Positions 1 to 64,000 of a stretch of DNA of 64,000 nucleotides are shown here, piece by piece. The notes under the pieces were generated by a model. The model worked only from the letters and a program-made list of their open reading frames with translations. It was not told where the DNA came from and ran no database searches. A program made the translations under genes and the position numbers. Where the stretch lies: NCBI GenBank assembly GCA_903919975.1, contig CAIXKE010000014.1:62001-126000 (forward strand). Reading direction: 5' to 3'. The stretch's first letter is position 1, and each line of letters begins with the position of its first letter. Origin of the DNA: Akkermansiaceae bacterium. GTDB taxonomy: Bacteria > Verrucomicrobiota > Verrucomicrobiia > Verrucomicrobiales > Akkermansiaceae.

Positions 1-1002
1 GCCAGCGAGCACAAGGACATCGACGCCTGCTACGCCGGCGACATCGCCGCCATGGTCGGCCTGAAAAACGTCACCACCGGTGACACCCTCGCCGCCGACA
101 AATACGACGTCGTGCTCGAGCCTCCCACTTTCCCGGAACCCGTCATCTCGATGGCGGTTGAGCCGAGAACCAAGGTCGACCAAGAAAAACTTGCGATGGC
201 CCTCAGCCGCCTGTCCGAAGAGGACCCGACCTTCATGGTGAAAACCGATGAGGAAACCGGCCAAACCATCATTTCCGGCATGGGTGAGCTTCACCTGGAG
301 ATCATTATCGATCGCATCCGCCGCGAATTCAAAGTGGAGGCCAACACCGGCGCTCCTCAAATCGCCTACCGCGAAACCATCACCAAAGCCGCTGGCGGCG
401 AAGGCAAACTGGTCAAGCAATCCGGCGGCCGCGGCCAATACGGCCACGTCATCCTCTCGATGAAGCCCAATGAAAAGGGCAAGGGCCTGACCATCGAAAA
501 CAAAGTCGTCGGTGGCACCATCCCGAAGGAATACATCAGCGCCGTGCTCAAAGGCGTGAACGAAGCCATGACCAACGGTATCATCGCCGGCTACCCGGTC
601 ATCGATGTCCATGTCGAAATCCTCGATGGCTCCTACCACGATGTGGATTCCAACGAAAACGCCTTCACGATGGCCGCGATCTTCGCCATGAAGGACGGCT
701 TCAAGAAAGCTAAATCCATTTTGCTAGAGCCGATCATGGCCGTCGAAGTCTCCACTCCGGACGACTATCAAGGCGACGTGATGGGCGATTTGAGCCGCCG
801 CCGCGGACAAATCCAAAACACTGAATCCAAAGGCAAGCTCTCCATCGTGCATGCCAATGTCCCTCTCAAAGAAATGTTCGGCTACTCAACAGCCGTCCGT
901 ACCCTCTCATCAGGACGCGCTTCCTATGCGATGACCCCATCGCATTTCGAGCAAGTCCCCACCAGTATCGTCGAAGAGATCGTAAGCGACCGCCTCGGTT
1001 AG
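1..1002 (+). CDS. fusA: Elongation factor G, C-terminal part (cut by window start)
   Basis: Translational GTPase EF-G, which drives ribosomal translocation and, with RRF, ribosome recycling. The reading frame is open from base 1, so the GTPase domain lies outside the window. What is visible is the end of domain II ([18 protein letters not shown]), then domain III, domain IV and the C-terminal domain V (ending ...[10 protein letters not shown]). About 334 residues are present, roughly the second half of a ~700-residue protein. It sits 59 bp upstream of rpsJ, so the str-type genes run straight into the S10 cluster, as in many bacteria. Identification is from conserved EF-G segments and synteny. 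Confidence 0.97.
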
Positions 1003-1061
1003 CCGAACCTGATCACTCGCCCTGTAGCCCACCACGTAAACCGTCAAACAACCTCTCCACC

Positions 1062-1370
1062 ATGGAAAATCAGAAAATACGCATCCGCCTGCGCGCCTTC
1101 GATCACCGCGCGATCGACCGCTCCGCCCAAGAAATCGTGGAGACCGCGAAGCGCACCGGCGCCCGCGTCGCCGGCCCGATCCCGCTTCCAACACGCATCG
1201 AGAAGTTCAGCGTCAACCGCTCGGTTCACGTTAACAAGAAGTCCGCCGAACAATTCGAAATCCGCACTCACAAGCGTTTGCTCGACATCGTCGATCCCAC
1301 CGCCCGCACCGTGGACGAGCTCAAAAAGCTCAACCTGCCAGCCGGTGTCGATATCACCATCCGCATCTGA
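1062..1370 (+). CDS. rpsJ: 30S ribosomal protein uS10
   Basis: uS10 of the 30S head, also the NusE subunit of antitermination complexes. The 102 residues match the usual length. Family segments are obvious: [14 protein letters not shown] near the N terminus, [16 protein letters not shown] in the middle and [10 protein letters not shown] at the end. The ATG is preceded by CAACCTCTCCACC, with no Shine-Dalgarno sequence, as for nearly every gene in this operon. It opens the S10 cluster after fusA. Confidence 0.98.
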
Positions 1371-1393
1371 GTTCGGCATAACTGCCATCTTCG

Positions 1394-1428
1394 ATCCTCT
1401 ATCTCCAATCCTTTATCTTTATCTAGCC
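1394..1428 (+). repeat. 7-bp repeat array abutting the rplC start
   Basis: Five consecutive 7-bp units fill the last 35 bp of the rpsJ-rplC spacer and end exactly at the rplC ATG. The first four begin with ATC (for example ATCCTCT then ATCTCCA); the fifth is TCTAGCC. There is no Shine-Dalgarno motif. The period and phase match arrays before rpsS and rplN. Function unknown. Confidence 0.55.
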
Positions 1429-2064
1429 ATGTCACTCGGCCTTCTCGGCAAAAAAATCGGTATGACCCGCCTGTTCGACCAACAGGCCGGGACCATGATC
1501 CCCGTAACCGTCATCGACGTTTCCGGTAACACCATCCTTCAGACCAAGACCCCTGAGACCGACGGCTACACTGCCGTGCAAGTCGGCTTCAGCGATCAAA
1601 AGGAACAACGCGTCTCCAAGCCGGATCTCGGCCGCTTCAAGAAAGCCGGATCCACCCCGAAACGCTTCATTCAGGAATTCCGCTTCGAAGCCGGAGCCAC
1701 AGTGCCTGAAGCCCACACCGGAATGGAAACCTTCGTCGCCGGCCAATGGGTCGACGTCATCGGCAACACCAAGGGTAAAGGTTTCCAAGGCGCCATGAAA
1801 CGCTACGGATTCGGTGGCCTCAAGCAGAGCCACGGCTCGATGATGCATCGCCGGACCGGTTCCATCGGTGCGGGCTCCACCCCAGGCCGCGTCTGGAAAA
1901 ACCAACAGATGCCCGGTCACATGGGTACCAACCGCACCACCGTGCAAAACCTCAAAGTCGTCGCCGTTCGTCCGGAAGATGGCGTCATCCTCGTCTCTGG
2001 CGCGGTTCCTGGCACCAAGGGCAGTTATGTCACCGTGCGTCCTGCCAAGAAAAAGACCGCCTGA
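1429..2064 (+). CDS. rplC: 50S ribosomal protein uL3
   Basis: uL3, an early-assembly 50S protein reaching toward the peptidyl transferase centre. The start is the ATG giving MSLGLLGKKIGMTR; a longer in-frame opening from 1345 would read through the repetitive spacer and has no family support. The central loop region is conserved (KGKGFQGAMKRYGFGGLKQSHG and RTGSIGAGSTPGRVWK, which holds the Gln/Lys loop near the catalytic centre). Length 211 residues is typical. Third gene of the cluster. Confidence 0.97.
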   Translation: MSLGLLGKKIGMTRLFDQQAGTMIPVTVIDVSGNTILQTKTPETDGYTAVQVGFSDQKEQRVSKPDLGRFKKAGSTPKRFIQEFRFEAGATVPEAHTGMETFVAGQWVDVIGNTKGKGFQGAMKRYGFGGLKQSHGSMMHRRTGSIGAGSTPGRVWKNQQMPGHMGTNRTTVQNLKVVAVRPEDGVILVSGAVPGTKGSYVTVRPAKKKTA

Positions 2065-2101
2065 TCTCAAGGCCATCCGTTAACTCGTAAGATTCCAAGT
2101 C

Positions 2102-2710
2102 ATGTTCGCCAAGTCACTCACCGTAGAAGACGCCCAGGCCGCCAACCTCGTGATGGTCGGTCCGGAAAAAGGTCGCCAAGCTGTTCACGATCTCGTGACC
2201 GCCTACCGCGCCAACCGCCGCTCCGGCACCGCCTGCACCAAAACGCGCGGCGAGGTTTCCGGAAACAACAAGAAAATCTATAAGCAGAAGGGCACCGGTA
2301 ACGCTCGTCACGGCGACAAGCGCGCTCCCATCTTCGTCGGTGGTGGTGTCGTTTTCGGCCCACGTCCCCGCGATTACTCCAAGAAGGTCACCAAGACCGT
2401 CCGCAAGCTCGCGCTGCGCCGCGTCCTCGGCGACCTTATCCAAGGCGAAAAACTCAAGGTGGTTGATTCCTTCTCGATCGCCGACGGCAAAACTAAGTCG
2501 TTCATCACAGCCATCAACGCGCTCGCCGCACCGGGCAAGATCCTCTTGGTTTCCAACTCCTTCGATGAATCCACCTACTTGGCCGCCCGCAACGTGGCTT
2601 GGGTGCAACTCGTCACCGGATCCGACCTCAACGTCGAACAACTCCTCCTCGCCAATTCCGTCATCCTCGTGGGTGACGCCCTTCAAACTCTTGCGCAACG
2701 CAGCGCCTGA
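2102..2710 (+). CDS. rplD: 50S ribosomal protein uL4
   Basis: uL4 contributes to the constriction of the peptide exit tunnel and in E. coli autoregulates the S10 operon. The 202 residues include the tunnel-loop signature KIYKQKGTGNARHGDKRAPIF and GGVVFGPRPRDYSKK. The order rplC-rplD-rplW is standard. An S10-leader-like structure was not looked for upstream of the window. Confidence 0.97.
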   Translation: MFAKSLTVEDAQAANLVMVGPEKGRQAVHDLVTAYRANRRSGTACTKTRGEVSGNNKKIYKQKGTGNARHGDKRAPIFVGGGVVFGPRPRDYSKKVTKTVRKLALRRVLGDLIQGEKLKVVDSFSIADGKTKSFITAINALAAPGKILLVSNSFDESTYLAARNVAWVQLVTGSDLNVEQLLLANSVILVGDALQTLAQRSA

Positions 2711-2733
2711 ACCCCGGACCCCACACCGAGATC

Positions 2734-3018
2734 ATGAAAGATATTTACCAGGTCATTAAAAACGTCCGACTCAGTGAGAAGGCCTCCATGCTCCAGGAGA
2801 CCAACAACGAAGTCACCCTCGAAGTCGATCGCAAGGCTAACAAACTTGAGATCAAACAAGCGGTCGAACAACTCTTCGGAAAAACCGTCCTCGGCGTTCG
2901 CACCGCCAACTACGATGGGAAACTCCGCCGTCAACGCCGCGCTGATGCCGGCCGCACCAACCACTGGAAAAAAGCCATCGTCCGTCTCAAGGAAGGCGAA
3001 TCGCTCGATCTGATTTGA
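2734..3018 (+). CDS. rplW: 50S ribosomal protein uL23
   Basis: uL23 sits at the tunnel exit and is the docking site for trigger factor and SRP. It has 94 residues, with the typical opening (YQVIKNVRLSEKASMLQE) and the hairpin that binds 23S rRNA (EQLFGKTVLGVRTANYDGK). A 23-bp spacer follows rplD. Length and order are ordinary. Confidence 0.96.
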   Translation: MKDIYQVIKNVRLSEKASMLQETNNEVTLEVDRKANKLEIKQAVEQLFGKTVLGVRTANYDGKLRRQRRADAGRTNHWKKAIVRLKEGESLDLI

Positions 3019-3065
3019 GAGCCTGATCGCTCCTCCAATCACAACCACTTACCGTTCCGCGAGTC

Positions 3066-3905
3066 ATGCCACTGAAAAATTTCAAGCCAATCACCCCATC
3101 CGCGCGCTACAAGAATCTCCCGTCTTTCGAGGAGATCACCAAAAGCAAGCCTGAGAAGAGTCTTCTCACGCCCTTGAAGCGCAGCGGTGGTCGTAACAAC
3201 ACCGGCCGCATCACCTGCCGCCACATCGGCGGTGGCCACAAGCGCCACTATCGCCTCATCGACTTCCGTCGTGGCAAGCTCGACGTGCCAGCCAAGGTCA
3301 TCGGCATCGAATACGATCCGAACCGCACCTGCCGCATCGCGCTCATCCAATACGAAGACGGACAAAAGTCCTACATCCTCGCGCCACTTGGCCTTGAAGT
3401 CGGTTCCACCGTCGTTTCCGGTGCCAACGTCGCTCCCAAGACCGGCAACGCGATGCCACTCAGCGCCGTGCCGCTCGGCACATCCATCCACAACATCGAG
3501 TTGATCCCAGGCAATGGCGGCAAAGTCGCCCGTGCCGCCGGCCAGCTCGCAGTGCTCTCCAACCGCGATGGCGGCTGGGCACTCGTCAAAATGCCTTCCG
3601 GTGAAATCCGCCGCTTCAATGATCGTTGCTTCTGCACCATCGGCCAAGTCGGTAACCGCGACCACATGAATGAAACCTCCGGCAAAGCGGGCCGCACCCG
3701 CTGGCAGGGCGTTCGTCCGACCGTCCGCGGTATGACCATGAACCCCGTTGACCACCCGAACGGTGGTGGCGAAGGCAAGTCCAAGTCCGGTGGTGGTCGT
3801 CAGCACCTTCTCAGCCCATGGGGCCACGCGAAGGGCCAGAAGACCCGTAACAAGAAGAAGACCACCGCTGTCTTCATCGTCGAGTCCCGCCACAAGAAGA
3901 AGTAA
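3066..3905 (+). CDS. rplB: 50S ribosomal protein uL2
   Basis: uL2 is needed for subunit association and peptidyl transferase activity. The 279 residues are full length. Recognisable parts are [20 protein letters not shown], the RNA-binding domain with [15 protein letters not shown], and the C-terminal [20 protein letters not shown] containing the conserved histidine region. A long ORF antisense to it is a composition shadow. Confidence 0.98.
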
Positions 3906-3918
3906 TCCCTTCTTAATA

Positions 3919-3953
3919 ATCTGAAATCTCAAATCTGAAATCTCAAATTCCCC
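3919..3953 (+). repeat. 7-bp repeat array abutting the rpsS start
   Basis: ATCTGAA and ATCTCAA alternate twice (a perfect 14-bp unit twice over), followed by ATTCCCC and then directly the rpsS ATG. This is five 7-bp units with no Shine-Dalgarno motif. It is the clearest of the arrays in this operon. Confidence 0.7.
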
Positions 3954-4226
3954 ATGCCACGTTCCCTCAAGAAAGGCCCATTCGTTGATCAAAAGCTTCT
4001 CGCCAAGATTGACGCCGTCGCCGAAGCCGGATCCGACCGCAAGCCCATCAAAACCTGGAGCCGCAAGTCAATGATCACCCCGGATTTCGTCAGCCATAAC
4101 TTCGCTGTCCACAACGGTAAGACCTTCATCCCCGTTTACGTCACCGAAAACATGGTCGGCCACAAACTCGGCGAATTCGCTCCGACCCGTATCTTCCGTC
4201 AACACGGCGGTATCGGTAAGAAGTAA
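3954..4226 (+). CDS. rpsS: 30S ribosomal protein uS19
   Basis: uS19 of the 30S head, contacting the A-site finger and bridging to uS13. It has 90 residues with the signature [11 protein letters not shown] at the start and [27 protein letters not shown] at the end. In most bacteria rplV follows immediately; here another gene is inserted between rpsS and rplV. Confidence 0.98.
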
Positions 4227-4256
4227 GACATCCAATTCCTTCAATTTTCCGCCAGC

Positions 4257-4982
4257 ATGCGACTCACTCTCCATTCCAAAGCTATTGCCACCGCCTTCGG
4301 GTTGTTGGCTGGCGCTGGAATGTGTGCGGGCCAAGCGCCGAATTCGGATCAGCTCCAGCAAGCCCTCATCGACTTGCAGGAGCAGAATCAAACTCTCCGC
4401 CGCAGCCTCACCGAGTCCAACCGCAGCGAAAAACAAGCGACCGAACAACTCGCCCAAGTCCGCGAACGGCTCGAAGCCCTCGGCAAAAACTTGCTCGATG
4501 GCGGTGATGACCGTCTCATCCAAGCGGCCGCCGATCTTCAACTCGCCAACGAACGGATCGCCGGACTCGAAAGCTCGGTCACACGCCTCACCAGTGCGGT
4601 CAATGATTACCTTCGCGAAGCGGTGGTTTCCGACCCGGATTCCAGACTTCGTGTCGAAACTTCACTAAGAGAGCTTGACGCTGTCCTCGGACTGCGCCAA
4701 AAGCCCCAGCCCGATGTCCGGACCGGCTCTCTCAAGCAGGCTCGCATCGTCAGCCTCGATCAGGAAAGTGACATGTTGGTTCTCAATATTGGCGAAAGCC
4801 AAGGAGCCAGAATCGGCATGACCTTCCGCCTCTCCCGCGGGCAACAGCCCTACGGAAAAGCCATTCTCGCAGATGTCCGCAAGGGCGTCAGCGGCGTCTT
4901 TGTCGAATCCCTCGACAACGGCACCGAAACACCTCGCCCCGGCGATCTCGCCATCCTCGAAACACAAGCCTCAGCGCAGTAA
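4257..4982 (+). CDS. Secreted coiled-coil protein inserted in the S10 operon, function unknown
   Basis: Family not recognised. The 241-residue product starts with a signal peptide (about residues 1-25, hydrophobic AIATAFGLLAGAGMCAG, likely cleavage near AG/Q). A long Gln/Glu/Leu-rich coiled coil follows to about residue 145. A compact beta-rich C-terminal domain comes next (about 155-238; LVLNIGESQGARIGMTFRL), resembling the small barrel-like domains at the ends of some envelope assembly proteins. It lies on the operon strand with 30-bp and 20-bp spacers, so it is very probably co-transcribed with ribosomal protein genes. That is odd for an exported protein. Codon usage looks like its neighbours, so this does not look recently acquired. 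The role is open; a periplasmic scaffold is possible. Confidence 0.85.
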   Translation: MRLTLHSKAIATAFGLLAGAGMCAGQAPNSDQLQQALIDLQEQNQTLRRSLTESNRSEKQATEQLAQVRERLEALGKNLLDGGDDRLIQAAADLQLANERIAGLESSVTRLTSAVNDYLREAVVSDPDSRLRVETSLRELDAVLGLRQKPQPDVRTGSLKQARIVSLDQESDMLVLNIGESQGARIGMTFRLSRGQQPYGKAILADVRKGVSGVFVESLDNGTETPRPGDLAILETQASAQ

Positions 4983-5002
4983 CCACTCACGTCCTCCTCT
5001 CC

Positions 5003-5431
5003 ATGGAAGTCAAAAGCACCACCAAATACGTACCGCTCTCGCCCAAAAAGGCGCGCCAGGTCACCCGTGAAATTCAAGGCCTGCCCGTTTCGAGCGCCCT
5101 GGACATTCTTACCTTCACTCCCAAGAAGGCAGCCCAATTGATCGGCAAGACCCTCAAAACCGCCATTGCGGATGCGGAAAACAATTTCTCGCTGGATACC
5201 GGCTCCCTTATCATCAAGGAAGCGGTCATCGGCTCTGCCCCCACCCAACGCCGCTTCAAGCCGCGCGCCAAGGGTTCCGCCGGCCCGATCCTCCGCCGCT
5301 CCATCCATATCTCCATCACGCTCGTGGGCTCCGCTCCCGAGAAGAAAAAAAGAACCGCTCGCAAGACGGTCTCTAAAAAAACCGAAGAAGCTCCCGCTGC
5401 AGCACCCGCCGCTTCGGAAGAACAAGCCTGA
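5003..5431 (+). CDS. rplV: 50S ribosomal protein uL22 with C-terminal tail
   Basis: uL22 lines the exit tunnel with its beta-hairpin. The core (residues ~1-112) shows STTKYVPLSPKKARQVTREI and AQRRFKPRAKGSAG-type sequence (here PTQRRFKPRAKGSAGPI). After HISITLVGSA comes a ~30-residue tail, first Lys/Arg-rich and then Ala/Glu/Pro-rich (EEAPAAAPAASEEQA). That makes 142 residues against ~110 for a plain uL22. The tail would project on the solvent side. Such extensions occur in several phyla. Confidence 0.96.
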   Translation: MEVKSTTKYVPLSPKKARQVTREIQGLPVSSALDILTFTPKKAAQLIGKTLKTAIADAENNFSLDTGSLIIKEAVIGSAPTQRRFKPRAKGSAGPILRRSIHISITLVGSAPEKKKRTARKTVSKKTEEAPAAAPAASEEQA

Positions 5432-5461
5432 ATCATTCTCTCCTAACATCCTTCACCGAAC

Positions 5462-6226
5462 ATGGGCCAGAAAGTAAATCCGATCGCATTCCGTCTCGCA
5501 GTCAATAAAGACTGGCGCTCGAAATGGTATGCCAGCGGCAAAGACTACACCAACAAGCTTCACGAAGACCTCGCCATCCGCGGGTATCTGAAGAACAAAC
5601 TCCAGAACGCAGGCCTCGCCCGTGTCGTCATCGAACGCGCTTGGAATAGCGTCCGCGTCACCCTTCACACCTCCCGTCCCGGTCTCATCATCGGTCGTCA
5701 GGGTAAGGAAATCGAAGTGATGACCAAGGAAATCACCGATCTCTGCAAAGGATCGCAAGTCAAAATCGACATCATCGAGATCCGCAAGCCCGAACTCGAC
5801 GCCCAATTGGTGGCCGAACAGATCGCTGTGCAACTTGAGCGCCGGATCAGCTTCCGCCGTGCCATGAAACGCGCTCTTCAAACCGCCATGGAATTCGGAG
5901 CCGAAGGCATCCGCCTCCGTTGCGCCGGCCGCCTCGGCGGTGCGGACATCGCCCGCGCTGAAGGTTACCGCGAAGGCAAAGTCCCTCTTCAAACTCTCCG
6001 CGTCCCTCTCGACTACGGCTTCGCAGAAGCCCGCACCGTTTACGGCATCATTGGCGTGAAGTGCTGGGTCAACAAGAAGGAAGACGACGGCACCGGCGGC
6101 AAGCCCGGCAATGATCGTGGCGACCGCGGTGACCGCGGTGGAGATCGTCGTGGCGGTGATCGCCGTGGTGGTGGTGATCGCGGCGGCAATGGCGGCGGCG
6201 ATCGTCGTCCCCCGAATCGCAACTGA
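5462..6226 (+). CDS. rpsC: 30S ribosomal protein uS3 with Arg/Gly/Asp-rich tail
   Basis: uS3 forms part of the mRNA entry channel and helps unwind structured mRNA. The start MGQKVNPIAFRLAV, the KH-type motif SRPGLIIGRQGKEIE near residue 75 and the C-terminal domain (KVPLQTLRVPLDYGFAEA) are all present. From about residue 204 the protein continues as a low-complexity tail of RGD, RGG and DRRGG units, extending it to 254 residues (E. coli has 233). The tail resembles RGG-type RNA-binding regions. uS5, its channel partner, also carries a Gly/Arg-rich extension. Confidence 0.97.
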   Translation: MGQKVNPIAFRLAVNKDWRSKWYASGKDYTNKLHEDLAIRGYLKNKLQNAGLARVVIERAWNSVRVTLHTSRPGLIIGRQGKEIEVMTKEITDLCKGSQVKIDIIEIRKPELDAQLVAEQIAVQLERRISFRRAMKRALQTAMEFGAEGIRLRCAGRLGGADIARAEGYREGKVPLQTLRVPLDYGFAEARTVYGIIGVKCWVNKKEDDGTGGKPGNDRGDRGDRGGDRRGGDRRGGGDRGGNGGGDRRPPNRN

Positions 6227-6263
6227 TATTCTAACTTAATAAATTCTCACCAATAACTTTTCT

Positions 6264-6269
6264 AGGAGG
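6264..6269 (+). promoter_or_regulatory. Canonical Shine-Dalgarno sequence of rplP
   Basis: AGGAGG lies 8 nt before the rplP ATG (CTAGGAGGACTGAGCTATG). It is the only perfect core in the fusA-map operon; the other genes have pyrimidine-rich or repeat leaders without it. Confidence 0.85.
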
Positions 6270-6277
6270 ACTGAGCT

Positions 6278-6697
6278 ATGCCTTTGATGCCCAAACGAAC
6301 CAAGTTCCGCAAGAGTCACCGCGGAAGCCGCTCTGGAAATGCCCAGAGTGGAACCACCGTCGCCTTCGGTGACTTCGGACTGCAAACCCTCGATCGCGGA
6401 TGGATGACCAACCGCCAAATCGAAGCCTGCCGGATCGCGATCAATCGCTGTCTCAAGCGTAAAGGCAAAGTCTGGATCCGTATTTTCCCACACAAGTCCA
6501 TCACTTCCCGTCCGCCTGAAACTCGGATGGGTAAAGGTAAGGGCGCCGTCGAAGGTTGGGTAGCCGTGATTCGTCCCGGCAACGTGCTCTTCGAAGTCGG
6601 TGGTGTGCCGGAATCCGCAGCGAAAGAAGCGATGCGTCTCGCATCCTACAAGCTCGGCATCCGCACCCGCCTCATCACCCGCAATCCGCACGCCTGA
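6278..6697 (+). CDS. rplP: 50S ribosomal protein uL16
   Basis: uL16 binds between the A-site tRNA elbow and 23S rRNA and is added late in 50S assembly. The 139 residues carry [10 protein letters not shown]-type sequence (here [16 protein letters not shown]), [18 protein letters not shown]-like sequence and [23 protein letters not shown], the conserved loop near the peptidyl transferase centre. It is the only gene of the operon with a perfect Shine-Dalgarno core, which suggests its translation is initiated or controlled differently. Confidence 0.98.
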
Positions 6698-6723
6698 TCT
6701 CCATCCCTTACCCCGTCTGAACC

Positions 6724-6924
6724 ATGGCCAAAACGAAAGCCAAAGACATTAACGAACTCTCTGCTGACGAACTCACCGGCCGCCTTCGCGACCTGAAACA
6801 TGAGTCTCTCAACCTCCGGCTCCAACAATCCACCGGTCAACTTGAAAATCCCGCCCGCATCCGCCAGGTGCGCCGCGAGGCTGCTCAAATCATGACTGCC
6901 TTCACCGCGAAGAAAAGCGTCTGA
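6724..6924 (+). CDS. rpmC: 50S ribosomal protein uL29
   Basis: uL29 lies beside uL23 at the tunnel exit. It is 66 residues, entirely helical in prediction, with the family pattern INELSADELTGRLRDLKHES and ARIRQVRREAAQIMTAF. It follows rplP and precedes rpsQ as in most bacteria. Confidence 0.95.
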   Translation: MAKTKAKDINELSADELTGRLRDLKHESLNLRLQQSTGQLENPARIRQVRREAAQIMTAFTAKKSV

Positions 6925-6956
6925 GCCCAGATCCCAACGCAATCCCTATCATCACC

Positions 6957-7226
6957 ATGAGCGATAACTCAACGGACTCTCAAGTCCACCTCCGTAAAAC
7001 CCGCGTTGGCGTGGTCATCTCCGACAAGATGGACAAGACCCTCGTCGTCGAGCACGTCGCTCGTGTCCCTCACCCACGCTTCAACAAAATCGTCAAACGG
7101 TCGAAGAAATACTACGTCCATGACGAAACCAGCCAAGCCAAGATCGGCGATCGCGTCCGCATCGTCGAAACCAAGCCGCTGTCCAAACTGAAGCGTTGGA
7201 GCCTCGCCGAGGTCCTCACTCACTGA
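6957..7226 (+). CDS. rpsQ: 30S ribosomal protein uS17
   Basis: uS17 is a primary 16S rRNA binding OB-fold protein. It has 89 residues with RKTRVGVVISDKMDKTLVVE, the central HPRFNKIVKRSKKYYVHDE and the end IVETKPLSKLKRWSLAEV. The family motif KTR.G.V.S.KM.KT is intact. Confidence 0.97.
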   Translation: MSDNSTDSQVHLRKTRVGVVISDKMDKTLVVEHVARVPHPRFNKIVKRSKKYYVHDETSQAKIGDRVRIVETKPLSKLKRWSLAEVLTH

Positions 7227-7240
7227 AGTCGACTTCGCCA

Positions 7241-7275
7241 AATTTCAATTTTCAAATCTCAAATTCTTCTAAGTC
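7241..7275 (+). repeat. 7-bp repeat array abutting the rplN start
   Basis: The 35 bp before the rplN ATG read as five 7-bp units, of which the first three are close copies (AATTTCA, ATTTTCA, AATCTCA) and the last two are degenerate. The array ends exactly at the ATG. It is a weaker version of the rpsS leader array. Confidence 0.45.
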
Positions 7276-7641
7276 ATGATCCAGATGGAAACCATGCTCG
7301 CCGTCGCCGATAATACCGGTGCCCGCAGCGCAAAAATGATCGGCGTGCTCGGTAAACGCAGCCGCACCGCCTGCATCGGTGATGTCATCACCTGCCACAT
7401 CCGCGATTCCATCCCTACCGCCGCCGTCAAAAAAGGCAGCGTGGTCAAGGCTGTGGTCGTCCGCACCGCTTATCCAATCCGCCGCGCCGATGGCTCGACT
7501 CTTCGCTTCGATTCGAACGCGATTGTCATCATCGACAAAGACAACAATCCTCGCGGCACCCGGATCTTCGGCCCTGTCGCCCGTGAACTCCGCGAAAAGG
7601 CTTTCATGAAAATCGTTTCGCTCGCTCCCGAGGTCCTCTGA
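7276..7641 (+). CDS. rplN: 50S ribosomal protein uL14
   Basis: uL14 forms part of the intersubunit bridge B8. The 121 residues begin [16 protein letters not shown] and include the family segment [18 protein letters not shown] and [20 protein letters not shown], with full typical length. It opens the spc-type portion of the cluster. Confidence 0.98.
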
Positions 7642-7678
7642 AACGCAATCCCTTTTACATCCTAACGTTTCTATCCCC

Positions 7679-7909
7679 ATGAGCCGCATCAAGACACACG
7701 TCAAAAAAGGCGACCAAGTCGAAATCATCACCGGTAACCACAAAGGCAAGCAAGGCACTGTGCTCCTCGTGGATGCTACCAAAGGTCGCGTCATCGTCGA
7801 AGGCGGCCGTCCGATCAAAAAGGCATCCAAGGCCACTGAAACCGAGCCCGGTGGTATCAAAACCATCGACGGTTCCGTCCACATCTCCAACGTCAAGAAA
7901 GTGGGCTGA
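7679..7909 (+). CDS. rplX: 50S ribosomal protein uL24
   Basis: uL24 initiates 50S assembly and carries a KOW motif, visible here as [20 protein letters not shown]. The protein has 76 residues, shorter than the ~104 of E. coli, but the KOW domain and the C-terminal [17 protein letters not shown] segment are complete. The difference lies in a short C terminus. Confidence 0.96.
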
Positions 7910-7989
7910 AGCATGGCGCTTCGAAAGAAGTGCCTTCGCAACCGCCCGCGCTTAAGCGCCACAACAACCGCGCTGACCCGCAAAAAATA

Positions 7990-8574
7990 ATGAGCACACC
8001 CGCACTACAACAACACTACCTCGATAAGGTAGTTCCGGCTCTCCAGAAGAAGCTCGGATACACCAACCTTCACCAGGTCCCGCGCCTGGAGAAAATCGTC
8101 GTCACCTCGTGCATGGGCAAATCCCCGGACCGTAAGGTCGCCGTGGACGATGCCGTCAACGAGATCCAGAAGATCACCGGCCAACGGCCATCGGTCACCT
8201 ACTCGAAGAAATCGGTCGCCAATTTCAAATTGCGTGAAAACGAAGTCCTCGGCGCCCGCGTCACCTTGCGTGGTGCCCGCATGTGGGAGTTTCTTTATCG
8301 TTTCATCAATGTCACCGCTCCGAACATCCGCGACTTTCGCGGTATCTCCTCGAAGTCCTTTGACGGCCGCGGCAACTACGCCTGCGGCATCCAGGAACAG
8401 TCGATCTTCCCGGAAATCGAGATCGACCAGATCAAGCGCCAGATCGGTTTCGACCTGATCTTCGTCACCTCCGCCCCGACCGATGCCGAAGGACGCGCCC
8501 TGCTCATGGAGCTCGGCATGCCGTTCCGCGACATGAAAAAAGCCAACGAGGCCGAAGCGGTCGCCGCTGTCTGA
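7990..8574 (+). CDS. rplE: 50S ribosomal protein uL5
   Basis: uL5 anchors 5S rRNA in the central protuberance. The chosen ATG gives MSTPALQQHYLDKVVPAL, the standard uL5 opening; an in-frame upstream extension from 7930 is unsupported. 194 residues, with YSKKSVANFKLRENEVLGAR and IFPEIEIDQIKRQIGFDL. In most bacteria rpsN follows; here only 36 bp separate it from rpsH, so uS14 is not encoded at this position. Confidence 0.97.
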   Translation: MSTPALQQHYLDKVVPALQKKLGYTNLHQVPRLEKIVVTSCMGKSPDRKVAVDDAVNEIQKITGQRPSVTYSKKSVANFKLRENEVLGARVTLRGARMWEFLYRFINVTAPNIRDFRGISSKSFDGRGNYACGIQEQSIFPEIEIDQIKRQIGFDLIFVTSAPTDAEGRALLMELGMPFRDMKKANEAEAVAAV

Positions 8575-8610
8575 ACCGCCTAACCTAACGAAAATTTAAG
8601 AATCACCACC

Positions 8611-9006
8611 ATGGCTGTTCTCACCGATCCAATCTCCGATTTCCTCACGCGTTTCAAAAACGCTGCCCGTGCCGGCAATGAGGAATTCAATGCTCCTTAC
8701 TCCAAGATCAAGGCGGACATCGCCCGCATCCTCATGGAAGAAGGCTACATCTGGAATTACGAAGTCGTCACCGACAAGCGCACATCTATCAAGGTGAAGC
8801 CGAAGTTCGTCGACGGCCGCGCCGTTCTCACCGATCTCAAACGCGTTTCCACTCCCGGTCGCCGCCACTATGTCGGCTCGACTGAGATCCCACGCGTCAT
8901 GTCCGGCCTCGGCATCTCGATCCTTTCGACCTCGAAAGGCGTGATGTCCGGCGGCAATGCCAAGCGTCAGAAACTCGGTGGCGAACTCCTCGCCAACGTC
9001 TGGTAA
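8611..9006 (+). CDS. rpsH: 30S ribosomal protein uS8
   Basis: uS8 is a primary 16S rRNA binder and in E. coli the translational repressor of the spc operon. 131 residues: DPISDFLTRFKNAARAGNEE at the start, and the conserved C-terminal ISILSTSKGVMSGGNAKR (family STS.G.M...A) followed by GGELLANVW. It directly follows rplE. Confidence 0.97.
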   Translation: MAVLTDPISDFLTRFKNAARAGNEEFNAPYSKIKADIARILMEEGYIWNYEVVTDKRTSIKVKPKFVDGRAVLTDLKRVSTPGRRHYVGSTEIPRVMSGLGISILSTSKGVMSGGNAKRQKLGGELLANVW

Positions 9007-9037
9007 ACCCCAAACTCGTAAAAGGAAACACATCACC

Positions 9038-9577
9038 ATGTCACGAGTCGGACTCAAACCAATCTCGCTTCCGGAAAAAGTCGCTGTCAAACTTGACGGT
9101 CGCACGGTCGTTGTCGAAGGCCCTAAGGGCAAACTCGACTTCAGCCTTCCCGAAGGAATCTCCCTCATCACCGAAGACGGCAATGTTATTGTCTCTCGGG
9201 CTACTGAACTGCGTCAGCACCGTGCCCTCCACGGCACCGCTCGCAGCCTCGTCCAAAACATGATCCTCGGCGTGTCCAAGGGTTTTGTGAAGGACCTTGA
9301 AATCCACGGCGTCGGCCTTCGTGCCGCTGTCAAAGGCGCGGATCTCGACCTGTCACTCGGTCGTTCCCACCCCTTGCTTCACCCGATCCCATCCGGCCTT
9401 ACCGTCACGGTAAACGAAAACACCAAGATCAAGGTGGAAGGCATCGACAAACAACTCGTCGGCCAGTTTGCCGCCGAAGTGCGTAGCTTCTATCCACCCG
9501 AGCCTTACAAGGGCAAAGGTGTCCGCTACACCGGTGAGAAAGTGCGCCGCAAAGAAGGCAAGAGCGTCGGCAAATAA
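9038..9577 (+). CDS. rplF: 50S ribosomal protein uL6
   Basis: uL6 supports factor binding near the sarcin-ricin loop. The ATG chosen gives [17 protein letters not shown]; a longer in-frame opening overlapping rpsH is not credible. 179 residues, with the two repeated domains and the end [25 protein letters not shown] typical of the family. An AAAGGA lies about 15 nt before the ATG, too far for a normal Shine-Dalgarno role. Confidence 0.98.
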
Positions 9578-9618
9578 TCCATTATCGTCGCCATCAACAA
9601 CCAACTATCTCCGGCAAC

Positions 9619-9975
9619 ATGAGCACCATCAATCGCAAGTCGATCCGCCAGCGCATCCACAAACGCATCCGCCGCAAAGTCACCGGCACTGCGGAGCGCC
9701 CGCGTCTCGCTGTCCATTACTCGAATCAACACATCTACGCCCAAGTCATCGACGACTCGGTCGGCAAGACCCTCATCTCAGCGTCCACCATGGACAAGAG
9801 CTTCGAGAACGCCTCGGCCAACGTCGAGAGCGCCCAAAAAGTCGGCCAACTCCTCGCGGAGCGCGCCAAGGGTTCGAACATCAGCGCCGTGGTTTTCGAC
9901 CGTGGCGGTCACCTCTATCACGGCAAAGTCAAAGCGCTCGCGGATGCGGCGCGTGATGGCGGTCTCCAATTCTAA
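9619..9975 (+). CDS. rplR: 50S ribosomal protein uL18
   Basis: uL18 binds 5S rRNA together with uL5. 118 residues: [39 protein letters not shown] and the C-terminal [20 protein letters not shown], in which FDRGG..YHG.V.ALA is the family signature. Standard order between rplF and rpsE. Confidence 0.97.
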
Positions 9976-9995
9976 CGCACTGACCCGACTCAATC

Positions 9996-10727
9996 ATGGT
10001 AACAATTCCTGATAACGAAACTCCATCTCCGGCCGCAGCTCCAGCTGCCGCTCCGGCACTTCCCCTGGGCCCAGTGGCGAATTCAGCTCCTCAACAAAGC
10101 GGCTATCAAGGCAATCGCGGCCAAGGCGGCGGTTACCAAGGTGGCGGCGGCGGCGGTGGCGGCGGTGGATTCCAAGGTGGCGGCGGCGGTGGCCGTGGTC
10201 GCGGTGGTCCGCGCCGTGAAGAACGTGCCGCTCCTACCGATGCCGAAGGCAACGAGCTTTCCGAAAAAGTGGTCTTCATCAACCGCTGCGCCAAGGTCGT
10301 CAAAGGCGGTCGCCGCTTCAGCTTCTCCGCACTCGTCGTCACCGGTAACAAGGTCGGCAAAGTCGGTCTTGGCTACGGCAAGGCGAACGAAGTGGCTGAC
10401 GCCATCAAGAAAGCCAGCGATGGAGCCCGCAAGGTGCTCGTTTCGATGAGCATCGTCGATGGCACCATCCCTCACGAAATTTACGCCGAATACGGCGGTG
10501 GCAAAGTGCTGCTCAAACCAGCATCCCCGGGAACGGGCATCATCGCCGGTGGTGGCGTCCGCGCCGTCTGCGAAGCAGTCGGCATCCGTGACGTGCTCGC
10601 CAAGTCGATGGGATCCTCCAACCATGCCAACGTGGTGAAAGCCACCCTCAAGGCACTTTCCCAACTCCGCACCCGCGACCAAGTCCTCTCCGGCCGCGGC
10701 AAGAAGAAGAAGGAAAAAGCCATTTGA
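9996..10727 (+). CDS. rpsE: 30S ribosomal protein uS5 with Gly-rich N-terminal extension
   Basis: uS5 lies at the mRNA entry channel and affects decoding fidelity. The S5 core begins near residue 86 ([20 protein letters not shown]) and runs through [15 protein letters not shown] to [19 protein letters not shown]. Ahead of it is an ~80-residue extension. The extension is first Pro/Ala-rich, then a Gln/Gly and poly-Gly stretch (about residues 37-72) ending in [10 protein letters not shown]. That makes 243 residues against 167 in E. coli. The first in-frame ATG has no internal alternative that would remove the extension neatly. rpmD does not follow. Confidence 0.96.
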
Positions 10728-10795
10728 GATTAGAGATTTGGGATTAGGGACCTCCTTAATATCCAATCACCAATATCCAATCACCTTTCAATATC
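10728..10795 (+). repeat. Inverted 7-bp repeat arrays between rpsE and rplO
   Basis: The spacer starts right after the rpsE stop with 7-bp units of the type GATTAGA, GATTTGG and GATTAGG (10728-10748). It then switches to AATATCC/AATCACC repeated twice as a perfect 14-bp unit (10758-10785), ten bases before the rplO ATG. GATT units can pair with AATC units, so the spacer could form an imperfect hairpin. rpmD, normally here, is absent. Confidence 0.6.
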
Positions 10796-11239
10796 ATGCA
10801 ACTTCACAACTACAGCCCGAATCCGGGTGCCAAGCGTGGCATCAAGCGCCTCGGCTGCGGCGAAAGCTCAGGCCACGGCAAAACTTCGTGTAAAGGCAAC
10901 AAAGGGCAGAAAGCCCGTTCCGGAAGCGGCACTCGTGTCGGTTTCGAAGGCGGCCAGATGCCACTTCATCGCCGTCTTCCTAAGCGCGGTTTCAACAACT
11001 TTGATTTCCGCGATGTCGTGGGCGTCGTCAACGTCGGTGATCTCGACGGCCGCTTCGAGGCGGGTGCCGTGATCAATGAGGAATCCCTCCGCAAGGCCGG
11101 TTTGCTCAACAATCGTTGCGACAAAGTCAAATTGCTTGCCGACGGCGAGGTCGAAAAAGCTTTCTCCATCGAGTTGGATAAAGTCAGCGCCTCCGCCCGT
11201 GAAAAAATCGAGAAGGCCGGCGGTTCGATCAAAGCGTAA
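10796..11239 (+). CDS. rplO: 50S ribosomal protein uL15
   Basis: uL15 is a late 50S assembly protein. 147 residues with MQLHNYSPNPGAKRGIKRLG, the glycine-rich KTSCKGNKGQKARSGSGTRVGFEGGQMPLHRRLPKRGF signature (read in pieces) and a C-terminal domain ending KIEKAGGSI. A strong hairpin follows the gene before secY. Confidence 0.97.
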   Translation: MQLHNYSPNPGAKRGIKRLGCGESSGHGKTSCKGNKGQKARSGSGTRVGFEGGQMPLHRRLPKRGFNNFDFRDVVGVVNVGDLDGRFEAGAVINEESLRKAGLLNNRCDKVKLLADGEVEKAFSIELDKVSASAREKIEKAGGSIKA

Positions 11240-11277
11240 GCGCGTGCGCGGCTTCCGATCCATCTCCTGATTTCCGG

Positions 11278-11303
11278 TGAGGAAGCGCATTAGCGCTTCC
11301 TCA
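11278..11303 (+). terminator. Hairpin between rplO and secY
   Basis: A perfect 11-bp stem with an ATTA loop (TGAGGAAGCGC/GCGCTTCCTCA) lies about 40 bp after the rplO stop and is followed by the T-rich ATCTTGTTTATAA. It looks like a partial terminator or attenuator that could lower secY-adk-map transcription relative to the ribosomal genes. The T-run is short, so full termination is uncertain. Confidence 0.55.
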
Positions 11304-11344
11304 TCTTGTTTATAACCTAGACGTTTTTCCCGAATCCATTCGCC

Positions 11345-12838
11345 ATGATTTCCGCCTTTACCAACACCTGGAAGATTCCCGAACTTCGGGACCGCATTCT
11401 TTTCACCCTCGCTCTGATCGTCATCATCCGCCTCGGCGTGCACATCACGCTTCCGGGTGTGGATGCCACCGTCATCAAGGCATGGATGGACGATCTGAAA
11501 AATGCGGATCCAACCAGTCCCACCGGCGGAATTACCGCGCTGCTCACTGTGTTTTCCGGTGGCGGTCTTCAACAAGCGGGGATCTTGGCGCTGGGCATCA
11601 TGCCCTACATTTCGGCGTCGATTATGGTGCAGTTGATGACGGCAGTGGTCCCGAAGCTCTCACGTCTCGCCCGCGAAGACGGTGGACGTCAGAAAATCAC
11701 CCAATACACCCGCTACATCACCATCGGCATCGCCATCGTGCAGGGCTTCTTCGTTGCTAAGTCGCTGACGAGTCCTAGCAGCATTCCATATATGTCCGGC
11801 ATTGAGCGTTTCGGAGTGCTTGTTCCCGATCCATCGGCCTTGTGGATGACGCTCACGGTCACCACCATTGTGGCTGGCACGGTTTTGCTCATGTGGATCG
11901 GTGATCAAATGACCGAGAAAGGTATCGGTAACGGCACCTCCATCATCATCACCGTCAACATCATTTCCGCCCTTCCCGGCGCGCTGATCCAAGCATGGAA
12001 TTACTTCGTGAATGATCCGGATGCCAGCCCCTTCCGTGCCATCATGATGGTGTTGATGCTGGCCCTTTTGCTGGTTGTGATCGCGGCTACCATTTCCATC
12101 ACCCAAGCCCAACGCCGGATCGCAGTGCAATATGCCAAGCGTGTTGTCGGCCGTAAACAATTCGGTGGGCAAACCCAATACCTTCCGCTCAAGGTGAACT
12201 ACGCCGGCGTGATGCCGATCATCTTCGCTTCCGCAGTGCTTTCTCTTCCTCCGATGATGTTGCAATGGTTCTTCGCCGGACAAGGCTGGGCCACCAAGCT
12301 CTATGGAGCACTCGTCGGTGGCGGCACCTGGTATTATATTCTCGGCGGTATCGGCATCTTCCTGTTCTCCTATTTCTGGGTGGCGATGATGTTCCAACCT
12401 TCGCAAATTGCCGAGGACCTCAAGCGCAATGGCGGCTACATCCCCGGCGTGCGCCCCGGCAAGCCGACCGCTGATTTCCTTGATTTTACGATGACGCGTC
12501 TCACCTTCGCCGGTGCGATTTTCCTCACTACGCTGTTTATTCTTCCCGTCGGTGTCGGCGCATTGGTCGGCCTTCCTCCTGGATCGCTCGTGCTGCAATT
12601 TTTTGGTGGCACTTCTTTGCTGATCATGGTGGGCGTCGTGCTCGACGTGATGCGTCAGGTGGAAACGCAACTCCTTCAAAAGCATTACGATGGCTTCCTC
12701 CGCAAAGGCAAACTCAAGGGTCGTTATGACCGCCTCAATCAAGCTGGAAACGCGGCCCCCCGCACGGCAATCGTCTATCTCTGGACGGTGATCGCCATCC
12801 TGATCGTGGTCGGCATTACCGCCTACATTTACCAATAA
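11345..12838 (+). CDS. secY: Preprotein translocase channel subunit SecY
   Basis: SecY is the ten-TM channel of the Sec translocon. 497 residues, somewhat longer than E. coli (443). Seen: LRDRILFTLALIVIIRLGVHITLPGVD at TM1, GGGLQQAGILALGIMPYISASI as the plug region and TM2, and GEKGIGNG-like sequence (MTEKGIGNGTSIII). The C-terminal loop RNGGYIPGVRPGKPT and the final EGNLL-like TM are also present. The loop containing PALWMTLTV is longer than usual. It is followed 9 bp later by adk. Confidence 0.97.
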   Translation: MISAFTNTWKIPELRDRILFTLALIVIIRLGVHITLPGVDATVIKAWMDDLKNADPTSPTGGITALLTVFSGGGLQQAGILALGIMPYISASIMVQLMTAVVPKLSRLAREDGGRQKITQYTRYITIGIAIVQGFFVAKSLTSPSSIPYMSGIERFGVLVPDPSALWMTLTVTTIVAGTVLLMWIGDQMTEKGIGNGTSIIITVNIISALPGALIQAWNYFVNDPDASPFRAIMMVLMLALLLVVIAATISITQAQRRIAVQYAKRVVGRKQFGGQTQYLPLKVNYAGVMPIIFASAVLSLPPMMLQWFFAGQGWATKLYGALVGGGTWYYILGGIGIFLFSYFWVAMMFQPSQIAEDLKRNGGYIPGVRPGKPTADFLDFTMTRLTFAGAIFLTTLFILPVGVGALVGLPPGSLVLQFFGGTSLLIMVGVVLDVMRQVETQLLQKHYDGFLRKGKLKGRYDRLNQAGNAAPRTAIVYLWTVIAILIVVGITAYIYQ

Positions 12839-12847
12839 CCGCATCCA

Positions 12848-13516
12848 TTGACCGGTTCCATCGCCAGACCGCTCCGCATCATCCTGCTAGGTCCGCCGGC
12901 ATCCGGTAAGGGCACTCAGGGAAGGAGACTGGCTACCGCTCACGGACTCGCTTGCCTGAGCACCGGGGCATTGCTCCGCGAGCAGGTCGAAAATGCAACC
13001 GTCCTCGGAAAACTCGCCGAGCCGATCCTGGCCCGCGGCGAATACCTCCCAGATGAGCTCATGTGCCGGAACATCGGCGATTGGCTCTCACGCCAGACAG
13101 GCGGCTGGGTGCTCGATGGGTTTCCACGCAGTGAACCGCAAGCACGGTTTTTAGATGCCTGGTTAGTCGATCGAGGGTTGAAACTCGATTTCGCCATTTC
13201 GCTGGAAGCCCCATTCGAGGTTTTGCTCTCCCGTATGCGCGATCGCTTGGAATGCTCGGAGTGCCGCTGGTCCGGTCAGATCCGCCAAACGACGGGCGAC
13301 TGCCAATGCCCGGAATGCGGCTCACCCGTTGAGTCGCGGCCGGACGACAGCGAGGAAAATTTCACGAACCGGCATCAGGAGTTTCTTCGGCTCACCCGGC
13401 CGCTCATCGATTATTATCAGGAGCGCAACCTCCTTTGTTCTTGTGACGCCTCCGCGCCTCGGGATGCTGTGACTGCACAACTTCTCAGTCGTTGTATTCC
13501 TGTGCCTGAGGACTGA
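12848..13516 (+). CDS. adk: Adenylate kinase, zinc-type lid
   Basis: Adenylate kinase converts ATP + AMP to 2 ADP. The start is taken as TTG 9 bp after secY, giving MTGSIARPLRIILLGPP; no ATG lies nearby upstream of the P-loop. The P-loop GPPASGKGTQ is near residues 15-24. STGALLRE, GWVLDGFPRS and the lid follow. The lid has two Cys pairs (CSEC and CPEC), as in zinc-binding long-form kinases. 222 residues. The secY-adk-map order is standard in bacteria. Confidence 0.93.
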   Translation: MTGSIARPLRIILLGPPASGKGTQGRRLATAHGLACLSTGALLREQVENATVLGKLAEPILARGEYLPDELMCRNIGDWLSRQTGGWVLDGFPRSEPQARFLDAWLVDRGLKLDFAISLEAPFEVLLSRMRDRLECSECRWSGQIRQTTGDCQCPECGSPVESRPDDSEENFTNRHQEFLRLTRPLIDYYQERNLLCSCDASAPRDAVTAQLLSRCIPVPED

Positions 13517-13560
13517 TCCGTTTCTCATGTCAGATACAAAATAGTTAGATTTTAGATCCC

Positions 13561-14364
13561 GTGTCCCGCAAATTCCGCATCCCCATCAAGTCGCCGCGTG
13601 AAATCAAGTTCATGCAGGCCGCCGGCTTGATCGCATCCACCATTCTCCAAGCGCTCGCCAAGGAAGTGTCACCGGGCCGAACGACCGGTGAGATCGACCG
13701 CCTCGCCGCCGAGATGATGCGCGAGCACGATTGCAAGAGCGCCTTTCTCGGCTACCGCGGGTTTCCCGGTTACACCTGCATTTCCGTCAATGAGGAAGTC
13801 GTGCATGGGATCGGCGGACTGCGCAAGATTCTCCCGGGGGACATCGTCAAGATCGATGTCGGTATCGTCAAAAGCGGCTTCATTGGCGACAATGCCACCA
13901 CGGTTGCGGCGGGGGATATTCCGCTGGAAACCAAGCGTCTGTTAGCAGCCACCGAGCAATCGCTCTTTGAGGCCATCAGCCATGCCCGCGCTGGCAGGAG
14001 GTTGTCCGATCTCTGCGGATCCGTGGAAGAGTTTGTCGCGCCGCGCGGATTCTCGGTCGTCCGGGAGTTCGTGGGGCACGGTGTCGGCCGCCGTCTGCAT
14101 GAAGAGCCGCAAGTGCCGAATTATCGGCCGCAAGGCAAGAGCCCAATCTTGGCGCCGGGCATGACGCTCGCGATCGAGCCGATGGTCAACGCCGGCGTGC
14201 CGACCGTTCGAATTCTCGACGATGGCTGGACGGTCATCACCGAGGACCGCAAGCCCTCCGCACACTTTGAACACACGGTACTCATTACTGAAGGCGAACC
14301 GGAAATCCTCACCTGGCGTCCGCGCGAAGCGCTCCCTGAAATGTTAGGCCTGCCTGCCTGGTGA
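13561..14364 (+). CDS. map: Type I methionine aminopeptidase
   Basis: Removes N-terminal Met from nascent proteins. The start is GTG, reached through two 7-bp units (TTAGATT, TTAGATC) in the spacer. 267 residues. The five metal ligands are visible in order: Asp in KIDVGIV, Asp in GFIGDNATT, His in VGHGVGRRLHEEP, Glu in LAIEPMVN and Glu in FEHTVLI. The order secY-adk-map is kept, but infA, rpmJ, rpsM, rpsK, rpsD and rpoA, which often follow, are not here. Confidence 0.95.
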   Translation: MSRKFRIPIKSPREIKFMQAAGLIASTILQALAKEVSPGRTTGEIDRLAAEMMREHDCKSAFLGYRGFPGYTCISVNEEVVHGIGGLRKILPGDIVKIDVGIVKSGFIGDNATTVAAGDIPLETKRLLAATEQSLFEAISHARAGRRLSDLCGSVEEFVAPRGFSVVREFVGHGVGRRLHEEPQVPNYRPQGKSPILAPGMTLAIEPMVNAGVPTVRILDDGWTVITEDRKPSAHFEHTVLITEGEPEILTWRPREALPEMLGLPAW

Positions 14365-14409
14365 GTTTGAACAGGTTCGACTATGGAATGTCTTCATGAT
14401 TGAGTCGCC

Positions 14410-14979
14410 ATGGTGATCGCCTTTCACAAGCCATACGGCGTTCTTTGCCAGTTTACGCCTGATCTGCCGGGTCAACGGACGCTGGCGGAATTCGGGTTTC
14501 CGGCTGCGGTCTATCCAGTCGGGCGCTTGGATCTGGATTCGGAAGGACTGTTGCTTCTCACGGACGAGGCTGGATTCAATCACAAGCTGCTCGACCCCAA
14601 AACCGCGCATCCGCGCACTTATCTTGCGCAGGTCGAGGGGATTTCGACTGCGGACGCACTCGTGCGATTGGAACGTGGTGGGATTGAGATTCAGGGATAC
14701 CGGACCTTGCCCTGTCGGGCGCGGCTTCCCGATCCGGCACCGGAGTTTCCACCGCGCGATCCACCGGTGCGATTCCGCAAGGCCATCCCGACGTCATGGC
14801 TGGAACTGCAATTGACCGAGGGTAAAAACCGCCAAGTGCGGCGCATGACTGCGGCGGTGGGTTTTCCAACCTTGCGCCTGATCCGCATCGCCATCGGCGG
14901 GTTTTGCGGTGCGGACATCGGAGCGGGCGCTTGGCGGGTTTTGCAGGCGCAGGAAACCCACGACATCTGGCGGAAGTAA
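14410..14979 (+). CDS. RluE-type rRNA pseudouridine synthase
   Basis: Isomerises a specific uridine in 23S rRNA (RluE subgroup of the RsuA family). 189 residues with no S4 domain, as in RluE. The catalytic motif is YPVGRLDLDSEGLLLLT with the active Asp in GRLD near residue 39. Further family segments are PRTYLAQVEG and LTEGKNRQVRRMTAAVGFPTLRLIR. It starts 45 bp after map and may be read with it. Assignment to the family is firm; the exact target uridine is not visible. Confidence 0.9.
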   Translation: MVIAFHKPYGVLCQFTPDLPGQRTLAEFGFPAAVYPVGRLDLDSEGLLLLTDEAGFNHKLLDPKTAHPRTYLAQVEGISTADALVRLERGGIEIQGYRTLPCRARLPDPAPEFPPRDPPVRFRKAIPTSWLELQLTEGKNRQVRRMTAAVGFPTLRLIRIAIGGFCGADIGAGAWRVLQAQETHDIWRK

Positions 14980-15260
14980 GGGCAAAACAATTCGAGAATA
15001 CACCCACTACTCAGTCAACTGCTAGAGGGTGGGGCTCTGCCTGGAATTGCGGGCGGTGACGCTCGGTAGTTTTTGGCCTCTTCCGCTAAATGTGTGGGCA
15101 ACTTTCTCTTCACGCGGGTGACGTGGCAGGTGGCATTCGATGAGGGAAAAGGGGTTGTGTGATTAACCGCCCCTGACAGGCTCCGGTTACGCAAACAAAA
15201 ATCCAACAGAAAGGCAGCCAATCACAATTAAGACCCTACCAGCTTGGTAGGGTAAAGCTT
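14980..15260. other. Non-coding stretch at the left end of the IS remnant
   Basis: No supported gene. It contains a perfect 9-bp hairpin with a GCT loop at 15233-15253 (ACCCTACCA/TGGTAGGGT) just before the transposase remnant. It also holds the candidate left IS end at about 15033. Short minus-strand ORFs here have no family features. Confidence 0.5.
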
Positions 15261-16147
15261 CGTGCATCCCATCAAGTCCTTTGTATACCACAAGGTCAGC
15301 GTGGTTCCCGAAAAACTTCTCCCCGTGATCGTGCTATAAATCGTTCCACGTAAGAACGCTAGACCCGTCTGCCAGAATTGCCATTGCACAGGTCCCATCT
15401 ATGATCACATGCGGGTGACCGGCCCTTTGATCTACCAGATCAACGACGGATCCAGACGCCTCATTGGCATCGTCAAAGACCGTAAAGAAAGTTCCTTGGC
15501 CGGTTGGTTTGAGAATTTTGGTGCCGAGCGCTGTGCCGCGATCGCCATCGTCTGCTCCGACATGTGGAAACCCTATTTGACAGTCATCAAGCGAATGCTG
15601 CCCGCAGCGCTGAACATTCTCGACCGATTTCATATTGTGAAAAAACTCAATGAAGCCGTCGACGAGACCCGCCGCCAGGAAACCAAAAGACTTCACACGC
15701 AAGGATGCGATGCGGTGTTGAGCCAGTCGCGCTATTGCTTCCTCAAACGCCCCGAAAATCTCACCATGTGACAGAGAACTCGTCTCAACGACTTGCTCGC
15801 ATACGATCTGAAAACCGTCAGGACTTACGGCATCAAAGAAGCATTCGACGTTTTCTGAAAATACAACAGCCCACGGTATGCCAGGCAATACCTGCATAAC
15901 TGGTGTAATCGAACCGCTTAAGAAGTTCGTTAAAACCCTTCGCAGCCACGAGGATTTACTGATGAATTATTTTGAGGCTCGGAAAAAATACAGCAGCGGC
16001 ATGGTTGAAGGGTTCAATCTCAAAGTGGGACTCACCATACGCAAAGCCTTTGGATACAGGCACTTCGAGCATCTTAAGGTAGCTCTCTACCATCAATTAG
16101 GTGACCTTCCCGAACCGAAAACTACCCACAGATTTTGCGGATGAGCC
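15033..16147 (+). mobile_element. Decayed ISL3-family insertion sequence (ends tentative)
   Basis: The core is a broken ISL3-type transposase gene. Candidate terminal inverted repeats: GGCTC at 15033 on the left, and on the right the complement of GAGCC ending at 16147. Both ends continue, reading inward, into GGTAGTTTTTGG (left) and GGTAGTTTTCGG (right, complement). The left copy has about 11 extra bases in between. No 8-bp target duplication is obvious. The insertion lies between the rluE-like gene and the Dabb gene and is no longer able to move by itself. Confidence 0.6.
15262..16144 (+). pseudogene. ISL3-family transposase, multiply disrupted
   Basis: In frame 1 the remnant runs from HPIKSFVYHKV through the N-terminal zinc-finger-like ARPVCQNCHC. 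A TAA stop interrupts it at 15337. It then jumps directly to the DDE domain (VTGPLIYQINDGSRRLIG), so the HTH middle is deleted. DMWKPYL and LDRFHIVKKLNEAVD belong to the catalytic domain. Two TGA stops follow, at 15769 and 15856. The second replaces a position where the family has Trp (DVF-stop-KYNSPRYA). Near 15910-15925 the frame shifts to frame 2, which carries IEPLKKFVKTLRSH and GMVEGFNLKVGLTIRKAFGY to the end. It is a dead gene. Confidence 0.88.
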
Positions 16148-16155
16148 CGAAAAAA

Positions 16156-16455
16156 TTAGTCGAGGTCCATCACGAGGACTTTTCCCCACCATTCTTTGAA
16201 CGATCCGATGAAGACATTGTGGTCTGGATCCACCTGATAGGCATCGTGTTCTTCGATGGTCGCAAACTGCATGCTCAGGGCGTAATCCCAGGATTGGTCG
16301 ATGACGGGACGTTCCATCACTTTCGCGGGCACCGCCCAGCGGCCACCAGCCACGAGATCTATCGCAAACAAACTAGCGAGTCCTTGTTCAAACACGGCGC
16401 GATCCGCCGGATTTTGATGTTCTTCCTTCAGCCAGAAATAGACATGATGCTCCAT
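16156..16455 (-). CDS. Dabb-family (stress-response A/B barrel) protein
   Basis: A 99-residue Dabb-domain protein. Such proteins are small dimeric alpha/beta barrels of varied or unknown activity, related to ferredoxin-like barrels. Family features are the opening EHHVYFWLKEE (H.V.F.LK), the central DQSWDYALSMQFATIEEHDAYQ and the end VDPDHNVFIGSFKEWW. It is convergent with the IS remnant and divergent from the GH5 gene, whose start lies 53 bp beyond its own start. Its role here is unknown. Confidence 0.85.
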   Translation of the reverse strand: MEHHVYFWLKEEHQNPADRAVFEQGLASLFAIDLVAGGRWAVPAKVMERPVIDQSWDYALSMQFATIEEHDAYQVDPDHNVFIGSFKEWWGKVLVMDLD

Positions 16456-16507
16456 GCCCTATGGAATTAGCGGCCGACCGTCGCGCGGGCAAGTCCCGAT
16501 TCATTTT

Positions 16508-18166
16508 ATGAAATACCATTTATTACAGCTGATCGCCCTGCTCACCACGGGGCATGCCACGGAGGTTCTGCGCATGGCGGGTGAAGGGCGCTTGTGGCTC
16601 AAAGTGCCGGTTGAGCACCCGGCCCTGCTCGATGTTCGGGTTTCTACTGGACATGCCGCGCCCGCCACCTGGGAGAAGAATGCTGCGGTCCGCGAGCGCT
16701 GGACTGACATTTTGTTTCCGGTGCGCTGGTGGTCATGGAGCGAGTTGAGCGTGAGTTTCACTCCCACGTGGGATGGCATTTTAGAACTCTCGCTTCTCGG
16801 TCCGTGGGCTGCGGATGAAAACGGAGCGATGCTGCGTAAGGAGGTTCTTTGGGATCGAATCAGCGTGGAAGGGGCGGAGCTAGCAAACGGAGGTTTCGAG
16901 AAAACAGGGGAGGGAGCACCTATTGGATGGAATTCCCCATGGAGCGCCTATCCTTTGGCGGATTCATGGCCACTTAAAAATGCCGAAGCGCTAGAGGGAA
17001 AGCGTGTGGGCACTGCATGGTGCAATCGTCCTCTCACCCAACTCCTCCATGTAAAAAGCGGCAAACCCGTGACGATCAAGCTTCATGCGAAAGCCGCCAC
17101 TCCGCCGGACTTCATCGTTCCCAAGGCGCTGGGCGATAATACCCCGGCACACCGGGCCTTGGCCCAGTTGAAACGCGGGATCAACCTCGGCAATGGCTGG
17201 GAGGCCCCGCCGACAGCCTCCTGGCGCGCGCGATTCACCGTCGAAGACATCGATCGCATCGCCGCCGAGGGCTTCGATCACATCCGGGTGCCGGTTGCAT
17301 GGCATTACTACCTCAAGGCCAAGAATCAAGGTCAGGAAATCGATGCCGCATTGCTCGCCGAACTTGAACCGGTGCTGCGCCGCGCCATGGGAAAAAACCT
17401 GCGGGTCCTGCTCAATTGGCATCATTTCAACGACCTGACCGCCGCACCTGCCGAGAACCTAGATCGTTTCATTTCCGGCTGGGAGGCGATCGCCCGACAA
17501 TTCACATCATGGCCGCCCGGCTTGTTCTTCGAGTTGCTCAATGAACCCTGCAACAAGCTGACGACCGAGGTCGCGAATCCAATCTATCAGAAAACCATCG
17601 CCGCCATTCGGAAAACTCAGCCGGAGCGCATCATCGTCGTTAGCCCGGGAAATTGGGGGGCTGCAGGCGAATTGGACAAACTGCGGCTCCCCGATGACGA
17701 AGCCCGGATTATCGTCACGCTGCACAACTACGCGCCATTCCATTTCACCCATCAGGGTGCTGGCTGGGCAGGGCTCCAAGCCTTGCGCGGCATCACCTAT
17801 CCGGGGCCACCCGCCACACCGTTTCGTGTGCCGGATTCTTTGCGCGCCAATACCGACCTCCTCGCTTTCGCGGAGTCCTACAACACGCTCCCCAGCGAGG
17901 AAAACCCCTGCTCAAAACGCCCGGTCCGCGAGTTGCTCGACATCGCGCGGTCGTGGTCGAATCAGTTCGGCCGTCCGGTCCACCTCGGAGAGTTTGGTGC
18001 CCACGATGTCGGCGACGCCACCAGCCGCGGGCGATATCTGCGTGACGTAAAAACGCTGGCCGAGGAACGCCAGATTCCTTGGACGATGTGGGAGTGGAAA
18101 TCGAATTTCGGTTATTGGGATTCGGTAAAAAATCAGCCGAGATTCCGGCAAAGTTTGTTTGAGTGA
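16508..18166 (+). CDS. Secreted glycoside hydrolase family 5 (cellulase-like)
   Basis: Endo-acting beta-glycosidase fold; the substrate could be beta-glucan, mannan or another. The start MKYHLLQLIALLTTGHA gives a short signal peptide; an in-frame extension upstream lacks one. Residues ~25-190 form a beta-rich accessory region with no family recognised. The GH5 TIM barrel follows, opening LKRGINLGNGWE. The acid/base Glu is in FELLNEP (about residue 345) and the nucleophile Glu in HLGEFG (about 493). IRVPVAWHYY and LLNWHHF are also typical. 552 residues. No polysaccharide-utilisation partners sit beside it. Confidence 0.9.
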   Translation: MKYHLLQLIALLTTGHATEVLRMAGEGRLWLKVPVEHPALLDVRVSTGHAAPATWEKNAAVRERWTDILFPVRWWSWSELSVSFTPTWDGILELSLLGPWAADENGAMLRKEVLWDRISVEGAELANGGFEKTGEGAPIGWNSPWSAYPLADSWPLKNAEALEGKRVGTAWCNRPLTQLLHVKSGKPVTIKLHAKAATPPDFIVPKALGDNTPAHRALAQLKRGINLGNGWEAPPTASWRARFTVEDIDRIAAEGFDHIRVPVAWHYYLKAKNQGQEIDAALLAELEPVLRRAMGKNLRVLLNWHHFNDLTAAPAENLDRFISGWEAIARQFTSWPPGLFFELLNEPCNKLTTEVANPIYQKTIAAIRKTQPERIIVVSPGNWGAAGELDKLRLPDDEARIIVTLHNYAPFHFTHQGAGWAGLQALRGITYPGPPATPFRVPDSLRANTDLLAFAESYNTLPSEENPCSKRPVRELLDIARSWSNQFGRPVHLGEFGAHDVGDATSRGRYLRDVKTLAEERQIPWTMWEWKSNFGYWDSVKNQPRFRQSLFE

Positions 18167-18268
18167 AAAGCGGCTACATCCGTCACGCCTGATATGTCCC
18201 TCAGGGTATTCCACGCTTGCGCTTAATTTAGGCCGCCAAGTAGAATGCGGATTATTCATAAGACTCTT

Positions 18269-18346
18269 TGATTGACGATTGTTGATTTGACGACCGCGCC
18301 AGCGGTCCAATCACCCATTCAAAAGTCATCAATCATCAATCGAACC
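18269..18346 (+). repeat. Inverted 7-bp repeat arrays upstream of the Deg protease
   Basis: Units TGATTGA, CGATTGT and TGATTTG (18269-18289) are followed by a short perfect stem, GACCG/CGGTC. Units of the opposite polarity come next (TCATCAA twice, 18326-18339). The arrangement mirrors the rpsE-rplO spacer: GATT-type units first, AATC-type units second. No coding function is supported even though a reading frame stays open. Confidence 0.5.
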
Positions 18347-18400
18347 ATTAAATTTCGGTTGATGCCTCCCGCCCGCCCCCTAAAGTCCCAGCCAACTCCG

Positions 18401-19852
18401 ATGCACCGAATCCTTTATTTCCTTCTCCTTGCCTGCGCTCCGTCGCTCATGGCCCAAGCCCTGCCCTCGGATGTTTATCGCTCCGTTCTGCGCATCGAAG
18501 TGGCCACCCAGGTCCCGGATTACCAAACCCCATGGAATTCCGGCCGTTTCAGCGGCGGAATCGGCACTGGATTTATCATCGGAAAAAACAAAATCCTGAC
18601 TAACGCCCATGTCGTTTCGAACGGCCGCCGCTTGCTCGTCACCGTCTATGGCAGCCCGGTGAAGTATCCTGCCAAGGTCGAATACATTGCCCACGATTGC
18701 GATCTGGCGTTGCTCTCGGTCGAGGATTTCAAGGATTTTGAATCGTTTCCAGCTTTTGAATTCGGCGATGTTCCCCAGCTCGAAAGCCAAGTGCGCGTGA
18801 TCGGCTATCCGGTGGGTGGCGAGCTCTTGTCAGTGACCCGCGGCGTCGTTTCCCGGATCGATTTCCAACCGTATTCGCACTCCCGCGCGGACTCGCACCT
18901 CATCGTGCAGATCGATGCCGCCATCAATCCCGGAAATTCCGGCGGTCCGGTGGTCCAGGATGACAAGGTGGTAGGCGTTGCGTTTCAAGGCCTGCGCCAA
19001 GCGGACAACACCGGATACATCATTCCCACCCCGGTTATTCGCCGTTTCCTCAAGGACATCGAGGATGGCACCTACGATTCCTATGCGGATCTTGGAATCA
19101 CCGACTTCACGCTCCACAACCCGGCCATGCGCAAGGCCCTTGGAATCCCTAACGATGGCAAGGGCGTCCTCGTCACCAACGTCATCCCCACCAGTTCCTG
19201 CGACGGCTTGATCAAGCCCGGCGACGTAATCGTCGCGCTCGATGGCAAGCCGGTGGACAATGCCGGAATGGTCACCATCGATGGCGAAAACGTGAATCTC
19301 AACGAAATCGTCGAACGCAAATTTGCAGGTGACAAAGTCTCCGTGCGCTTCCGACGCGATGGCACGTGGAACGATGTCGAGGTTATCCTCAAGCCGCTGA
19401 CGTGGTCGCGCATGTATGCCATCGAGTATGAGAAAACTCCGCGCTACATGGTCTTCGCCGGCCTCGTGTTCCAGCCTCTCGACACCAATCTCTTCGCTGC
19501 CGCGAAATTCACCGATGTCAATGTGCGCCGAATTTACACCGACTACGTGCCCAAGGGATTGTTTAAAAAACACCGGGATATTGTCATGCTCACCCGCGTC
19601 GAGAGCGATCCGGTGACCAGCCAACTCGGCGATTTCGCTGGCTTCGCAGTGAATAAGATCAACGGCGTGGAAGTCACCGATCTCACGCAAGCCTATGCGC
19701 TTCTCCACCCGGAAAAACCGCCGGAGTTCCATGTGATCGAGCTTTTCGGGGCCAGCCGCCCGGTGGTGATTCCCTCCGCCAAGGTGGAGGAGGCAAACCA
19801 ACGTGTTGCGCAGAATTATGGCATCACTCACCTTGAAAACCTCAAGGACTGA
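18401..19852 (+). CDS. Exported Deg-type serine protease with PDZ domain
   Basis: Periplasmic trypsin-fold protease, probably for protein quality control. Starting at this ATG gives the signal peptide MHRILYFLLLACAPSLMAQA. The catalytic triad is visible: His in LTNAHVV (about residue 70), Asp in HDCDLALLSVEDF (about 100) and Ser in INPGNSGGPVVQ (about 179). A PDZ domain (~265-365; GVLVTNVIPTSSCDGLIKPGDVIVALDG) and a further C-terminal domain follow. The pattern is closer to the plant Deg2/Deg9-like branch than to DegP. 483 residues. Three bases separate it from folK, suggesting co-transcription. Confidence 0.9.
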   Translation: MHRILYFLLLACAPSLMAQALPSDVYRSVLRIEVATQVPDYQTPWNSGRFSGGIGTGFIIGKNKILTNAHVVSNGRRLLVTVYGSPVKYPAKVEYIAHDCDLALLSVEDFKDFESFPAFEFGDVPQLESQVRVIGYPVGGELLSVTRGVVSRIDFQPYSHSRADSHLIVQIDAAINPGNSGGPVVQDDKVVGVAFQGLRQADNTGYIIPTPVIRRFLKDIEDGTYDSYADLGITDFTLHNPAMRKALGIPNDGKGVLVTNVIPTSSCDGLIKPGDVIVALDGKPVDNAGMVTIDGENVNLNEIVERKFAGDKVSVRFRRDGTWNDVEVILKPLTWSRMYAIEYEKTPRYMVFAGLVFQPLDTNLFAAAKFTDVNVRRIYTDYVPKGLFKKHRDIVMLTRVESDPVTSQLGDFAGFAVNKINGVEVTDLTQAYALLHPEKPPEFHVIELFGASRPVVIPSAKVEEANQRVAQNYGITHLENLKD

Positions 19853-19854
19853 TC

Positions 19855-20373
19855 ATGCCACGCGCCGGTATCGCCCTTGGTTCGAATCTCGGTGATCGCC
19901 TCGGCCATCTGCGCGCCGCCATCGGCCTCTTGCGCGAAATCGCCACGCCCGGCGCGGCTTTCCTAACCGCCCTCATCTATCAAACCGAGCCGCGCCTGTG
20001 CCCGCCGGATTCTCCGGATTTCCTCAACACCGTCGTCGAAATCGATTTCCCCGGAACTCCGCTCGAATTGTTAAAGCACACCCGCGCCATCGAACAACAA
20101 CTGGGCCGCACCCCCGCCGGCGAGCGCAACGCCCCGCGCGTAATCGATCTCGATATCCTCTACCACGGCGACGAAACAAGCACCGGAGACCTGCTGGAAC
20201 TGCCGCACCCGAGAATTCACGAACGGCGCTTCGTACTACAACCGCTCGCCGACATTCGCCCGGATCTCATTCTTCCCGGGCAGGCGCAAACCATCGCCGC
20301 ACTACTCGCGCACCTGCCATGCGACGAAGCCCCGCTCGTTGCCTTGGTGGAAGTGCGAATCCATATCTGCTGA
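19855..20373 (+). CDS. folK: 6-hydroxymethyl-7,8-dihydropterin pyrophosphokinase
   Basis: HPPK transfers pyrophosphate from ATP to hydroxymethyl-dihydropterin in folate synthesis. 172 residues: GIALGSNLGDRLGHLR at the start, LIYQTEPRLCPPDSPDFLNTVVE, and the signature ERNAPRVIDLDILYHGDE followed by LPHPRIHERRFVLQPLADI. The last ~24 codons (LLAHLPCDEAPLVALVEV...) have a second, decayed copy at 25400-25471, after the regulatory and transferase genes that follow. The C terminus VRIHIC therefore may not be the ancestral end. Confidence 0.95.
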   Translation: MPRAGIALGSNLGDRLGHLRAAIGLLREIATPGAAFLTALIYQTEPRLCPPDSPDFLNTVVEIDFPGTPLELLKHTRAIEQQLGRTPAGERNAPRVIDLDILYHGDETSTGDLLELPHPRIHERRFVLQPLADIRPDLILPGQAQTIAALLAHLPCDEAPLVALVEVRIHIC

Positions 20374-20401
20374 TCACGATTCAATCTGCCACCACCCGCC
20401 C

Positions 20402-21079
20402 ATGCGCCTGCTCATCATCGAAGACAATTCCACGCTGCGCAATGCTCTGGCCCAGTTTCTGCGTGAAGCGGAACTCATCGTGGATACCGCGGCGACGGGT
20501 GACGAAGGGCTTTGGGCGGCTGCGGAAAATCCTTACGATGTCATCTTGCTCGATTTAATGCTGCCCAATCTGGATGGGATGGACATACTGCGGCAACTAC
20601 GAGCCAAGGCAAATCCCGTGCATATTCTCGTCATCAGCGCCCGCGATGGCTTGGAAGACCGCCTGGAGGCGCTGGACTCAGGCGCGGATGATTACCTCGT
20701 AAAACCCTTCCATCTCGCCGAGGCCTTGGCCCGCGTGCGAGCACTGTTGCGCCGCAGCTACGCCAAGAAGGACCCGGTGCTGAGGGTGGCGGATCTACAA
20801 CTCGATCCCATCCGCCGTCTGGTCCGGCGAGCGGATCGTGAGATTGCTCTAACGGCTTTGGAATACCGTTTGCTCGAGTATCTCATCCATCGAACGGACG
20901 AGATGGTATCCCGCGCGGACATCTGGGAGCACGTTTTTGAAGACAGCAGCGGCGGGACCAGCAATTCGGTGGATGTCTACATCGGCTACCTGCGCAAGAA
21001 ACTCTGTGCCCAAGGCGAAACCAACCTGATTCATACCCGCCGTGGCCTCGGATACACGCTGAAGGAGGATGAGTCATGA
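20402..21079 (+). CDS. OmpR-family response regulator
   Basis: DNA-binding response regulator of a two-component system. The start chosen gives MRLLIIEDNSTLRNAL; an upstream in-frame extension is spurious. The receiver domain has acidic pocket residues in IEDN, the phosphoacceptor Asp in VILLDLMLPNLDG (about residue 51) and Lys in DDYLVKPF. The winged-helix domain ends SVDVYIGYLRKKL and HTRRGLGYTLKE. 225 residues. Its stop overlaps the histidine kinase start (ATGA). The targets are probably the adjacent envelope genes, an inference. Confidence 0.93.
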   Translation: MRLLIIEDNSTLRNALAQFLREAELIVDTAATGDEGLWAAAENPYDVILLDLMLPNLDGMDILRQLRAKANPVHILVISARDGLEDRLEALDSGADDYLVKPFHLAEALARVRALLRRSYAKKDPVLRVADLQLDPIRRLVRRADREIALTALEYRLLEYLIHRTDEMVSRADIWEHVFEDSSGGTSNSVDVYIGYLRKKLCAQGETNLIHTRRGLGYTLKEDES

Positions 21080-22524
21080 AAAGGCGGTCCATTCGCCGTT
21101 CTTTGCTCATGCGTTGTGGCATCGGAGTCGGTGTGTTGATGTGCCTATTGGCCACCGGAACCTACTTTCAGGTTCGCAGCGGACTTTATGAGGAAATGGA
21201 CCAATCAGTCCGCCAAGCCGCTGCTCTACTATCGAACCAAGTCGAATATGAAGACGGGAAAATTATCTTTGAATGGCAGGAAGGGACGGGAGAAAGCGGG
21301 CATCTGTTATCCAGCGTCATGTTTCAATATTGGAATGAAACTACTGGCGAGATCACCCGCTCGCCCGCTTTGAAGTCGGCGGATCTGCCGCGGTTTTTGG
21401 GAAGGAATGACGGACAGCAAATCCGTGAGATCCGGATGCCTGCAGACGGCCACCAGGCCCGGGCGATCGGCATGCGCGTTTACCCATTCATATTGCCGGA
21501 AGAAATGGAGAAGATGCGCATCAGCGGCAACCTCATCAACCCGCGCGAGATTTCCCATATCTTGGTGGTGGCGCGCGACACGACACCGGTTCACCAAGTG
21601 CTATCCCGCATCCGCTGGATCCTCGGCAGCGGAACTTTTTTCACTCTGCTCATCGGCTATTTTCTGGGGGAATGGGCGGTAAGGTCTTCGCTCCGTCCCA
21701 TTCACGAGCTGGCTCACCAGGTCCACGCGCGGACCGGCAATCCGGATGATCAAACACTCAAACTCCCCGGCGATTTGCCCTCGGAATTGACCGGACTGGT
21801 CGAAAACTTCGAAGCTCTGCTCGGGCGCGTGGCTGTTATTCGTGAACGCGAACGGGATTTTATCCGACACGCCGCGCACGAGCTCCGCACCCCGATTGCA
21901 GGATTACTTGCCACCACCGACCTCGCGCTTTCCAAGCCGCGCGGCGCAAGCGAGTATGCCGCCCAGCTCGAAACCTGCGGCAAAACCGCGCACGAACTCA
22001 CCGAACTCGTCAAGCGCCTCACCGCCTTATCCCGCATCGGCAAATCCGCCCCGCCCGCCAAACTCGAATCCATCGATCTCGCCGTGCTGATGGACGATTG
22101 CTTGGAGCGCTTTTCTCCCGCTTTCCAACATCGCGAACTGCGACTCCTACGGGTCATCCCCGCCTCACCCATACGGGCTCTTGGTGACCCTGCACTCTGT
22201 CGGATCGTTTTGAACAATCTACTCGATAACGCCGCCTCCTACGCTCCAGTCGGAACTGAGATCCAAATCCGCATGGAATCAAGCAATGGGCAAACCAAGG
22301 TCGCAATTTCCAATTTCTCGGAGGATTTTCCGGCGAACCTCGAGCGCCTGTTCGAACCATTGTTCCGCCACGATGCGTCTCGCCATGATTCAGGGACGCA
22401 TCTCGGCATCGGTCTGACGCTCAGCCTCGACGTCACGCGCGCAATGGGCGGAAGCCTGACCGTAAGCAGGGTGGCGGATAAACGAATTGAATTTGTCCTC
22501 GGGCTGCCATCAGCGGCCGCGTGA
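21076..22524 (+). CDS. Sensor histidine kinase
   Basis: Inner-membrane kinase paired with the overlapping response regulator. TM1 is at about residues 11-32, a periplasmic sensor region of ~150 residues follows with no family recognised, and TM2 is near 178-200. A HAMP-like linker leads to the HisKA domain with the phospho-His in RHAAHELRTPIAGL (about residue 268). The ATPase domain has an N-box LNNLLDNAASYAP and a glycine loop GTHLGIGLTLSL; the usual DxGxG is degenerate. 482 residues. The signal sensed is unknown. Confidence 0.92.
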   Translation: MKRRSIRRSLLMRCGIGVGVLMCLLATGTYFQVRSGLYEEMDQSVRQAAALLSNQVEYEDGKIIFEWQEGTGESGHLLSSVMFQYWNETTGEITRSPALKSADLPRFLGRNDGQQIREIRMPADGHQARAIGMRVYPFILPEEMEKMRISGNLINPREISHILVVARDTTPVHQVLSRIRWILGSGTFFTLLIGYFLGEWAVRSSLRPIHELAHQVHARTGNPDDQTLKLPGDLPSELTGLVENFEALLGRVAVIRERERDFIRHAAHELRTPIAGLLATTDLALSKPRGASEYAAQLETCGKTAHELTELVKRLTALSRIGKSAPPAKLESIDLAVLMDDCLERFSPAFQHRELRLLRVIPASPIRALGDPALCRIVLNNLLDNAASYAPVGTEIQIRMESSNGQTKVAISNFSEDFPANLERLFEPLFRHDASRHDSGTHLGIGLTLSLDVTRAMGGSLTVSRVADKRIEFVLGLPSAAA

Positions 22525-22636
22525 ACAGCCTCATGAATTGAGAAAATTCGGCCTTCTCACCGGATTCTCATCTTCGGCGTGCTAATGGATGGTCCTGTCC
22601 TCGCCTGAGGCGGCCACCCTCCACCCGTTCCGCTCC

Positions 22637-23287
22637 ATGAATGAAGCCATCATCATCTTCCCACAACCCCGAATCATGCCCAGAGGCAAGGGAATGATCG
22701 AAAAGCTCCGCAAGCCAATTTCCTTATTCGTCGCAATCCTGCTGATCGCTCTTCTCGTTTTCGTCCAGCCTCGCGGATTCGGCACCTTGCGAATGGAGTT
22801 GGTAAAACTCGCTGGATTCGCCCTCGTGTTCGCTGGGGTGCTCGGCAGGATCCTTTGCACGGTTTACATCGGCGGTCGGAAAAACCGTGAGCTCTGCCAG
22901 TCCGGCATCTACTCGATGTGCCGCAATCCACTGTATTTCTTTTCGTTCCTCGGACTCATCGGGATCTTTCTCGTCTCCCAGCACATCACAATCACCCTCG
23001 TGGCCGGTTCCCTTTTTCTGATTCTCTACCATAATGTCATTCTCAGTGAGGAAAAAAAATTGCTGGCTCTATTCCCACAGGAATTCCCGACTTATGAGAA
23101 AACCGTGCCGAGATTCTGGCCACGTTGGGGTTCCTTGAAAGATTCAAGAATTCTCGAGGTAAATACCGGGATTTTTATCCGATCTCTCTCCGAGGTGCTT
23201 TGGTTTCTCTTTGCGCTGATCGCCATCGAAGCGATTGGAATTATGCGTGAACATGGTGTCATTGCTCCATTTTTTTCTTGGTTTTGA
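22637..23287 (+). CDS. Membrane methyltransferase, ICMT/PEMT-like
   Basis: Integral-membrane SAM-dependent methyltransferase of the isoprenylcysteine carboxyl methyltransferase-like group. Its substrate is not predictable; in bacteria these are often lipid- or envelope-linked. Several TM segments (about residues 24-45 and 47-70) precede the signature CQSGIYSMCRNPLYFFSFLG and the C-terminal EEKKLLALFPQEFPTYEKTVPRFWPRW. The start is uncertain: 22637, 22676 and 22694 are all possible, the last with a purine-rich AGAGGCAAGGGA before it. It lies between the two-component system and the sulfatase-fold transferase. Confidence 0.8.
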   Translation: MNEAIIIFPQPRIMPRGKGMIEKLRKPISLFVAILLIALLVFVQPRGFGTLRMELVKLAGFALVFAGVLGRILCTVYIGGRKNRELCQSGIYSMCRNPLYFFSFLGLIGIFLVSQHITITLVAGSLFLILYHNVILSEEKKLLALFPQEFPTYEKTVPRFWPRWGSLKDSRILEVNTGIFIRSLSEVLWFLFALIAIEAIGIMREHGVIAPFFSWF

Positions 23288-23290
23288 CTC

Positions 23291-25348
23291 ATGGGTAGCT
23301 CCCATCTATTGAAGCTTCCACGCACCTACAATTTCATGCCCCTTATTTTCCGCTCTCAGGTTTCGCGCCTTCCTCTCATCGCATTCGCTATTTTCTTCAG
23401 TCTTTCGCTGGCTTCAAGGCTGGCTCTTTTCATCACCGCATATCATAACCTGACTTGGGGTCTATCCATCCTAGGTGTTTTCGCATCCGGTTTGTTCTTC
23501 GACGCGATGGCCGGATTATTCGCCACGCTGCCATGGTTCTTTTATGCATCGCTCGCACCGGGCCGATTTCTGGGATCACGCATCGGGCGTGCCGCCACTG
23601 CGCTTGGGATGTTGCTTTTCACAAGCATCCTGCTTTTCATCACCGCGTCCGAGTGGTTCTTCTGGGATGAATTCGGCGCGCGATTCAACTTCATCGCAGT
23701 GGACTACCTGATCTGGACCCAGGAGGTTCTTGGCAACATCAGCGAGTCCTATCCGATGATCCCGATCCTATCCGGCATCATCACACTCGCCGGAATCATG
23801 ATCTGGACCCTCCATCGGAGAGGGCTTTTTATCTGGGCGTTCAAGGGCGAATCCTCATGGAAGGACCGTGCCGCATGGCTTGCCGCAGGACTCACTCTCC
23901 CGACACTCGCTGTAATATTGGTAAGTCAGTCTGCCGCGCCGTCGTTCGCGAATCAATATCACGCAGAACTCGCAAAAAACGGTTGCTGGTCGTTCTTTGC
24001 CGCCTTCAAACAAATGGAACTCGATTACCCCAAGTGGTATGTGGCGCTACCCGAGGACCAGATGCGGAGAGAGGCCAAAGCCTTACTTGCCACCAAGAAT
24101 GCTCCTTCTTCTTCCGCTATTCCGGAAGACTTTCGCCGGACCATCACCGCACCAGGCGATGAACATCGCTGGAATGTCATTCTCATTTGCATGGAAAGCA
24201 TGAGCGCCAACTTCATGGATCACTTCGGAAAAAAACGCGGACTCACCCCCAACCTCGATCGCATCGCGAAGGATTCGATTTTCTTCGAAAACATCTACGC
24301 CACCGGCACACGAACCGTGCGTGGCATGGAGGCCATCACACTCGGCTTACCTCCCACTCCCGGCCAAGCCATTATCTACCGCCCAGGGGGCGTAAATCTA
24401 GTAACCAGCTTCACTCCCTTTCTCGACCGCGGTTATGATTGCGCGTTTTTCTATGGGGGTGACGGCCGCTTTGATTTCATGAACCGCTACTTCTCCACGG
24501 CCGGCTGCCGAGTCATGGATGCCGGCGCCTGGAAAAAACAGGACATCTCTTTCAAAACCGCTTGGGGAGCCTGCGATGAAGACCTCTTTCACAAGGCCAT
24601 CTCCGAAGCCGATGCCAATCACGCGGCTAATAAACCATTCCACTTCTTCTGTATGACCACCAGCAACCATCGACCCTATACATTTCCAGATGGTCGAATC
24701 GACCTACCTTCCCACAGTGGGCGCAAGGCCGCCGTGAAATATGCCGATTGGGCAGTCGGCAACCTGATCGCCGAAGCCAGCCAGAAACCCTGGTTCAAGG
24801 ACACTCTGTTTGTCTTCGTCGCCGATCACTGTGCAGGTAGCGCTGGAAAATCGGAAATCGATGTCACTCAATATCGAATTCCGGCCATGATCTACAATCC
24901 ATCGTTGGTTCCAGCCAAAGCCATTACCGGGCTTTCCAGCCAAGTCGACCTCATGCCCACCCTTTTCGGCCAGCTCAACTGGAACTATCAATATCTCGGC
25001 TATGGTCATGACAAGTTGGATCCCGCAAACGAGAATCAAGATGGCCGCGCATTCGTCAGCAACTATCAGAAGATCGCACTGCTCACCCATGATGGTCTCG
25101 CCATCCTCAAGCCAAACCGACAAGTCTCCTCATATAGTTGCGACCTTGTCAGCGGTGATTTGAGACCGCTCGATCCAGTCAAAGGCGAATCCCTTGTTCA
25201 CACCACCACGATTTTTTATCAGAGCGCGTCTTGGCTGTTCAAGAGCGGACGACTTCAGAGAAGCTACCAAGAACCAACACCCGTGGCACTTGAGTCTGCC
25301 CCGCTAACAGCACCGCTCATCAAGAATCCGGCAACACCCGAATCATGA
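23291..25348 (+). CDS. LTA synthase-like / phosphoglycerol transferase family protein
   Basis: Membrane-anchored alkaline-phosphatase-superfamily enzyme of the LtaS/MdoB group, which move phosphoglycerol or related head groups onto envelope glycans. Five N-terminal TM segments cover about residues 20-195. The extracytoplasmic domain starts at WNVILICMESMSANFMDHFG, with the metal-binding Glu, then the nucleophile Thr in TGTRTVRGME (about residue 342). Metal ligands in FVFVADHCAGSAGK follow. 685 residues; a start at 23336 is also possible. With the neighbouring kinase pair and methyltransferase it suggests regulated envelope modification. Confidence 0.87.
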   Translation: MGSSHLLKLPRTYNFMPLIFRSQVSRLPLIAFAIFFSLSLASRLALFITAYHNLTWGLSILGVFASGLFFDAMAGLFATLPWFFYASLAPGRFLGSRIGRAATALGMLLFTSILLFITASEWFFWDEFGARFNFIAVDYLIWTQEVLGNISESYPMIPILSGIITLAGIMIWTLHRRGLFIWAFKGESSWKDRAAWLAAGLTLPTLAVILVSQSAAPSFANQYHAELAKNGCWSFFAAFKQMELDYPKWYVALPEDQMRREAKALLATKNAPSSSAIPEDFRRTITAPGDEHRWNVILICMESMSANFMDHFGKKRGLTPNLDRIAKDSIFFENIYATGTRTVRGMEAITLGLPPTPGQAIIYRPGGVNLVTSFTPFLDRGYDCAFFYGGDGRFDFMNRYFSTAGCRVMDAGAWKKQDISFKTAWGACDEDLFHKAISEADANHAANKPFHFFCMTTSNHRPYTFPDGRIDLPSHSGRKAAVKYADWAVGNLIAEASQKPWFKDTLFVFVADHCAGSAGKSEIDVTQYRIPAMIYNPSLVPAKAITGLSSQVDLMPTLFGQLNWNYQYLGYGHDKLDPANENQDGRAFVSNYQKIALLTHDGLAILKPNRQVSSYSCDLVSGDLRPLDPVKGESLVHTTTIFYQSASWLFKSGRLQRSYQEPTPVALESAPLTAPLIKNPATPES

Positions 25349-25399
25349 CGGACCACCGCCGCTTATAGTGATTTTTGGAAAAAACCACTCTTCGTCCCG

Positions 25400-25471
25400 C
25401 AACTCTTCGCCACCCTGCTCGCAGACCTGCCACGCGACGATGCTCCGCTCATTGCCTTGGTGAAGGAGTAG
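25400..25471 (+). pseudogene. Second copy of the folK 3' end (remnant)
   Basis: Twenty-three codons reading QLFATLLADLPRDDAPLIAL then VKE and a TAG stop. They align without gaps to the folK C-terminal segment QTIAALLAHLPCDEAPLVAL at about 80 percent of bases over ~75 bp. No folK sequence precedes it. It marks a duplicated or split folK end and brackets the genes from 20402 to 25348. Confidence 0.75.
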
Positions 25472-25473
25472 CG

Positions 25474-25590
25474 CTCCGGAAATAGTGTCTCCGACCGGAG
25501 GGTCTGTCCGACTGTGGATTGATTTCCCTTGAGTCCACGAGCGTGCGGGAGAAGTCTCAGTTGCCCGCCAGCAAACGACGGACAAGGAGG
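25474..25590 (+). promoter_or_regulatory. Candidate structured 5' leader of the SulP gene
   Basis: Four stems can be drawn: CTCCGG 25474-25479 with CCGGAG 25495-25500; TGTCCG 25505-25510 with CGGACA 25579-25584; GTGGA 25514-25518 with TCCAC 25534-25538; and GCGGG 25545-25549 with CCCGC 25564-25568. The second stem encloses the last two, giving a three-way junction, and its 3' strand touches the AAGGAGG ribosome site at 25584-25590. This is compatible with a cis-regulatory RNA that controls translation. No known riboswitch class could be assigned with confidence. Confidence 0.4.
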
Positions 25591-25597
25591 TTCGCTT

Positions 25598-27340
25598 ATG
25601 AAAAAAGGGGAGGTTCGGTCGGCAAATGGGAGATTTCGGTTCAGGCCGCGGCTGTTGGAAATTTTCAATGGCCGCTATGGGCGTGCGCAGCTTGGCAATG
25701 ATGTGATGGCTGGAGTCACCGTGGGCATGATTGCCCTGCCCTTGGCCCTCGCACTCGGCATCGCTAGCGTCCCCGCCGGGGTTGAGACTCCCTTTCCCGC
25801 TCCCGCACTCGGGATTTTCACGGCAATCATCGCAGGCTTTATCATTTCGACCTTGGGTGGCAGTCGCGTGCAGATCGGCGGGCCTACGGCGGCCTTTATT
25901 CCCATCATTCTGCTCATCATTGAAAAACACGGCTACGGCGGTTTGATGATGGCCAGCATCATGGCCGGCGTGATTCTCATCATCATGGGCTTGGCGAAAA
26001 TGGGTTCGCTCATCAAGTTCATCCCATGGCCCGTCACCAGCGGTTTCACCACCGGCATCGCGGTGGCGATCATGGCAACTCAAGCGGTCGGTTTTTTGGG
26101 AATTCAATCCAACAATCCTGCGCCGAGTGATTTTCTCGAACGGCTTCACTGGTTGTTCTATCATTTGTTTGATATCAATGTCCCAACTCTATTGCTGGCA
26201 ACCGCTTGTTTGATCGTGATCATTTTCTGGCCTCGCCTGGGGTTCCGACGAGTGCCGGGATCGATCGTGGCGATGTTTGGAGCCACGATTCTGGTGGCGG
26301 TATTCGGATGGCAGGAAAACCTTGGGATCGCCACCATCGGTTCGCAATTTGGCAGCGCGGCGATTCCGGCAAGGCTACCCCAGGTTTCTTGGCCGGAGTT
26401 TGATTGGATGATGATGCGCGATCTGATTGGCCCTGCCACGGCGATCGCAATCCTCGGAGCCATCGAGTCGCTGCTTTCCGCCGTGGTCGCGGATGGCTTG
26501 ACCAATGACCGGCATGACAGCAACACCGAACTTGTGGCGCAGGGTGTCGCCAATATCATCTGCCCGTTTTTCTGCGGCCTCCCCGCCACCGGAGCCATCG
26601 CCCGCACTTCCGCAAACGTCAACAACGGCGGCCGCTCGCCCGTTTCCGGCATCGTTCATTCACTGACATTGTTAGGGATTGTCCTATTGTTCGCGAAATG
26701 GGCCGCCTATGTGCCAATGGCGGCGATGTCCGCAGTGCTGGTCTTTGTCGCATTGCGAATGGGTGAATGGCATGAAATAAAACGCCTGCGTTTGATGCCT
26801 CGGAGTGATGCGGTGGTATTATTGACGACGTTCATGCTCACCGTCATTTTCGATCTCGTGATCGCGGTAGAGGTCGGCATGGTGTTAGCGGCGATCCTTT
26901 TCATCAGACGTGTTTCGGAAACCACCGAAGTGTCACAGGTGCTTGAGAGCGATGTGCTGGAATCTCCGGAGCAGCTCATGAACGGCAAGAAGATCCCGGA
27001 AGGGGTGCTTGTCTATCGGATTTTTGGCCCATTTCTTTTCGGCGCGGCCGAGAAGATGCAGGATGCGATCGAACGCGTGGAAGTGCTGCCGGCGGTCCTG
27101 ATCCTGCGCCTCCATCTAGTCACCGCCATGGATGCTACCGCGCTCAATGCGCTGGAAAGTGTCATCGAACGTTTCAAGAAACATGGCGGCACTGTGATTC
27201 TCAGCGGCTTGCACCGTCAACCGCTCGGCATGCTGCGCAAGGCGGGTTTCATCCAAGTCATCGGCCGGGCGAACCTTGTCGCGCACTTTGATGATGCGTT
27301 GACGCGGGCAAGAGAGATTCTCAGTGCTGATGCATCTTGA
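25598..27340 (+). CDS. SulP-family anion transporter with STAS domain
   Basis: Inner-membrane transporter for sulfate, bicarbonate or another anion; many SulP proteins are Na+- or H+-coupled. The start is the ATG seven bases after a perfect AAGGAGG, giving MKKGEVRSANGRF; an upstream in-frame opening is unlikely. The membrane core opens LGNDVMAGVTVGMIALPLALALGIA and includes GGSRVQIGGPTAAFIP and GAIESLLSAVVADGLT, all family hallmarks. A STAS domain covers about residues 465-560 (DATALNALESVIERFKKHGG). 580 residues. The strong ribosome site and the foldable leader stand out in a genome where such sites are rare. Confidence 0.93.
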   Translation: MKKGEVRSANGRFRFRPRLLEIFNGRYGRAQLGNDVMAGVTVGMIALPLALALGIASVPAGVETPFPAPALGIFTAIIAGFIISTLGGSRVQIGGPTAAFIPIILLIIEKHGYGGLMMASIMAGVILIIMGLAKMGSLIKFIPWPVTSGFTTGIAVAIMATQAVGFLGIQSNNPAPSDFLERLHWLFYHLFDINVPTLLLATACLIVIIFWPRLGFRRVPGSIVAMFGATILVAVFGWQENLGIATIGSQFGSAAIPARLPQVSWPEFDWMMMRDLIGPATAIAILGAIESLLSAVVADGLTNDRHDSNTELVAQGVANIICPFFCGLPATGAIARTSANVNNGGRSPVSGIVHSLTLLGIVLLFAKWAAYVPMAAMSAVLVFVALRMGEWHEIKRLRLMPRSDAVVLLTTFMLTVIFDLVIAVEVGMVLAAILFIRRVSETTEVSQVLESDVLESPEQLMNGKKIPEGVLVYRIFGPFLFGAAEKMQDAIERVEVLPAVLILRLHLVTAMDATALNALESVIERFKKHGGTVILSGLHRQPLGMLRKAGFIQVIGRANLVAHFDDALTRAREILSADAS

Positions 27341-27434
27341 TGCGGGATTTTTATCCATAGCCAAGTGATGACACCGGATTTATATTCGGAACCTAGGAAC
27401 GGTTTTTTCCAATCGTGCGGATGTGGACTGAGTC

Positions 27435-30110
27435 ATGAAAATCCACCAACTCAGCGTGGCCGAGGCGTTTGTCAGTCTGAACAGCAAGGCTGACGGGTTG
27501 GACGATGCGGAGGCGAAACGGCGACTCATGGAGTTTGGCCGCAACGAAGTGGAAAAGGTAGCGCGTGAATCCAGGTTACTCGCGTTTTCTAAGGAGTTCA
27601 CACATTTCTTCGCGCTCATCCTTTGGATTGCCGCAGGCTTGGCGTTTTTCGCAGATTGGAGCGAACCGGGGCAAGGCATGGCCACCCTCGGCGGCGCGAT
27701 CCTCGGCGTGATCGCGATTAACGGCGCGTTCTCATTCTGGCAGGCTTACCGCGCCGAACAGGCGCTGGAGGCACTGAAAAAACTGCTGCCGCACACCACC
27801 AAAGTCGCGCGTTCCGGCACAATCCTCCAGACGCCCTCGGCGGAACTCGTTCCCGGGGACGTGATTCTGCTAGAGTCCGGAGACATCGTCCCTGCGGATT
27901 GTCGGCTGATGGAGGCCTTCGGCGTGCGCGTCAACAATGCGACCATCACCGGTGAGTCGATTCCGGCATTCCGGGATGCCGAGCCCTGCGATGAGGCGGA
28001 TCTAATGCGGAGCCGTAATATTCTGTTAGCTGGCACATCGCTCGTCTCGGGCGAGGCCCGCGCCCTCGTCTTCGCCACGGGCGCGCATTCGGCCTTCGGT
28101 CAAATCGCCCGCCTCACTCAGGAAACCGGCGACACTGTTTCACCCTTGCAGCGCGAGATCAGCCGGGTCAGTCGCATCGTCGCGGCAATCTCACTTGCGC
28201 TCGGCGTGGGTTTTTTCTTCGTGGGACAAGCCCTCGGTCTGCCCTTCTGGGGAAACTTCATTTTCGCCATCGGCATCATCGTCGCCAACGTTCCGGAAGG
28301 ACTTCTTCCCACCGTCACGCTTTCGCTGGCGATGGCTTCCCAGCGCATGGCGAAACGCAACGCCCTCATCCGCCATCTGCCGGCCGTCGAAGCCCTTGGT
28401 TGCACCACGGTCATTTGCACCGATAAAACCGGCACCCTCACCCGCAACCGAATGTCGGTGAAGCGGATCTTCGTTTCCGACGGTATGCGCGAGGTCACTC
28501 CGGAAACGATCTCCGCGCTCCGTGGCACCTATCTGAATTTTTTCGAAGTGGCCTCACGTTGCCATGATTTGAAAAAGTCCGGTACCGAGTGGCTGGGTGA
28601 CCCCATGGAAGTCGCGCTCGTCCAACTCGCCGAGGCGGCGCTCGGCACTCTTGCGGATACCGACCGCATTCACGAGATTCCGTTTGATGCGCAAAACCGG
28701 CGACTCTCAACCATCCATGCATCGGCGGACGGGCCGGTGCTTTTCTGCAAGGGCGCTCCCGAAGTGGTGATTCCCCTTTGCAACCGTGTGGAAAAAGCTG
28801 GAGAAACCACCGATCTCAGCGCCGATTGCGCCTCCGCCTTCGTCAAGGCCGCCGAGGATATGGGGAAATCCGGACTGCGTGTGCTCGCATTCGCATGGCG
28901 AAAACTTGCTCCGGACATCGATCCCGCCACTGCCGATCATCACATGATTCTAACGGGTCTGGCGGGTCTCGAGGATCCGCCGCGTCCGGAGGTTCCCGCC
29001 GCACTGGAGCTTTGCCGCCAAGCCGGAATCAAGGTGATCATGGTCACCGGTGACCAACCGCAGACCGCGGAGGCCATCGCCAGGGAAACGGGATTGTTCC
29101 GATCGGAGCAACCCGTGGTCATCACGGGCAGCCAACTCGACCATTTTTCTAACATCCAGCTCCAACTCGCCTTGGACGCGCCGGAAATCCTCTTCGCTCG
29201 TGTGCGGGCGGATCAGAAAACGCGTATCGTCTCCGCCCTCAGAAAAAAACGCGAGATCGTCGCCGTCACCGGCGATGGCGTGAACGACGCACCGGCGCTC
29301 CGCATGGCGGACGTCGGCATCGCGATGGGCCTGAGCGGCACGGACGTGGCGCGCGAATCCGCGGACATGGTGCTCCTGGACGACAATTTCGCGAGCATCG
29401 TAGCCGCCATCGAGGAAGGTCGCGCCGTTTTTTCGAATATCCGTAATTTCCTGACTTATATTCTAACATCAAATGTGCCGGAGATCATCCCATACCTTGC
29501 GTTTGTCATCCTCCGCATTCCGTTGCCGCTCACCATCATCCAGATTCTCGCCGTGGACCTCGGCACCGACATGTTGCCTGCTCTCGGACTCGGCGCGGAA
29601 AAACCCGGCCCCGGAATCATGAAGTCGCCACCCCGCCCACGTTCGGAACGATTGTTGAGCGGTCCCTTGCTCGCACGGGCCTACCTGTTTCTCGGCATGA
29701 TGCAGGCCGCTGCGGCGATGTGCGCCTATGCCTTTGTGCTTCATGGCGGTGGCTGGAATGGCGGGCAAGCCCTGGCAGCGCATGACCCGCTCTACCGGCA
29801 AGCCACCACCGCCTGCCTCAGCGCCATCGTCGTCATGCAGATCGCCAATGTTTTCCTCTGCCGCAGCAACCGCCAATCGTTGTTTTCCCGCGGCTTTGCC
29901 GGCAATCGCCTCATCCTCATCGGCGTGGCTGCAGAGATCACCATCATTCTGCTGATCGACTACACTCCGGTGGGAAACGCGGTTTTCAACACCGCTCCGA
30001 TCGATCCGCAGGTTTGGCTTTTCATATTGCCCTTCGCCATCGCGATGATCGCCATCGAGGAAATCCGGAAATGGATCTGCCGGAGTCTGTTCCCAGCCCG
30101 AACCTCGTGA
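27435..30110 (+). CDS. P-type cation ATPase resembling Na,K-ATPase alpha subunits
   Basis: P2-type ion pump of 891 residues. Functional motifs: ITGES in the actuator domain, the phosphorylated Asp in ICTDKTGTLT (about residue 330), and GDGVNDAPAL. M4 reads IIVANVPEGLLPTVTLSLAM, and M5/M6 read YILTSNVPEIIPYLAF and ILAVDLGTDMLPALGLG. The PEGLL and DLGTDM versions are those of Na,K- and H,K-ATPases rather than of SERCA (PEGLPAVIT, NLVTDG). No beta-subunit gene is nearby. The transported ion is inferred, not shown. It follows the SulP gene by 94 bp and could be co-expressed with it. Confidence 0.92.
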   Translation: MKIHQLSVAEAFVSLNSKADGLDDAEAKRRLMEFGRNEVEKVARESRLLAFSKEFTHFFALILWIAAGLAFFADWSEPGQGMATLGGAILGVIAINGAFSFWQAYRAEQALEALKKLLPHTTKVARSGTILQTPSAELVPGDVILLESGDIVPADCRLMEAFGVRVNNATITGESIPAFRDAEPCDEADLMRSRNILLAGTSLVSGEARALVFATGAHSAFGQIARLTQETGDTVSPLQREISRVSRIVAAISLALGVGFFFVGQALGLPFWGNFIFAIGIIVANVPEGLLPTVTLSLAMASQRMAKRNALIRHLPAVEALGCTTVICTDKTGTLTRNRMSVKRIFVSDGMREVTPETISALRGTYLNFFEVASRCHDLKKSGTEWLGDPMEVALVQLAEAALGTLADTDRIHEIPFDAQNRRLSTIHASADGPVLFCKGAPEVVIPLCNRVEKAGETTDLSADCASAFVKAAEDMGKSGLRVLAFAWRKLAPDIDPATADHHMILTGLAGLEDPPRPEVPAALELCRQAGIKVIMVTGDQPQTAEAIARETGLFRSEQPVVITGSQLDHFSNIQLQLALDAPEILFARVRADQKTRIVSALRKKREIVAVTGDGVNDAPALRMADVGIAMGLSGTDVARESADMVLLDDNFASIVAAIEEGRAVFSNIRNFLTYILTSNVPEIIPYLAFVILRIPLPLTIIQILAVDLGTDMLPALGLGAEKPGPGIMKSPPRPRSERLLSGPLLARAYLFLGMMQAAAAMCAYAFVLHGGGWNGGQALAAHDPLYRQATTACLSAIVVMQIANVFLCRSNRQSLFSRGFAGNRLILIGVAAEITIILLIDYTPVGNAVFNTAPIDPQVWLFILPFAIAMIAIEEIRKWICRSLFPARTS

Positions 30111-30165
30111 ACATCAGCTCACACCCGTGCGAACCCAATAATCCCTCAATCCGATCAGCCGCGCA

Positions 30166-30939
30166 TTACTTCCCTTTCACCACCGGCCGGACGGGGACGC
30201 CTTTGCTGGCGAAATGGCGTTTCGCCTCGCCGACGGTGTGCATGCCAAAATGGAAAATACTGGCGGCGAGAACCGCATCCGCTTTGCCGCGATCCAGCAC
30301 GTCCACCATGTGATCGAGATTGCCCGCCCCGCCGCTGGCGATGACCGGGATGCCGACCGCCGAGGAAACCGCAGCGGTGAGTTCGATGTCGTAGCCAGCT
30401 TGGGTGCCGTCCGAGTCCATGCTAGTCAAAAGAATTTCACCGGCCCCGCGGCGCCAGACTTCTTTCGCCCACTCGACCACGTCGAGACCGACTGGGGTGC
30501 GGCCGCCGTGCGTGTAAACCCCCCATTTGCCGGGACCCTCGCGTTTGGCGTCGATGGCGACTACGATGCACTGGCTGCCGAAGGCCTTTGCCCCTTCATC
30601 GACGAGTCCTGGATTGGTGACGGCAGAGGTGTTGATGCCGACCTTATCCGCTCCTGCGAGCAACATTTCGCGCATGTTTTCCACTGTCCGGATCCCGCCG
30701 CCCACGGTGAGCGGGATGAAACAATGCTCGGCGGTGCGCCGGACCACATCGACCATCGTCGCGCGATTGTCGGATGAGGCGGTGATGTCGAGAAATACCA
30801 ACTCGTCCGCTTCCTGCGCGTTGTAGGCGATCGCCGCTTCCACGGGATCGCCGGCGTCGATCAGATCGACGAAATTAACCCCTTTGACCACGCGGCCATC
30901 GGTGACATCAAGGCAGGGGATGATTCGTTTCGCGAGCAC
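30166..30939 (-). CDS. hisF: Imidazole glycerol phosphate synthase, cyclase subunit
   Basis: HisF uses ammonia delivered by HisH to close the imidazole ring in histidine synthesis and releases AICAR. A beta/alpha barrel of 257 residues. The catalytic Asp residues are in [15 protein letters not shown] (about residue 11) and [10 protein letters not shown] (about 130). Phosphate-binding [10 protein letters not shown] and [13 protein letters not shown] are present. It starts with GTG. A CGGGGG/CCCCCG stem overlaps the start codon and could affect initiation. No other his gene is nearby. Confidence 0.97.
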
Positions 30940-31019
30940 GGGGGGAACTTCGGGAGTGAAAGCCCCCGATGCAAGAGCGGAGCATAGTCCGATCCATCTT
31001 CATAAGGGATTTTTATCAC

Positions 31020-31120
31020 CGCCAAGACGCCAAGTCCGCCAAGAAAACTCAAAAACCATTACCAAGAAAGCGATTGGCTGTTTTCTCTCTGAACCTTGGC
31101 GGACTTGGCGCTTTAGCGTT
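31020..31120. repeat. Inverted pair of an AACGCCAAG-type intergenic repeat
   Basis: CGCCAAGTCCGCCAAG at 31028-31043 is a perfect 16-bp inverted repeat of 31095-31110, with a 51-bp loop. Each arm is part of a longer element; the right arm, read on the minus strand, matches the copy near grpE over about 45 bp with some mismatches. The pair lies between hisF and rpmE, both on the minus strand. Confidence 0.7.
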
Positions 31121-31236
31121 TAATTCAAAGTTTTTCGATGCATTGGCCCTGGAGCGGAGCACACAAAACGCCCGGCTGCGCGGGGCAGGCGGGCGTTTTG
31201 GAGAAATTGGTTGAAGCGGGAAAGAGCGGCTGGGGC

Positions 31237-31506
31237 TCAGTCGAGCTTCGGCTTGCCGACGCGGCGGACGGCACCGAAACGCTTCTGGAACTTGTCGATG
31301 CGGCCTTCGGTGTCCACAAACTGCGCAAGTCCGGTAAAGAACGGATGCGAGTCAGAGGTGATGCCGATCGAGATGAGGCTGTGCTCCACGCCGTCGATAA
31401 CTTCCTTCTTTTCAGAGGTTTTGGTCGAGCGCGAGATGAAGCGTTTGCCGGTGGTCATGTCCACGAAGACGACCGGATTGTATTTTGGATGAAGATCCTT
31501 TTTCAT
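31237..31506 (-). CDS. rpmE2: 50S ribosomal protein bL31, type B (zinc-independent)
   Basis: bL31 bridges the two subunits. The start giving MKKDLHPKYNPVVFVD is preferred; an in-frame upstream ORF start adds 22 unsupported residues. 89 residues with no cysteine at all, so it is the C-minus (type B) paralogue. Such forms are normally used under zinc limitation or as the only bL31. FISRSTKTSEKKE and DSHPFFTG are family segments. No Zur-like operator was recognised upstream. Confidence 0.92.
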   Translation of the reverse strand: MKKDLHPKYNPVVFVDMTTGKRFISRSTKTSEKKEVIDGVEHSLISIGITSDSHPFFTGLAQFVDTEGRIDKFQKRFGAVRRVGKPKLD

Positions 31507-32003
31507 GACAAGTTCTGGTAAACCGCCACGTTTCCGACGCGCCGGGGGCGGGAGAATCGCGAAAAACCTCACCCTGTCAAGCTGACACCGCCCGCAACCC
31601 GAACTTTTTTATCATGGATGCAGAAGCGTTCGGGATGTTTCATGCAATTTGCCGGTTTCACCTGAGTTCAGTCGCCGCAGTGTAACATTTAGACCGTTTG
31701 CCAAAAATAATTTCCGAAACCCCTCACAAAAGACGGATACAACCGTTTGAAGTAGGTGGGGTGACAGCATCTGCAATCCCCGCCAGCTTCCCAACGAGGA
31801 AACCTGCCCGCTTCCCGAGCTTGAGCAGGCAATGGCGTGTTGCCCGGATGGCGAGTCCCGCCGCTCAGTCCAAGATCCGCTCGCCGCGGCGCTTCACGGG
31901 CTGAGAGCGAGAAAGGAATACGGCAGACATTTTCTCGTCGGATGGGAAGGCTGTCCACCGGAATGGCAGGAGCCGTTCGCCTTTGATGTGGCTAGAATTT
32001 GAG
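31507..32003. other. Intergenic region without a supported gene
   Basis: About 500 bp between rpmE and rsmE. The short frames here have no start context, family motif or consistent codon pattern, and no strong hairpin or tandem repeat was seen. Confidence 0.5.
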
Positions 32004-32738
32004 CTAGGCCGAATACTCATATCTCAGCGCCGAGAGGCAGAAGAGTGTGGCGGTTTCGACGCGGAGCACGATGGAGCCGAGCGAGACGGGGAGGAATCCG
32101 GCTGCGAGGGCGGCAGTGGTTTCCTCAGGTGAGAAATCGCCTTCGGGCCCGACTAACAGAGTGGCGGCGGTGGTGCCGGGGTGGGCGTGGAGGACTTCGC
32201 GCAGGGGTTTTGCGCCGGGGGCGAGGGAAGCGATGAGTCGGAGGTGATGGGCTGCGGGCGGGACGCCCGCGCCACTTTCTAACCATCGATCGAAGGGTAG
32301 GGGATCGGCGATGCGGGGGAGCGTGTCTTGGCCGCATTGTTTGCAGGCTTCGAGGGCGTTGCGCCGCCACTTTTCGGATTTTCCGTCGCCGGGTTGGACG
32401 ATGGTGTGGCGGGTGACGAGCGGTTGGATGGCGGCGATGCCGAGCTCGACGGCTTTTTGGACGATGAGGTCCATGTTTTTTCCCTTCGGAATCGCTTGGG
32501 CCAGAGTGATGGTCGGCAAGGGCGCGGGCGGAAACTCGATCGAGCCGATGATTTTCAACGGGATTTGGTCGCGGGAAACCGAGAGCACTTCCGCTTCCGC
32601 ATGGCGGCCCTGGCCATCGAACACGGTGATGGTTTCACCGGGTTTGATGCGCAGGACTTGCGAGAGGTGGCGCGCCTCGTCGTTGGTGAGGGCGGGGTTT
32701 TTTTTCCAAGCTTCGGGTGGCAAGAGGAAGCGGGGCAT
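32004..32738 (-). CDS. rsmE: 16S rRNA (uridine1498-N3)-methyltransferase RsmE
   Basis: SPOUT-class methyltransferase that makes m3U1498 in 16S rRNA. The start MPRFLLPPEAWKKNPALT is the standard RsmE opening; the frame stays open upstream through dnaJ but that is a shadow. The PUA-like N-terminal domain has ARHLSQVLRIKPGE. The SPOUT domain has AVELGIAAIQPLVTRHT, the SAM-binding knot LLVGPEGDFSPEET and SLGSIVLRVETA. 244 residues. Last gene of a grpE-dnaJ-rsmE group, reached through a spacer of GTCTTGT-type repeats. Confidence 0.95.
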   Translation of the reverse strand: MPRFLLPPEAWKKNPALTNDEARHLSQVLRIKPGETITVFDGQGRHAEAEVLSVSRDQIPLKIIGSIEFPPAPLPTITLAQAIPKGKNMDLIVQKAVELGIAAIQPLVTRHTIVQPGDGKSEKWRRNALEACKQCGQDTLPRIADPLPFDRWLESGAGVPPAAHHLRLIASLAPGAKPLREVLHAHPGTTAATLLVGPEGDFSPEETTAALAAGFLPVSLGSIVLRVETATLFCLSALRYEYSA

Positions 32739-32806
32739 GGGTGAAGACTCAAGACTGTAAGACACAAGACACAAGACGAGAATGAAGACGAGAATGAAGA
32801 ATCCGA
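32739..32806 (-). repeat. GTCTTGN repeats in the dnaJ-rsmE spacer
   Basis: Reading toward rsmE on the minus strand, GTCTTGT occurs twice, then an 8-base GTCTTACA, then GTCTTGA and GTCTTCA just before the ATG. Upstream of these, a 12-bp unit (AGACGAGAATGA on the plus strand) is duplicated. Like the ribosomal-operon spacers, this is a leader made of ~7-bp units next to a start codon without a Shine-Dalgarno motif. Confidence 0.6.
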
Positions 32807-32844
32807 AATAAAGTGCGAAAGCCCTCTTCTCTTGTGTCTTTCCC

Positions 32845-33984
32845 TTATAAATCGAAGAAGCGTTTGGCTTTTTGGAAGAAGCCTTCCTGCATGGGCGAGT
32901 TGTGATCTCCGATGGATTCGGAGAAGGCGCGGAGTTTGTCTTGTTGCTCGTGGTTGAGCTTGGTGGGCACTTCCACTTGGACGCGGACGTTGAGATCGCC
33001 GCGGCGGCCGCCGGAGGAGAGGGTTGGCAAGCCTTTGTCGCGGAGACGGAAGACGGTGCCGCCTTGGGTGCCGGCGGGGATTTTGATCGAAGATTGGCCG
33101 TCGAGAGTGGGGACTTTGAGTTCACCGCCGAGGGCTGCTACGGAGAAGGGCAGCGGGACTTCGCAAAAGAGATCCGCGTCATCGCGTTGGAAGACGTCGT
33201 GGTCTTTGACGTGGAGGAAGACGTAGAGGTCGCCTGCCGCTCCGCCGCGGACGCCGGCATCGCCATTGCCGGACGAGCGGAGGCGGGTTCCGGTATCGAC
33301 GCCCGCCGGGATGCGGAGTTTGATCCGGCTATCGCGTTGGACGCGGCCCTCGCCTTTGCAGCTGGTGCATGGGTCGGAGATGGTTTGGCCGGCACCGCGG
33401 CATTCGGGGCAGGTGGATTGCTGGATGAAAATGCCAGCTTGTCGGGCGACGACGCCGTGGCCGCCACAAGTTTGGCAGACTTTTACGCCGCCAGAGCCCT
33501 TGGTGCCTTTGGCCGCGCAGGTATCGCAGGGGACGTAGCGTTCGATTTCGAGTTCCTTCTCGACACCGGCGGCAGCCTCTTCGAGCGAGATTTCGAGGTC
33601 GTAGCGGAGATCGCTGCCGCGAAGCTTGCCGGAGCTGGCGCGTCGGTTGCCGCCGCCGAAGAATTCCTCGAATCCGCCGCCGAAGGCGCCGCCAAACATC
33701 TGCGAGAACACGTCCATGGGATCGTGGAAACCGCCGCTGGGGCGGCCGCCGCCATTCTGGAATGCGGCGTGGCCGTAGCGGTCGTAGGCGGCGCGTTTGT
33801 CTGCATCGCTGAGCGCTTCGTAGGCTTCGCCGAGTTCCTTGAACTTGTCTTCGGCGGTGTGATCGCCGGGGTTTTTGTCCGGGTGAAATTTGACCGCGAG
33901 TTTGCGGTAGGCTTTCTTGATCTCGGCGGCATCCGCGTCGCGGGCGACGCCGAGGACTTCGTAATAGTCGCGTTTTTCAGCCAT
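32845..33984 (-). CDS. dnaJ: Chaperone protein DnaJ
   Basis: Hsp40 co-chaperone that stimulates the DnaK ATPase. J-domain with the HPD motif in [10 protein letters not shown] (about residue 33). A Gly/Phe-rich linker follows ([15 protein letters not shown]), then four zinc-binding repeats ([32 protein letters not shown]), then the C-terminal substrate domain. 379 residues, full length. It starts 6 bp after grpE, so the pair is co-transcribed. No CIRCE element was seen. Confidence 0.97.
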
Positions 33985-33990
33985 GGGAAA

Positions 33991-34548
33991 TTACGCGTCG
34001 CCTCCTGCCGCTGGGGTAGGGAGTTTGGACACCACGACGCCGGCGGGGCGTAGCAGGCGGTCGCGAAGTTTGTAGCCGCGGCGGGTGATGCGCAGGATGC
34101 GGCCTTCTTCACCGGCGGCGCAATCTTCCTGAGCGACGGCTTCGTGGAGGTTGGGATCGAAGTTTCCGGTGGTCGGGATTTCCTCGACGCCTTGGGAGGA
34201 GAGGAATTCGTGGAGTTGCTTACGGACCATGTCCATGCCGATGTAGATCATGGAGGTGGGGTCTTGGGATGCGGCTTGCATGCCCATTTCGAAGTTGTCG
34301 ATGACGGGGAGGAGTTCTTCGAGCAGGCGCTGGTTCGAGTAGCGGATGGCTTCTTCGCGCTCGCGGGCGGTGCGTTTGCGGAGGTTTTCCATTTCCGCGG
34401 CGGTGCGCAGCGAAAGTTCCTTCCATTTCGCGACATCAGCTTCGAGTTCGTCCCATGGATCGAGGGCTGGGGGATCCTGGGCGGTTTCGGCTGCGGTGGT
34501 TTCAACCGGAGTTTCAGCGGCTTCGGGCGGATCGTTGTCGGCTTGCAT
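33991..34548 (-). CDS. grpE: Nucleotide exchange factor GrpE
   Basis: GrpE releases ADP from DnaK. The start MQADNDPPEAAETPVE is chosen; the longer in-frame opening would read through an intergenic repeat. An acidic N-terminal stretch is followed by the long coiled coil (ELEADVAKWKELSLRTAAEM, ENLRKRTAREREEAIRYSNQ) and the beta domain ending VAQEDCAAGEEGRILRITRRGYKLRDRLLRPA-type sequence, read in pieces. 185 residues. A CCCCGG/CCGGGG hairpin lies at 34585-34599 in its upstream region. Confidence 0.95.
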   Translation of the reverse strand: MQADNDPPEAAETPVETTAAETAQDPPALDPWDELEADVAKWKELSLRTAAEMENLRKRTAREREEAIRYSNQRLLEELLPVIDNFEMGMQAASQDPTSMIYIGMDMVRKQLHEFLSSQGVEEIPTTGNFDPNLHEAVAQEDCAAGEEGRILRITRRGYKLRDRLLRPAGVVVSKLPTPAAGGDA

Positions 34549-34621
34549 GGCCGATAGGTGTAGCCGCGAACGCCCGCGCGTCAACCCCGGGAACCGGGGC
34601 CGATGCATCAAAAACTTCAAA

Positions 34622-34670
34622 TTCAACGCCAAGACGCCAAGTTCGCCAAGGTTTGGAGAAAAAACTGCTC
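34622..34670. repeat. AACGCCAAGACGCCAAG-type repeat upstream of grpE
   Basis: CGCCAAGACGCCAAGTTCG and a following CCAAGG occupy 34627-34651. It is the third copy of the element seen as an inverted pair at 31020-31120, and the similarity continues into the flanking GGAGAAAAAACTG. Confidence 0.65.
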
Positions 34671-34835
34671 CCAAGATATTTTAGATGTCTCAGGATTTTT
34701 AATCACGGGGGAGACAATAATATTCCAGCTGCAATCAGTTTCCGCCAAACTTACAAACACCATATAATGCCATTAGCATTACCTGAAAGTCTGGTTAGAG
34801 CTTTAAAATCCTGCGCTGTGTCGGACATGCCTACT

Positions 34836-34869
34836 AAAAAAGCCGGGAGCCACGATGGTCCCCGGCTTT
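34836..34869 (-). terminator. Rho-independent terminator of the YXWGXW gene
   Basis: Perfect 9-bp stem AAAGCCGGG (34839-34847) / CCCGGCTTT (34861-34869). On the minus strand it is followed by a run of T. It lies about 25 bp past the stop of the minus-strand gene ending at 34895. Confidence 0.85.
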
Positions 34870-34894
34870 GATGGATGGTGATGAAAGATGCGGA

Positions 34895-36874
34895 TCAGCG
34901 TTTCTTCTTCGTTTCTTCGAGATCCTCTTCCTTGTCTGATTTTTTCTTCGGGGCGGACGGTTCCTTGTAAGGCTTCACCTGCCGTTGGGGTTCCGCTTGA
35001 CGCGTGGGTTCGGACTGCTTCTTCTCCGGTTGGACCGTGCGTTCCAGCCTAGGCTGCCGTTGCCGTTGCGGTTCCGCCTGGCGGGGTGGCTCGGGCTGTG
35101 CCTTCTGCTGCTTCTTTTCAGGCTCGGCCGTGCGTTGGGGCTTTGGTTCGGCTTGTGCCTTGCGTTCGGGTTCTTGTGATTTGGTATGCTTTTTCGAAGC
35201 ATTCGGCTCGCTGTCCTCCCGCTTCGAAGTGGAATGGGACTTGCTACCTTTCTCTTCGGTCGCCTTCCATTCAGGGCGGGTGGTGTCCTGATCTTTCTCA
35301 TTTATGTTAGGTTCGCCCTTCTGGCGTTGGTCCGGCTCGGCTTTTGATCCCGGGCGGACCTCATTTTTTTCACGGCCTTGGTCGGCGCCTTTGCCCTTGC
35401 CTTTGTCAGTGTCTGGCTTGGTATTGTCTTCGGTATCATCTTTTTTGGCTTTGCCGCCTTTTTTCGGTTCATCGGCATTTTTTTTGTCACCCTTGTCATC
35501 CGGGCCTGTGGTTTTCGCATTACGTGGTTCCGTTTCTTTCGCAATGGGGCGTTTGGGCGGAGCATTTTTGCCGGACAATTGTTCGGCGGGTTTCGCTACG
35601 ACTGGTGATTTTTGGAATTTCTCCCGTTTCACTTGGATGCGTTTGTCAGGACCTTCGGTGGCCTTGTCATCCGGGCGATTTTCCATTTGCTTGCGCTCAT
35701 GGCTGAATTTGCGGACCTGCTTGTTTTGCTCCACGATCCGGGTGCGGTTGTCGACGCTTACGGTTTCGAATTTCTGCTCCTTGGAGTTGCTTGCATACTG
35801 TTGCAGTGGTTCGGCGAACTGATAGTTATCACGTTGTCCCTTGCGACCACCTTCGGGCCGTGATTGCAGGGTGGCCCAAGTTCGGGGCGGACGGGCGTCC
35901 TCGTTGGACTGATAGAAAGCGAAGTTGTCACGTCTGGTGCGTTCCCAATCGCGGTCATCGCGGTGTTCCCAGCGTCTGTGCGCATAGATTGGATCGTAGC
36001 CACTGCGGCCGGAACGATAGGAAAATGATGCGTAGAAGCCCTCATTATGATATCGTGGCGCATAATAGTCGCCGAAGTAATAATGGCCATACCTAGGCCG
36101 GACAAACAGGTGATCCGCGAAGACATTCAGAGCGATTACCACCAACGGCGTGTAGATATAGTTCGGCCGATTGTAGTAATCACGATGGAAATGAACCGGT
36201 GCGAACACCACTCCACGCTGCGCCACATTGTAATCCCAGTAGCCCTCGATGAAGATATACCCACGAGGAGTCCATTGATAATGTGCGGGGATCCAGATCC
36301 AGTTTGTCTGGCCGGGTTCCCAATACCCGGGTCTCCATGCGTAGCGGTCATTGCGGTTGATCCACGTTCCGGAAACCCACATGTGGTTGCGTGAGGGAGC
36401 TTCTACGCTTGGGCCGGCTTCGATGGATCTGGGAGGCTTCGGCACATAAGTTACCTCCTCTGTCTGTTCGTCAGCCCAGTAGCCGGATGTCCATTGCCAC
36501 TGGTCGCCTGCTTCAGCCCAATATCCAGGTACCCACTGGCGGCTCGGTGGCAAATTCCGCCACACGCCGCTGATCCAGATGAAATCGTTTTGCTCCTCAT
36601 CCCAACCCCAGTATCCCGGGATCCACGTTATATTGTCTCCCTCGGGGCGCTGGTCGGGCGGCGCCTCTTCGATCAATGCTGGAGGGCTCGTTCTCACGAA
36701 CATCCCAGGTTCCGGATCTAAGGTTACGGTTGCTGCAAATGCTTCATGCAAAGGACCTCGTGTCAATTCTTCGACTCCTTGTTCGGAGGCGCTGGCCCGT
36801 GTGGTCGCCAGCAGCGCGCCCCCTGCCGCCAACGCGGAGAGCGAGCCTATCATGGTGAAATATCTGAAGTTCAT
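34895..36874 (-). CDS. Secreted YXWGXW-repeat protein with long charged tail
   Basis: The YXWGXW family is of unknown function and is common in Planctomycetes/Verrucomicrobia and proteobacteria. The ATG chosen gives MNFRYFTMIGSLSALAAGG, a signal peptide; an in-frame extension upstream has none. Residues ~80-240 hold repeats such as WIPGYWGWDEEQ, WVPGYWAEAGDQWQW and WRPGYWEPGQTNW. A Tyr/Arg-rich part follows, with GHYYFGDYYAPRYH. From about residue 395 to the end the protein is a low-complexity Lys/Glu/Pro/Gln tail with PEKKQ and RQAEPQRQ units. 659 residues. It is monocistronic with a clear terminator. Confidence 0.9.
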   Translation of the reverse strand: MNFRYFTMIGSLSALAAGGALLATTRASASEQGVEELTRGPLHEAFAATVTLDPEPGMFVRTSPPALIEEAPPDQRPEGDNITWIPGYWGWDEEQNDFIWISGVWRNLPPSRQWVPGYWAEAGDQWQWTSGYWADEQTEEVTYVPKPPRSIEAGPSVEAPSRNHMWVSGTWINRNDRYAWRPGYWEPGQTNWIWIPAHYQWTPRGYIFIEGYWDYNVAQRGVVFAPVHFHRDYYNRPNYIYTPLVVIALNVFADHLFVRPRYGHYYFGDYYAPRYHNEGFYASFSYRSGRSGYDPIYAHRRWEHRDDRDWERTRRDNFAFYQSNEDARPPRTWATLQSRPEGGRKGQRDNYQFAEPLQQYASNSKEQKFETVSVDNRTRIVEQNKQVRKFSHERKQMENRPDDKATEGPDKRIQVKREKFQKSPVVAKPAEQLSGKNAPPKRPIAKETEPRNAKTTGPDDKGDKKNADEPKKGGKAKKDDTEDNTKPDTDKGKGKGADQGREKNEVRPGSKAEPDQRQKGEPNINEKDQDTTRPEWKATEEKGSKSHSTSKREDSEPNASKKHTKSQEPERKAQAEPKPQRTAEPEKKQQKAQPEPPRQAEPQRQRQPRLERTVQPEKKQSEPTRQAEPQRQVKPYKEPSAPKKKSDKEEDLEETKKKR

Positions 36875-37386
36875 AACGTCTGTTTTTATGGTTTTTCTGA
36901 CAAGAGAGAGACGGGTGTCACATGGCATTGATTCGGATTTTTTCCCTCCCGGCAAAAAAGATTCAGCCAAGTATAGTTTAGAGAACTCCGTCCAAATAGC
37001 AAACGGTCAATTCCGGTAATACGCTTACATCTGTAAATACGATGTAAGTGAAGAATGGCCTCCATTTGCAAATGGAAGCACGGCCGAGCACAGAACAGGA
37101 ATCGGATGGTCGCTGGGCATCCGTATTAAGAAATGACGGATCAAAAGACAGACCGGCTGTATTGGTCTGGATCCGCAGGTTACGCTTCAATTTCAGTTAG
37201 ATTAATGATGCGCCCTTGTGGTGTGCACAAAACATGAAGTCATGGGGGAGATTGCAAATCGGAGTCCGGTCAATAAGTTGCGAGCGGCGCATTGGTTCAT
37301 AAGCATTCCATTTGCGTTGCGAGCAGGGTGTCGTGACTCCCTGCTTGTTTCTCATGTCATTCAAGTAAGGGGATGGATCGCTTTGC
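36875..37386. other. Intergenic region upstream of the YXWGXW gene
   Basis: About 500 bp with no supported gene. It should contain the promoter of the minus-strand YXWGXW gene. The one clear structure is a dyad, CTTACATC (37024-37031) and GATGTAAG (37041-37048) with a 9-nt gap, about 150 bp from the start codon. It could be an operator. Confidence 0.5.
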
Positions 37387-39339
37387 TCAGGGTTGCTCTG
37401 GCTTGATGACTTGCGACTGATGGGTGGCAAAGAGCTTTTCGAGTTGGGTGGCGGCGTCGGGATTGAATTTGCCGAGGCGTTTCAAGGAGGTTTTATTGAG
37501 GAAATCGCGGCTGCGTTTGCTGGATGCCGATAGATCGATTTCCGGCAAGATGCGTGGGCCGGATGGGGTGGCGACGATCGAATAGAGCGGGGAAATGGGT
37601 TTCATGTCCGATTCCATTTGAGTGCCGACGGCAGCCCAATTTTTTTCTCGATACACCCCGACGATGGGGGGCGGCCGTTTGTTTTTGCGGGCATCGCCCA
37701 GCTCATAGCCTTGATTCCGCAGTAAGTTGTCTTTGCTCTCGGGCAGGTTGAGCCGGGCGGTGAAGCGCAATGCGGCAGTGATGTCTCCTGCGTGTACCGC
37801 TTGGAGCCATGACTCTACCAACTTGCGGCATTCTTCTTCGGTTGGTGGATCGGCCTCCGGAAGTTTGTCCAGCGCGGGGCAATCACTGAGCAGCACGTCC
37901 TGCCATTGGTCGCGCCATTTTTCGGTCTGGAGCTCCACCCATTCGCGGAAGGGTTGCGTGGACTCCGGGTTTGGGATTGGCGTCCAAAGCCAGCCGCCGG
38001 CGGATTTTTTGAAAAACAGAATTTGAAGGTCCAGTCGGTCGGGATAGCGGGTGGAGAAAAACTGGAAGGTGGCTGCGGCGTGCTGGCGCTGCTCTTGCAG
38101 GCCGAGAGGTATGGCGCGGCGCACGGCTGAAGGTGCCCGCAGGTTCCACCAGAATTGGGCCGCGCTGATGCAGGATTCGCGGGCGGTCTTGGAGTCTCCA
38201 CTTAAGTCGATGAGCCGCATGATCGAGGACAGATCGCCTTCATGAAACGCCGACATCAACGCTTTCCGAGCGTCTTCAACCGTGGGTTGCGGGGTAGCGG
38301 GGTAGGACGCGCTGAGTTTCGCTGGGAATGCGTCCAGCAAGTTGGCATCAAGGTCGTCGTCCGGCCCGTCGTCTGGCTCGGCACCGGCTTCGTCATCGGC
38401 GCTTTCGTTCTTTTGTAGGAAATGGCCGGGCAGGTTGATGCGCCACAGGCCATCCTTGGATTTGGTGAGATCCAGATGAACCAGTTGCAAGAGGGGGCGT
38501 GAGGGGTCGGTCGTGGACCCGGAGGGGTCCAGGCAGACGATGGAAATCAAGGCGCTCCGATCATCCTCCTCTTGGTGCACGATCGTTCGCAAGATTTTGT
38601 TAGATGCCAACAAGCGCCACGGAGAGATGACTTCGGCGTCTGCGGCCACCGCGTTCTGGGCCGCCATAATGCGCGAAGGCCAGTCCGGCGGTAGTTCGGC
38701 GGACAAGCCGCCGAGCAGGCCGAATATTTCTGTCAGATTGCGCGTTTTGGTGGCGCTTAGAAAGCGTTCGACGACTTGTTGGTAATTGAGGGCCCGGAGT
38801 GTGGCGGTGGGGAGTTTTTCTTCGATTTTGCGCCGCATCCGCTCTGCGGACTGGGCGCGGAGCTGTGCCAGATCAAGGACCTGCTCGCGTAGCATCCAGT
38901 CTTCGAGAGCCGTCAGTCGCTGGCGGAGGGCAGCGGTGTGGCGGACGCCGGAGTTTTCAAACGATGCCGGCACCGGGGCCGCAGTCCATTCTGCGCCGTA
39001 TTTCACTAGGGCGATCGGGAAAATCTGCATGCGGTTTGGATCGAAACCGTTGATTTTCCGGACGAGCACGCCGGCGAGATCGCCATCGAGTTTTACGGCT
39101 CCCACTTCGAGCGGATCGTCACCGAGATCCTGCGCCATGCGTTCGATGCGGCGGGCGATTTCCTTACGCTTTGCTTCACTGGTTTGCGGAGAGAGTGCGG
39201 TATCGGCTCCGGGGGCCAAGTTCAGGTTTTTAGTCCGCACTTTTTCAAGGAAGTGCAGGGCAGTTTCGCCCGGATTACTGGGTGCCGCCACGGCGGTGAT
39301 GGCCATGGTTATCAGGGCGGGTATTACTTTCACTGGCAA
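37387..39339 (-). CDS. Exported protein of unknown function
   Basis: Not recognised. 650 residues with an N-terminal signal peptide (MPVKVIPALITMAITAVAA). The mature part is mostly alpha-helical and charged, rich in Arg/Glu/Ala. It has several segments of the type SAFHEGDLSSIMRLIDLSG and AVHAGDITAALRFTARLN, suggesting repeated helical units that could be diverged copies of one domain. A short acidic linker (DDEAGAEPDDGPDDDLDAN) lies in the middle. No catalytic motif was seen. It is transcribed alone, upstream of the YXWGXW gene on the same strand but ~500 bp away. Confidence 0.85.
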   Translation of the reverse strand: MPVKVIPALITMAITAVAAPSNPGETALHFLEKVRTKNLNLAPGADTALSPQTSEAKRKEIARRIERMAQDLGDDPLEVGAVKLDGDLAGVLVRKINGFDPNRMQIFPIALVKYGAEWTAAPVPASFENSGVRHTAALRQRLTALEDWMLREQVLDLAQLRAQSAERMRRKIEEKLPTATLRALNYQQVVERFLSATKTRNLTEIFGLLGGLSAELPPDWPSRIMAAQNAVAADAEVISPWRLLASNKILRTIVHQEEDDRSALISIVCLDPSGSTTDPSRPLLQLVHLDLTKSKDGLWRINLPGHFLQKNESADDEAGAEPDDGPDDDLDANLLDAFPAKLSASYPATPQPTVEDARKALMSAFHEGDLSSIMRLIDLSGDSKTARESCISAAQFWWNLRAPSAVRRAIPLGLQEQRQHAAATFQFFSTRYPDRLDLQILFFKKSAGGWLWTPIPNPESTQPFREWVELQTEKWRDQWQDVLLSDCPALDKLPEADPPTEEECRKLVESWLQAVHAGDITAALRFTARLNLPESKDNLLRNQGYELGDARKNKRPPPIVGVYREKNWAAVGTQMESDMKPISPLYSIVATPSGPRILPEIDLSASSKRSRDFLNKTSLKRLGKFNPDAATQLEKLFATHQSQVIKPEQP

Positions 39340-39401
39340 TATTTATAACCGATTTTGGAGCCGATAAAAGTGCCGATTTCCTGCTTTGGGGGAACCACGG
39401 C

Positions 39402-40508
39402 TCATTCCTCCACGGCGAGGAATTCCGGTAAACTCACGGTCGTTCCCGCCAGTCGCGGATTTGCCTCCCATGCCTCACGATCCCCGACGATGCGTCGACC
39501 CATTCGCCGCAAGGTCTCGGCTGGGTTGGCGCGGTTGGGCATGATGGTGCGCAGGTGGTCGCCTGTTTCGGTTGGCATGACTTTCCACGCGAATGCCAGG
39601 CGGCTGTCCACCATGCCCTTCTTTTCGCCCCAGCTCCGTGTTTCGCCGAATCGCAGGTCGCCGATCCATGCGCCTTTTGCATGCGGCCGGGCGATCCACC
39701 AGCCATCGGAAAACCATTGCAATGTTGTGACCTCCCGCAGATTTTCCATCCCGGCGAGTGCGTCCGCGCCTTTCGGGTAAATCGTCCACCGCACGGGCGA
39801 TGATGGCCGGTCGAAGACTGAGCGGTAGCCGACCCAAAACTCATCGCCGCGATCGACCACCGAGCGCCACAGCAGAATATTGAACGGCGTGGGAGCCTCG
39901 ATACGGCGATTGAAAACCGTGCCGCGCTTGGCCAGATCCGCATTGAATCCCGCCGAAACCACGAATTTTAGCCCTACGCTCAACACGGCATACGCCGCAG
40001 AAATTCCCAAACCCCAGGCATTCAGCCGCCGCCGTTTCGGCAATTGTTTTTTCGTCCGGAGAAACGCCAGCCAGACCAGCGCCACCAACATCGGCATGGT
40101 GAACAGCAGATCGATGATGAATAAATTGTTGAAGGCCACCCGGGGCGCGTGGAACGGCCACAGCACCGACGTGCCATAGACCGTGAAACAATCGATCAGC
40201 ACATGCGTGCTCCATACGGCGAAGACAAACCAACCGGCTAGGGCTTTGCTGATCTTGTCGCGTTTCCAGAGTTTCGCCAACTGCGGGGCGAGCGCCCATG
40301 AGGCCAGAATCATCACCAGCAACGAGTGACTTGGTCCGCGGTGCCACCACAGATTGCCCGCCGTATCGAAGAACGGCGTGAATAGTATATCCAAATCCGG
40401 CAGTGTTCCAAATAACGCCCCCCACACCAGCGCCCGGTTTCCCATGTGCTTGCCAAGCATCATTTCCCCAACTGCTGCTCCCAGCACTGCCTGTGTCATC
40501 GAATCCAC
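39402..40508 (-). CDS. YdjM/DUF457-like membrane protein (metal-dependent hydrolase family)
   Basis: Inner-membrane protein of the LexA-regulated YdjM-like family, often annotated as metal-dependent hydrolase. A GTG start giving MDSMTQAVLGAAVGEMMLGKH matches the family opening MDS.TQ..LGAA.GE; the frame is open 11 codons further but without support. Conserved motifs are GTLPDLDIL, WHRGPSHSLL and STHVLIDCFTVYGTSVLWPF, which supply the His/Asp residues. Several TM segments lie in the first half, and a soluble C-terminal half of ~170 residues follows. 368 residues. Activity is not established for this family. Confidence 0.85.
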   Translation of the reverse strand: MDSMTQAVLGAAVGEMMLGKHMGNRALVWGALFGTLPDLDILFTPFFDTAGNLWWHRGPSHSLLVMILASWALAPQLAKLWKRDKISKALAGWFVFAVWSTHVLIDCFTVYGTSVLWPFHAPRVAFNNLFIIDLLFTMPMLVALVWLAFLRTKKQLPKRRRLNAWGLGISAAYAVLSVGLKFVVSAGFNADLAKRGTVFNRRIEAPTPFNILLWRSVVDRGDEFWVGYRSVFDRPSSPVRWTIYPKGADALAGMENLREVTTLQWFSDGWWIARPHAKGAWIGDLRFGETRSWGEKKGMVDSRLAFAWKVMPTETGDHLRTIMPNRANPAETLRRMGRRIVGDREAWEANPRLAGTTVSLPEFLAVEE

Positions 40509-40601
40509 GACGGCAAGATGCCGAAAATTTTCCATTCGCAAACCAGAAACAAACTAGAAACTCATCCTTGCATCGAAGAACTGGTCATTTAGACTGGTCA
40601 C

Positions 40602-40826
40602 ATGATAATTACTGCGACCGAATTCAAGGCCAAGTGCCTCCAATTGCTCGATCAGGTCCAGCGCACCGGCGAGGATCTGGTGATTTCCAAACGAGGAAAG
40701 CCCGTAGCCCGAGTGGTCGCCGTGCGAAATTCCAAGCCTTGGCTCGCCCTCCGTGGCAAGGGGCGTTTCGCGGGGGATCCTTTTGAACCGACGGTCCAAG
40801 AAACGGAAATTGAGGCCCTGAAGTGA
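40602..40826 (+). CDS. Phd/YefM-family antitoxin
   Basis: Antitoxin of a type II pair. 74 residues: the N-terminal DNA-binding domain MIITATEFKAKCLQLLDQVQ and LVISKRGKPVARVV is typical of Phd/YefM. The C-terminal tail (TVQETEIEALK) would bind and block the toxin. It overlaps the toxin gene by 4 bp (GTGA), the usual coupled order antitoxin-toxin. These proteins usually repress their own promoter. Confidence 0.93.
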   Translation: MIITATEFKAKCLQLLDQVQRTGEDLVISKRGKPVARVVAVRNSKPWLALRGKGRFAGDPFEPTVQETEIEALK

Positions 40827-41230
40827 GCGCTGCCCCGGTTCTCGATACACATATCTGGATTTGGTGGATGCTTGGCAATCCGGGATTGGAGCCGGCTGAG
40901 CGGGATGCATTGGATGCTCTTCCTCCAGAAAACCGCCCGGTGCTCTGTGACATCAGCTTATGGGAGTTCGCCACTCTGGTGGATCTTGGGCGGGTCGAAA
41001 TCGAGGGGACGGTCGAGGATTGGTTACGCATCGCTGCATCACCGGCTACAGTGCGCATGCAGTCGATCACTCCTGACATCGTGGCGGAAATGAACCGCCT
41101 TCCTGCCAGTTTCCATCGGGATCCGGCCGATCGGTTGATTGTCGCCACTGCGCGTTTTCTAAAGCTCTCGCTCGCCACCAAGGATCGGAAGATCCGGGAC
41201 TCGCGATTGACGACGCTCTGGAAGCTTTAG
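40823..41230 (+). CDS. PIN-domain (VapC-type) toxin
   Basis: PIN-fold ribonuclease toxin of 135 residues, started by a GTG that overlaps the antitoxin stop. Acidic catalytic residues are visible: Asp in PVLDTHIWIW (about residue 8), Glu in CDISLWEFATLVDLGRV (about 48) and Asp in FHRDPADRLIVATA (about 100). Together with the Phd-type antitoxin it forms a VapBC-like module. It appears intact. Confidence 0.93.
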   Translation: MSAAPVLDTHIWIWWMLGNPGLEPAERDALDALPPENRPVLCDISLWEFATLVDLGRVEIEGTVEDWLRIAASPATVRMQSITPDIVAEMNRLPASFHRDPADRLIVATARFLKLSLATKDRKIRDSRLTTLWKL

Positions 41231-41284
41231 ACATTCCGTTTTTGGCTTGGTAAAGAGTCGGGTTCCGGCACGATCGAAAAGAGT

Positions 41285-42097
41285 ATGAATTGGAAACGCG
41301 TTTTGATCGGCGAGTGGAATTGGAAGCGTCCGATCAAATCGGTGGTTTGTATTTACCTGATTCTTTGTTTCGTGGCGGTGTTTTTTGCGGACCGCATCCT
41401 GTTCATGCCGCCGGATCCGTCATATGCTGCGGATTTGGATGGGCTGTTCCAACTGCGCACCGAAGAAGGTGAGGGGATCGCTTCGATTTATTATCCCGCA
41501 GCTGAAGGCATGCCGACTTTGCTCTATTCTCATGGAAACGCGGAGGATCTCGGGCAAGCGCTGGAACTCTATCAAACATGGCGCGGTATGGGTTTCGGGG
41601 TGCTGGCCTACGACTATCCGGGTTATGGTGAATCCGCCGGCACGCCAAGCGAGGCTTCGTGCAAACGTGCCATTCATACGGCATGGAAACATTTGCGTGG
41701 ACTCGGAGTTCCTGCGAAGTCGATTGTCGTCGTCGGTCGCTCGGTCGGCGGCGGCCCGTCCACGTGGCTGGCTGCCGGGGAGAAACCGGCGGGTCTGGTC
41801 TTGATCGCTCCCTTCACTTCGGTCTTCCGGGTGGCGTTTCCGTTTCCGTTGTTTCCCCGCGACCGTTTCCAGAATTTGAAATTGATTCGTGAAATGGACA
41901 CGCCGTTGTTGGTGATTCAAGGGGAAAACGATGAGGTTATCCCGGTTTCCCACGGCCGCTCCTTGGCGGAGGCGTCTGCCTCGGCCGACAAGGTATTCAT
42001 CAAAATTCACAATGTCGGTCACAACGATTTGTTTGAAGTGGCGGGCGATGGGATCGTCAGGGAAATCGCGGATTTTTCCCGACGGGTAGCCAAGTGA
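41285..42097 (+). CDS. Membrane-anchored alpha/beta hydrolase (Bem46/ABHD-like)
   Basis: Serine hydrolase with one N-terminal TM anchor (about residues 18-38) and an outward-facing catalytic domain. Oxyanion region LLYSHGNAEDLGQ; nucleophile Ser in VVVGRSVGGGPS (about residue 154); Asp in QGENDEVIPVSHG; His in NVGHNDLFEVAG. All three triad positions are filled. 270 residues. The substrate is unknown; related proteins are lipases, thioesterases or peptidases. It stands alone between the toxin-antitoxin pair and ilvD. Confidence 0.88.
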   Translation: MNWKRVLIGEWNWKRPIKSVVCIYLILCFVAVFFADRILFMPPDPSYAADLDGLFQLRTEEGEGIASIYYPAAEGMPTLLYSHGNAEDLGQALELYQTWRGMGFGVLAYDYPGYGESAGTPSEASCKRAIHTAWKHLRGLGVPAKSIVVVGRSVGGGPSTWLAAGEKPAGLVLIAPFTSVFRVAFPFPLFPRDRFQNLKLIREMDTPLLVIQGENDEVIPVSHGRSLAEASASADKVFIKIHNVGHNDLFEVAGDGIVREIADFSRRVAK

Positions 42098-42151
42098 AGA
42101 GATTCTGATCCAGTTCCGCCAGCCGTTGATTTTCTCGAGCACGTGCCGCTC

Positions 42152-42189
42152 CGACCGATTATTCGTGCGGCCGCACAAATAATCGGTCG
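42152..42189. repeat. 38-bp near-perfect palindrome upstream of ilvD
   Basis: CGACCGATTATT (42152-42163) pairs with AATAATCGGTCG (42178-42189). Inside, GTGCGG meets CCGCAC without a loop, so only one C-A mismatch interrupts an 18-bp stem. No T-run follows, so it is not a standard terminator. A protein-binding site, a cruciform or an RNA processing element is possible. Confidence 0.75.
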
Positions 42190-42295
42190 TTCGCTGTTCA
42201 ATGCCCGATCGAGCTAGGATGTTTGAGATGGCCCACGTGTTTCCTGTTTCCCTGCCTTGACGCGGCCCCCGGTCTGGCCAGATGCTCCGCGCGCG

Positions 42296-43996
42296 ATGAA
42301 TGACACTACACGCCCGTTTTCCAGTCCGATGCTCGATGGCCCGGACCGCGCCCCGAGCCGCGCCATGCTCTACGCCGTTGGCTTCAATAAGGAAGATTTC
42401 TCCAAACCCCAGATCGGCATCGCTTCGACTTGGAGCGAGGTGACGCCCTGCAACGTCCATATCGACAAGCTCGCCCGCGAGTCGTCCAATGGCGTGAATG
42501 CCGCCGGCGGCAAGGGCATCATTTTCAACACCATCACCATCTCGGACGGCATTTCGATGGGCACCGAAGGCATGAAATACTCGCTGGTTTCCCGCGAGGT
42601 CATCGCGGATTCCATCGAAACCGTGGTCGGCTGCGAAGGCATGGACGGCTTTGTGGCGATCGGCGGCTGTGATAAAAACATGCCGGGCTGCCTGATGGCG
42701 ATGGCCCGCATGAACCGCCCCGCGGTCTTCGTCTATGGCGGCACGATTATGCCCGGCTGCGCCACGATCAAGGGCGAGAAAAAGGACCTCGATATCGTTT
42801 CCGTGTTCGAAGCGGTCGGCAAGCATGCCAGCGGTGAATACTCGGACGAGGAGCTGGAAATCGTCGAGTCCTGCGCGATTCCGGGTGCCGGATCTTGCGG
42901 TGGCATGTACACCGCCAACACGATGGCCAGCGCGATTGAGGCGCTCGGCATGTCGTTGCCTAACAGCTCGGCCCAAGCGGCCATCTCGGATGACAAGATG
43001 CGCGATTGTTTCGACGCCGGCGCCGCCGTGCTCAATCTGATCCAGCTCGGCATCAAGCCGCGCGATATTCTCACCAAGGAGGCGTTTGAAAATGCCATCA
43101 CCGTGCTCATCGCGCTCGGTGGCTCCACCAATGCCGCGCTGCACATTCCGGCCATCGCATGGTCGGCGGGCATCGACATCACCATCGATGATTTCGAACG
43201 CATCGGCAAACGAGTGCCCGTGCTCGCTGACTTGAAGCCATCCGGCAAATACGTCATGGCGGACCTCGTGAACATCGGCGGCACCGTTCCGCTGATGAAA
43301 ATGTTGCTCGATGCAGGGCTCCTGCACGGCGACTGCATGACGGTCACCGGCCGCACGATGCGCGAGAATTTGGAAAAACTCGCCAAACCGTATCCGGCAG
43401 GCCAGCAGATCATTCGCCCGGTTTCCGATCCGATCAAGAAGGACAGCCACTTGCGCATCCTCTACGGTAATTTAGCGGAAGGCGGCGCGGTCGCCAAAAT
43501 CTCCGGCAAGGAAGGCGAAGTCTTCACCGGCAAAGCCCGCGTGTTCGATTCGGAAGACGCCGGCATGAAGGCGATTCTCGGCAAGCAAATCCAGAAGGGC
43601 GACGTCATCGTCATCCGCATGGAAGGCCCGAAAGGCGGCCCCGGCATGCGTGAGATGTTAGGCCCGACCAGCGCCGTGATGGGTCTCGGTCTTGGCAAGG
43701 ACGTCGCGCTCATCACCGACGGCCGTTTCTCCGGTGGTAGCCACGGATTTGTGGTCGGCCACATCACTCCGGAAGCGTATCTCGGCGGTACGATCGCAAT
43801 CTTGAAAGATGGTGACGAGATCACCATCGATGCCACCAGCAACCGCATCGACGTGAATCTATCCGACGAAGAAATCGCCGGCCGCAAGGCGCATTGGGTC
43901 CAACCATCACCGCGTTACACCCGCGGTGTGCTCGCAAAATACGCCAAGCTCGTCTCCACCGCCAGCGAAGGCGCGGTGACGGATAAGTATCTATGA
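42296..43996 (+). CDS. ilvD: Dihydroxy-acid dehydratase
   Basis: IlvD dehydrates dihydroxy acids in valine, leucine and isoleucine synthesis and needs an Fe-S cluster and Mg2+. The ATG giving [19 protein letters not shown] is chosen over an upstream TTG. Cluster-binding cysteines are in [16 protein letters not shown] and [34 protein letters not shown] is the family C-terminal signature. 566 residues, full length. No other ilv or leu gene is adjacent. A 676-codon antisense frame across it is a shadow. Confidence 0.97.
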
Positions 43997-44013
43997 TTCA
44001 ACTGCTATAGCCG

Positions 44014-44544
44014 ATGTCAGACGCGCTTAAATCCCTTGCATCCGTCTTGGAGAAAATGGGCGTCACTCCAATGATGGCAGGAGGTTGGGCAGTGAATCAT
44101 CATGGTTTCAGCCGGAGCACTCTTGATATCGATCTCGTTTACGACCGGGGACGAAGGGATTAAATCATCTCGGCTCTCGTGCAGGCGGGGTATTTCCCGA
44201 AGTTGGATTTATCCTTCGCCTGTCGGCTGCTACACCGGACGGTCGCCATGCCCATTCTCGATGTGATCTGGGTGGATGCGGCGACTTTTGCGAAACTTCT
44301 GGCCGAGGCCGAGCCGTTTGGAATTGCTCCATCGTTGCGCGTGATCTCGTTGAATTCACTGCTTTCGATGAAACTGCACGCGCTCCATGATGACGATGCC
44401 CGGAAAGGGCGTGACTATCGCGACATCGATGAGCTGCTGGATCGGCATCCATATCTGAGGACTTCGGAGGATTTTCACGATCTGGTCAGGGCGCAGGCTC
44501 CGGAGTTGTTTTGGTCGAAACTTGGGGTGAAATCGCCATCATGA
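44014..44544 (+). pseudogene. Nucleotidyltransferase-like gene with in-frame stop
   Basis: The frame starts at ATG 44014 (SDALKSLASVLEKMGVTP) and shows a nucleotidyltransferase-type GGWAVNHHGFSRSTLDIDLV with the paired Asp residues of the fold. A TAA at 44161 then interrupts it. The same frame continues without shift: IISALVQAGYFPK, then VAMPILDVIWVDAATF and SMKLHALHDDDARKGRDYRDIDELL, ending in an ATGA overlap with the next gene. It looks like a single nonsense mutation in a protein of about 176 residues. Restart from GTG 44179 would lack the active site. Confidence 0.75.
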
Positions 44545-44741
44545 AGGGAATCCAATGGCCGAGTTTTTCCGGGCATCCGCCAGCTCCATGGTTGGACAAT
44601 GAAGCTTATTCCCAGTGGATTCTCAACGAGTGGATTCCTCTTTGCGCCGCACGCGGCGAGATGACCGAGGAGAAACTCATCGCGGATTTCATGAACAACG
44701 AAGGCCGCGTGACGTCCTGGCCGGACTTCGGTGCCGTGTAG
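44541..44741 (+). CDS. Small protein coupled to the nucleotidyltransferase gene
   Basis: Not recognised. 66 residues starting MKGIQWPSFSGHPPAPWLDN, with a Trp/Pro-rich first half and a helical second half (EMTEEKLIADFMNNEGRVTS). Its ATG overlaps the stop of the broken nucleotidyltransferase gene (ATGA). The two were therefore translated together, as in toxin-antitoxin or enzyme-accessory pairs. It is intact although its partner is not. Confidence 0.6.
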   Translation: MKGIQWPSFSGHPPAPWLDNEAYSQWILNEWIPLCAARGEMTEEKLIADFMNNEGRVTSWPDFGAV

Positions 44742-45005
44742 GACAAATCGCCATGAACGCTCCCTATCAATGCCAGTTCTGCCGATTTCGTTTGCCGTCA
44801 ATAATCCTTGAAATTCGTGGTCCGTGCGAAAAACGCCATTTTGAAAAACCAAGGGGAAAGCAGGAAATGCAATGGAATTTGGCATAAAACAAGCGTATTG
44901 AGAGCTCTGGAAAATCGTCCTTGCCTGCATGGTTTGGCACCAACCATTGTCTGGCCCCGGAACGTCGCCCTCCACCAACCCTGAATCCCACCATTTCCAC
45001 CCATC
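44742..45005. other. Spacer before the GlgP-like gene
   Basis: Just under 300 bp with no supported gene. The last bases before the ATG (CCACCATTTCCACCCATC) are pyrimidine-rich, with no Shine-Dalgarno motif. Confidence 0.4.
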
Positions 45006-46667
45006 ATGGCTTCTTCTTTTCTTCCCAAACCATTCACCCACCATTACGAAATCGCCCCGGAATACGCGAAAAGCGCGGTTTATTTTTCCTGCGAATTCGG
45101 CATCGATCAGAGCTTTAAGATCTACTCCGGCGGTTTGGGCTTCCTTGCCGGTTCGCACATGCGCTCCGCGGCGGACCTCAAGCAGAATCTCTGCGGCATC
45201 GGTATTCTCTGGACCTACGGCTACTACAGCCAAGCCCGCGGTGAGGATCGCGAGCTGGCCATTCAGTTCCGCAAAAAAGAATACGCGTTCCTGCAGGACA
45301 CCGGCATCCGCTTCACTGTGCCGGTTCACGGCCACCCCGTGTGGGTGAAGGCGATGTTCCTTCCAGGCGACGTGTTCGGCACCGTGCCGATGTTTTTCCT
45401 CAGCACCGATGTCGAGGAAAACGATCCGCTGTCCCGCGCGATCACCCACCGTCTCTACGATCAGGACCATCTGCGTCGCATCGCCCAATACATTGTGCTT
45501 GGCGCCGGCGGTGCCCGTTTGCTCGATGAGCTCGGCGTGGACCCCGACGTCTGGCACCTCAATGAAGCCCACGGGCTTTCCGCCGCCTTCCATCTCTACG
45601 AAAAACATCAAAGCGTGGATGAAGTGCGCAAACGCCTCGTCTTCACCACCCACACCCCGGAAGAGGCTGGTAACGAACGGCATAGTTTCTCCCTACTTCG
45701 CGATTTCACCTTCTTTGGTGGCACGCCGGAAGAAAAAGTTCGTGAAATCACCGGTATCGAAGGTGATGAATTCAATCACTCACTCGCCGCCCTGCGCCTG
45801 GCACGCTTGGCCAACGGCGTCTCCAAACTCCATGGCGAGGTTTCCCGGGATATGTGGAAAAACTCCCCTGATATCTGCGAGATCACTCACATCACCAACG
45901 CCCAGAACAAGAAATACTGGGTGGACCACGGTCTCGAACACGCCCGCACCAGCGGCGATCCCGACGAACTCCGCCATCGCAAGCGCGAGCTCAAGGAGCG
46001 CCTTTTCCGCGTCGTCGCAGACCAGACGGGCAAGCTCTTCAAGCCGGATATCCTCACCATCGTCTGGGCCCGCCGCTTCGCTGGTTACAAACGCCCGGAT
46101 CTGATCACCCGTGATATCAAGTTGTTCCGCGAACTTCTCAACAACAGCCAATACCCCGTGCAGGTGATCTGGGCCGGAAAACCCTATCCCTTCGATTTCG
46201 GCGCGATCGATACCTTCAACGATCTCATTCGCCTCACCCGTGATTATCCGAATGCCACCGTGCTTGTCGGTTACGAACTCGAACTCTCCCGGTTCCTCAA
46301 AAACGGCTCGGACATCTGGCTCAACAATCCCGTCGTGACGCGCGAAGCTTCCGGCACCTCCGGGATGACCGCCGCCATGAATGGCTCTGTCAATCTTTCC
46401 ACCTACGACGGCTGGGTGTGCGAATTCGCCAAGGATGGGGAAAACTCGTTCATCATTCCGCAGGCGGATCCCGAGCTCAGCGCCGGAGAACGGGATGTGA
46501 GTGATATGATGGGCTTCTACAAGGTCCTCAATGAAAAGATCTTGCCGACCTACTACGATCATCCGAAGGATTGGAATCGCATTGTCCTCAACTCGATGAA
46601 TGATGTTGTGCCCTTCTTTGACGCCAACCGCATGGTGGATGAGTATTACAATAAAATCTATCAGTGA
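45006..46667 (+). CDS. Alpha-glucan phosphorylase-like protein lacking the PLP lysine
   Basis: GT35/GlgP-related protein of 553 residues, in the short alpha-glucan phosphorylase style. Recognisable segments are VYFSCEFGIDQSFKIYSGGL, WHLNEAHGLSAAFHLYE, THTPEEAGNERHSF and VWARRFAGYKRPDLITRD. Phosphorylases bind pyridoxal phosphate through a Lys after the GTSGM/GTGNM motif. Here the segment reads EASGTSGMTAAMNGS, with Thr in that place (codon ACC). Phosphorolysis may thus be lost and another glucan-related activity is possible. The gene stands alone, without other glycogen genes. Confidence 0.85.
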   Translation: MASSFLPKPFTHHYEIAPEYAKSAVYFSCEFGIDQSFKIYSGGLGFLAGSHMRSAADLKQNLCGIGILWTYGYYSQARGEDRELAIQFRKKEYAFLQDTGIRFTVPVHGHPVWVKAMFLPGDVFGTVPMFFLSTDVEENDPLSRAITHRLYDQDHLRRIAQYIVLGAGGARLLDELGVDPDVWHLNEAHGLSAAFHLYEKHQSVDEVRKRLVFTTHTPEEAGNERHSFSLLRDFTFFGGTPEEKVREITGIEGDEFNHSLAALRLARLANGVSKLHGEVSRDMWKNSPDICEITHITNAQNKKYWVDHGLEHARTSGDPDELRHRKRELKERLFRVVADQTGKLFKPDILTIVWARRFAGYKRPDLITRDIKLFRELLNNSQYPVQVIWAGKPYPFDFGAIDTFNDLIRLTRDYPNATVLVGYELELSRFLKNGSDIWLNNPVVTREASGTSGMTAAMNGSVNLSTYDGWVCEFAKDGENSFIIPQADPELSAGERDVSDMMGFYKVLNEKILPTYYDHPKDWNRIVLNSMNDVVPFFDANRMVDEYYNKIYQ

Positions 46668-47276
46668 TTTTGTCGGTTGTTATTGTTGGCAAAATGTTAG
46701 CTGATTTTAGTCACGGCTATAAGAGTTTTTCCTCATAGCATGGAAATGATGGTTCTTGATCTTTCGTTTCTCGTTCAAGGATGGAAAAGCAATGCGCACG
46801 TCACGGTGTGGTGCTCACGCTCCACGGCTGCGGATCAATGGTCCGTCACGATGAAGACACTTTTGAAACAGTTCTATCCTGTCACTTGCAATCCTTGGGA
46901 TTGATGAGCAGAGCACCGCATGCGGGCCGGGCGTTTCCATGTTGAATGGGGCTTCCATGGCGGCGGGTCCTAGGGTAGTGTAGGATTCAAAATTCCCGGG
47001 CACGCGGAATCCGCACGAAGTATAAGAGAATATGCGTAGCGAGGTTGACGATCTCTGTCATTCTCGGGATCACTTATGAACCTCATTCAGGCATCCTCGT
47101 TGGTCGTTCTTCGAGTTGAATTTGAAAAGGCTTATCTAGGCTTACCGCAGCAAGCCGAGGCCCTCTCGTCATCCTGTTCGGGCTTGACCTCCCCCTGCAT
47201 TTTTCCCTAACGCTAATCATTGGTATAACCGATAGAACTCACCAACCATCATTTAACCCGCAAAAGCACCAAACCT
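46668..47276. other. Intergenic region before the cytochrome locus
   Basis: About 600 bp without a supported gene. It separates the glgP-like gene from the electron-transfer genes and must hold their promoter. The end is A/C-rich (CCGCAAAAGCACCAAACCT) without a Shine-Dalgarno motif. No clear dyad or terminator was found. Confidence 0.5.
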
Positions 47277-48113
47277 ATGAAGACCCTGTGGAAATCATTC
47301 CGACCTCTGGCCCCAAGCCACTGGATTCGCAACCTGTGTCAAAACTTCTTATGGCTTGCGGGCGGGGGGGCGTCAGCGGCGTTGATCCTGATTTCCTGCG
47401 CCACGACCGGTCGCACAATGATGGCTCCACCGAGCATCCCGGGTGCCACCTTCGTGGGCTCGGAAGAATGTTCACAGTGCCACGAAAAAACCGTCCGCGA
47501 CTTCAAAACCGCCGATCACGCCAAACTTCAGGCCAAGGGAGCGAACGCCAAGGACATGGGCTGTGAATCCTGCCACGGACCGGGTAGCAAGCACGTCGAA
47601 GCCGGCGGCGGCGCCGGAACCATCGTCAATCCCAAGAAGTCTTCAGAAACATGCTTCCAGTGCCACTTGGATACCAAAGCGCAGTTCAGCATGCCCTACG
47701 CCCACCAGGTGCTGAACGGCAAGATGTCCTGCTCGGATTGCCATGATCCGCACAAGGGTTCTGCCCACAAGGGCGGCGGAACGTCTATCGCACGTGCCAA
47801 TGAAACCTGCATGCAGTGCCACACCGCACAGGCTGGTCCGTTTGTCTTCCCGCATGAGGCGACCCGTGAAGGATGCGTTTCCTGCCACAGCCCGCACGGC
47901 TCCACGAACCAAAAGATGCTCACCGAGCGCAACTCCAACCTGTGCCTCAAGTGTCACTTCCAACAACAGCCTGGAGCGGCTCCGACCGATTCTATCATGA
48001 TTGGAGCTCCCAGTGCGCACACCTCAAGCAGGCTGATGGGCGGCACATGCTGGTCCGCCGGCTGCCACGAAGGCGTCCATGGATCTAACGTCAATAGCCA
48101 CCTTCGCAACTAA
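47277..48113 (+). CDS. Multiheme c-type cytochrome with lipobox, MtrA/DmsE-like
   Basis: 278 residues. A long N terminus ends in a hydrophobic stretch and lipobox (ASAALILISC), so it is probably an exported lipoprotein. Seven canonical heme motifs follow: CSQCH, CESCH, CFQCH, CSDCH, CMQCH, CVSCH and CLKCH. An eighth, CWSAGCH, has four residues between the Cys, as in some cytochromes c3. Spacing and neighbours suggest the MtrA/DmsE type, the periplasmic partner of an outer-membrane porin. The next gene, 20 bp away, encodes such a barrel. MtrA itself has ten hemes. Confidence 0.9.
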   Translation: MKTLWKSFRPLAPSHWIRNLCQNFLWLAGGGASAALILISCATTGRTMMAPPSIPGATFVGSEECSQCHEKTVRDFKTADHAKLQAKGANAKDMGCESCHGPGSKHVEAGGGAGTIVNPKKSSETCFQCHLDTKAQFSMPYAHQVLNGKMSCSDCHDPHKGSAHKGGGTSIARANETCMQCHTAQAGPFVFPHEATREGCVSCHSPHGSTNQKMLTERNSNLCLKCHFQQQPGAAPTDSIMIGAPSAHTSSRLMGGTCWSAGCHEGVHGSNVNSHLRN

Positions 48114-48133
48114 CCCTGAAAAACCTCACTACC

Positions 48134-50305
48134 ATGAAACGCAAGCATTTCAAAGGAATCACCGGATTTGTCACTACCATTCGGATCGGTTGTGCCGCGG
48201 GGATCGGCATGATGACCTCTCAAATCCAAGCCGGCACCCCGGCACCTACTCCAGCCGAGGCGGAAGTTGAAGTTTCCGCCAACTGGGTGGACTTCACCGT
48301 AGGCGGGGCATCCACCAGTGGCGATCAGGCCGCCTACCAGCGCCGGGTCGGCCAGGATGGCGACTTTTACGGCGGCATCAGCGACATGCACTGGGAACAG
48401 GAAAGTAATGACATCACCTGGACGCTCGATGGCCACGCAATGTTCGGCAACGAGGATTATGAAGCCATTCTTGGCGCGCAAAAAGAGGGGCTTGGATATA
48501 TCAAAGCGGGCTACAACCAGTTCCGGACTTGGTACGACGGCTCCGGTGGCTACGTTCCCGTGACTGATGGATGGTTCTCGAATGATGATGAGCTTTCAGT
48601 CGACCGTGGAGAAGTTTGGTTCGAGGCGGGGCTTCGCATGGAGGATTTGCCGGAAATTACCTTCAACTACAGCCATCGTTGGCGCGATGGCGAGAAGGAT
48701 TCCACTTCATGGGGTCAGAGTGGTAGTTATAAAATCGCTCCTTCGCTCAATGTGATTGACGAGGAGACCGACACCTTCACGCTCGATATCACCCACACCC
48801 TTGGCAATACGGATTTGGGTTTGGGTCTGCGTTATATGAGCGTCAATAATGAGGATAGCCGCATTATGGGATCGGGAGTGTCTCCCACTAACTCCGGGGC
48901 GGGTAACACCGTCGAGGATACTGCGGTTTATGATTCCAACTTGTTCAATGCGCACATGTTCAGCGAAAGTCGTTTCGGTGAACGGGTGCTCGCCAGCTTC
49001 GGCTACTCCTACACCAACCTCGATACCGATGTGAGCGGTGACCGCCCATCGCGTGACAACACCACCAATATTCTTGAAACAGGGGCCGACCACGCCTCAT
49101 GGGGGATGACAGGAGGTTCTCAGGCGCAGATTCACGTGCTAAATGCCAACCTGTGGTGGAATCCAGTGGACGATCTGGTGATCGTGCCGTCGCTTCGCGC
49201 GGAGTTTTGGGATCAGAGCGCCGAGACATGGCACCTTGCTGGTGTTCGTAGCAGGAACGTCAGTGGGGACGCCGACCAAGCGGTTGAGGATGCCCTGAAT
49301 GGCATCTTCCCGGCCGATGGTTCACCCAACGAAGGACGTCTTGAAGAAGTTCATGATTCGAGCGGCAACCAATGGGAGGAGTTTACCGAAGCCCTTGAGG
49401 TTCGCTACAGCGGTTTGGAAAATGTGCTCGCATACGCTAATGCCGAATGGACTCAGAGCGAGGGCGACTATTCCCGCGAGACGACCGGGGACTTCCATAC
49501 GGTGCCGGAGACTGTCGAAGTATCACATCGCAGGACGGACTCCGATCTTGATATCCAGAAATACACAATTGGTGCCAATTGGTATCCCCTACGCGGACTC
49601 AGTTTCTCCGCGCAGGCATATTACAAGAGTTATGAGCAGGACTTGGATTTTGATATCGAGGATGATGACGCGCAGATCAGCAATCACAACAACGAAACGA
49701 ACGATATCAATCTCCGCATGACCTGGAGGGCGTTGCCTAATCTGACGTTTGTGACTCGATATGACTATCAGCAGACAGATATCAAAACCCGGGGTGTCAA
49801 TGCAAATCCCGTGGAAGGAGAGACCACTTTAAAAATCGTCGAAAGCGCAGACATCGAGAGCAACATCATCAGCCAGAGTGTGACTTGGATGCCATTGGAG
49901 CAAATGTATGTCCAAGGGGTCTTTAGTTATGTGATGTCAGAAACCGACACGCCATCGGACAAATATGCGCCGCAACGAATCGAGGACTCAGACAATGATT
50001 ACGTGATGGCCAACCTGACCGTTGGCTACGCCCTTGATCGGAAGACCGAGATCACAGCTGGCTACTCATTCTACTACTCGGAGAATTATGACATTCCGTA
50101 TGCGACAAACGGGACCCCGGGTTCTGTCGGATTCGGCACGGATCTTGAAGAGCACGTGTTCAGCGTCTCGCTCACCCGTCAGATTAATCCGAACATGGTC
50201 TGGAACATGGGCTACGGATATTATAATAGCAATGACGGCAATTTTGGCGGAAACAACAGCTTTGACGCTCACATGGTGTCAACTGGCTTGCAAGTTCGCT
50301 TCTGA
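48134..50305 (+). CDS. Large outer-membrane beta-barrel, MtrB/PioB-like porin
   Basis: 723 residues with a signal peptide (to about residue 33, TSQIQAG) and alternating short strands with Tyr/Trp/Asp-rich loops throughout. It ends VSTGLQVRF, the terminal aromatic residue expected of outer-membrane barrels. Size and pairing with a multiheme cytochrome fit the MtrB/PioB or Geobacter OmbB type, which sheath a cytochrome wire through the outer membrane. The N-terminal CXXC reported for MtrB is absent; no cysteine remains in the mature protein. Family placement is by context and architecture rather than by a diagnostic motif. Confidence 0.8.
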   Translation: MKRKHFKGITGFVTTIRIGCAAGIGMMTSQIQAGTPAPTPAEAEVEVSANWVDFTVGGASTSGDQAAYQRRVGQDGDFYGGISDMHWEQESNDITWTLDGHAMFGNEDYEAILGAQKEGLGYIKAGYNQFRTWYDGSGGYVPVTDGWFSNDDELSVDRGEVWFEAGLRMEDLPEITFNYSHRWRDGEKDSTSWGQSGSYKIAPSLNVIDEETDTFTLDITHTLGNTDLGLGLRYMSVNNEDSRIMGSGVSPTNSGAGNTVEDTAVYDSNLFNAHMFSESRFGERVLASFGYSYTNLDTDVSGDRPSRDNTTNILETGADHASWGMTGGSQAQIHVLNANLWWNPVDDLVIVPSLRAEFWDQSAETWHLAGVRSRNVSGDADQAVEDALNGIFPADGSPNEGRLEEVHDSSGNQWEEFTEALEVRYSGLENVLAYANAEWTQSEGDYSRETTGDFHTVPETVEVSHRRTDSDLDIQKYTIGANWYPLRGLSFSAQAYYKSYEQDLDFDIEDDDAQISNHNNETNDINLRMTWRALPNLTFVTRYDYQQTDIKTRGVNANPVEGETTLKIVESADIESNIISQSVTWMPLEQMYVQGVFSYVMSETDTPSDKYAPQRIEDSDNDYVMANLTVGYALDRKTEITAGYSFYYSENYDIPYATNGTPGSVGFGTDLEEHVFSVSLTRQINPNMVWNMGYGYYNSNDGNFGGNNSFDAHMVSTGLQVRF

Positions 50306-50350
50306 TCTGCCATAAACAATCGTCGTTTCCTAAATCAAACCAATCAAAAC

Positions 50351-50674
50351 ATGAAACTCCACATCACACTTCTCTCGGTCGCCGCGCTGCTGGCCAGTCC
50401 AGCCGCCTTCGGTGATGCCGCCGCCCTCTACGGAAAAAGCTGCGCCTCCTGCCACGGCAAGGACGGCAAGGGCGACACCAAGATGGGCAAGAAAGCCGGT
50501 GCCAAGGATTACACCACCGCAGAAGGCCAGAAGTGGTCGGATGCCGAGGGCGTCAAGGCGATCCTTGAAGGCGTCAAGGACGGCGATAAACAGAAGATGA
50601 AAGGGTTCACCGGCAAGGTCACCGAGGCTGAAGCCAAAGAACTGGTGACTTACATCCGCACCTTTAAGAAATAA
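50351..50674 (+). CDS. Small periplasmic monoheme cytochrome c
   Basis: Class I cytochrome c, 107 residues. A signal peptide (MKLHITLLSVAALLASPAAFG) precedes the heme motif CASCHGKDGKGD near residue 35. A Met axial ligand is probably in QKMKGF, and the C-terminal helix AEAKELVTYIRTFKK is typical. It would carry electrons across the periplasm between the membrane cytochrome encoded downstream and the porin-cytochrome pair. A terminator follows. Confidence 0.93.
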   Translation: MKLHITLLSVAALLASPAAFGDAAALYGKSCASCHGKDGKGDTKMGKKAGAKDYTTAEGQKWSDAEGVKAILEGVKDGDKQKMKGFTGKVTEAEAKELVTYIRTFKK

Positions 50675-50723
50675 AAATTCGTATCCATCCGGTGTCGATC
50701 ACTCGCTGCAGGATCGAATTCAC

Positions 50724-50756
50724 GGCGGGGCCTCGGCGACGGGGTCCCGCCTTTTT
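50724..50756 (+). terminator. Rho-independent terminator after the small cytochrome
   Basis: Stem GGCGGGGCC (50724-50732) with GGTCCCGCC (50743-50751), one G-T pair, followed by TTTTT. It divides the locus into a first unit (multiheme cytochrome, barrel, monoheme cytochrome) and a second starting with the NapC-like gene. Confidence 0.85.
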
Positions 50757-50788
50757 GAAATATCAACAACCCACGACTTTCTAACAAC

Positions 50789-52285
50789 ATGATTGAAGAT
50801 CAACCTGCTATATCATCTTCCAGCCGCTTCAATCGCCTGCGCAACTGGCTCAGTCTAGCTGGCATGGTGCTGTGTGTATCGGCGGCATTTGCCTTTATTC
50901 TGTTATTTGCGGTGGACTTGTTCGCGACCCACGCAAATCCTTACATGGGTATTTTGGCCTATGTGGTGGCGCCGATGTTCTTTTTCATGGGCCTGGCACT
51001 GGTGCTCGGGGGTTACTTTCTTGAGTCGCGGAGAATTCGCAAAGGGGTGCCTCGCAAGGAGAATGCGTTCGTGCTCAATGTGGATCTTTCCCGCAAGCGC
51101 GACCGGCGCCTCATGGTTGGCTTCGTGGGCGGTAGTCTTGGATTCCTTATGCTGACGGCCTTCGGCAGCTACGAGACCTATCACCTGATGGAGACCAATT
51201 CCTTTTGCGGCGAAACCTGTCACACGCCGATGGAACCCGAATACAAGGCATATCAGCATTCTGCGCACGCCCAAGTGGATTGTGTGGCCTGCCACATCGG
51301 GCCCGGCACCACCGCCTACATCCGCACCAAGCTCAATGGGGTAAAGCAGATGTATCACCAGATCCTCGGCGATTATGACCGACCGATCCAGATTCTCAAT
51401 CCGAACTTGCGCTTGGCCCAAGAGACCTGCCAGACCTGTCACTGGTCGCAGAAACATTTCGGCGATGTGCCGAAAACCTTCCGGCATTACCTCGCCGATG
51501 AGGAAAACACTCCGTTCACCGTTCACATGATTCTCAAGGTGGGCGGCAGCGATCCGGTGCACGGTCCGGTCGAGGGGATTCACTCGCACATGAATGTCTC
51601 CAATAAAATAGAGTTCATTTCGCTAGATGAGCACCGTGAGGAAATCCCCTGGGTGCGTGTGACCGATGCCAACGGAAAGTCCACCGAATATCGCACCGAG
51701 AAATTCACGGATGATATCTCGAAGCACGTGATCCGGACGATGGACTGCATGGATTGCCATAACCGTCCGGCACATAAATTCCTCTCGCCCAACGATGCGG
51801 TGGACCAAGCCATGGCCATGGGTCGCATCGATGTATCCATTCCCTGGGCCAAGTCGAACATCGTCAAAGCTTTGGCCGCGCCGTATTCCACCCGCGAGGA
51901 GGCACAGCAGAAGATCGCGGAATCCCTGCGCGCCGAGTATAAGGATGACAAACGTGTGGACAGCTTGGTGGCCGAAGTTGGTAAGATTTATGCAACCAAC
52001 TTTTTCCCGGAGATGAAAGCCGATTGGCGTGCCCATCCGGACCACATCGGCCACAAGGACAACAATGGTTGTTTCCGTTGTCATGACGGCATGCACATGG
52101 CTTCCGATGGCAAGACCTCGATCAAAGGCAGCGATTGCAATGCCTGTCACCTGATTGTGGCCCAAGGCGCGGGTGAGGAGTTGGAAAAGGTTAACCGAAA
52201 GGGCTTCGACTTCTTCCACGTCGATTCGGAATATTCGGAGCCTAACTGTGCGGAATGTCACAACGGCGAGATTCAGAAGGAGTGA
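50789..52285 (+). CDS. Membrane-anchored heptaheme NapC/NirT-like cytochrome
   Basis: Probable quinol-oxidising cytochrome. Hydrophobic segments at about residues 21-46, 53-77 and 108-128 anchor it in the inner membrane. The first heme motif is CGETCHTPM, with three residues between the Cys; the HxPM context is that of NapC/NirT-type proteins. Six canonical motifs follow: CVACHIGPG, CQTCH, CMDCH, CFRCH, CNACH and CAECH. 498 residues, longer than NrfH or NapC (about 150-200), with a large periplasmic domain. It lies after a terminator and so starts its own transcript. Confidence 0.9.
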   Translation: MIEDQPAISSSSRFNRLRNWLSLAGMVLCVSAAFAFILLFAVDLFATHANPYMGILAYVVAPMFFFMGLALVLGGYFLESRRIRKGVPRKENAFVLNVDLSRKRDRRLMVGFVGGSLGFLMLTAFGSYETYHLMETNSFCGETCHTPMEPEYKAYQHSAHAQVDCVACHIGPGTTAYIRTKLNGVKQMYHQILGDYDRPIQILNPNLRLAQETCQTCHWSQKHFGDVPKTFRHYLADEENTPFTVHMILKVGGSDPVHGPVEGIHSHMNVSNKIEFISLDEHREEIPWVRVTDANGKSTEYRTEKFTDDISKHVIRTMDCMDCHNRPAHKFLSPNDAVDQAMAMGRIDVSIPWAKSNIVKALAAPYSTREEAQQKIAESLRAEYKDDKRVDSLVAEVGKIYATNFFPEMKADWRAHPDHIGHKDNNGCFRCHDGMHMASDGKTSIKGSDCNACHLIVAQGAGEELEKVNRKGFDFFHVDSEYSEPNCAECHNGEIQKE

Positions 52286-52369
52286 GACTCTGAATTTCCG
52301 GTCTTTTCTTGCTGGGGAATTGACGGTTCGTCGTCTGGCGTGAAGCATGCGTTCGTTAAGTGCCCCATC

Positions 52370-53593
52370 ATGAAACCCACGCTGCTTTCCATCGGATTTT
52401 TCGCCCTTGCCCTGACCTCCTGCAAGCAGGACAAGGAGATCAAAGTTTACCGCGTTGCCAAGGAGGCGTCGCCTGCTGGTCCATCGGCGGAAGCCGGTGA
52501 TCCGCATGCGGGTGTGCCCGGCATGATGCCGGGTGGCGTAATGGGTGGCGTAATGGGTGGAGCGGCAGGTGGAGCAGCGACTGGTGCGGACCCTCATGCC
52601 GGTTTGACTGCGGAACAACTTGCGGCGGCAGGAACCGCCATGCCTCCGAGCCAAGGGTATTCGGACACCCCCCCGGCCCACTGGAAGAAGCAGCCACCGT
52701 CAGCCATGCTGCTGGTGAAATACCAAATCCAGGGTGAGGGCGGTGCTGTGGTGGATGTGACTTTCTCGACTCTCCGCAGCTCCCCAGGCGGACTGCTCGC
52801 AAACATCAACCGCTGGCGAGATCAACTCAATCAACCGGCTTTTGACGAGGCATCGTTGAAACAAAACACACGGACAGTGCAATCGGGTTTTGGAGATGCG
52901 GTTTTTGTGGAAATCGAAGGACTCACACCGACTGCGGATGCCGCAAAGGATGGCCGCCTCATCGGCGCCATCGCCGAGGTGGGCGCGAGCGCATGGTTCT
53001 TCAAGCTCCGTGGCAATGCGGCTCTCGCCACGGCGGAGAAAGAGAATTTCCTGCGCTGGATCGAGTCCGTAAAGCCCGCCGCGCCCGCGGAAGCCTCCAA
53101 GGTGCCGATGCACGGCACGCCGCCCGGGGAACAAATCGCAGCACCACCGGCATCCCCCGCCGCCCCGCTGGGAGACGGCTCGGTCACTTGGCAAATGCCC
53201 GATGGATGGGCCGCAGCCAAGGGCAGTTCGGCCCGTTACGCAACGCTTGCCGTCACCGGTGCGGATGGCTCGAAAGGCGAACTCGCCATCACCCATTTCC
53301 CCGGCGACGTCGGCGGCGATCTTGCCAACGTCAACCGCTGGCGCGGACAAATCGGCCTCGCGCCCATCGACGAAGCTGCGCTCGCGCCATCCGTCACGCA
53401 AATCACCGCCGGTCCCAAGAGCATCAAAGTGATTGATGCCACCGGCCCGCAAAACCGTTGTGCCGCCGGCTGGGTAGCTCATGGCGGGGAGACCTGGTTC
53501 TTCAAATTCACCGGACCCGACGCCTTGGTCGGTGCGGAAAAGGCGAAGTTCACCGCGTTTCTGGAATCCATCCGCTTTACCAAGCCCGAATGA
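52370..53593 (+). CDS. Lipoprotein with an internally duplicated domain, function unknown
   Basis: Not recognised. The ATG chosen gives MKPTLLSIGFFALALTSCKQ with lipobox LTSC. A Gly/Met/Ala-rich linker follows (residues ~50-85). Two copies of one ~120-residue domain come next. Copy 1 (from PPAHWKKQPPSAML) has GGLLANINRWRDQL and ends GASAWFFKLRGN. Copy 2 (from VTWQMPDGWAAA) has GDLANVNRWRGQIGL and ends GGETWFFKFTGP. Shared features are the NINRWR/NVNRWR motif and W-FFK. No cysteine pair or heme motif is present. Its stop overlaps the start of the ResB gene, so it belongs to the same unit. Confidence 0.88.
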   Translation: MKPTLLSIGFFALALTSCKQDKEIKVYRVAKEASPAGPSAEAGDPHAGVPGMMPGGVMGGVMGGAAGGAATGADPHAGLTAEQLAAAGTAMPPSQGYSDTPPAHWKKQPPSAMLLVKYQIQGEGGAVVDVTFSTLRSSPGGLLANINRWRDQLNQPAFDEASLKQNTRTVQSGFGDAVFVEIEGLTPTADAAKDGRLIGAIAEVGASAWFFKLRGNAALATAEKENFLRWIESVKPAAPAEASKVPMHGTPPGEQIAAPPASPAAPLGDGSVTWQMPDGWAAAKGSSARYATLAVTGADGSKGELAITHFPGDVGGDLANVNRWRGQIGLAPIDEAALAPSVTQITAGPKSIKVIDATGPQNRCAAGWVAHGGETWFFKFTGPDALVGAEKAKFTAFLESIRFTKPE

Positions 53594-54759
53594 TGAGTGC
53601 CCTCCGTCGAATTCTGGACCCAGTTTGTTCGCTGCGTCTCACCCTGTTCTGCCTCGCCGCCGCCCTCGTGCTGGTTTTCGCCGGGACACTGGCGCAGGTC
53701 CGCTTCGGGCTCTATCTGGTGCAGGAAGAATATTTCCAAAGCTGGTTCATCTGGTGGACCGCGCCATCCGGGAATCTCATGCTGCCGGTTTTTCCCGGCG
53801 GTCACCTGATCGGAGCGGTGCTGTTAATCAACCTCGTCTCCGCGCACATCCGGCGTTTCAGTTGGACTTGGAAAAAACTCGGCATTCAGCTCACCCATCT
53901 GGGTCTCATCATCATGCTGGCCGGCGGGCTGGCCACCGATCTGTTTTCAGTGCACAGCTACATGCGCATCAAGGAAGGTGCCACCAGCAACTACTCGGAA
54001 GACAGCATGAATATGGAGCTGGCGGTGATCGATCGGACAGAAGCTGACACCGAACAAGTGACCGCCGTGCCGGGCGAAGTGCTGGCGGATGGCGGTGCCA
54101 TCAACCATGAGTCGCTCCCATTCCGCATGGAAGTGCGCGGATTCTATCGGAACTCGAAACTTCAGATGATCGGAGAGGGTGCCAGCTCGGTCCCGGCATC
54201 CACCAAGGGAACCGGAGCGCGGGTCGCCGTGGCCGCGAAACCCCGCGCCACCCGCATGGACGAGCGGGATTCAATGAGCGCCGTGCTCGAGATTATTTCC
54301 GTCAAGGGCGGTGAGTCGCTCGGCACCTGGCTGGTCTCGGACTCACTGGCCGCCGCCCAGGAATTCGAAGCGGACGGCCGCAAATGGAGCATCCAGCTCA
54401 GGCCTTCCCGTTATTACAAGCCATACAGCCTGTCCTTGCAGGACTTTACTCACGAAACCTATCCCGGTACGCAGATTCCGAAAAATTTCTCTAGCAAGGT
54501 CAACCTCGTGGACCTCGACATGAAGGACAGCCGCCAAGTGCTCATCTACATGAACCATCCGCTGCGCTATCGGGGCGATACCTACTATCAGTCCGGTTTC
54601 GAGCCTGACAATAGCGGCACGGTGTTGCAGGTCGTGCGCAATCCGAGCTATCAGGCGCCCTATGTCGCCTGTGTGATCGTTTCGCTGGGACTTATCTATC
54701 AATTCGCCTTCCATCTCGTCGGATTCTCCCGCCGTAAAAAAGCCGCCACCACCTCATGA
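53590..54759 (+). CDS. ResB/CcsB-like cytochrome c maturation protein
   Basis: System II heme-handling protein that works with CcsA. It starts at ATG 53590 overlapping the previous stop. 389 residues: TM segments at about 14-36, 64-84 and 97-118, a periplasmic domain of ~240 residues, and a last TM near 360-382. ResB-type sequence includes SLRLTLFCLAAALVLVFAGTL and MKDSRQVLIYMNHPLRYRGDTYYQSG. Together with the overlapping ccsA gene it would attach heme to the cytochromes of this locus. Confidence 0.85.
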   Translation: MMSALRRILDPVCSLRLTLFCLAAALVLVFAGTLAQVRFGLYLVQEEYFQSWFIWWTAPSGNLMLPVFPGGHLIGAVLLINLVSAHIRRFSWTWKKLGIQLTHLGLIIMLAGGLATDLFSVHSYMRIKEGATSNYSEDSMNMELAVIDRTEADTEQVTAVPGEVLADGGAINHESLPFRMEVRGFYRNSKLQMIGEGASSVPASTKGTGARVAVAAKPRATRMDERDSMSAVLEIISVKGGESLGTWLVSDSLAAAQEFEADGRKWSIQLRPSRYYKPYSLSLQDFTHETYPGTQIPKNFSSKVNLVDLDMKDSRQVLIYMNHPLRYRGDTYYQSGFEPDNSGTVLQVVRNPSYQAPYVACVIVSLGLIYQFAFHLVGFSRRKKAATTS

Positions 54760-56645
54760 ACCGATTTATTCCCTATCTTGTCCTGCTGGTCGCCGCCTTG
54801 TGGATCGGTTCTTCTTGGATGTATCCCAAGGCCGGCCCCGGAGAATTCGACCTCACATCCTTCAATCGCATTCCGGTGCTCGCCGGCGGCCGTATCAAAC
54901 CGTTTGACACTGTTGCGCGCAATTCCCTCCTCATTCTGAGCGGCAAACAAACCGTGCGCCTATCCGAGGGCGGAAAACTAAGCGCCTCACACTGGCTGGC
55001 CGATGTTTTATTCAACCCCAAGAAAGCCGACAGCTATCCGGTGTTCGCCGTCGCCAATCAGGAAGTGCTCGGCATGTTCGGTTGGCCGCAGATGGACAAG
55101 AAGTATTGCACCTACGAGGAGCTCAGGCAGCACATCCCCAAGATCGACGAGGAGGGCAAACTCGTGCAGGAAATCGAAGCCCCGAAGCGCACGCCATTCC
55201 ATACGGCTATCTTCAACCTCCGCAATTCGCTCTATCTCTATCAACGGCTGAAAAGCAGCATTCATGAAGAAGGCACCGTTGATTTCGGCAAAGAAATCGA
55301 GACCTACGCCGCAGCCGTGGCCGCAGGGGCTGAGACTTTGAAGGCGGGTTCCGCGCCGCTCGATAAGGAGCGCATGGCATTGCTCAGGTCTGCGGCGGCC
55401 CGTTATGAAAACCAGTCGCAATTCTCCTATTTGATGGTCGTGGCACCACCCGCCGGCGGCAAGGAAGGCGACTGGCTCACCACCGGTGCGGCCTTGATGC
55501 GGGTGAAATCCCCGGACAAAATTCCGGCATCAGTCGCCGCGCTGGCGGACATGGGGGACGCTTTCCGCGCCAACAATCCCGCGGCTTTCTCGAAAGTGAC
55601 GCGCGAATACGCGGGCTTGCTCAACATCGAGCATCCGGAGTGGGTGGGCCGCACCTCCTACGAGCTGCGCTTCAATCAGATGCAGCCGTTCTATCACAGT
55701 ATGGTGCTTTACGTCGGAGCATTTCTGTTAGCATGCATCTCATGGCTCTGTTGTCCGCGCGGCTTGCGTAAATCCGCCTTCTTGCTGCTCATGCTCGCGC
55801 TGGTGGTGCATTCATTCGGCATGTTCTCGCGCATGTATCTGCAAGGCCGACCACCAGTCACCAATCTCTACTCTTCCGCGATCTTCGTCGGTTGGGGCGC
55901 GGTGGTGCTGGGCTTGGTGTTGGAGCGACTGTTCCGCGATGGTATCGGTGCCGCCAGTGCCGGCATGGTTGGATTCATCACGCTGATCATCGCGCATCAC
56001 TTGGGTTCCAGTGGCGACACGCTGGAAATGATGCAGGCGGTTCTTGATAGCAATATCTGGCTCGCCACTCACGTCGTGATCATTACCGCCGGATACTCCG
56101 CTATGTTTTTGGCTGGTTTCTTGGCCATCGCCTATGTGGTGCTGGGGCTTTTCACCCGCCTTCTCACGCGTGAGACCGCTCAAAAACTCACGGGTATGGT
56201 GTATGGCATCGTTTGTTTCGCCACCTTGTTCAGCTTCGTCGGCACGGTGCTCGGTGGTATCTGGGCGGACCAATCGTGGGGCCGCTTCTGGGGCTGGGAT
56301 CCCAAGGAAAACGGCGCATTGCTCATCGTGTTGTGGTGCGCTCTCATCCTTCACGCCCGCTGGGGCGGATTCATCCGTCAGCGCGGCATCATGGCCATGG
56401 CGATCATCGGCAATGCGATCACTGCGTTTTCATGGTTCGGAGTAAACATGCTGGGCGTCGGCCTTCATTCCTATGGATTCATGGACAAGGCGTTTCCATG
56501 GTTGTTGGGTTTTGTCATCTCGCAGTTTGTGCTGATGCTGCTCACCCGCCTTCCCGCCAATCTCTGGCGCAGTTTTTGCAATGCACCACCAAAGGACGTA
56601 AAAGCCGCTGGATTTTTAGCGGATTCGGCACCGGTCGCCCATTAG
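54756..56645 (+). CDS. ccsA: CcsA-type cytochrome c synthase subunit
   Basis: System II heme lyase. 629 residues, with an N-terminal TM and a ~300-residue extracytoplasmic part (RIPVLAGGRIKPFDTVARNS, as in CcsBA-type proteins) before the CcsA membrane core. The heme-binding WWD domain reads WADQSWGRFWGWDPKEN (about residues 505-521). Conserved His residues lie in flanking segments (MYVLHSFGMF-like VVHSFGMFSRMY; GVGLHSYGF). It overlaps the ResB gene by 4 bp. Placement beside cytochromes with unusual heme motifs suggests a dedicated enzyme. Confidence 0.92.
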   Translation: MNRFIPYLVLLVAALWIGSSWMYPKAGPGEFDLTSFNRIPVLAGGRIKPFDTVARNSLLILSGKQTVRLSEGGKLSASHWLADVLFNPKKADSYPVFAVANQEVLGMFGWPQMDKKYCTYEELRQHIPKIDEEGKLVQEIEAPKRTPFHTAIFNLRNSLYLYQRLKSSIHEEGTVDFGKEIETYAAAVAAGAETLKAGSAPLDKERMALLRSAAARYENQSQFSYLMVVAPPAGGKEGDWLTTGAALMRVKSPDKIPASVAALADMGDAFRANNPAAFSKVTREYAGLLNIEHPEWVGRTSYELRFNQMQPFYHSMVLYVGAFLLACISWLCCPRGLRKSAFLLLMLALVVHSFGMFSRMYLQGRPPVTNLYSSAIFVGWGAVVLGLVLERLFRDGIGAASAGMVGFITLIIAHHLGSSGDTLEMMQAVLDSNIWLATHVVIITAGYSAMFLAGFLAIAYVVLGLFTRLLTRETAQKLTGMVYGIVCFATLFSFVGTVLGGIWADQSWGRFWGWDPKENGALLIVLWCALILHARWGGFIRQRGIMAMAIIGNAITAFSWFGVNMLGVGLHSYGFMDKAFPWLLGFVISQFVLMLLTRLPANLWRSFCNAPPKDVKAAGFLADSAPVAH

Positions 56646-56829
56646 GAGTGAGCCTACGGCGCCTCAGGGAGCGGCGGAACATGTCCGCCGATGTCCATGA
56701 AAAAGCCAATAAGATGAGCGAAGCGCTTTCCATTGTCCCATCATGGTCAGGGCGAACATGTTTCGCCCCTCCTTGCGCCAAAGCGACGCGCCCCAATTTG
56801 AGGAGCTGCCTCATTTTCGAGGTTGGGCT

Positions 56830-57108
56830 TCAGGCCTGCGGGGCGGGCTTGGCAAGGCAGGCTTTGATCTGATCTTCCAGTTGCGCGGCAATCGATGAGG
56901 TCGGGGCAAATCCTTTTTGCGGGGGTTCGAAAATCGAGCTTTTCTCTGGATCGGAGGGTTCCTCCGCGCCGGGTTCGATCAACATCACCAAGCGGGGAAA
57001 TCGGCTGGGAAGCCAGAGGATTTCAGAGGTGCGGGCGAAGGTTTTCACCAGCTTTTCAACCTGCGGCCGTCGGGCTTCGGGGATGGAATCATTGAGCGTG
57101 ATTTTCAC
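56830..57108 (-). CDS. Small hypothetical protein downstream of gph
   Basis: Not recognised. A GTG start gives a 92-residue protein beginning VKITLNDSIPEARRPQVEK; a TTG 21 codons upstream is the only earlier option. It has an amphipathic first half and a Pro/Glu-rich end with KACLAKPAPQA. It lies about 100 bp past the end of gph on the same strand. Coding status rests on length, reading frame and composition only. Confidence 0.5.
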   Translation of the reverse strand: MKITLNDSIPEARRPQVEKLVKTFARTSEILWLPSRFPRLVMLIEPGAEEPSDPEKSSIFEPPQKGFAPTSSIAAQLEDQIKACLAKPAPQA

Positions 57109-57205
57109 GGGAATATTCGGATAATGGGAGGTGCTGCTTGCACCAAATGCATGAGGTAGGCCGCGGGGCAATCCGACGCGAGCAAATTCCTGACTTAAAA
57201 TCGTT

Positions 57206-57880
57206 TCAGTCGGAATCCGATCCTTGGAATTCTTCGCGAAGCATTTTCAGCAATTCCTCGGGATTCTCGGCGATTCTTGACGCCCCGGCGGCCAATAGCC
57301 GATCCCGGTCATGGTATCCCCAGGTGACGGCGATGGCCTGCATGTCCGCGTTGGCGGCGGTTTCCAAGTCCATGGTCGAATCGCCGATCACAATGCAGCG
57401 CTCTGGAGCATCTCCCATGGCGGCGGCGATTCTGAAAGCGCCTTCGGGGTGGGGTTTGTGCGGGATGCCATCTTGTTGGCCGAGCACTTGTGCGAAATGA
57501 ATTTTCGGGAACACCGCACGGGTGATGGTGCCGGTGAACTCGTGGGTTTTGTTTGAAAGCACGGCCATTTGGAAACCGTCCAGTTGGAGTTCGTGCAGCA
57601 TGCTATGGATTCCCGGGTAGGCCCTGGTGCCCTCCGCCCAACTGAGGTCATAGTCTTTCTTGAAAAACGTAACGAGGGACTTGATGAGGGCCGGGTCGGC
57701 TCCTAGGTAAACCGCGCGTCGGATGAGCATTTGCAGGCCGTCGCCGACGAAAGACCGCACGTTGGCATTCGAGTGGCCCGGTAATCCGTGAGCGGTGAGC
57801 GCGCGGTTCAAGGACGCTGCAATGCCAGGCAGGGAATCCACGAGGGTTCCATCGAGGTCGAAAATCACACAAGGCTTCAC
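57206..57880 (-). CDS. gph: HAD-superfamily phosphatase, phosphoglycolate phosphatase-like
   Basis: Hydrolyses a small phosphoester, probably 2-phosphoglycolate. 224 residues with HAD motif I FDLDGTLVDSLP, motif II Ser in VLSNKTHEF, the Lys in PHKPHPEG, and motif IV IVIGDSTMDLETAANA. The helical cap sits between motifs I and II. The assignment to Gph is by overall similarity; other HAD phosphatases of this size cannot be excluded. Confidence 0.88.
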   Translation of the reverse strand: MKPCVIFDLDGTLVDSLPGIAASLNRALTAHGLPGHSNANVRSFVGDGLQMLIRRAVYLGADPALIKSLVTFFKKDYDLSWAEGTRAYPGIHSMLHELQLDGFQMAVLSNKTHEFTGTITRAVFPKIHFAQVLGQQDGIPHKPHPEGAFRIAAAMGDAPERCIVIGDSTMDLETAANADMQAIAVTWGYHDRDRLLAAGASRIAENPEELLKMLREEFQGSDSD

Positions 57881-57919
57881 GCGGGGAAGCTGGATGAAAG
57901 CGCGCTCGAGAGGAAGCGC

Positions 57920-58309
57920 TTAAAACCCGATCATGCTGACGAGTTCATGGTCGCTGAAATCATCGAGATGATCCACGGCGGCGATGAGGGTTTCGGTTTC
58001 TGCGATTTCCTCGATAGCTGCGGCCTGCGTGGAATCAAAGGTGTTGCTCAGCTCTTCCGGCGCAGATGTCGGGCCGGACAAGCTGACGATGGTGAAGGCC
58101 AATGCGACGCAGGTAGCAGCGAGTCCGGCGAGCGGGGCAGGGGAGAGCAAACGTTTCCACCAGCTTTCCGTTTGGCCGGCGAGGCGTGCGGCGCGCACGG
58201 CATCATCCACAAAACGCGGGCTGGGATTCACGGGCGTCGCGTGATCGAGCAATTTCCAAACGGCGTCATGTTCCCATGAGTCGTCGGTGTTGGGTAGCTT
58301 GCGGTTCAT
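57920..58309 (-). CDS. Small membrane protein, anti-sigma-factor-like
   Basis: Family not certain. 129 residues: a hydrophilic N terminus (MNRKLPNTDDSWEHDAVWKLLDHA, with PSPRFVDDAVRAAR), one TM segment (about residues 63-85, LAGLAATCVALAFTIVSL) and an acidic C terminus ending HELVSMIGF. This layout resembles anti-sigma factors and their membrane-anchored relatives in this phylum, but no sigma factor gene is next to it. The start is chosen at the first Met of this block; the upstream frame is not supported. Confidence 0.65.
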   Translation of the reverse strand: MNRKLPNTDDSWEHDAVWKLLDHATPVNPSPRFVDDAVRAARLAGQTESWWKRLLSPAPLAGLAATCVALAFTIVSLSGPTSAPEELSNTFDSTQAAAIEEIAETETLIAAVDHLDDFSDHELVSMIGF

Positions 58310-58749
58310 GATGCGTGGTGGTTTTACCAACGAGGAAACACCATGCCGATGCGAAAGTTGCGGCTTTTTCAACAATTGGCGGAGGGGGAGGGAAGCTTGC
58401 CAAGAACGCGCTACTGGATGGTTGCATTGGTATTTGTGCGTTAGCGGTTTGACCGGGCGACGCTGCGTGCGAAGCCATGAACGGCCTTTTAGTGTGAAAT
58501 CCGTGTGGAATCCGGGTGATTCTGTCCCGGATTTCGGCTGGATTTGAATCCCGACAGAATCCCGCGGTTCTCCGGAATCCGGGAATCGGCATGTCTGGTC
58601 AGGTTCTCATCCATTCGTCACACATCTGCCAGATCGGCGAGTCGGATCAAGGGCGTTTTAGTTCGCACTTTAAAAAATAATCGACTGATCATCAGGCATT
58701 TTTTGCCGGCCTTACAGCCCAAATTTGCGTCAGTATGAGCCATTTCTGA
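58310..58749. other. Intergenic region without a supported gene
   Basis: About 440 bp between two minus-strand genes. Only short, motif-free reading frames are present. CCGGGATTTCGGCT and TCCCGGATTTC-type short repeats around 58510-58590 are weak. The promoter of the gene ending at 57920 presumably lies here. Confidence 0.4.
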
Positions 58750-59460
58750 CTATTCATCGTCTGTTATGATCTCGATGGGTTTCGCTCCAAACTTGGGAGT
58801 TCCAAAAATCCCAATGTCGTCGGTCCCATAAACCCGAGAGGTATTGCCGTCACGCTCGATGACCGCTTCCGGTTTTGCCCCCAAGTTGGGAGTTCCAAAC
58901 ATCCCAATCTCTTTGGCACCATAAACCCTGGAGGTATTGCCATCGCGTTCGATGACCGCTGTGGGTTTTGCCCCCAAATTGGGAGTTCCAAATATCCCGA
59001 CGTCTTTAGACCCATAAATGCGAGACGTATTGCCCTGATGTTGAATCACACCAGCTGGCTTCGCGCCCAAATTGGGAGTTCCAAATATCCCGATATTTTC
59101 AGCTCCGTAGATACGAGATGTATCACCATCGCGCTCAATCACTGCCTCGGGTTTGGCCCCCAAAAAAGGAGTTCCAAAAATTCCGATATTCTTACCGCCA
59201 TAAATCCGGGATGTGTCACCATCACGCTCAATCACAGCCGCTGGCTTCGATCCAAGATTAGGAGTTCCGAAAATCCCGATGTCATCAGATCCATAGACGC
59301 GGGAAGAATGATCACCGCCACCATAACCACGTAATTGGCTGGGTCCCAGGCTGTATGCGCCGACGGCGGGCGTGTGGTATGATCCATAGTCTTGATAAAA
59401 GCAGGACACATTCGTCACAAGAATCATGATTCCCATGGAGAGGTTTCTGAAAATTTTCAT
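58750..59460 (-). CDS. Lipoprotein made of six 31-residue repeats
   Basis: Family not recognised. A signal peptide with lipobox (ILVTNVSC) opens the protein. After a ~35-residue Tyr/Gly-rich segment come five full units and a shorter sixth (it lacks the ERDGNTSRVYG part). Each unit contains IGIFGTPNLGAKP, AVIERDGNTSR and VYG. They are nearly identical: the first, second and fifth differ mostly at two or three positions. The regular 31-residue period with Gly/Ile/Asn pattern suggests a stacked beta structure such as a solenoid, or a small propeller. 236 residues. It lies in a group of small envelope genes, 34 bp from the next on the same strand. Confidence 0.9.
   Translation of the reverse strand: MKIFRNLSMGIMILVTNVSCFYQDYGSYHTPAVGAYSLGPSQLRGYGGGDHSSRVYGSDDIGIFGTPNLGSKPAAVIERDGDTSRIYGGKNIGIFGTPFLGAKPEAVIERDGDTSRIYGAENIGIFGTPNLGAKPAGVIQHQGNTSRIYGSKDVGIFGTPNLGAKPTAVIERDGNTSRVYGAKEIGMFGTPNLGAKPEAVIERDGNTSRVYGTDDIGIFGTPKFGAKPIEIITDDE
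58790..59320 (-). repeat. 93-bp tandem repeats inside the lipoprotein gene
   Basis: GGAGTTCCAAA recurs about every 93 bp (for example near 58797, 58890, 58983, 59076, 59169 and 59262), which is the DNA form of the 31-residue protein repeat. Unit sequences differ by point changes rather than indels, so the array is in frame throughout. Confidence 0.85.
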
Positions 59461-59494
59461 GTCTGTCTGTTTCTTATGTCAGATTTGCGGATTC

Positions 59495-60109
59495 CTAGGA
59501 ATCCATCTCGTGAGTCATTCTTCTTGATGGAGCTTGTAAATCAGCCTCTTTTTTGACGTCGGCGATGGATGGATTGGTGTACTTGAGTATCCCATATTCG
59601 TTCAGTAAAGTAGCTGCCTTCAGGATATTGAAACCGGGAACATCGCCCGCAGTTTCCTCCAAATCCGACAGCGCTTCAGACACTGTCGGATAGTCACCAC
59701 TTTCAACAGCCCTCAACGATTTAAGGTTGGCCCATACGGCCTCAGGGCTCATGTCTGGCTCAGATTTCAGGCGATACTCGAATACCCTTGCCGCATCGGG
59801 CATTGGGTTGATCCATGATCGCAGAAGAGAAAATACTTGGCTGATAAGATCGCACACAAAAGAAATCGCAATGAAGGCGAACCCTGCCCACGACAGTAAA
59901 ACAAATAAAATCAGGCAGCCCCGGGACGCCTTTTTGATCGTCTTCTGGCCATCTTGAGGCATGATCTTAATGTAATTTTTTGCAAAAACACGCTGCCCTG
60001 TAATCATTGTGGACAGCCATGTGAAAATCCAGATGACACAATTCAGCACAAACGCTGCGACGCATCCAGATAGATAAATTCCAAGTCCGTTGTCCCATTG
60101 GCTTTCCAT
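59495..60109 (-). CDS. Membrane protein of unknown function
   Basis: Not recognised. 204 residues with TM segments at about residues 12-34 (GCVAAFVLNCVIWIFTWLS) and 66-90 (LILFVLLSWAGFAFIAISFV). A soluble helical C-terminal half follows (LKSLRAVESGDYPTVSEALSDL, LLNEYGILKY), rich in Ala/Glu. The latter suggests a tetratricopeptide-like pair of helices but is too short to call. It precedes the 31-residue-repeat lipoprotein gene on the same strand. Confidence 0.75.
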   Translation of the reverse strand: MESQWDNGLGIYLSGCVAAFVLNCVIWIFTWLSTMITGQRVFAKNYIKIMPQDGQKTIKKASRGCLILFVLLSWAGFAFIAISFVCDLISQVFSLLRSWINPMPDAARVFEYRLKSEPDMSPEAVWANLKSLRAVESGDYPTVSEALSDLEETAGDVPGFNILKAATLLNEYGILKYTNPSIADVKKEADLQAPSRRMTHEMDS

Positions 60110-60142
60110 GTAATTTTTTCGTTTGGTTTGCTTGATTATGAT

Positions 60143-60185
60143 GCCGAGCCACGCAGGGGCACACCACGCATGGCTCGGCTTTTTT
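60143..60185 (+). terminator. Terminator-like hairpin reading on the plus strand
   Basis: Perfect 9-bp stem GCCGAGCCA (60143-60151) / TGGCTCGGC (60171-60179) followed by TTTTTT on the plus strand. All genes nearby are on the minus strand, where no T-run follows. It would stop plus-strand transcripts or mark a small plus-strand RNA. Confidence 0.6.
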
Positions 60186-60202
60186 GAATCATCAACGATG
60201 GC

Positions 60203-60583
60203 TCATCTGGATCCTGATCGATCGAGTTTCACATCGTAAAAATTAGGATCATATTTCCAGAGCGCGCCGGAAGCCGCGTCCACGCCCCAGAAGAGGAGAT
60301 TAAAGAGGTTTAGGACCGACACCGGGTTCATCGTAGTCTGGGGCTGGAAGGTTTTTGTCTCATAGCCCTTCGACTGTAGTGTGACGCTCTGGCCGCTGCT
60401 GCCTTTTTTGAGCTTCAAGCTGGTGGGAGTGTAGCCTCGATCGACACCGTCGACCTGGACGCGTGCGCCAGACGGCTGCGAATTGATCTGCACATTGGAG
60501 GATGTTCCAGTGAATAAGGTGGAACAATTCGTCAAGCTGCAGCAGATGCCTGTGAGTATTAGTATTTTCTTTGTTGGATGCAT
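60203..60583 (-). CDS. PEGA-domain lipoprotein
   Basis: Small exported lipoprotein of 126 residues, function unknown. The start is set at MHPTKKILILTGICCSLTNC, giving a lipobox (LTNC); the longer in-frame opening lacks a signal peptide. The PEGA motif region reads INSQPSGARVQVDGVDRGYT with PTSLKLKKGSSGQSVTL, the beta-rich domain common in surface and cell-wall-associated proteins. The C terminus continues with LFWGVDAASGALWKY. It is read toward the other small envelope genes. Confidence 0.85.
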   Translation of the reverse strand: MHPTKKILILTGICCSLTNCSTLFTGTSSNVQINSQPSGARVQVDGVDRGYTPTSLKLKKGSSGQSVTLQSKGYETKTFQPQTTMNPVSVLNLFNLLFWGVDAASGALWKYDPNFYDVKLDRSGSR

Positions 60584-60711
60584 TTTAGTTGGGGTTGGTT
60601 CCCGGCAGCACATTTGCGCCGAGAACACTCCATTCCAACATGAGGTGTGGGACATTTGGAGGGTCACCCCAAAAATAGTTGGGTTTTTTGGTGGCTGCCG
60701 CTTTGCAGCGG

Positions 60712-61584
60712 CTATTCAAGACGAATGACGATTTCTGGTTTTGGTAACAGACTGCTTTCTTTGATGCGATTTTCGTCAAATTTTGTCTTCAAAACAAGAT
60801 CGCGCACCACCCGTTTCCAGAAATCCGAAAGTCTTGGGTCGATGACCAACTCATCGATCCATTCGCCTGCTGTTCCTGCGCCAATCTGGATGTCCAAGTG
60901 GTTTGGCTCTTCTGGGGAGAACTTCAGATTGTGCCGCTCCTTTTCGGCTAGCCGGTTTCTGTCATCAAAATCATAGGCGACCAAGCGAACTTCATTTTCG
61001 TGAGTGTAAAAATCGCGTTTGATCATCATCGACTCGTGATGACAGCGTATATTATCAACGACTCTGTGCTTTTCGCTGAAGAAGGCTTTGATTTGTTTTT
61101 CAGGTAAGTATGCGACCTTGCCTATCTTGAACAGGATGGAGAGATTTTTTCCAAGAGGAATAGCGTTATTTGCGGCCGCTAGAAGCTTTTCTGCTGTCGT
61201 GCGGATTTTGACACCGTAATCATTCCCATAGAGCCGCCACATGGCATCGGATTCAGGGACATGTGTCCAACAGTGGACATAGGTTTTTCTGCCATCTGTC
61301 TCCGTGTCGATTTGTTTCTCGTCGCGATAGATTTTGGTTTGAAAAAGCACATTCTCCCATCGATCACCGCCATCCGCCTCCACCCACTTGAACGGACATG
61401 TCAGGCGCAGGGAGCCATTCATGAGGCAGTGAAATTCCTCTAGGCCCATGTAGCGGTAGATGGGGGTGTCTTTCTGAATTCTCACAAAATCCGCTTGTGA
61501 TAGGTGCATGCTCATATCATTTCCAGCTCCCCCAAACGCTCCCGGGCAGCCGCCGTGTTCGATGACTTGGTCGATCTCAGTCAT
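60712..61584 (-). CDS. DUF2971-like protein
   Basis: 290 residues, resembling the DUF2971 group often found beside phage-defence genes, activity unknown. Features: YRYMGLEEFHCLMNGSLRLT near the start, a central WTHVPESDAMWRLYGNDYGV and a C-terminal IDELVIDPRLSDFWKR. The start ATG overlaps the RhuM stop by 8 bp, but the first ~20 residues (TEIDQVIEHGGCPGAF) duplicate part of the 43-codon ORF upstream of RhuM. The true start could be the Met at MSMHLSQADF. Confidence 0.75.
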   Translation of the reverse strand: MTEIDQVIEHGGCPGAFGGAGNDMSMHLSQADFVRIQKDTPIYRYMGLEEFHCLMNGSLRLTCPFKWVEADGGDRWENVLFQTKIYRDEKQIDTETDGRKTYVHCWTHVPESDAMWRLYGNDYGVKIRTTAEKLLAAANNAIPLGKNLSILFKIGKVAYLPEKQIKAFFSEKHRVVDNIRCHHESMMIKRDFYTHENEVRLVAYDFDDRNRLAEKERHNLKFSPEEPNHLDIQIGAGTAGEWIDELVIDPRLSDFWKRVVRDLVLKTKFDENRIKESSLLPKPEIVIRLE

Positions 61585-62548
61585 GTGGTGGCAGGTTTTT
61601 AATGGCTTGGTCGAAGTCGGATTCGAGCGTTCGATCTTTCTCTTGGCGGTATGCCACGAATTCCTCTTCTGCATGTTCTTTGGCGAGATCGGCGGAGACT
61701 TTGCCTGCGTTTTTCAGCACTTCGCGATCGTTGAGGGTCAGAAATCCTTCCAGCTTCGTAATCCAGTCCTGCATGGTCATCGGCACACGGCGCTCTGCCT
61801 GGGATTGGGCGAAGATGAGATATTGCTCCACGAGGTTGTTTAGGGCGCGGAGCTCGTTCTCGTTCAGATAGTTTTTGGCAATGGCCACGTCCGACTTGCG
61901 GATGCGGGCACCCTCCCAGTTTGTCAGCCCCATGTTTGGCAGAGTGCGGTCGGCACGTGAGAGGATGACCTCGGCGGCGGTTTGGCCGTGGATGGCGAAG
62001 TGGACTTTGTTTTGGACAGTGGCGTAAAAGCTCTGGGTCAGCGGCGCATCTTTGTCGTAATCAATGCTGGTGGCGTAGATGTCGGTGATTTTCTGATAAA
62101 AGCGCCGCTCACTGGTGCGGATGTCCTGAATGCGGCGGGTCAGTTCCTCGAAGTAATCGTTGCCTTCCTGCGGATTTTTCAAGCGATCGTCATCGAGCAC
62201 GAAGCCCTTGGTGATGTATTCCTTGAGCTTGTCCGCCGCCCACTGGCGGAAGCGCACTGCCATGGGGCTACGCACGCGGAAGCCGAGAGCTAGCACCATG
62301 TCCAGATTGTAATGGGAAACCTCATAGGTCTTGCCGTCAGTGGCAGTTGTTCGGAATAACCGAACAACTGAAATTTCCTCCAGTTCCCCGTCCTCAAGGA
62401 TGTGCTTGATGTGCTCGCTGATGGTCCCCTTGGCCTTGCCGAAGAGTTCGGTGAGCTGCTTTTGGTTGAGCCATAGGGTCTCATTCTCCAGCCGCACGTC
62501 CAACTTCGTGCGCCCGTCTTCGCTTTGGTAAAGAAGGATCTGGCTCAT
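61577..62548 (-). CDS. RhuM-family protein
   Basis: RhuM proteins are DNA-binding-like proteins of unknown function often found in restriction-modification and defence islands; one is named for Salmonella virulence. 323 residues; start MSQILLYQSEDGRTKLDV. Family motifs are LWLNQKQLTELFGKAKGTISEHIKHILEDGEL (a helix-turn-helix, read in pieces), EVSHYNLDMVLALGFRVRSP and RRIQDIRTSERRFYQKITDIY. It is preceded by a 43-codon ORF and followed with overlap by the DUF2971-like gene. Confidence 0.9.
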   Translation of the reverse strand: MSQILLYQSEDGRTKLDVRLENETLWLNQKQLTELFGKAKGTISEHIKHILEDGELEEISVVRLFRTTATDGKTYEVSHYNLDMVLALGFRVRSPMAVRFRQWAADKLKEYITKGFVLDDDRLKNPQEGNDYFEELTRRIQDIRTSERRFYQKITDIYATSIDYDKDAPLTQSFYATVQNKVHFAIHGQTAAEVILSRADRTLPNMGLTNWEGARIRKSDVAIAKNYLNENELRALNNLVEQYLIFAQSQAERRVPMTMQDWITKLEGFLTLNDREVLKNAGKVSADLAKEHAEEEFVAYRQEKDRTLESDFDQAIKNLPPHD

Positions 62549-62549
62549 G

Positions 62550-62681
62550 CTACGCGCTTGGGGTTTGGAACGCTCCTGGCCAGCCGCCATGGGTTTCGAT
62601 CACTTCGTCGATCTCGGCCATCAGGCGGATGGTTTCGCTGAGGAAAATGAGGATCTTGTGGTAGTGGGCGATGTCAGACAT
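62550..62681 (-). CDS. 43-codon ORF upstream of rhuM
   Basis: Reads MSDIAHYHKILIFLSETIRL, then MAEIDEVIETHGGWPGAF and QTPSA before TAG. The stop lies one base before the rhuM ATG, so the two would be coupled. Its second half is repeated as the first ~20 residues of the DUF2971-like gene on the other side of rhuM. It may be a small protein or the end of a lost larger gene; the helical pattern is compatible with a coiled coil. Confidence 0.5.
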   Translation of the reverse strand: MSDIAHYHKILIFLSETIRLMAEIDEVIETHGGWPGAFQTPSA

Positions 62682-62730
62682 AGTCGTATTCTTGCAGCTG
62701 AAATTTAAAGTGTCAGACAAATAAATAGTT

Positions 62731-63894
62731 CTAGTCTTTTAGGGTGGTAAGCAGGGTTGTCAGAACAAATGCCGCCGCCGGGGTGACGATGTCATCTGCG
62801 GCGAATGTGACGGATGGCCAGTTGCGGGTGCGATTCGTTTCACCTGTCAGTTCGGCTCGGCTTCCGATGGCGTTCGCGCCCAGCCCTAGCAGTATTGCCG
62901 AGGTGTCGAGCCCGATAAGTGTGTCGATTTCTGCCAGTGGCACAATCCGCTTGGCTGCTCGCTCGCCGTTTTCCCGAACCGCGATCCGCAAGTCCATGGT
63001 GAGTTGACCATCACTCAGGCGGCGGATACCGATGCGCAGACGGCGCACGATGTCGTCCCAGACTCCCGGGGAGCTGAGACGCGATTCGCAGAAGACTTGG
63101 CCGAACTCGCCTTCGCCATCTTCATCCATGAGAACCACGTGGATCAGGAATTCATGACCATCGGGCCCGGTGGCGGTCCAGGGTATTGCTGTGGCTGCCA
63201 CCGAACGGCCATCAAAGCTGGCGATCTCGGTAGCCATGGATTCACCCGGGCCGATGAGTTGAAAGCTCCCTACGGCGAATCTTTTTTGGGTTCTGGTAGC
63301 CGGCTGCGCCTTGGCTTCTTTTTTCGGAGCGGGGATATGCGAGGCAGCGATCTTTTCGGAAGCCACTTGGACCGGCTCCTCCTTCTTCGCAGGCTCTTGA
63401 ACAACCTCCGGCTGGGCCGACAATGGCGCGGCCATTACAGAAGCCATCTGGATCAGCGTCGCCTGTTTGCTTTCCCTCACGGCGTCGATGGCCGACTGAT
63501 TTGCACCGATCGCCATCAGAAACCGCTCAATCGTGTCGAGGTGCCGATACCCGTCAGTGATGGGTATTTCAGTGCCCTCGCTGGCATGGTGGGCCATCGA
63601 GTGGCGCAGGTCAGAGACCTCCTTGGCATGGGTGCGGACTTCATTGGGTAACTTCGCCGTGTGGGAAAGCTCCGCCCAATTCCGATCAAAAACCCGCAGC
63701 AGAGCGGCTAGGTCAAGCCCCCCTAGACTTTCAATCCCCCGGGTTCGGATTTGCCCCTGTTGGCCGTAGGTGAGTTGGTTGACGACGTGGCTGCTCCACC
63801 AAGACTCGCCGCCGATGCTTGGAAGTTGAGCGGTGAGGAAACGACCGAGTTCAGTGGCGGTTCCGCGAAGCTGGCTCTGGAGGATGGTTTGCAT
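62731..63894 (-). CDS. Swt1-like HEPN-domain protein
   Basis: 387 residues. The N-terminal ~115 residues match the Swt1-type HEPN domain found in prokaryotic defence loci (LRGTATELGRFLTAQLPSIG, SWWSSHVVNQLTYGQQG, LRVFDRNWAELSHTAKLP, VSDLRHSMAHHAS; the last contains an RxxxxH-type HEPN motif). A Pro/Lys/Ala-rich linker leads to a C-terminal domain not recognised. HEPN proteins are often RNases or toxins. The gene lies at the edge of a probable defence region with RhuM and DUF2971. Confidence 0.82.
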   Translation of the reverse strand: MQTILQSQLRGTATELGRFLTAQLPSIGGESWWSSHVVNQLTYGQQGQIRTRGIESLGGLDLAALLRVFDRNWAELSHTAKLPNEVRTHAKEVSDLRHSMAHHASEGTEIPITDGYRHLDTIERFLMAIGANQSAIDAVRESKQATLIQMASVMAAPLSAQPEVVQEPAKKEEPVQVASEKIAASHIPAPKKEAKAQPATRTQKRFAVGSFQLIGPGESMATEIASFDGRSVAATAIPWTATGPDGHEFLIHVVLMDEDGEGEFGQVFCESRLSSPGVWDDIVRRLRIGIRRLSDGQLTMDLRIAVRENGERAAKRIVPLAEIDTLIGLDTSAILLGLGANAIGSRAELTGETNRTRNWPSVTFAADDIVTPAAAFVLTTLLTTLKD

Positions 63895-63915
63895 ATTTGT
63901 AAAATCCTTAGCGAT

Positions 63916-64000
63916 TCAGGCGCGGTCATTGGCGATTGTTTCATAATCCTCAACCAAGGCATCGATCACTTCGTGGCTGTAATCTTTGGTTGGCACTGCG
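63916..64000 (-). CDS. C-terminal end of a gene cut by the window
   Basis: The last 27 or so residues (AVPTKDYSHEVIDALVED then YETIANDRA and TGA) of a minus-strand gene whose body lies beyond base 64000. It ends about 20 bp before the Swt1-like gene, so they are probably one operon. The identity cannot be read from the tail. Confidence 0.6.
   Translation of the reverse strand, partial: AVPTKDYSHEVIDALVEDYETIANDRA

Follow-up and report, generated by a model that had tools for sequence, protein, structure and literature searches.

A very probable trans-outer-membrane electron conduit with linked heme-attachment genes in an Akkermansiaceae bacterium

Does a cluster of cytochrome genes around a large outer-membrane barrel gene in an Akkermansiaceae genome encode a route for electrons across the outer membrane? 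The cluster lies in a window of 64,000 nucleotides (the whole stretch of DNA that was analysed; contig CAIXKE010000014.1, positions 62,001 to 126,000). The first-pass annotation had read it as a possible conduit that supplies each step from quinol to the cell surface, with a gene content not recognised from a described system. As checks it had proposed profile searches for the MtrA/DmsE and MtrB/PioB families and a survey of the locus in other genomes, and it had named two findings that would speak against a conduit, namely a barrel whose porin family is unrelated and not associated with cytochromes, and a soluble terminal reductase gene in the locus. The following features were assigned.

47277..48113, + strand: octaheme c-type cytochrome, probable outer-membrane-anchored lipoprotein (278 aa; heme motif count)
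48134..50305, + strand: outer-membrane beta-barrel, MtrB-like (723 aa; PF11854 score, AF2 model, structural matches)
50351..50674, + strand: monoheme c-type cytochrome, Cytochrome_CBB3/c553-like, with signal peptide (107 aa; PF13442, E-value 1.1e-11)
50724..50751, + strand: intrinsic-terminator-like hairpin (12-bp stem with 10 G-C pairs, then TTTTT)
50789..52285, + strand: ImcH-like inner-membrane heptaheme cytochrome (498 aa; Cytochrom_NNT PF03264, E-value 4.1e-13; TM prediction, motifs)
about 52370..53593, + strand: lipoprotein with duplicated domain (alignment showing an invariant lipobox Cys; NxNRWR blocks occur twice)
about 53590..54759, + strand: ResB, System II cytochrome c maturation (PF05140, E-value 2.4e-20)
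54756..56645, + strand: CcsA/CcsB-type heme-attachment protein (629 aa; PF01578, E-value 5.3e-23)

The ORF positions and motif counts agreed with the gene inventory and order given earlier, all on the + strand; the ResB start was set at about 53590, as the mechanical ORF start (53458) is too early. In the hairpin scan, the overall number of sites was no higher than in shuffled sequences, and the hairpin at 50724-50751 was the strongest site. This hairpin suggests two transcription units, the first comprising the outer-membrane conduit and the monoheme protein, a probable periplasmic carrier, and the second the inner-membrane cytochrome and the heme-attachment genes. Thus, two operons with a terminator between them are likely. 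No reductase gene was found in the locus, so the cytochromes are not explained by a soluble terminal reductase there. An extracellular MtrC-like cytochrome was likewise not found at the locus, as had been noted before, and the claim that each step from quinol to the cell surface is supplied goes beyond what is shown.

The octaheme protein carries seven CX2CH motifs and one CX4CH (CWSAGCH, the last motif). When it was compared using phmmer with the Shewanella baltica MtrCAB structure, it matched MtrA (chain 6r2q_A) with an E-value of 2.2e-27 over residues 61-272 in two stretches. The molecule name of this chain in the PDB file is a mislabel. In the proposed MtrA/DmsE profile search the protein scored 161.9 bits against TIGR03508, below the curated cut-off of 192.2, and it scored 171.4 bits against the decaheme model NF041028 (GSU2203), below the cut-off of 325. 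It has eight heme motifs, not the ten of the TIGR03508 decaheme family, and would fall outside that family as curated, though the homology is clear. An alignment with eight decahemes of other phyla placed its hemes at decaheme positions 1, 2, 5, 6, 7, 8, 9 and 10, so that hemes 3 and 4 have no counterpart; in motif 10 the spacing is extended to CX4CH. The pattern of seven plus one motifs was kept in all 20 aligned octaheme homologues, in which the lipobox Cys41 is also invariant. Judged from the sequence, the protein is thus homologous to decaheme MtrA along its length and is an MtrA-type cytochrome with an internal two-heme deletion and a probable lipid anchor. For this protein, AF2 gave no usable model (pLDDT 31.5).

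For the barrel, the MtrB/PioB search gave a partial PF11854 (MtrB_PioB) match of 18.6 bits, under the gathering cut-off of 23, and PF11854 was not listed for it by hmmscan at E<=1; as curated, the family would not include this barrel. Shewanella MtrB carries an N-terminal CXXC, which is absent here, the sole Cys of the translated barrel lying in the signal peptide. In the AF2 model (mean pLDDT 69.9; core strands in many cases above 85) the barrel consists of 26 strands. Those at the N-terminus are short, and strands 1 and 2 are separated by a helix of low confidence. MtrB also has 26 strands, short first strands and a helix between strands 1 and 2 (PMC7198977). When the model was searched against the PDB using Foldseek, MtrB (6r2q_B) was the top match (E-value 1.6e-11). 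In VIA-align 6r2q_B again came first, with a Z of 17.0 over 525 aligned residues; the next chain had a Z of 13.7, and many other barrel structures lay at Z 12-13.7. The modelled fold is therefore MtrB-like.

Profile-profile comparison was also applied to barrels adjoining decaheme genes in other phyla, where each barrel set includes one protein above the MtrB_PioB cut-off. The barrel profile matched two such sets with E-values of 6e-21 and 1.8e-18 over 606 and 565 columns, respectively, and an unrelated porin from the same genome, used as a control, reached a probability of 2.4%. When the barrel sequence and its profile were searched against PDB sequences, no relative was found, the sole match being a weak one to Intimin (E-value 1.7). 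Common ancestry of the barrel and MtrB is probable.

The heptaheme protein had been assigned to the NapC/NirT type. The match to Cytochrom_NNT stands; the overall architecture is that of ImcH and not of the tetraheme CymA. ImcH is described as a protein of about 495-519 aa with three N-terminal TM helices, a CX3CH motif beside the TM domain and six CX2CH motifs, and Fe(III)-reducing bacteria were the only reported bearers of homologues (PMC6295460). The heptaheme protein has predicted TM helices at 24-42, 55-73 and 108-126, one CX3CH (CGETCH) and six CX2CH, and its length also agrees with that description. CymA was considered as the closest type and rejected because the number of TM helices and the heme count differ. 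By these sequence features the protein fits ImcH better, and it is a probable quinol oxidase. One verrucomicrobial ImcH homologue was counted in the same paper, and no mtrAB or mtoAB was found next to imcH (PMC6295460). In our data, the window locus, Opitutus terrae, one contig from Omnitrophota (L107) and several from Acidobacteriota (L113, L139) have ImcH-type genes near MtrA-type genes with barrels.

The downstream genes agree with the earlier annotation of a linked heme-attachment system, as both ResB (73.3 bits; cut-off 24.6) and CcsA (82.2 bits; cut-off 29.9) pass the Pfam cut-offs. CcsA also matched TIGR03144 with an E-value of 2e-36, below the equivalog cut-off. The lipoprotein contains two copies of an NxNRWR...WFFKxxG domain for which no match was found in Pfam or NCBIfam; it is conserved beside ResB/CcsA and is probably an accessory of cytochrome c maturation. 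A second ResB gene is present in the same genome (contig C11), so the module at the locus is not its only one. The linkage suggests that the lipoprotein-ResB-CcsA module may be dedicated to the conduit, and hypothetically it could handle the unusual CX3CH and CX4CH motifs.

When 388 evenly sampled Verrucomicrobiota genomes were surveyed, the barrel was found in 22 genomes belonging to 16 genera. In all 20 verrucomicrobial loci that were fetched, the octaheme gene is directly upstream of the barrel gene on the same strand. A monoheme-family match was found near the pair in 17 of these loci, ImcH in 14, the lipoprotein in eight, and ResB and CcsA in five each at the threshold used; as the fetched windows were about 19 kb, these counts per locus are lower bounds. 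In related loci a monoheme domain is fused to the barrel. Genome contigs were scanned with the octaheme alignment in place of the single barrel sequence, with which nothing was found. Among 59 relatives, the barrel is present in nine and ImcH in ten: all nine barrel genomes contain ImcH, compared with one of the 50 others. A hand calculation puts this overlap at about 8e-10 by chance if the two were independent, a figure whose true weight is lowered by shared ancestry. The tenth ImcH genome (G016) corresponds, by its contig coordinates, to a Luteolibacter sp. locus (L100) that has an octaheme gene with a different barrel. Within the genus the relatives are MAGs of Akkermansiaceae/Luteolibacter, and lakes and ponds are the apparent source of several. 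Other genomes of the genus repeat the gene order, with the octaheme protein, barrel and ImcH at about 38-83% protein identity, and it was found in other families too. Such recurrence across genomes is not due to chance, and the constant octaheme-barrel adjacency together with the barrel-ImcH co-occurrence marks a conserved unit.

Taken with the MtrA homology and the MtrB-like barrel, this linkage upholds the first-pass reading: the locus very probably encodes a trans-outer-membrane electron conduit with linked heme-attachment genes. We consider it probable that it works as a porin-cytochrome conduit running from ImcH over the monoheme cytochrome to the octaheme protein in the barrel and on to an extracellular acceptor. 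ImcH would oxidise quinol, probably menaquinol, in the inner membrane, and in the periplasm the monoheme cytochrome would probably pass the electrons on to the octaheme lipoprotein. We infer that the latter forms a complex with the 26-strand barrel, within which it would carry electrons across the outer membrane; the acceptor would be humic substances, Fe(III)/Mn(IV) or a partner whose gene is not at the locus. Heme would be attached by the lipoprotein-ResB-CcsA module. A bolder version is offered tentatively, as a doubtful possibility: a minimal MtrAB-derived conduit with an ImcH/monoheme relay and a shortened, lipid-anchored MtrA, in which the CX4CH heme would be the surface redox site without an extracellular cytochrome and a dedicated ResB/CcsA lyase would serve the CX3CH and CX4CH motifs. 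Counted against the main reading were the missing extracellular cytochrome, the lack in this genome of a homologue of a 9-heme partner seen in a relative, the barrel score below the MtrB_PioB cut-off, the lack of CXXC, the presence of terminal oxidases and the eight hemes, which may span less than the ten of MtrA.

The remaining genome was inspected for other redox genes, for which counting of CXXCH patterns was too noisy. It also encodes a CbcL-like 9-heme/cytochrome b protein, three heme-copper oxidase genes and, on another contig (C112), a Nap-like molybdoenzyme operon with its own NrfCD-like and tetraheme genes. No RuBisCO was found in the genome, nor a homologue of the 9-heme partner of a relative. 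The 11-13-heme proteins beside some Opitutaceae-like loci were considered as extracellular partners and rejected, as they are CbcL-like (multiheme plus cytochrome b561) and thus probably inner-membrane proteins.

These genes bear on the direction of flow. The same conduit could run inward: electrons from extracellular Fe(II), from reduced humics or from a partner organism would pass through the octaheme and monoheme cytochromes and reach an oxidase or, by reverse flow, quinone. Inward flow keeps some weight from the heme-copper oxidases, the monoheme carrier encoded beside the barrel and the lack of an extracellular MtrC-like cytochrome, a feature shared with PioAB/MtoAB. However, ImcH homologues have been reported only from Fe(III) reducers (PMC6295460), and the lack of RuBisCO weakly disfavours lithotrophy. 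We therefore regard inward flow as unlikely; outward flow to humics or metals is the likelier direction, favoured also by the CbcL-like protein.

Two further explanations concern what the pair does. The octaheme protein and barrel could work for one particular reductase, extracellular or in the outer membrane, whose gene lies elsewhere, in the way that DmsEF serves DmsAB. The score against the DmsE family model and the molybdoenzyme operon are in line with this, but that operon is equipped with electron-transfer genes of its own on a different contig, and in the loci listed in detail the pair has no recognised reductase gene next to it, which makes such a role very unlikely. It is extremely improbable that the barrel gene encodes an ordinary porin or TonB-like transporter, with the cytochromes as an unconnected periplasmic electron-transfer set that happens to lie beside it. 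Such a porin would agree with the score under the MtrB_PioB cut-off and with the many barrel structures at Z 12-13.7, yet MtrB stands clear of these, the profile matches to decaheme-locus barrels were not shared by the control porin, the adjacency holds across loci of different species, and the fusion of a monoheme domain to the barrel in related loci also argues against it. A barrel of an unrelated porin type that is not associated with cytochromes is thus not what was found.

The proposed conduit shares with Shewanella MtrAB (MtrCAB) the MtrA homology and a 26-strand barrel with MtrB as its best structural match, and with PioAB/MtoAB the lack of MtrC. It differs in its eight instead of ten hemes, the CX4CH last motif, the lipoprotein signal, a barrel too divergent for Pfam MtrB_PioB and an ImcH-type quinol oxidase instead of CymA. 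Geobacter OmaB-OmbB-OmcB (Pcc), compared by description only, likewise combines an octaheme cytochrome with a porin, whereas the octaheme protein of the window is of MtrA/DmsE type; according to PMC6344600, the porin-cytochromes of Geobacter lack homology to MtrABC. An ImcH-like protein at the locus and a CbcL-like one elsewhere in the genome are further features shared with Geobacter.

The closest system is that of He et al. 2017, and the gene content is not as novel as first annotated. In the relevant passages of that paper, octaheme cytochromes are described from humic-lake Verrucomicrobia in clusters with porins that have at least 20 strands, with homologues in Opitutus terrae PB90-1 and others; extracellular electron transfer was proposed, and the system was deemed not homologous to those of Shewanella or Geobacter (PMC5615132). 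The window locus, likewise from Verrucomicrobiota, also pairs an octaheme cytochrome with a large porin (eight heme motifs, a 26-strand model, adjacent genes). It belongs to this verrucomicrobial porin-octaheme kind as described there, since the O. terrae locus (L054) carries the same octaheme and barrel families, plus ImcH, a monoheme cytochrome, the lipoprotein, ResB and CcsA. Some clusters in those passages have an extracellular cytochrome, unlike the window locus, and the passages name neither ImcH nor a heme-attachment module; the figures may already show some of the gene order (PMC5615132). Relative to those passages, the evidence of MtrAB ancestry, the assignment of the missing hemes, the linkage and co-occurrence of ImcH, the linked heme-attachment module and the barrel variants elsewhere are new. 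Extracellular electron transfer has been characterised in few phyla. With ImcH named as the likely quinol oxidase, the 2017 hypothesis on humic respiration in lakes and soils becomes directly testable, and a verrucomicrobial system with homologues in the cultured O. terrae is now tied to MtrAB by homology.

An N-terminal monoheme domain was found on the barrel adjoining the octaheme cytochrome in Limisphaerales/Pedosphaerales-type loci (L087, L092, L093, L095-L099, L102 and L103). This barrel-fused domain was PSCyt1 in all three loci of this type that were tested, and it may substitute for the separate monoheme cytochrome there. In L076 and L084, the octaheme-barrel pair is present twice within one locus.

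The Luteolibacter sp. locus (L100:8001-12996, corresponding to contig G016:C55) contains octaheme, monoheme and ImcH genes together with a different barrel. Its octaheme protein carries CX2CH in all eight heme motifs. When this barrel was compared with the other barrels, no clear relation was observed (hhalign probability 28%), and replacement of the barrel is possible in this locus.

The source genome (G000) encodes other redox proteins. Away from the main locus, contig C41 (L163:7996-9741) encodes a CbcL-like protein that combines a cytochrome b561 domain with nine heme motifs. An operon-like group on contig C112 (L162:4158-10924) includes genes for a Nap-like molybdopterin oxidoreductase, for NrfD and for two tetraheme proteins, and may encode a separate periplasmic reductase.

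Repeats were observed both in the window and elsewhere in this genome:

58750-59460, minus strand, secreted or lipoprotein-like protein of 236 aa made up of repeat units of about 30 residues

The unit reads SRIYGxxxIGIFGTPNLGAKPxAVIERDG. At G000:C13:43341-43445, the 9-mer TGTCACGGG forms a tandem array of about 12 copies.

Among 80 loci, the only clearly non-verrucomicrobial bearer of this barrel type was L107, a Candidatus Omnitrophota contig. The lipoprotein, ResB, CcsA, octaheme cytochrome (with CX4CH), barrel and ImcH genes are all present at L107, and the monoheme gene was the sole member of the set not detected there. In Acidobacteriota and other contigs (L113, L139, L117 and L122), ImcH-type genes lie close to decaheme genes and barrels, a proximity not reported by the 2018 ImcH survey (PMC6295460).
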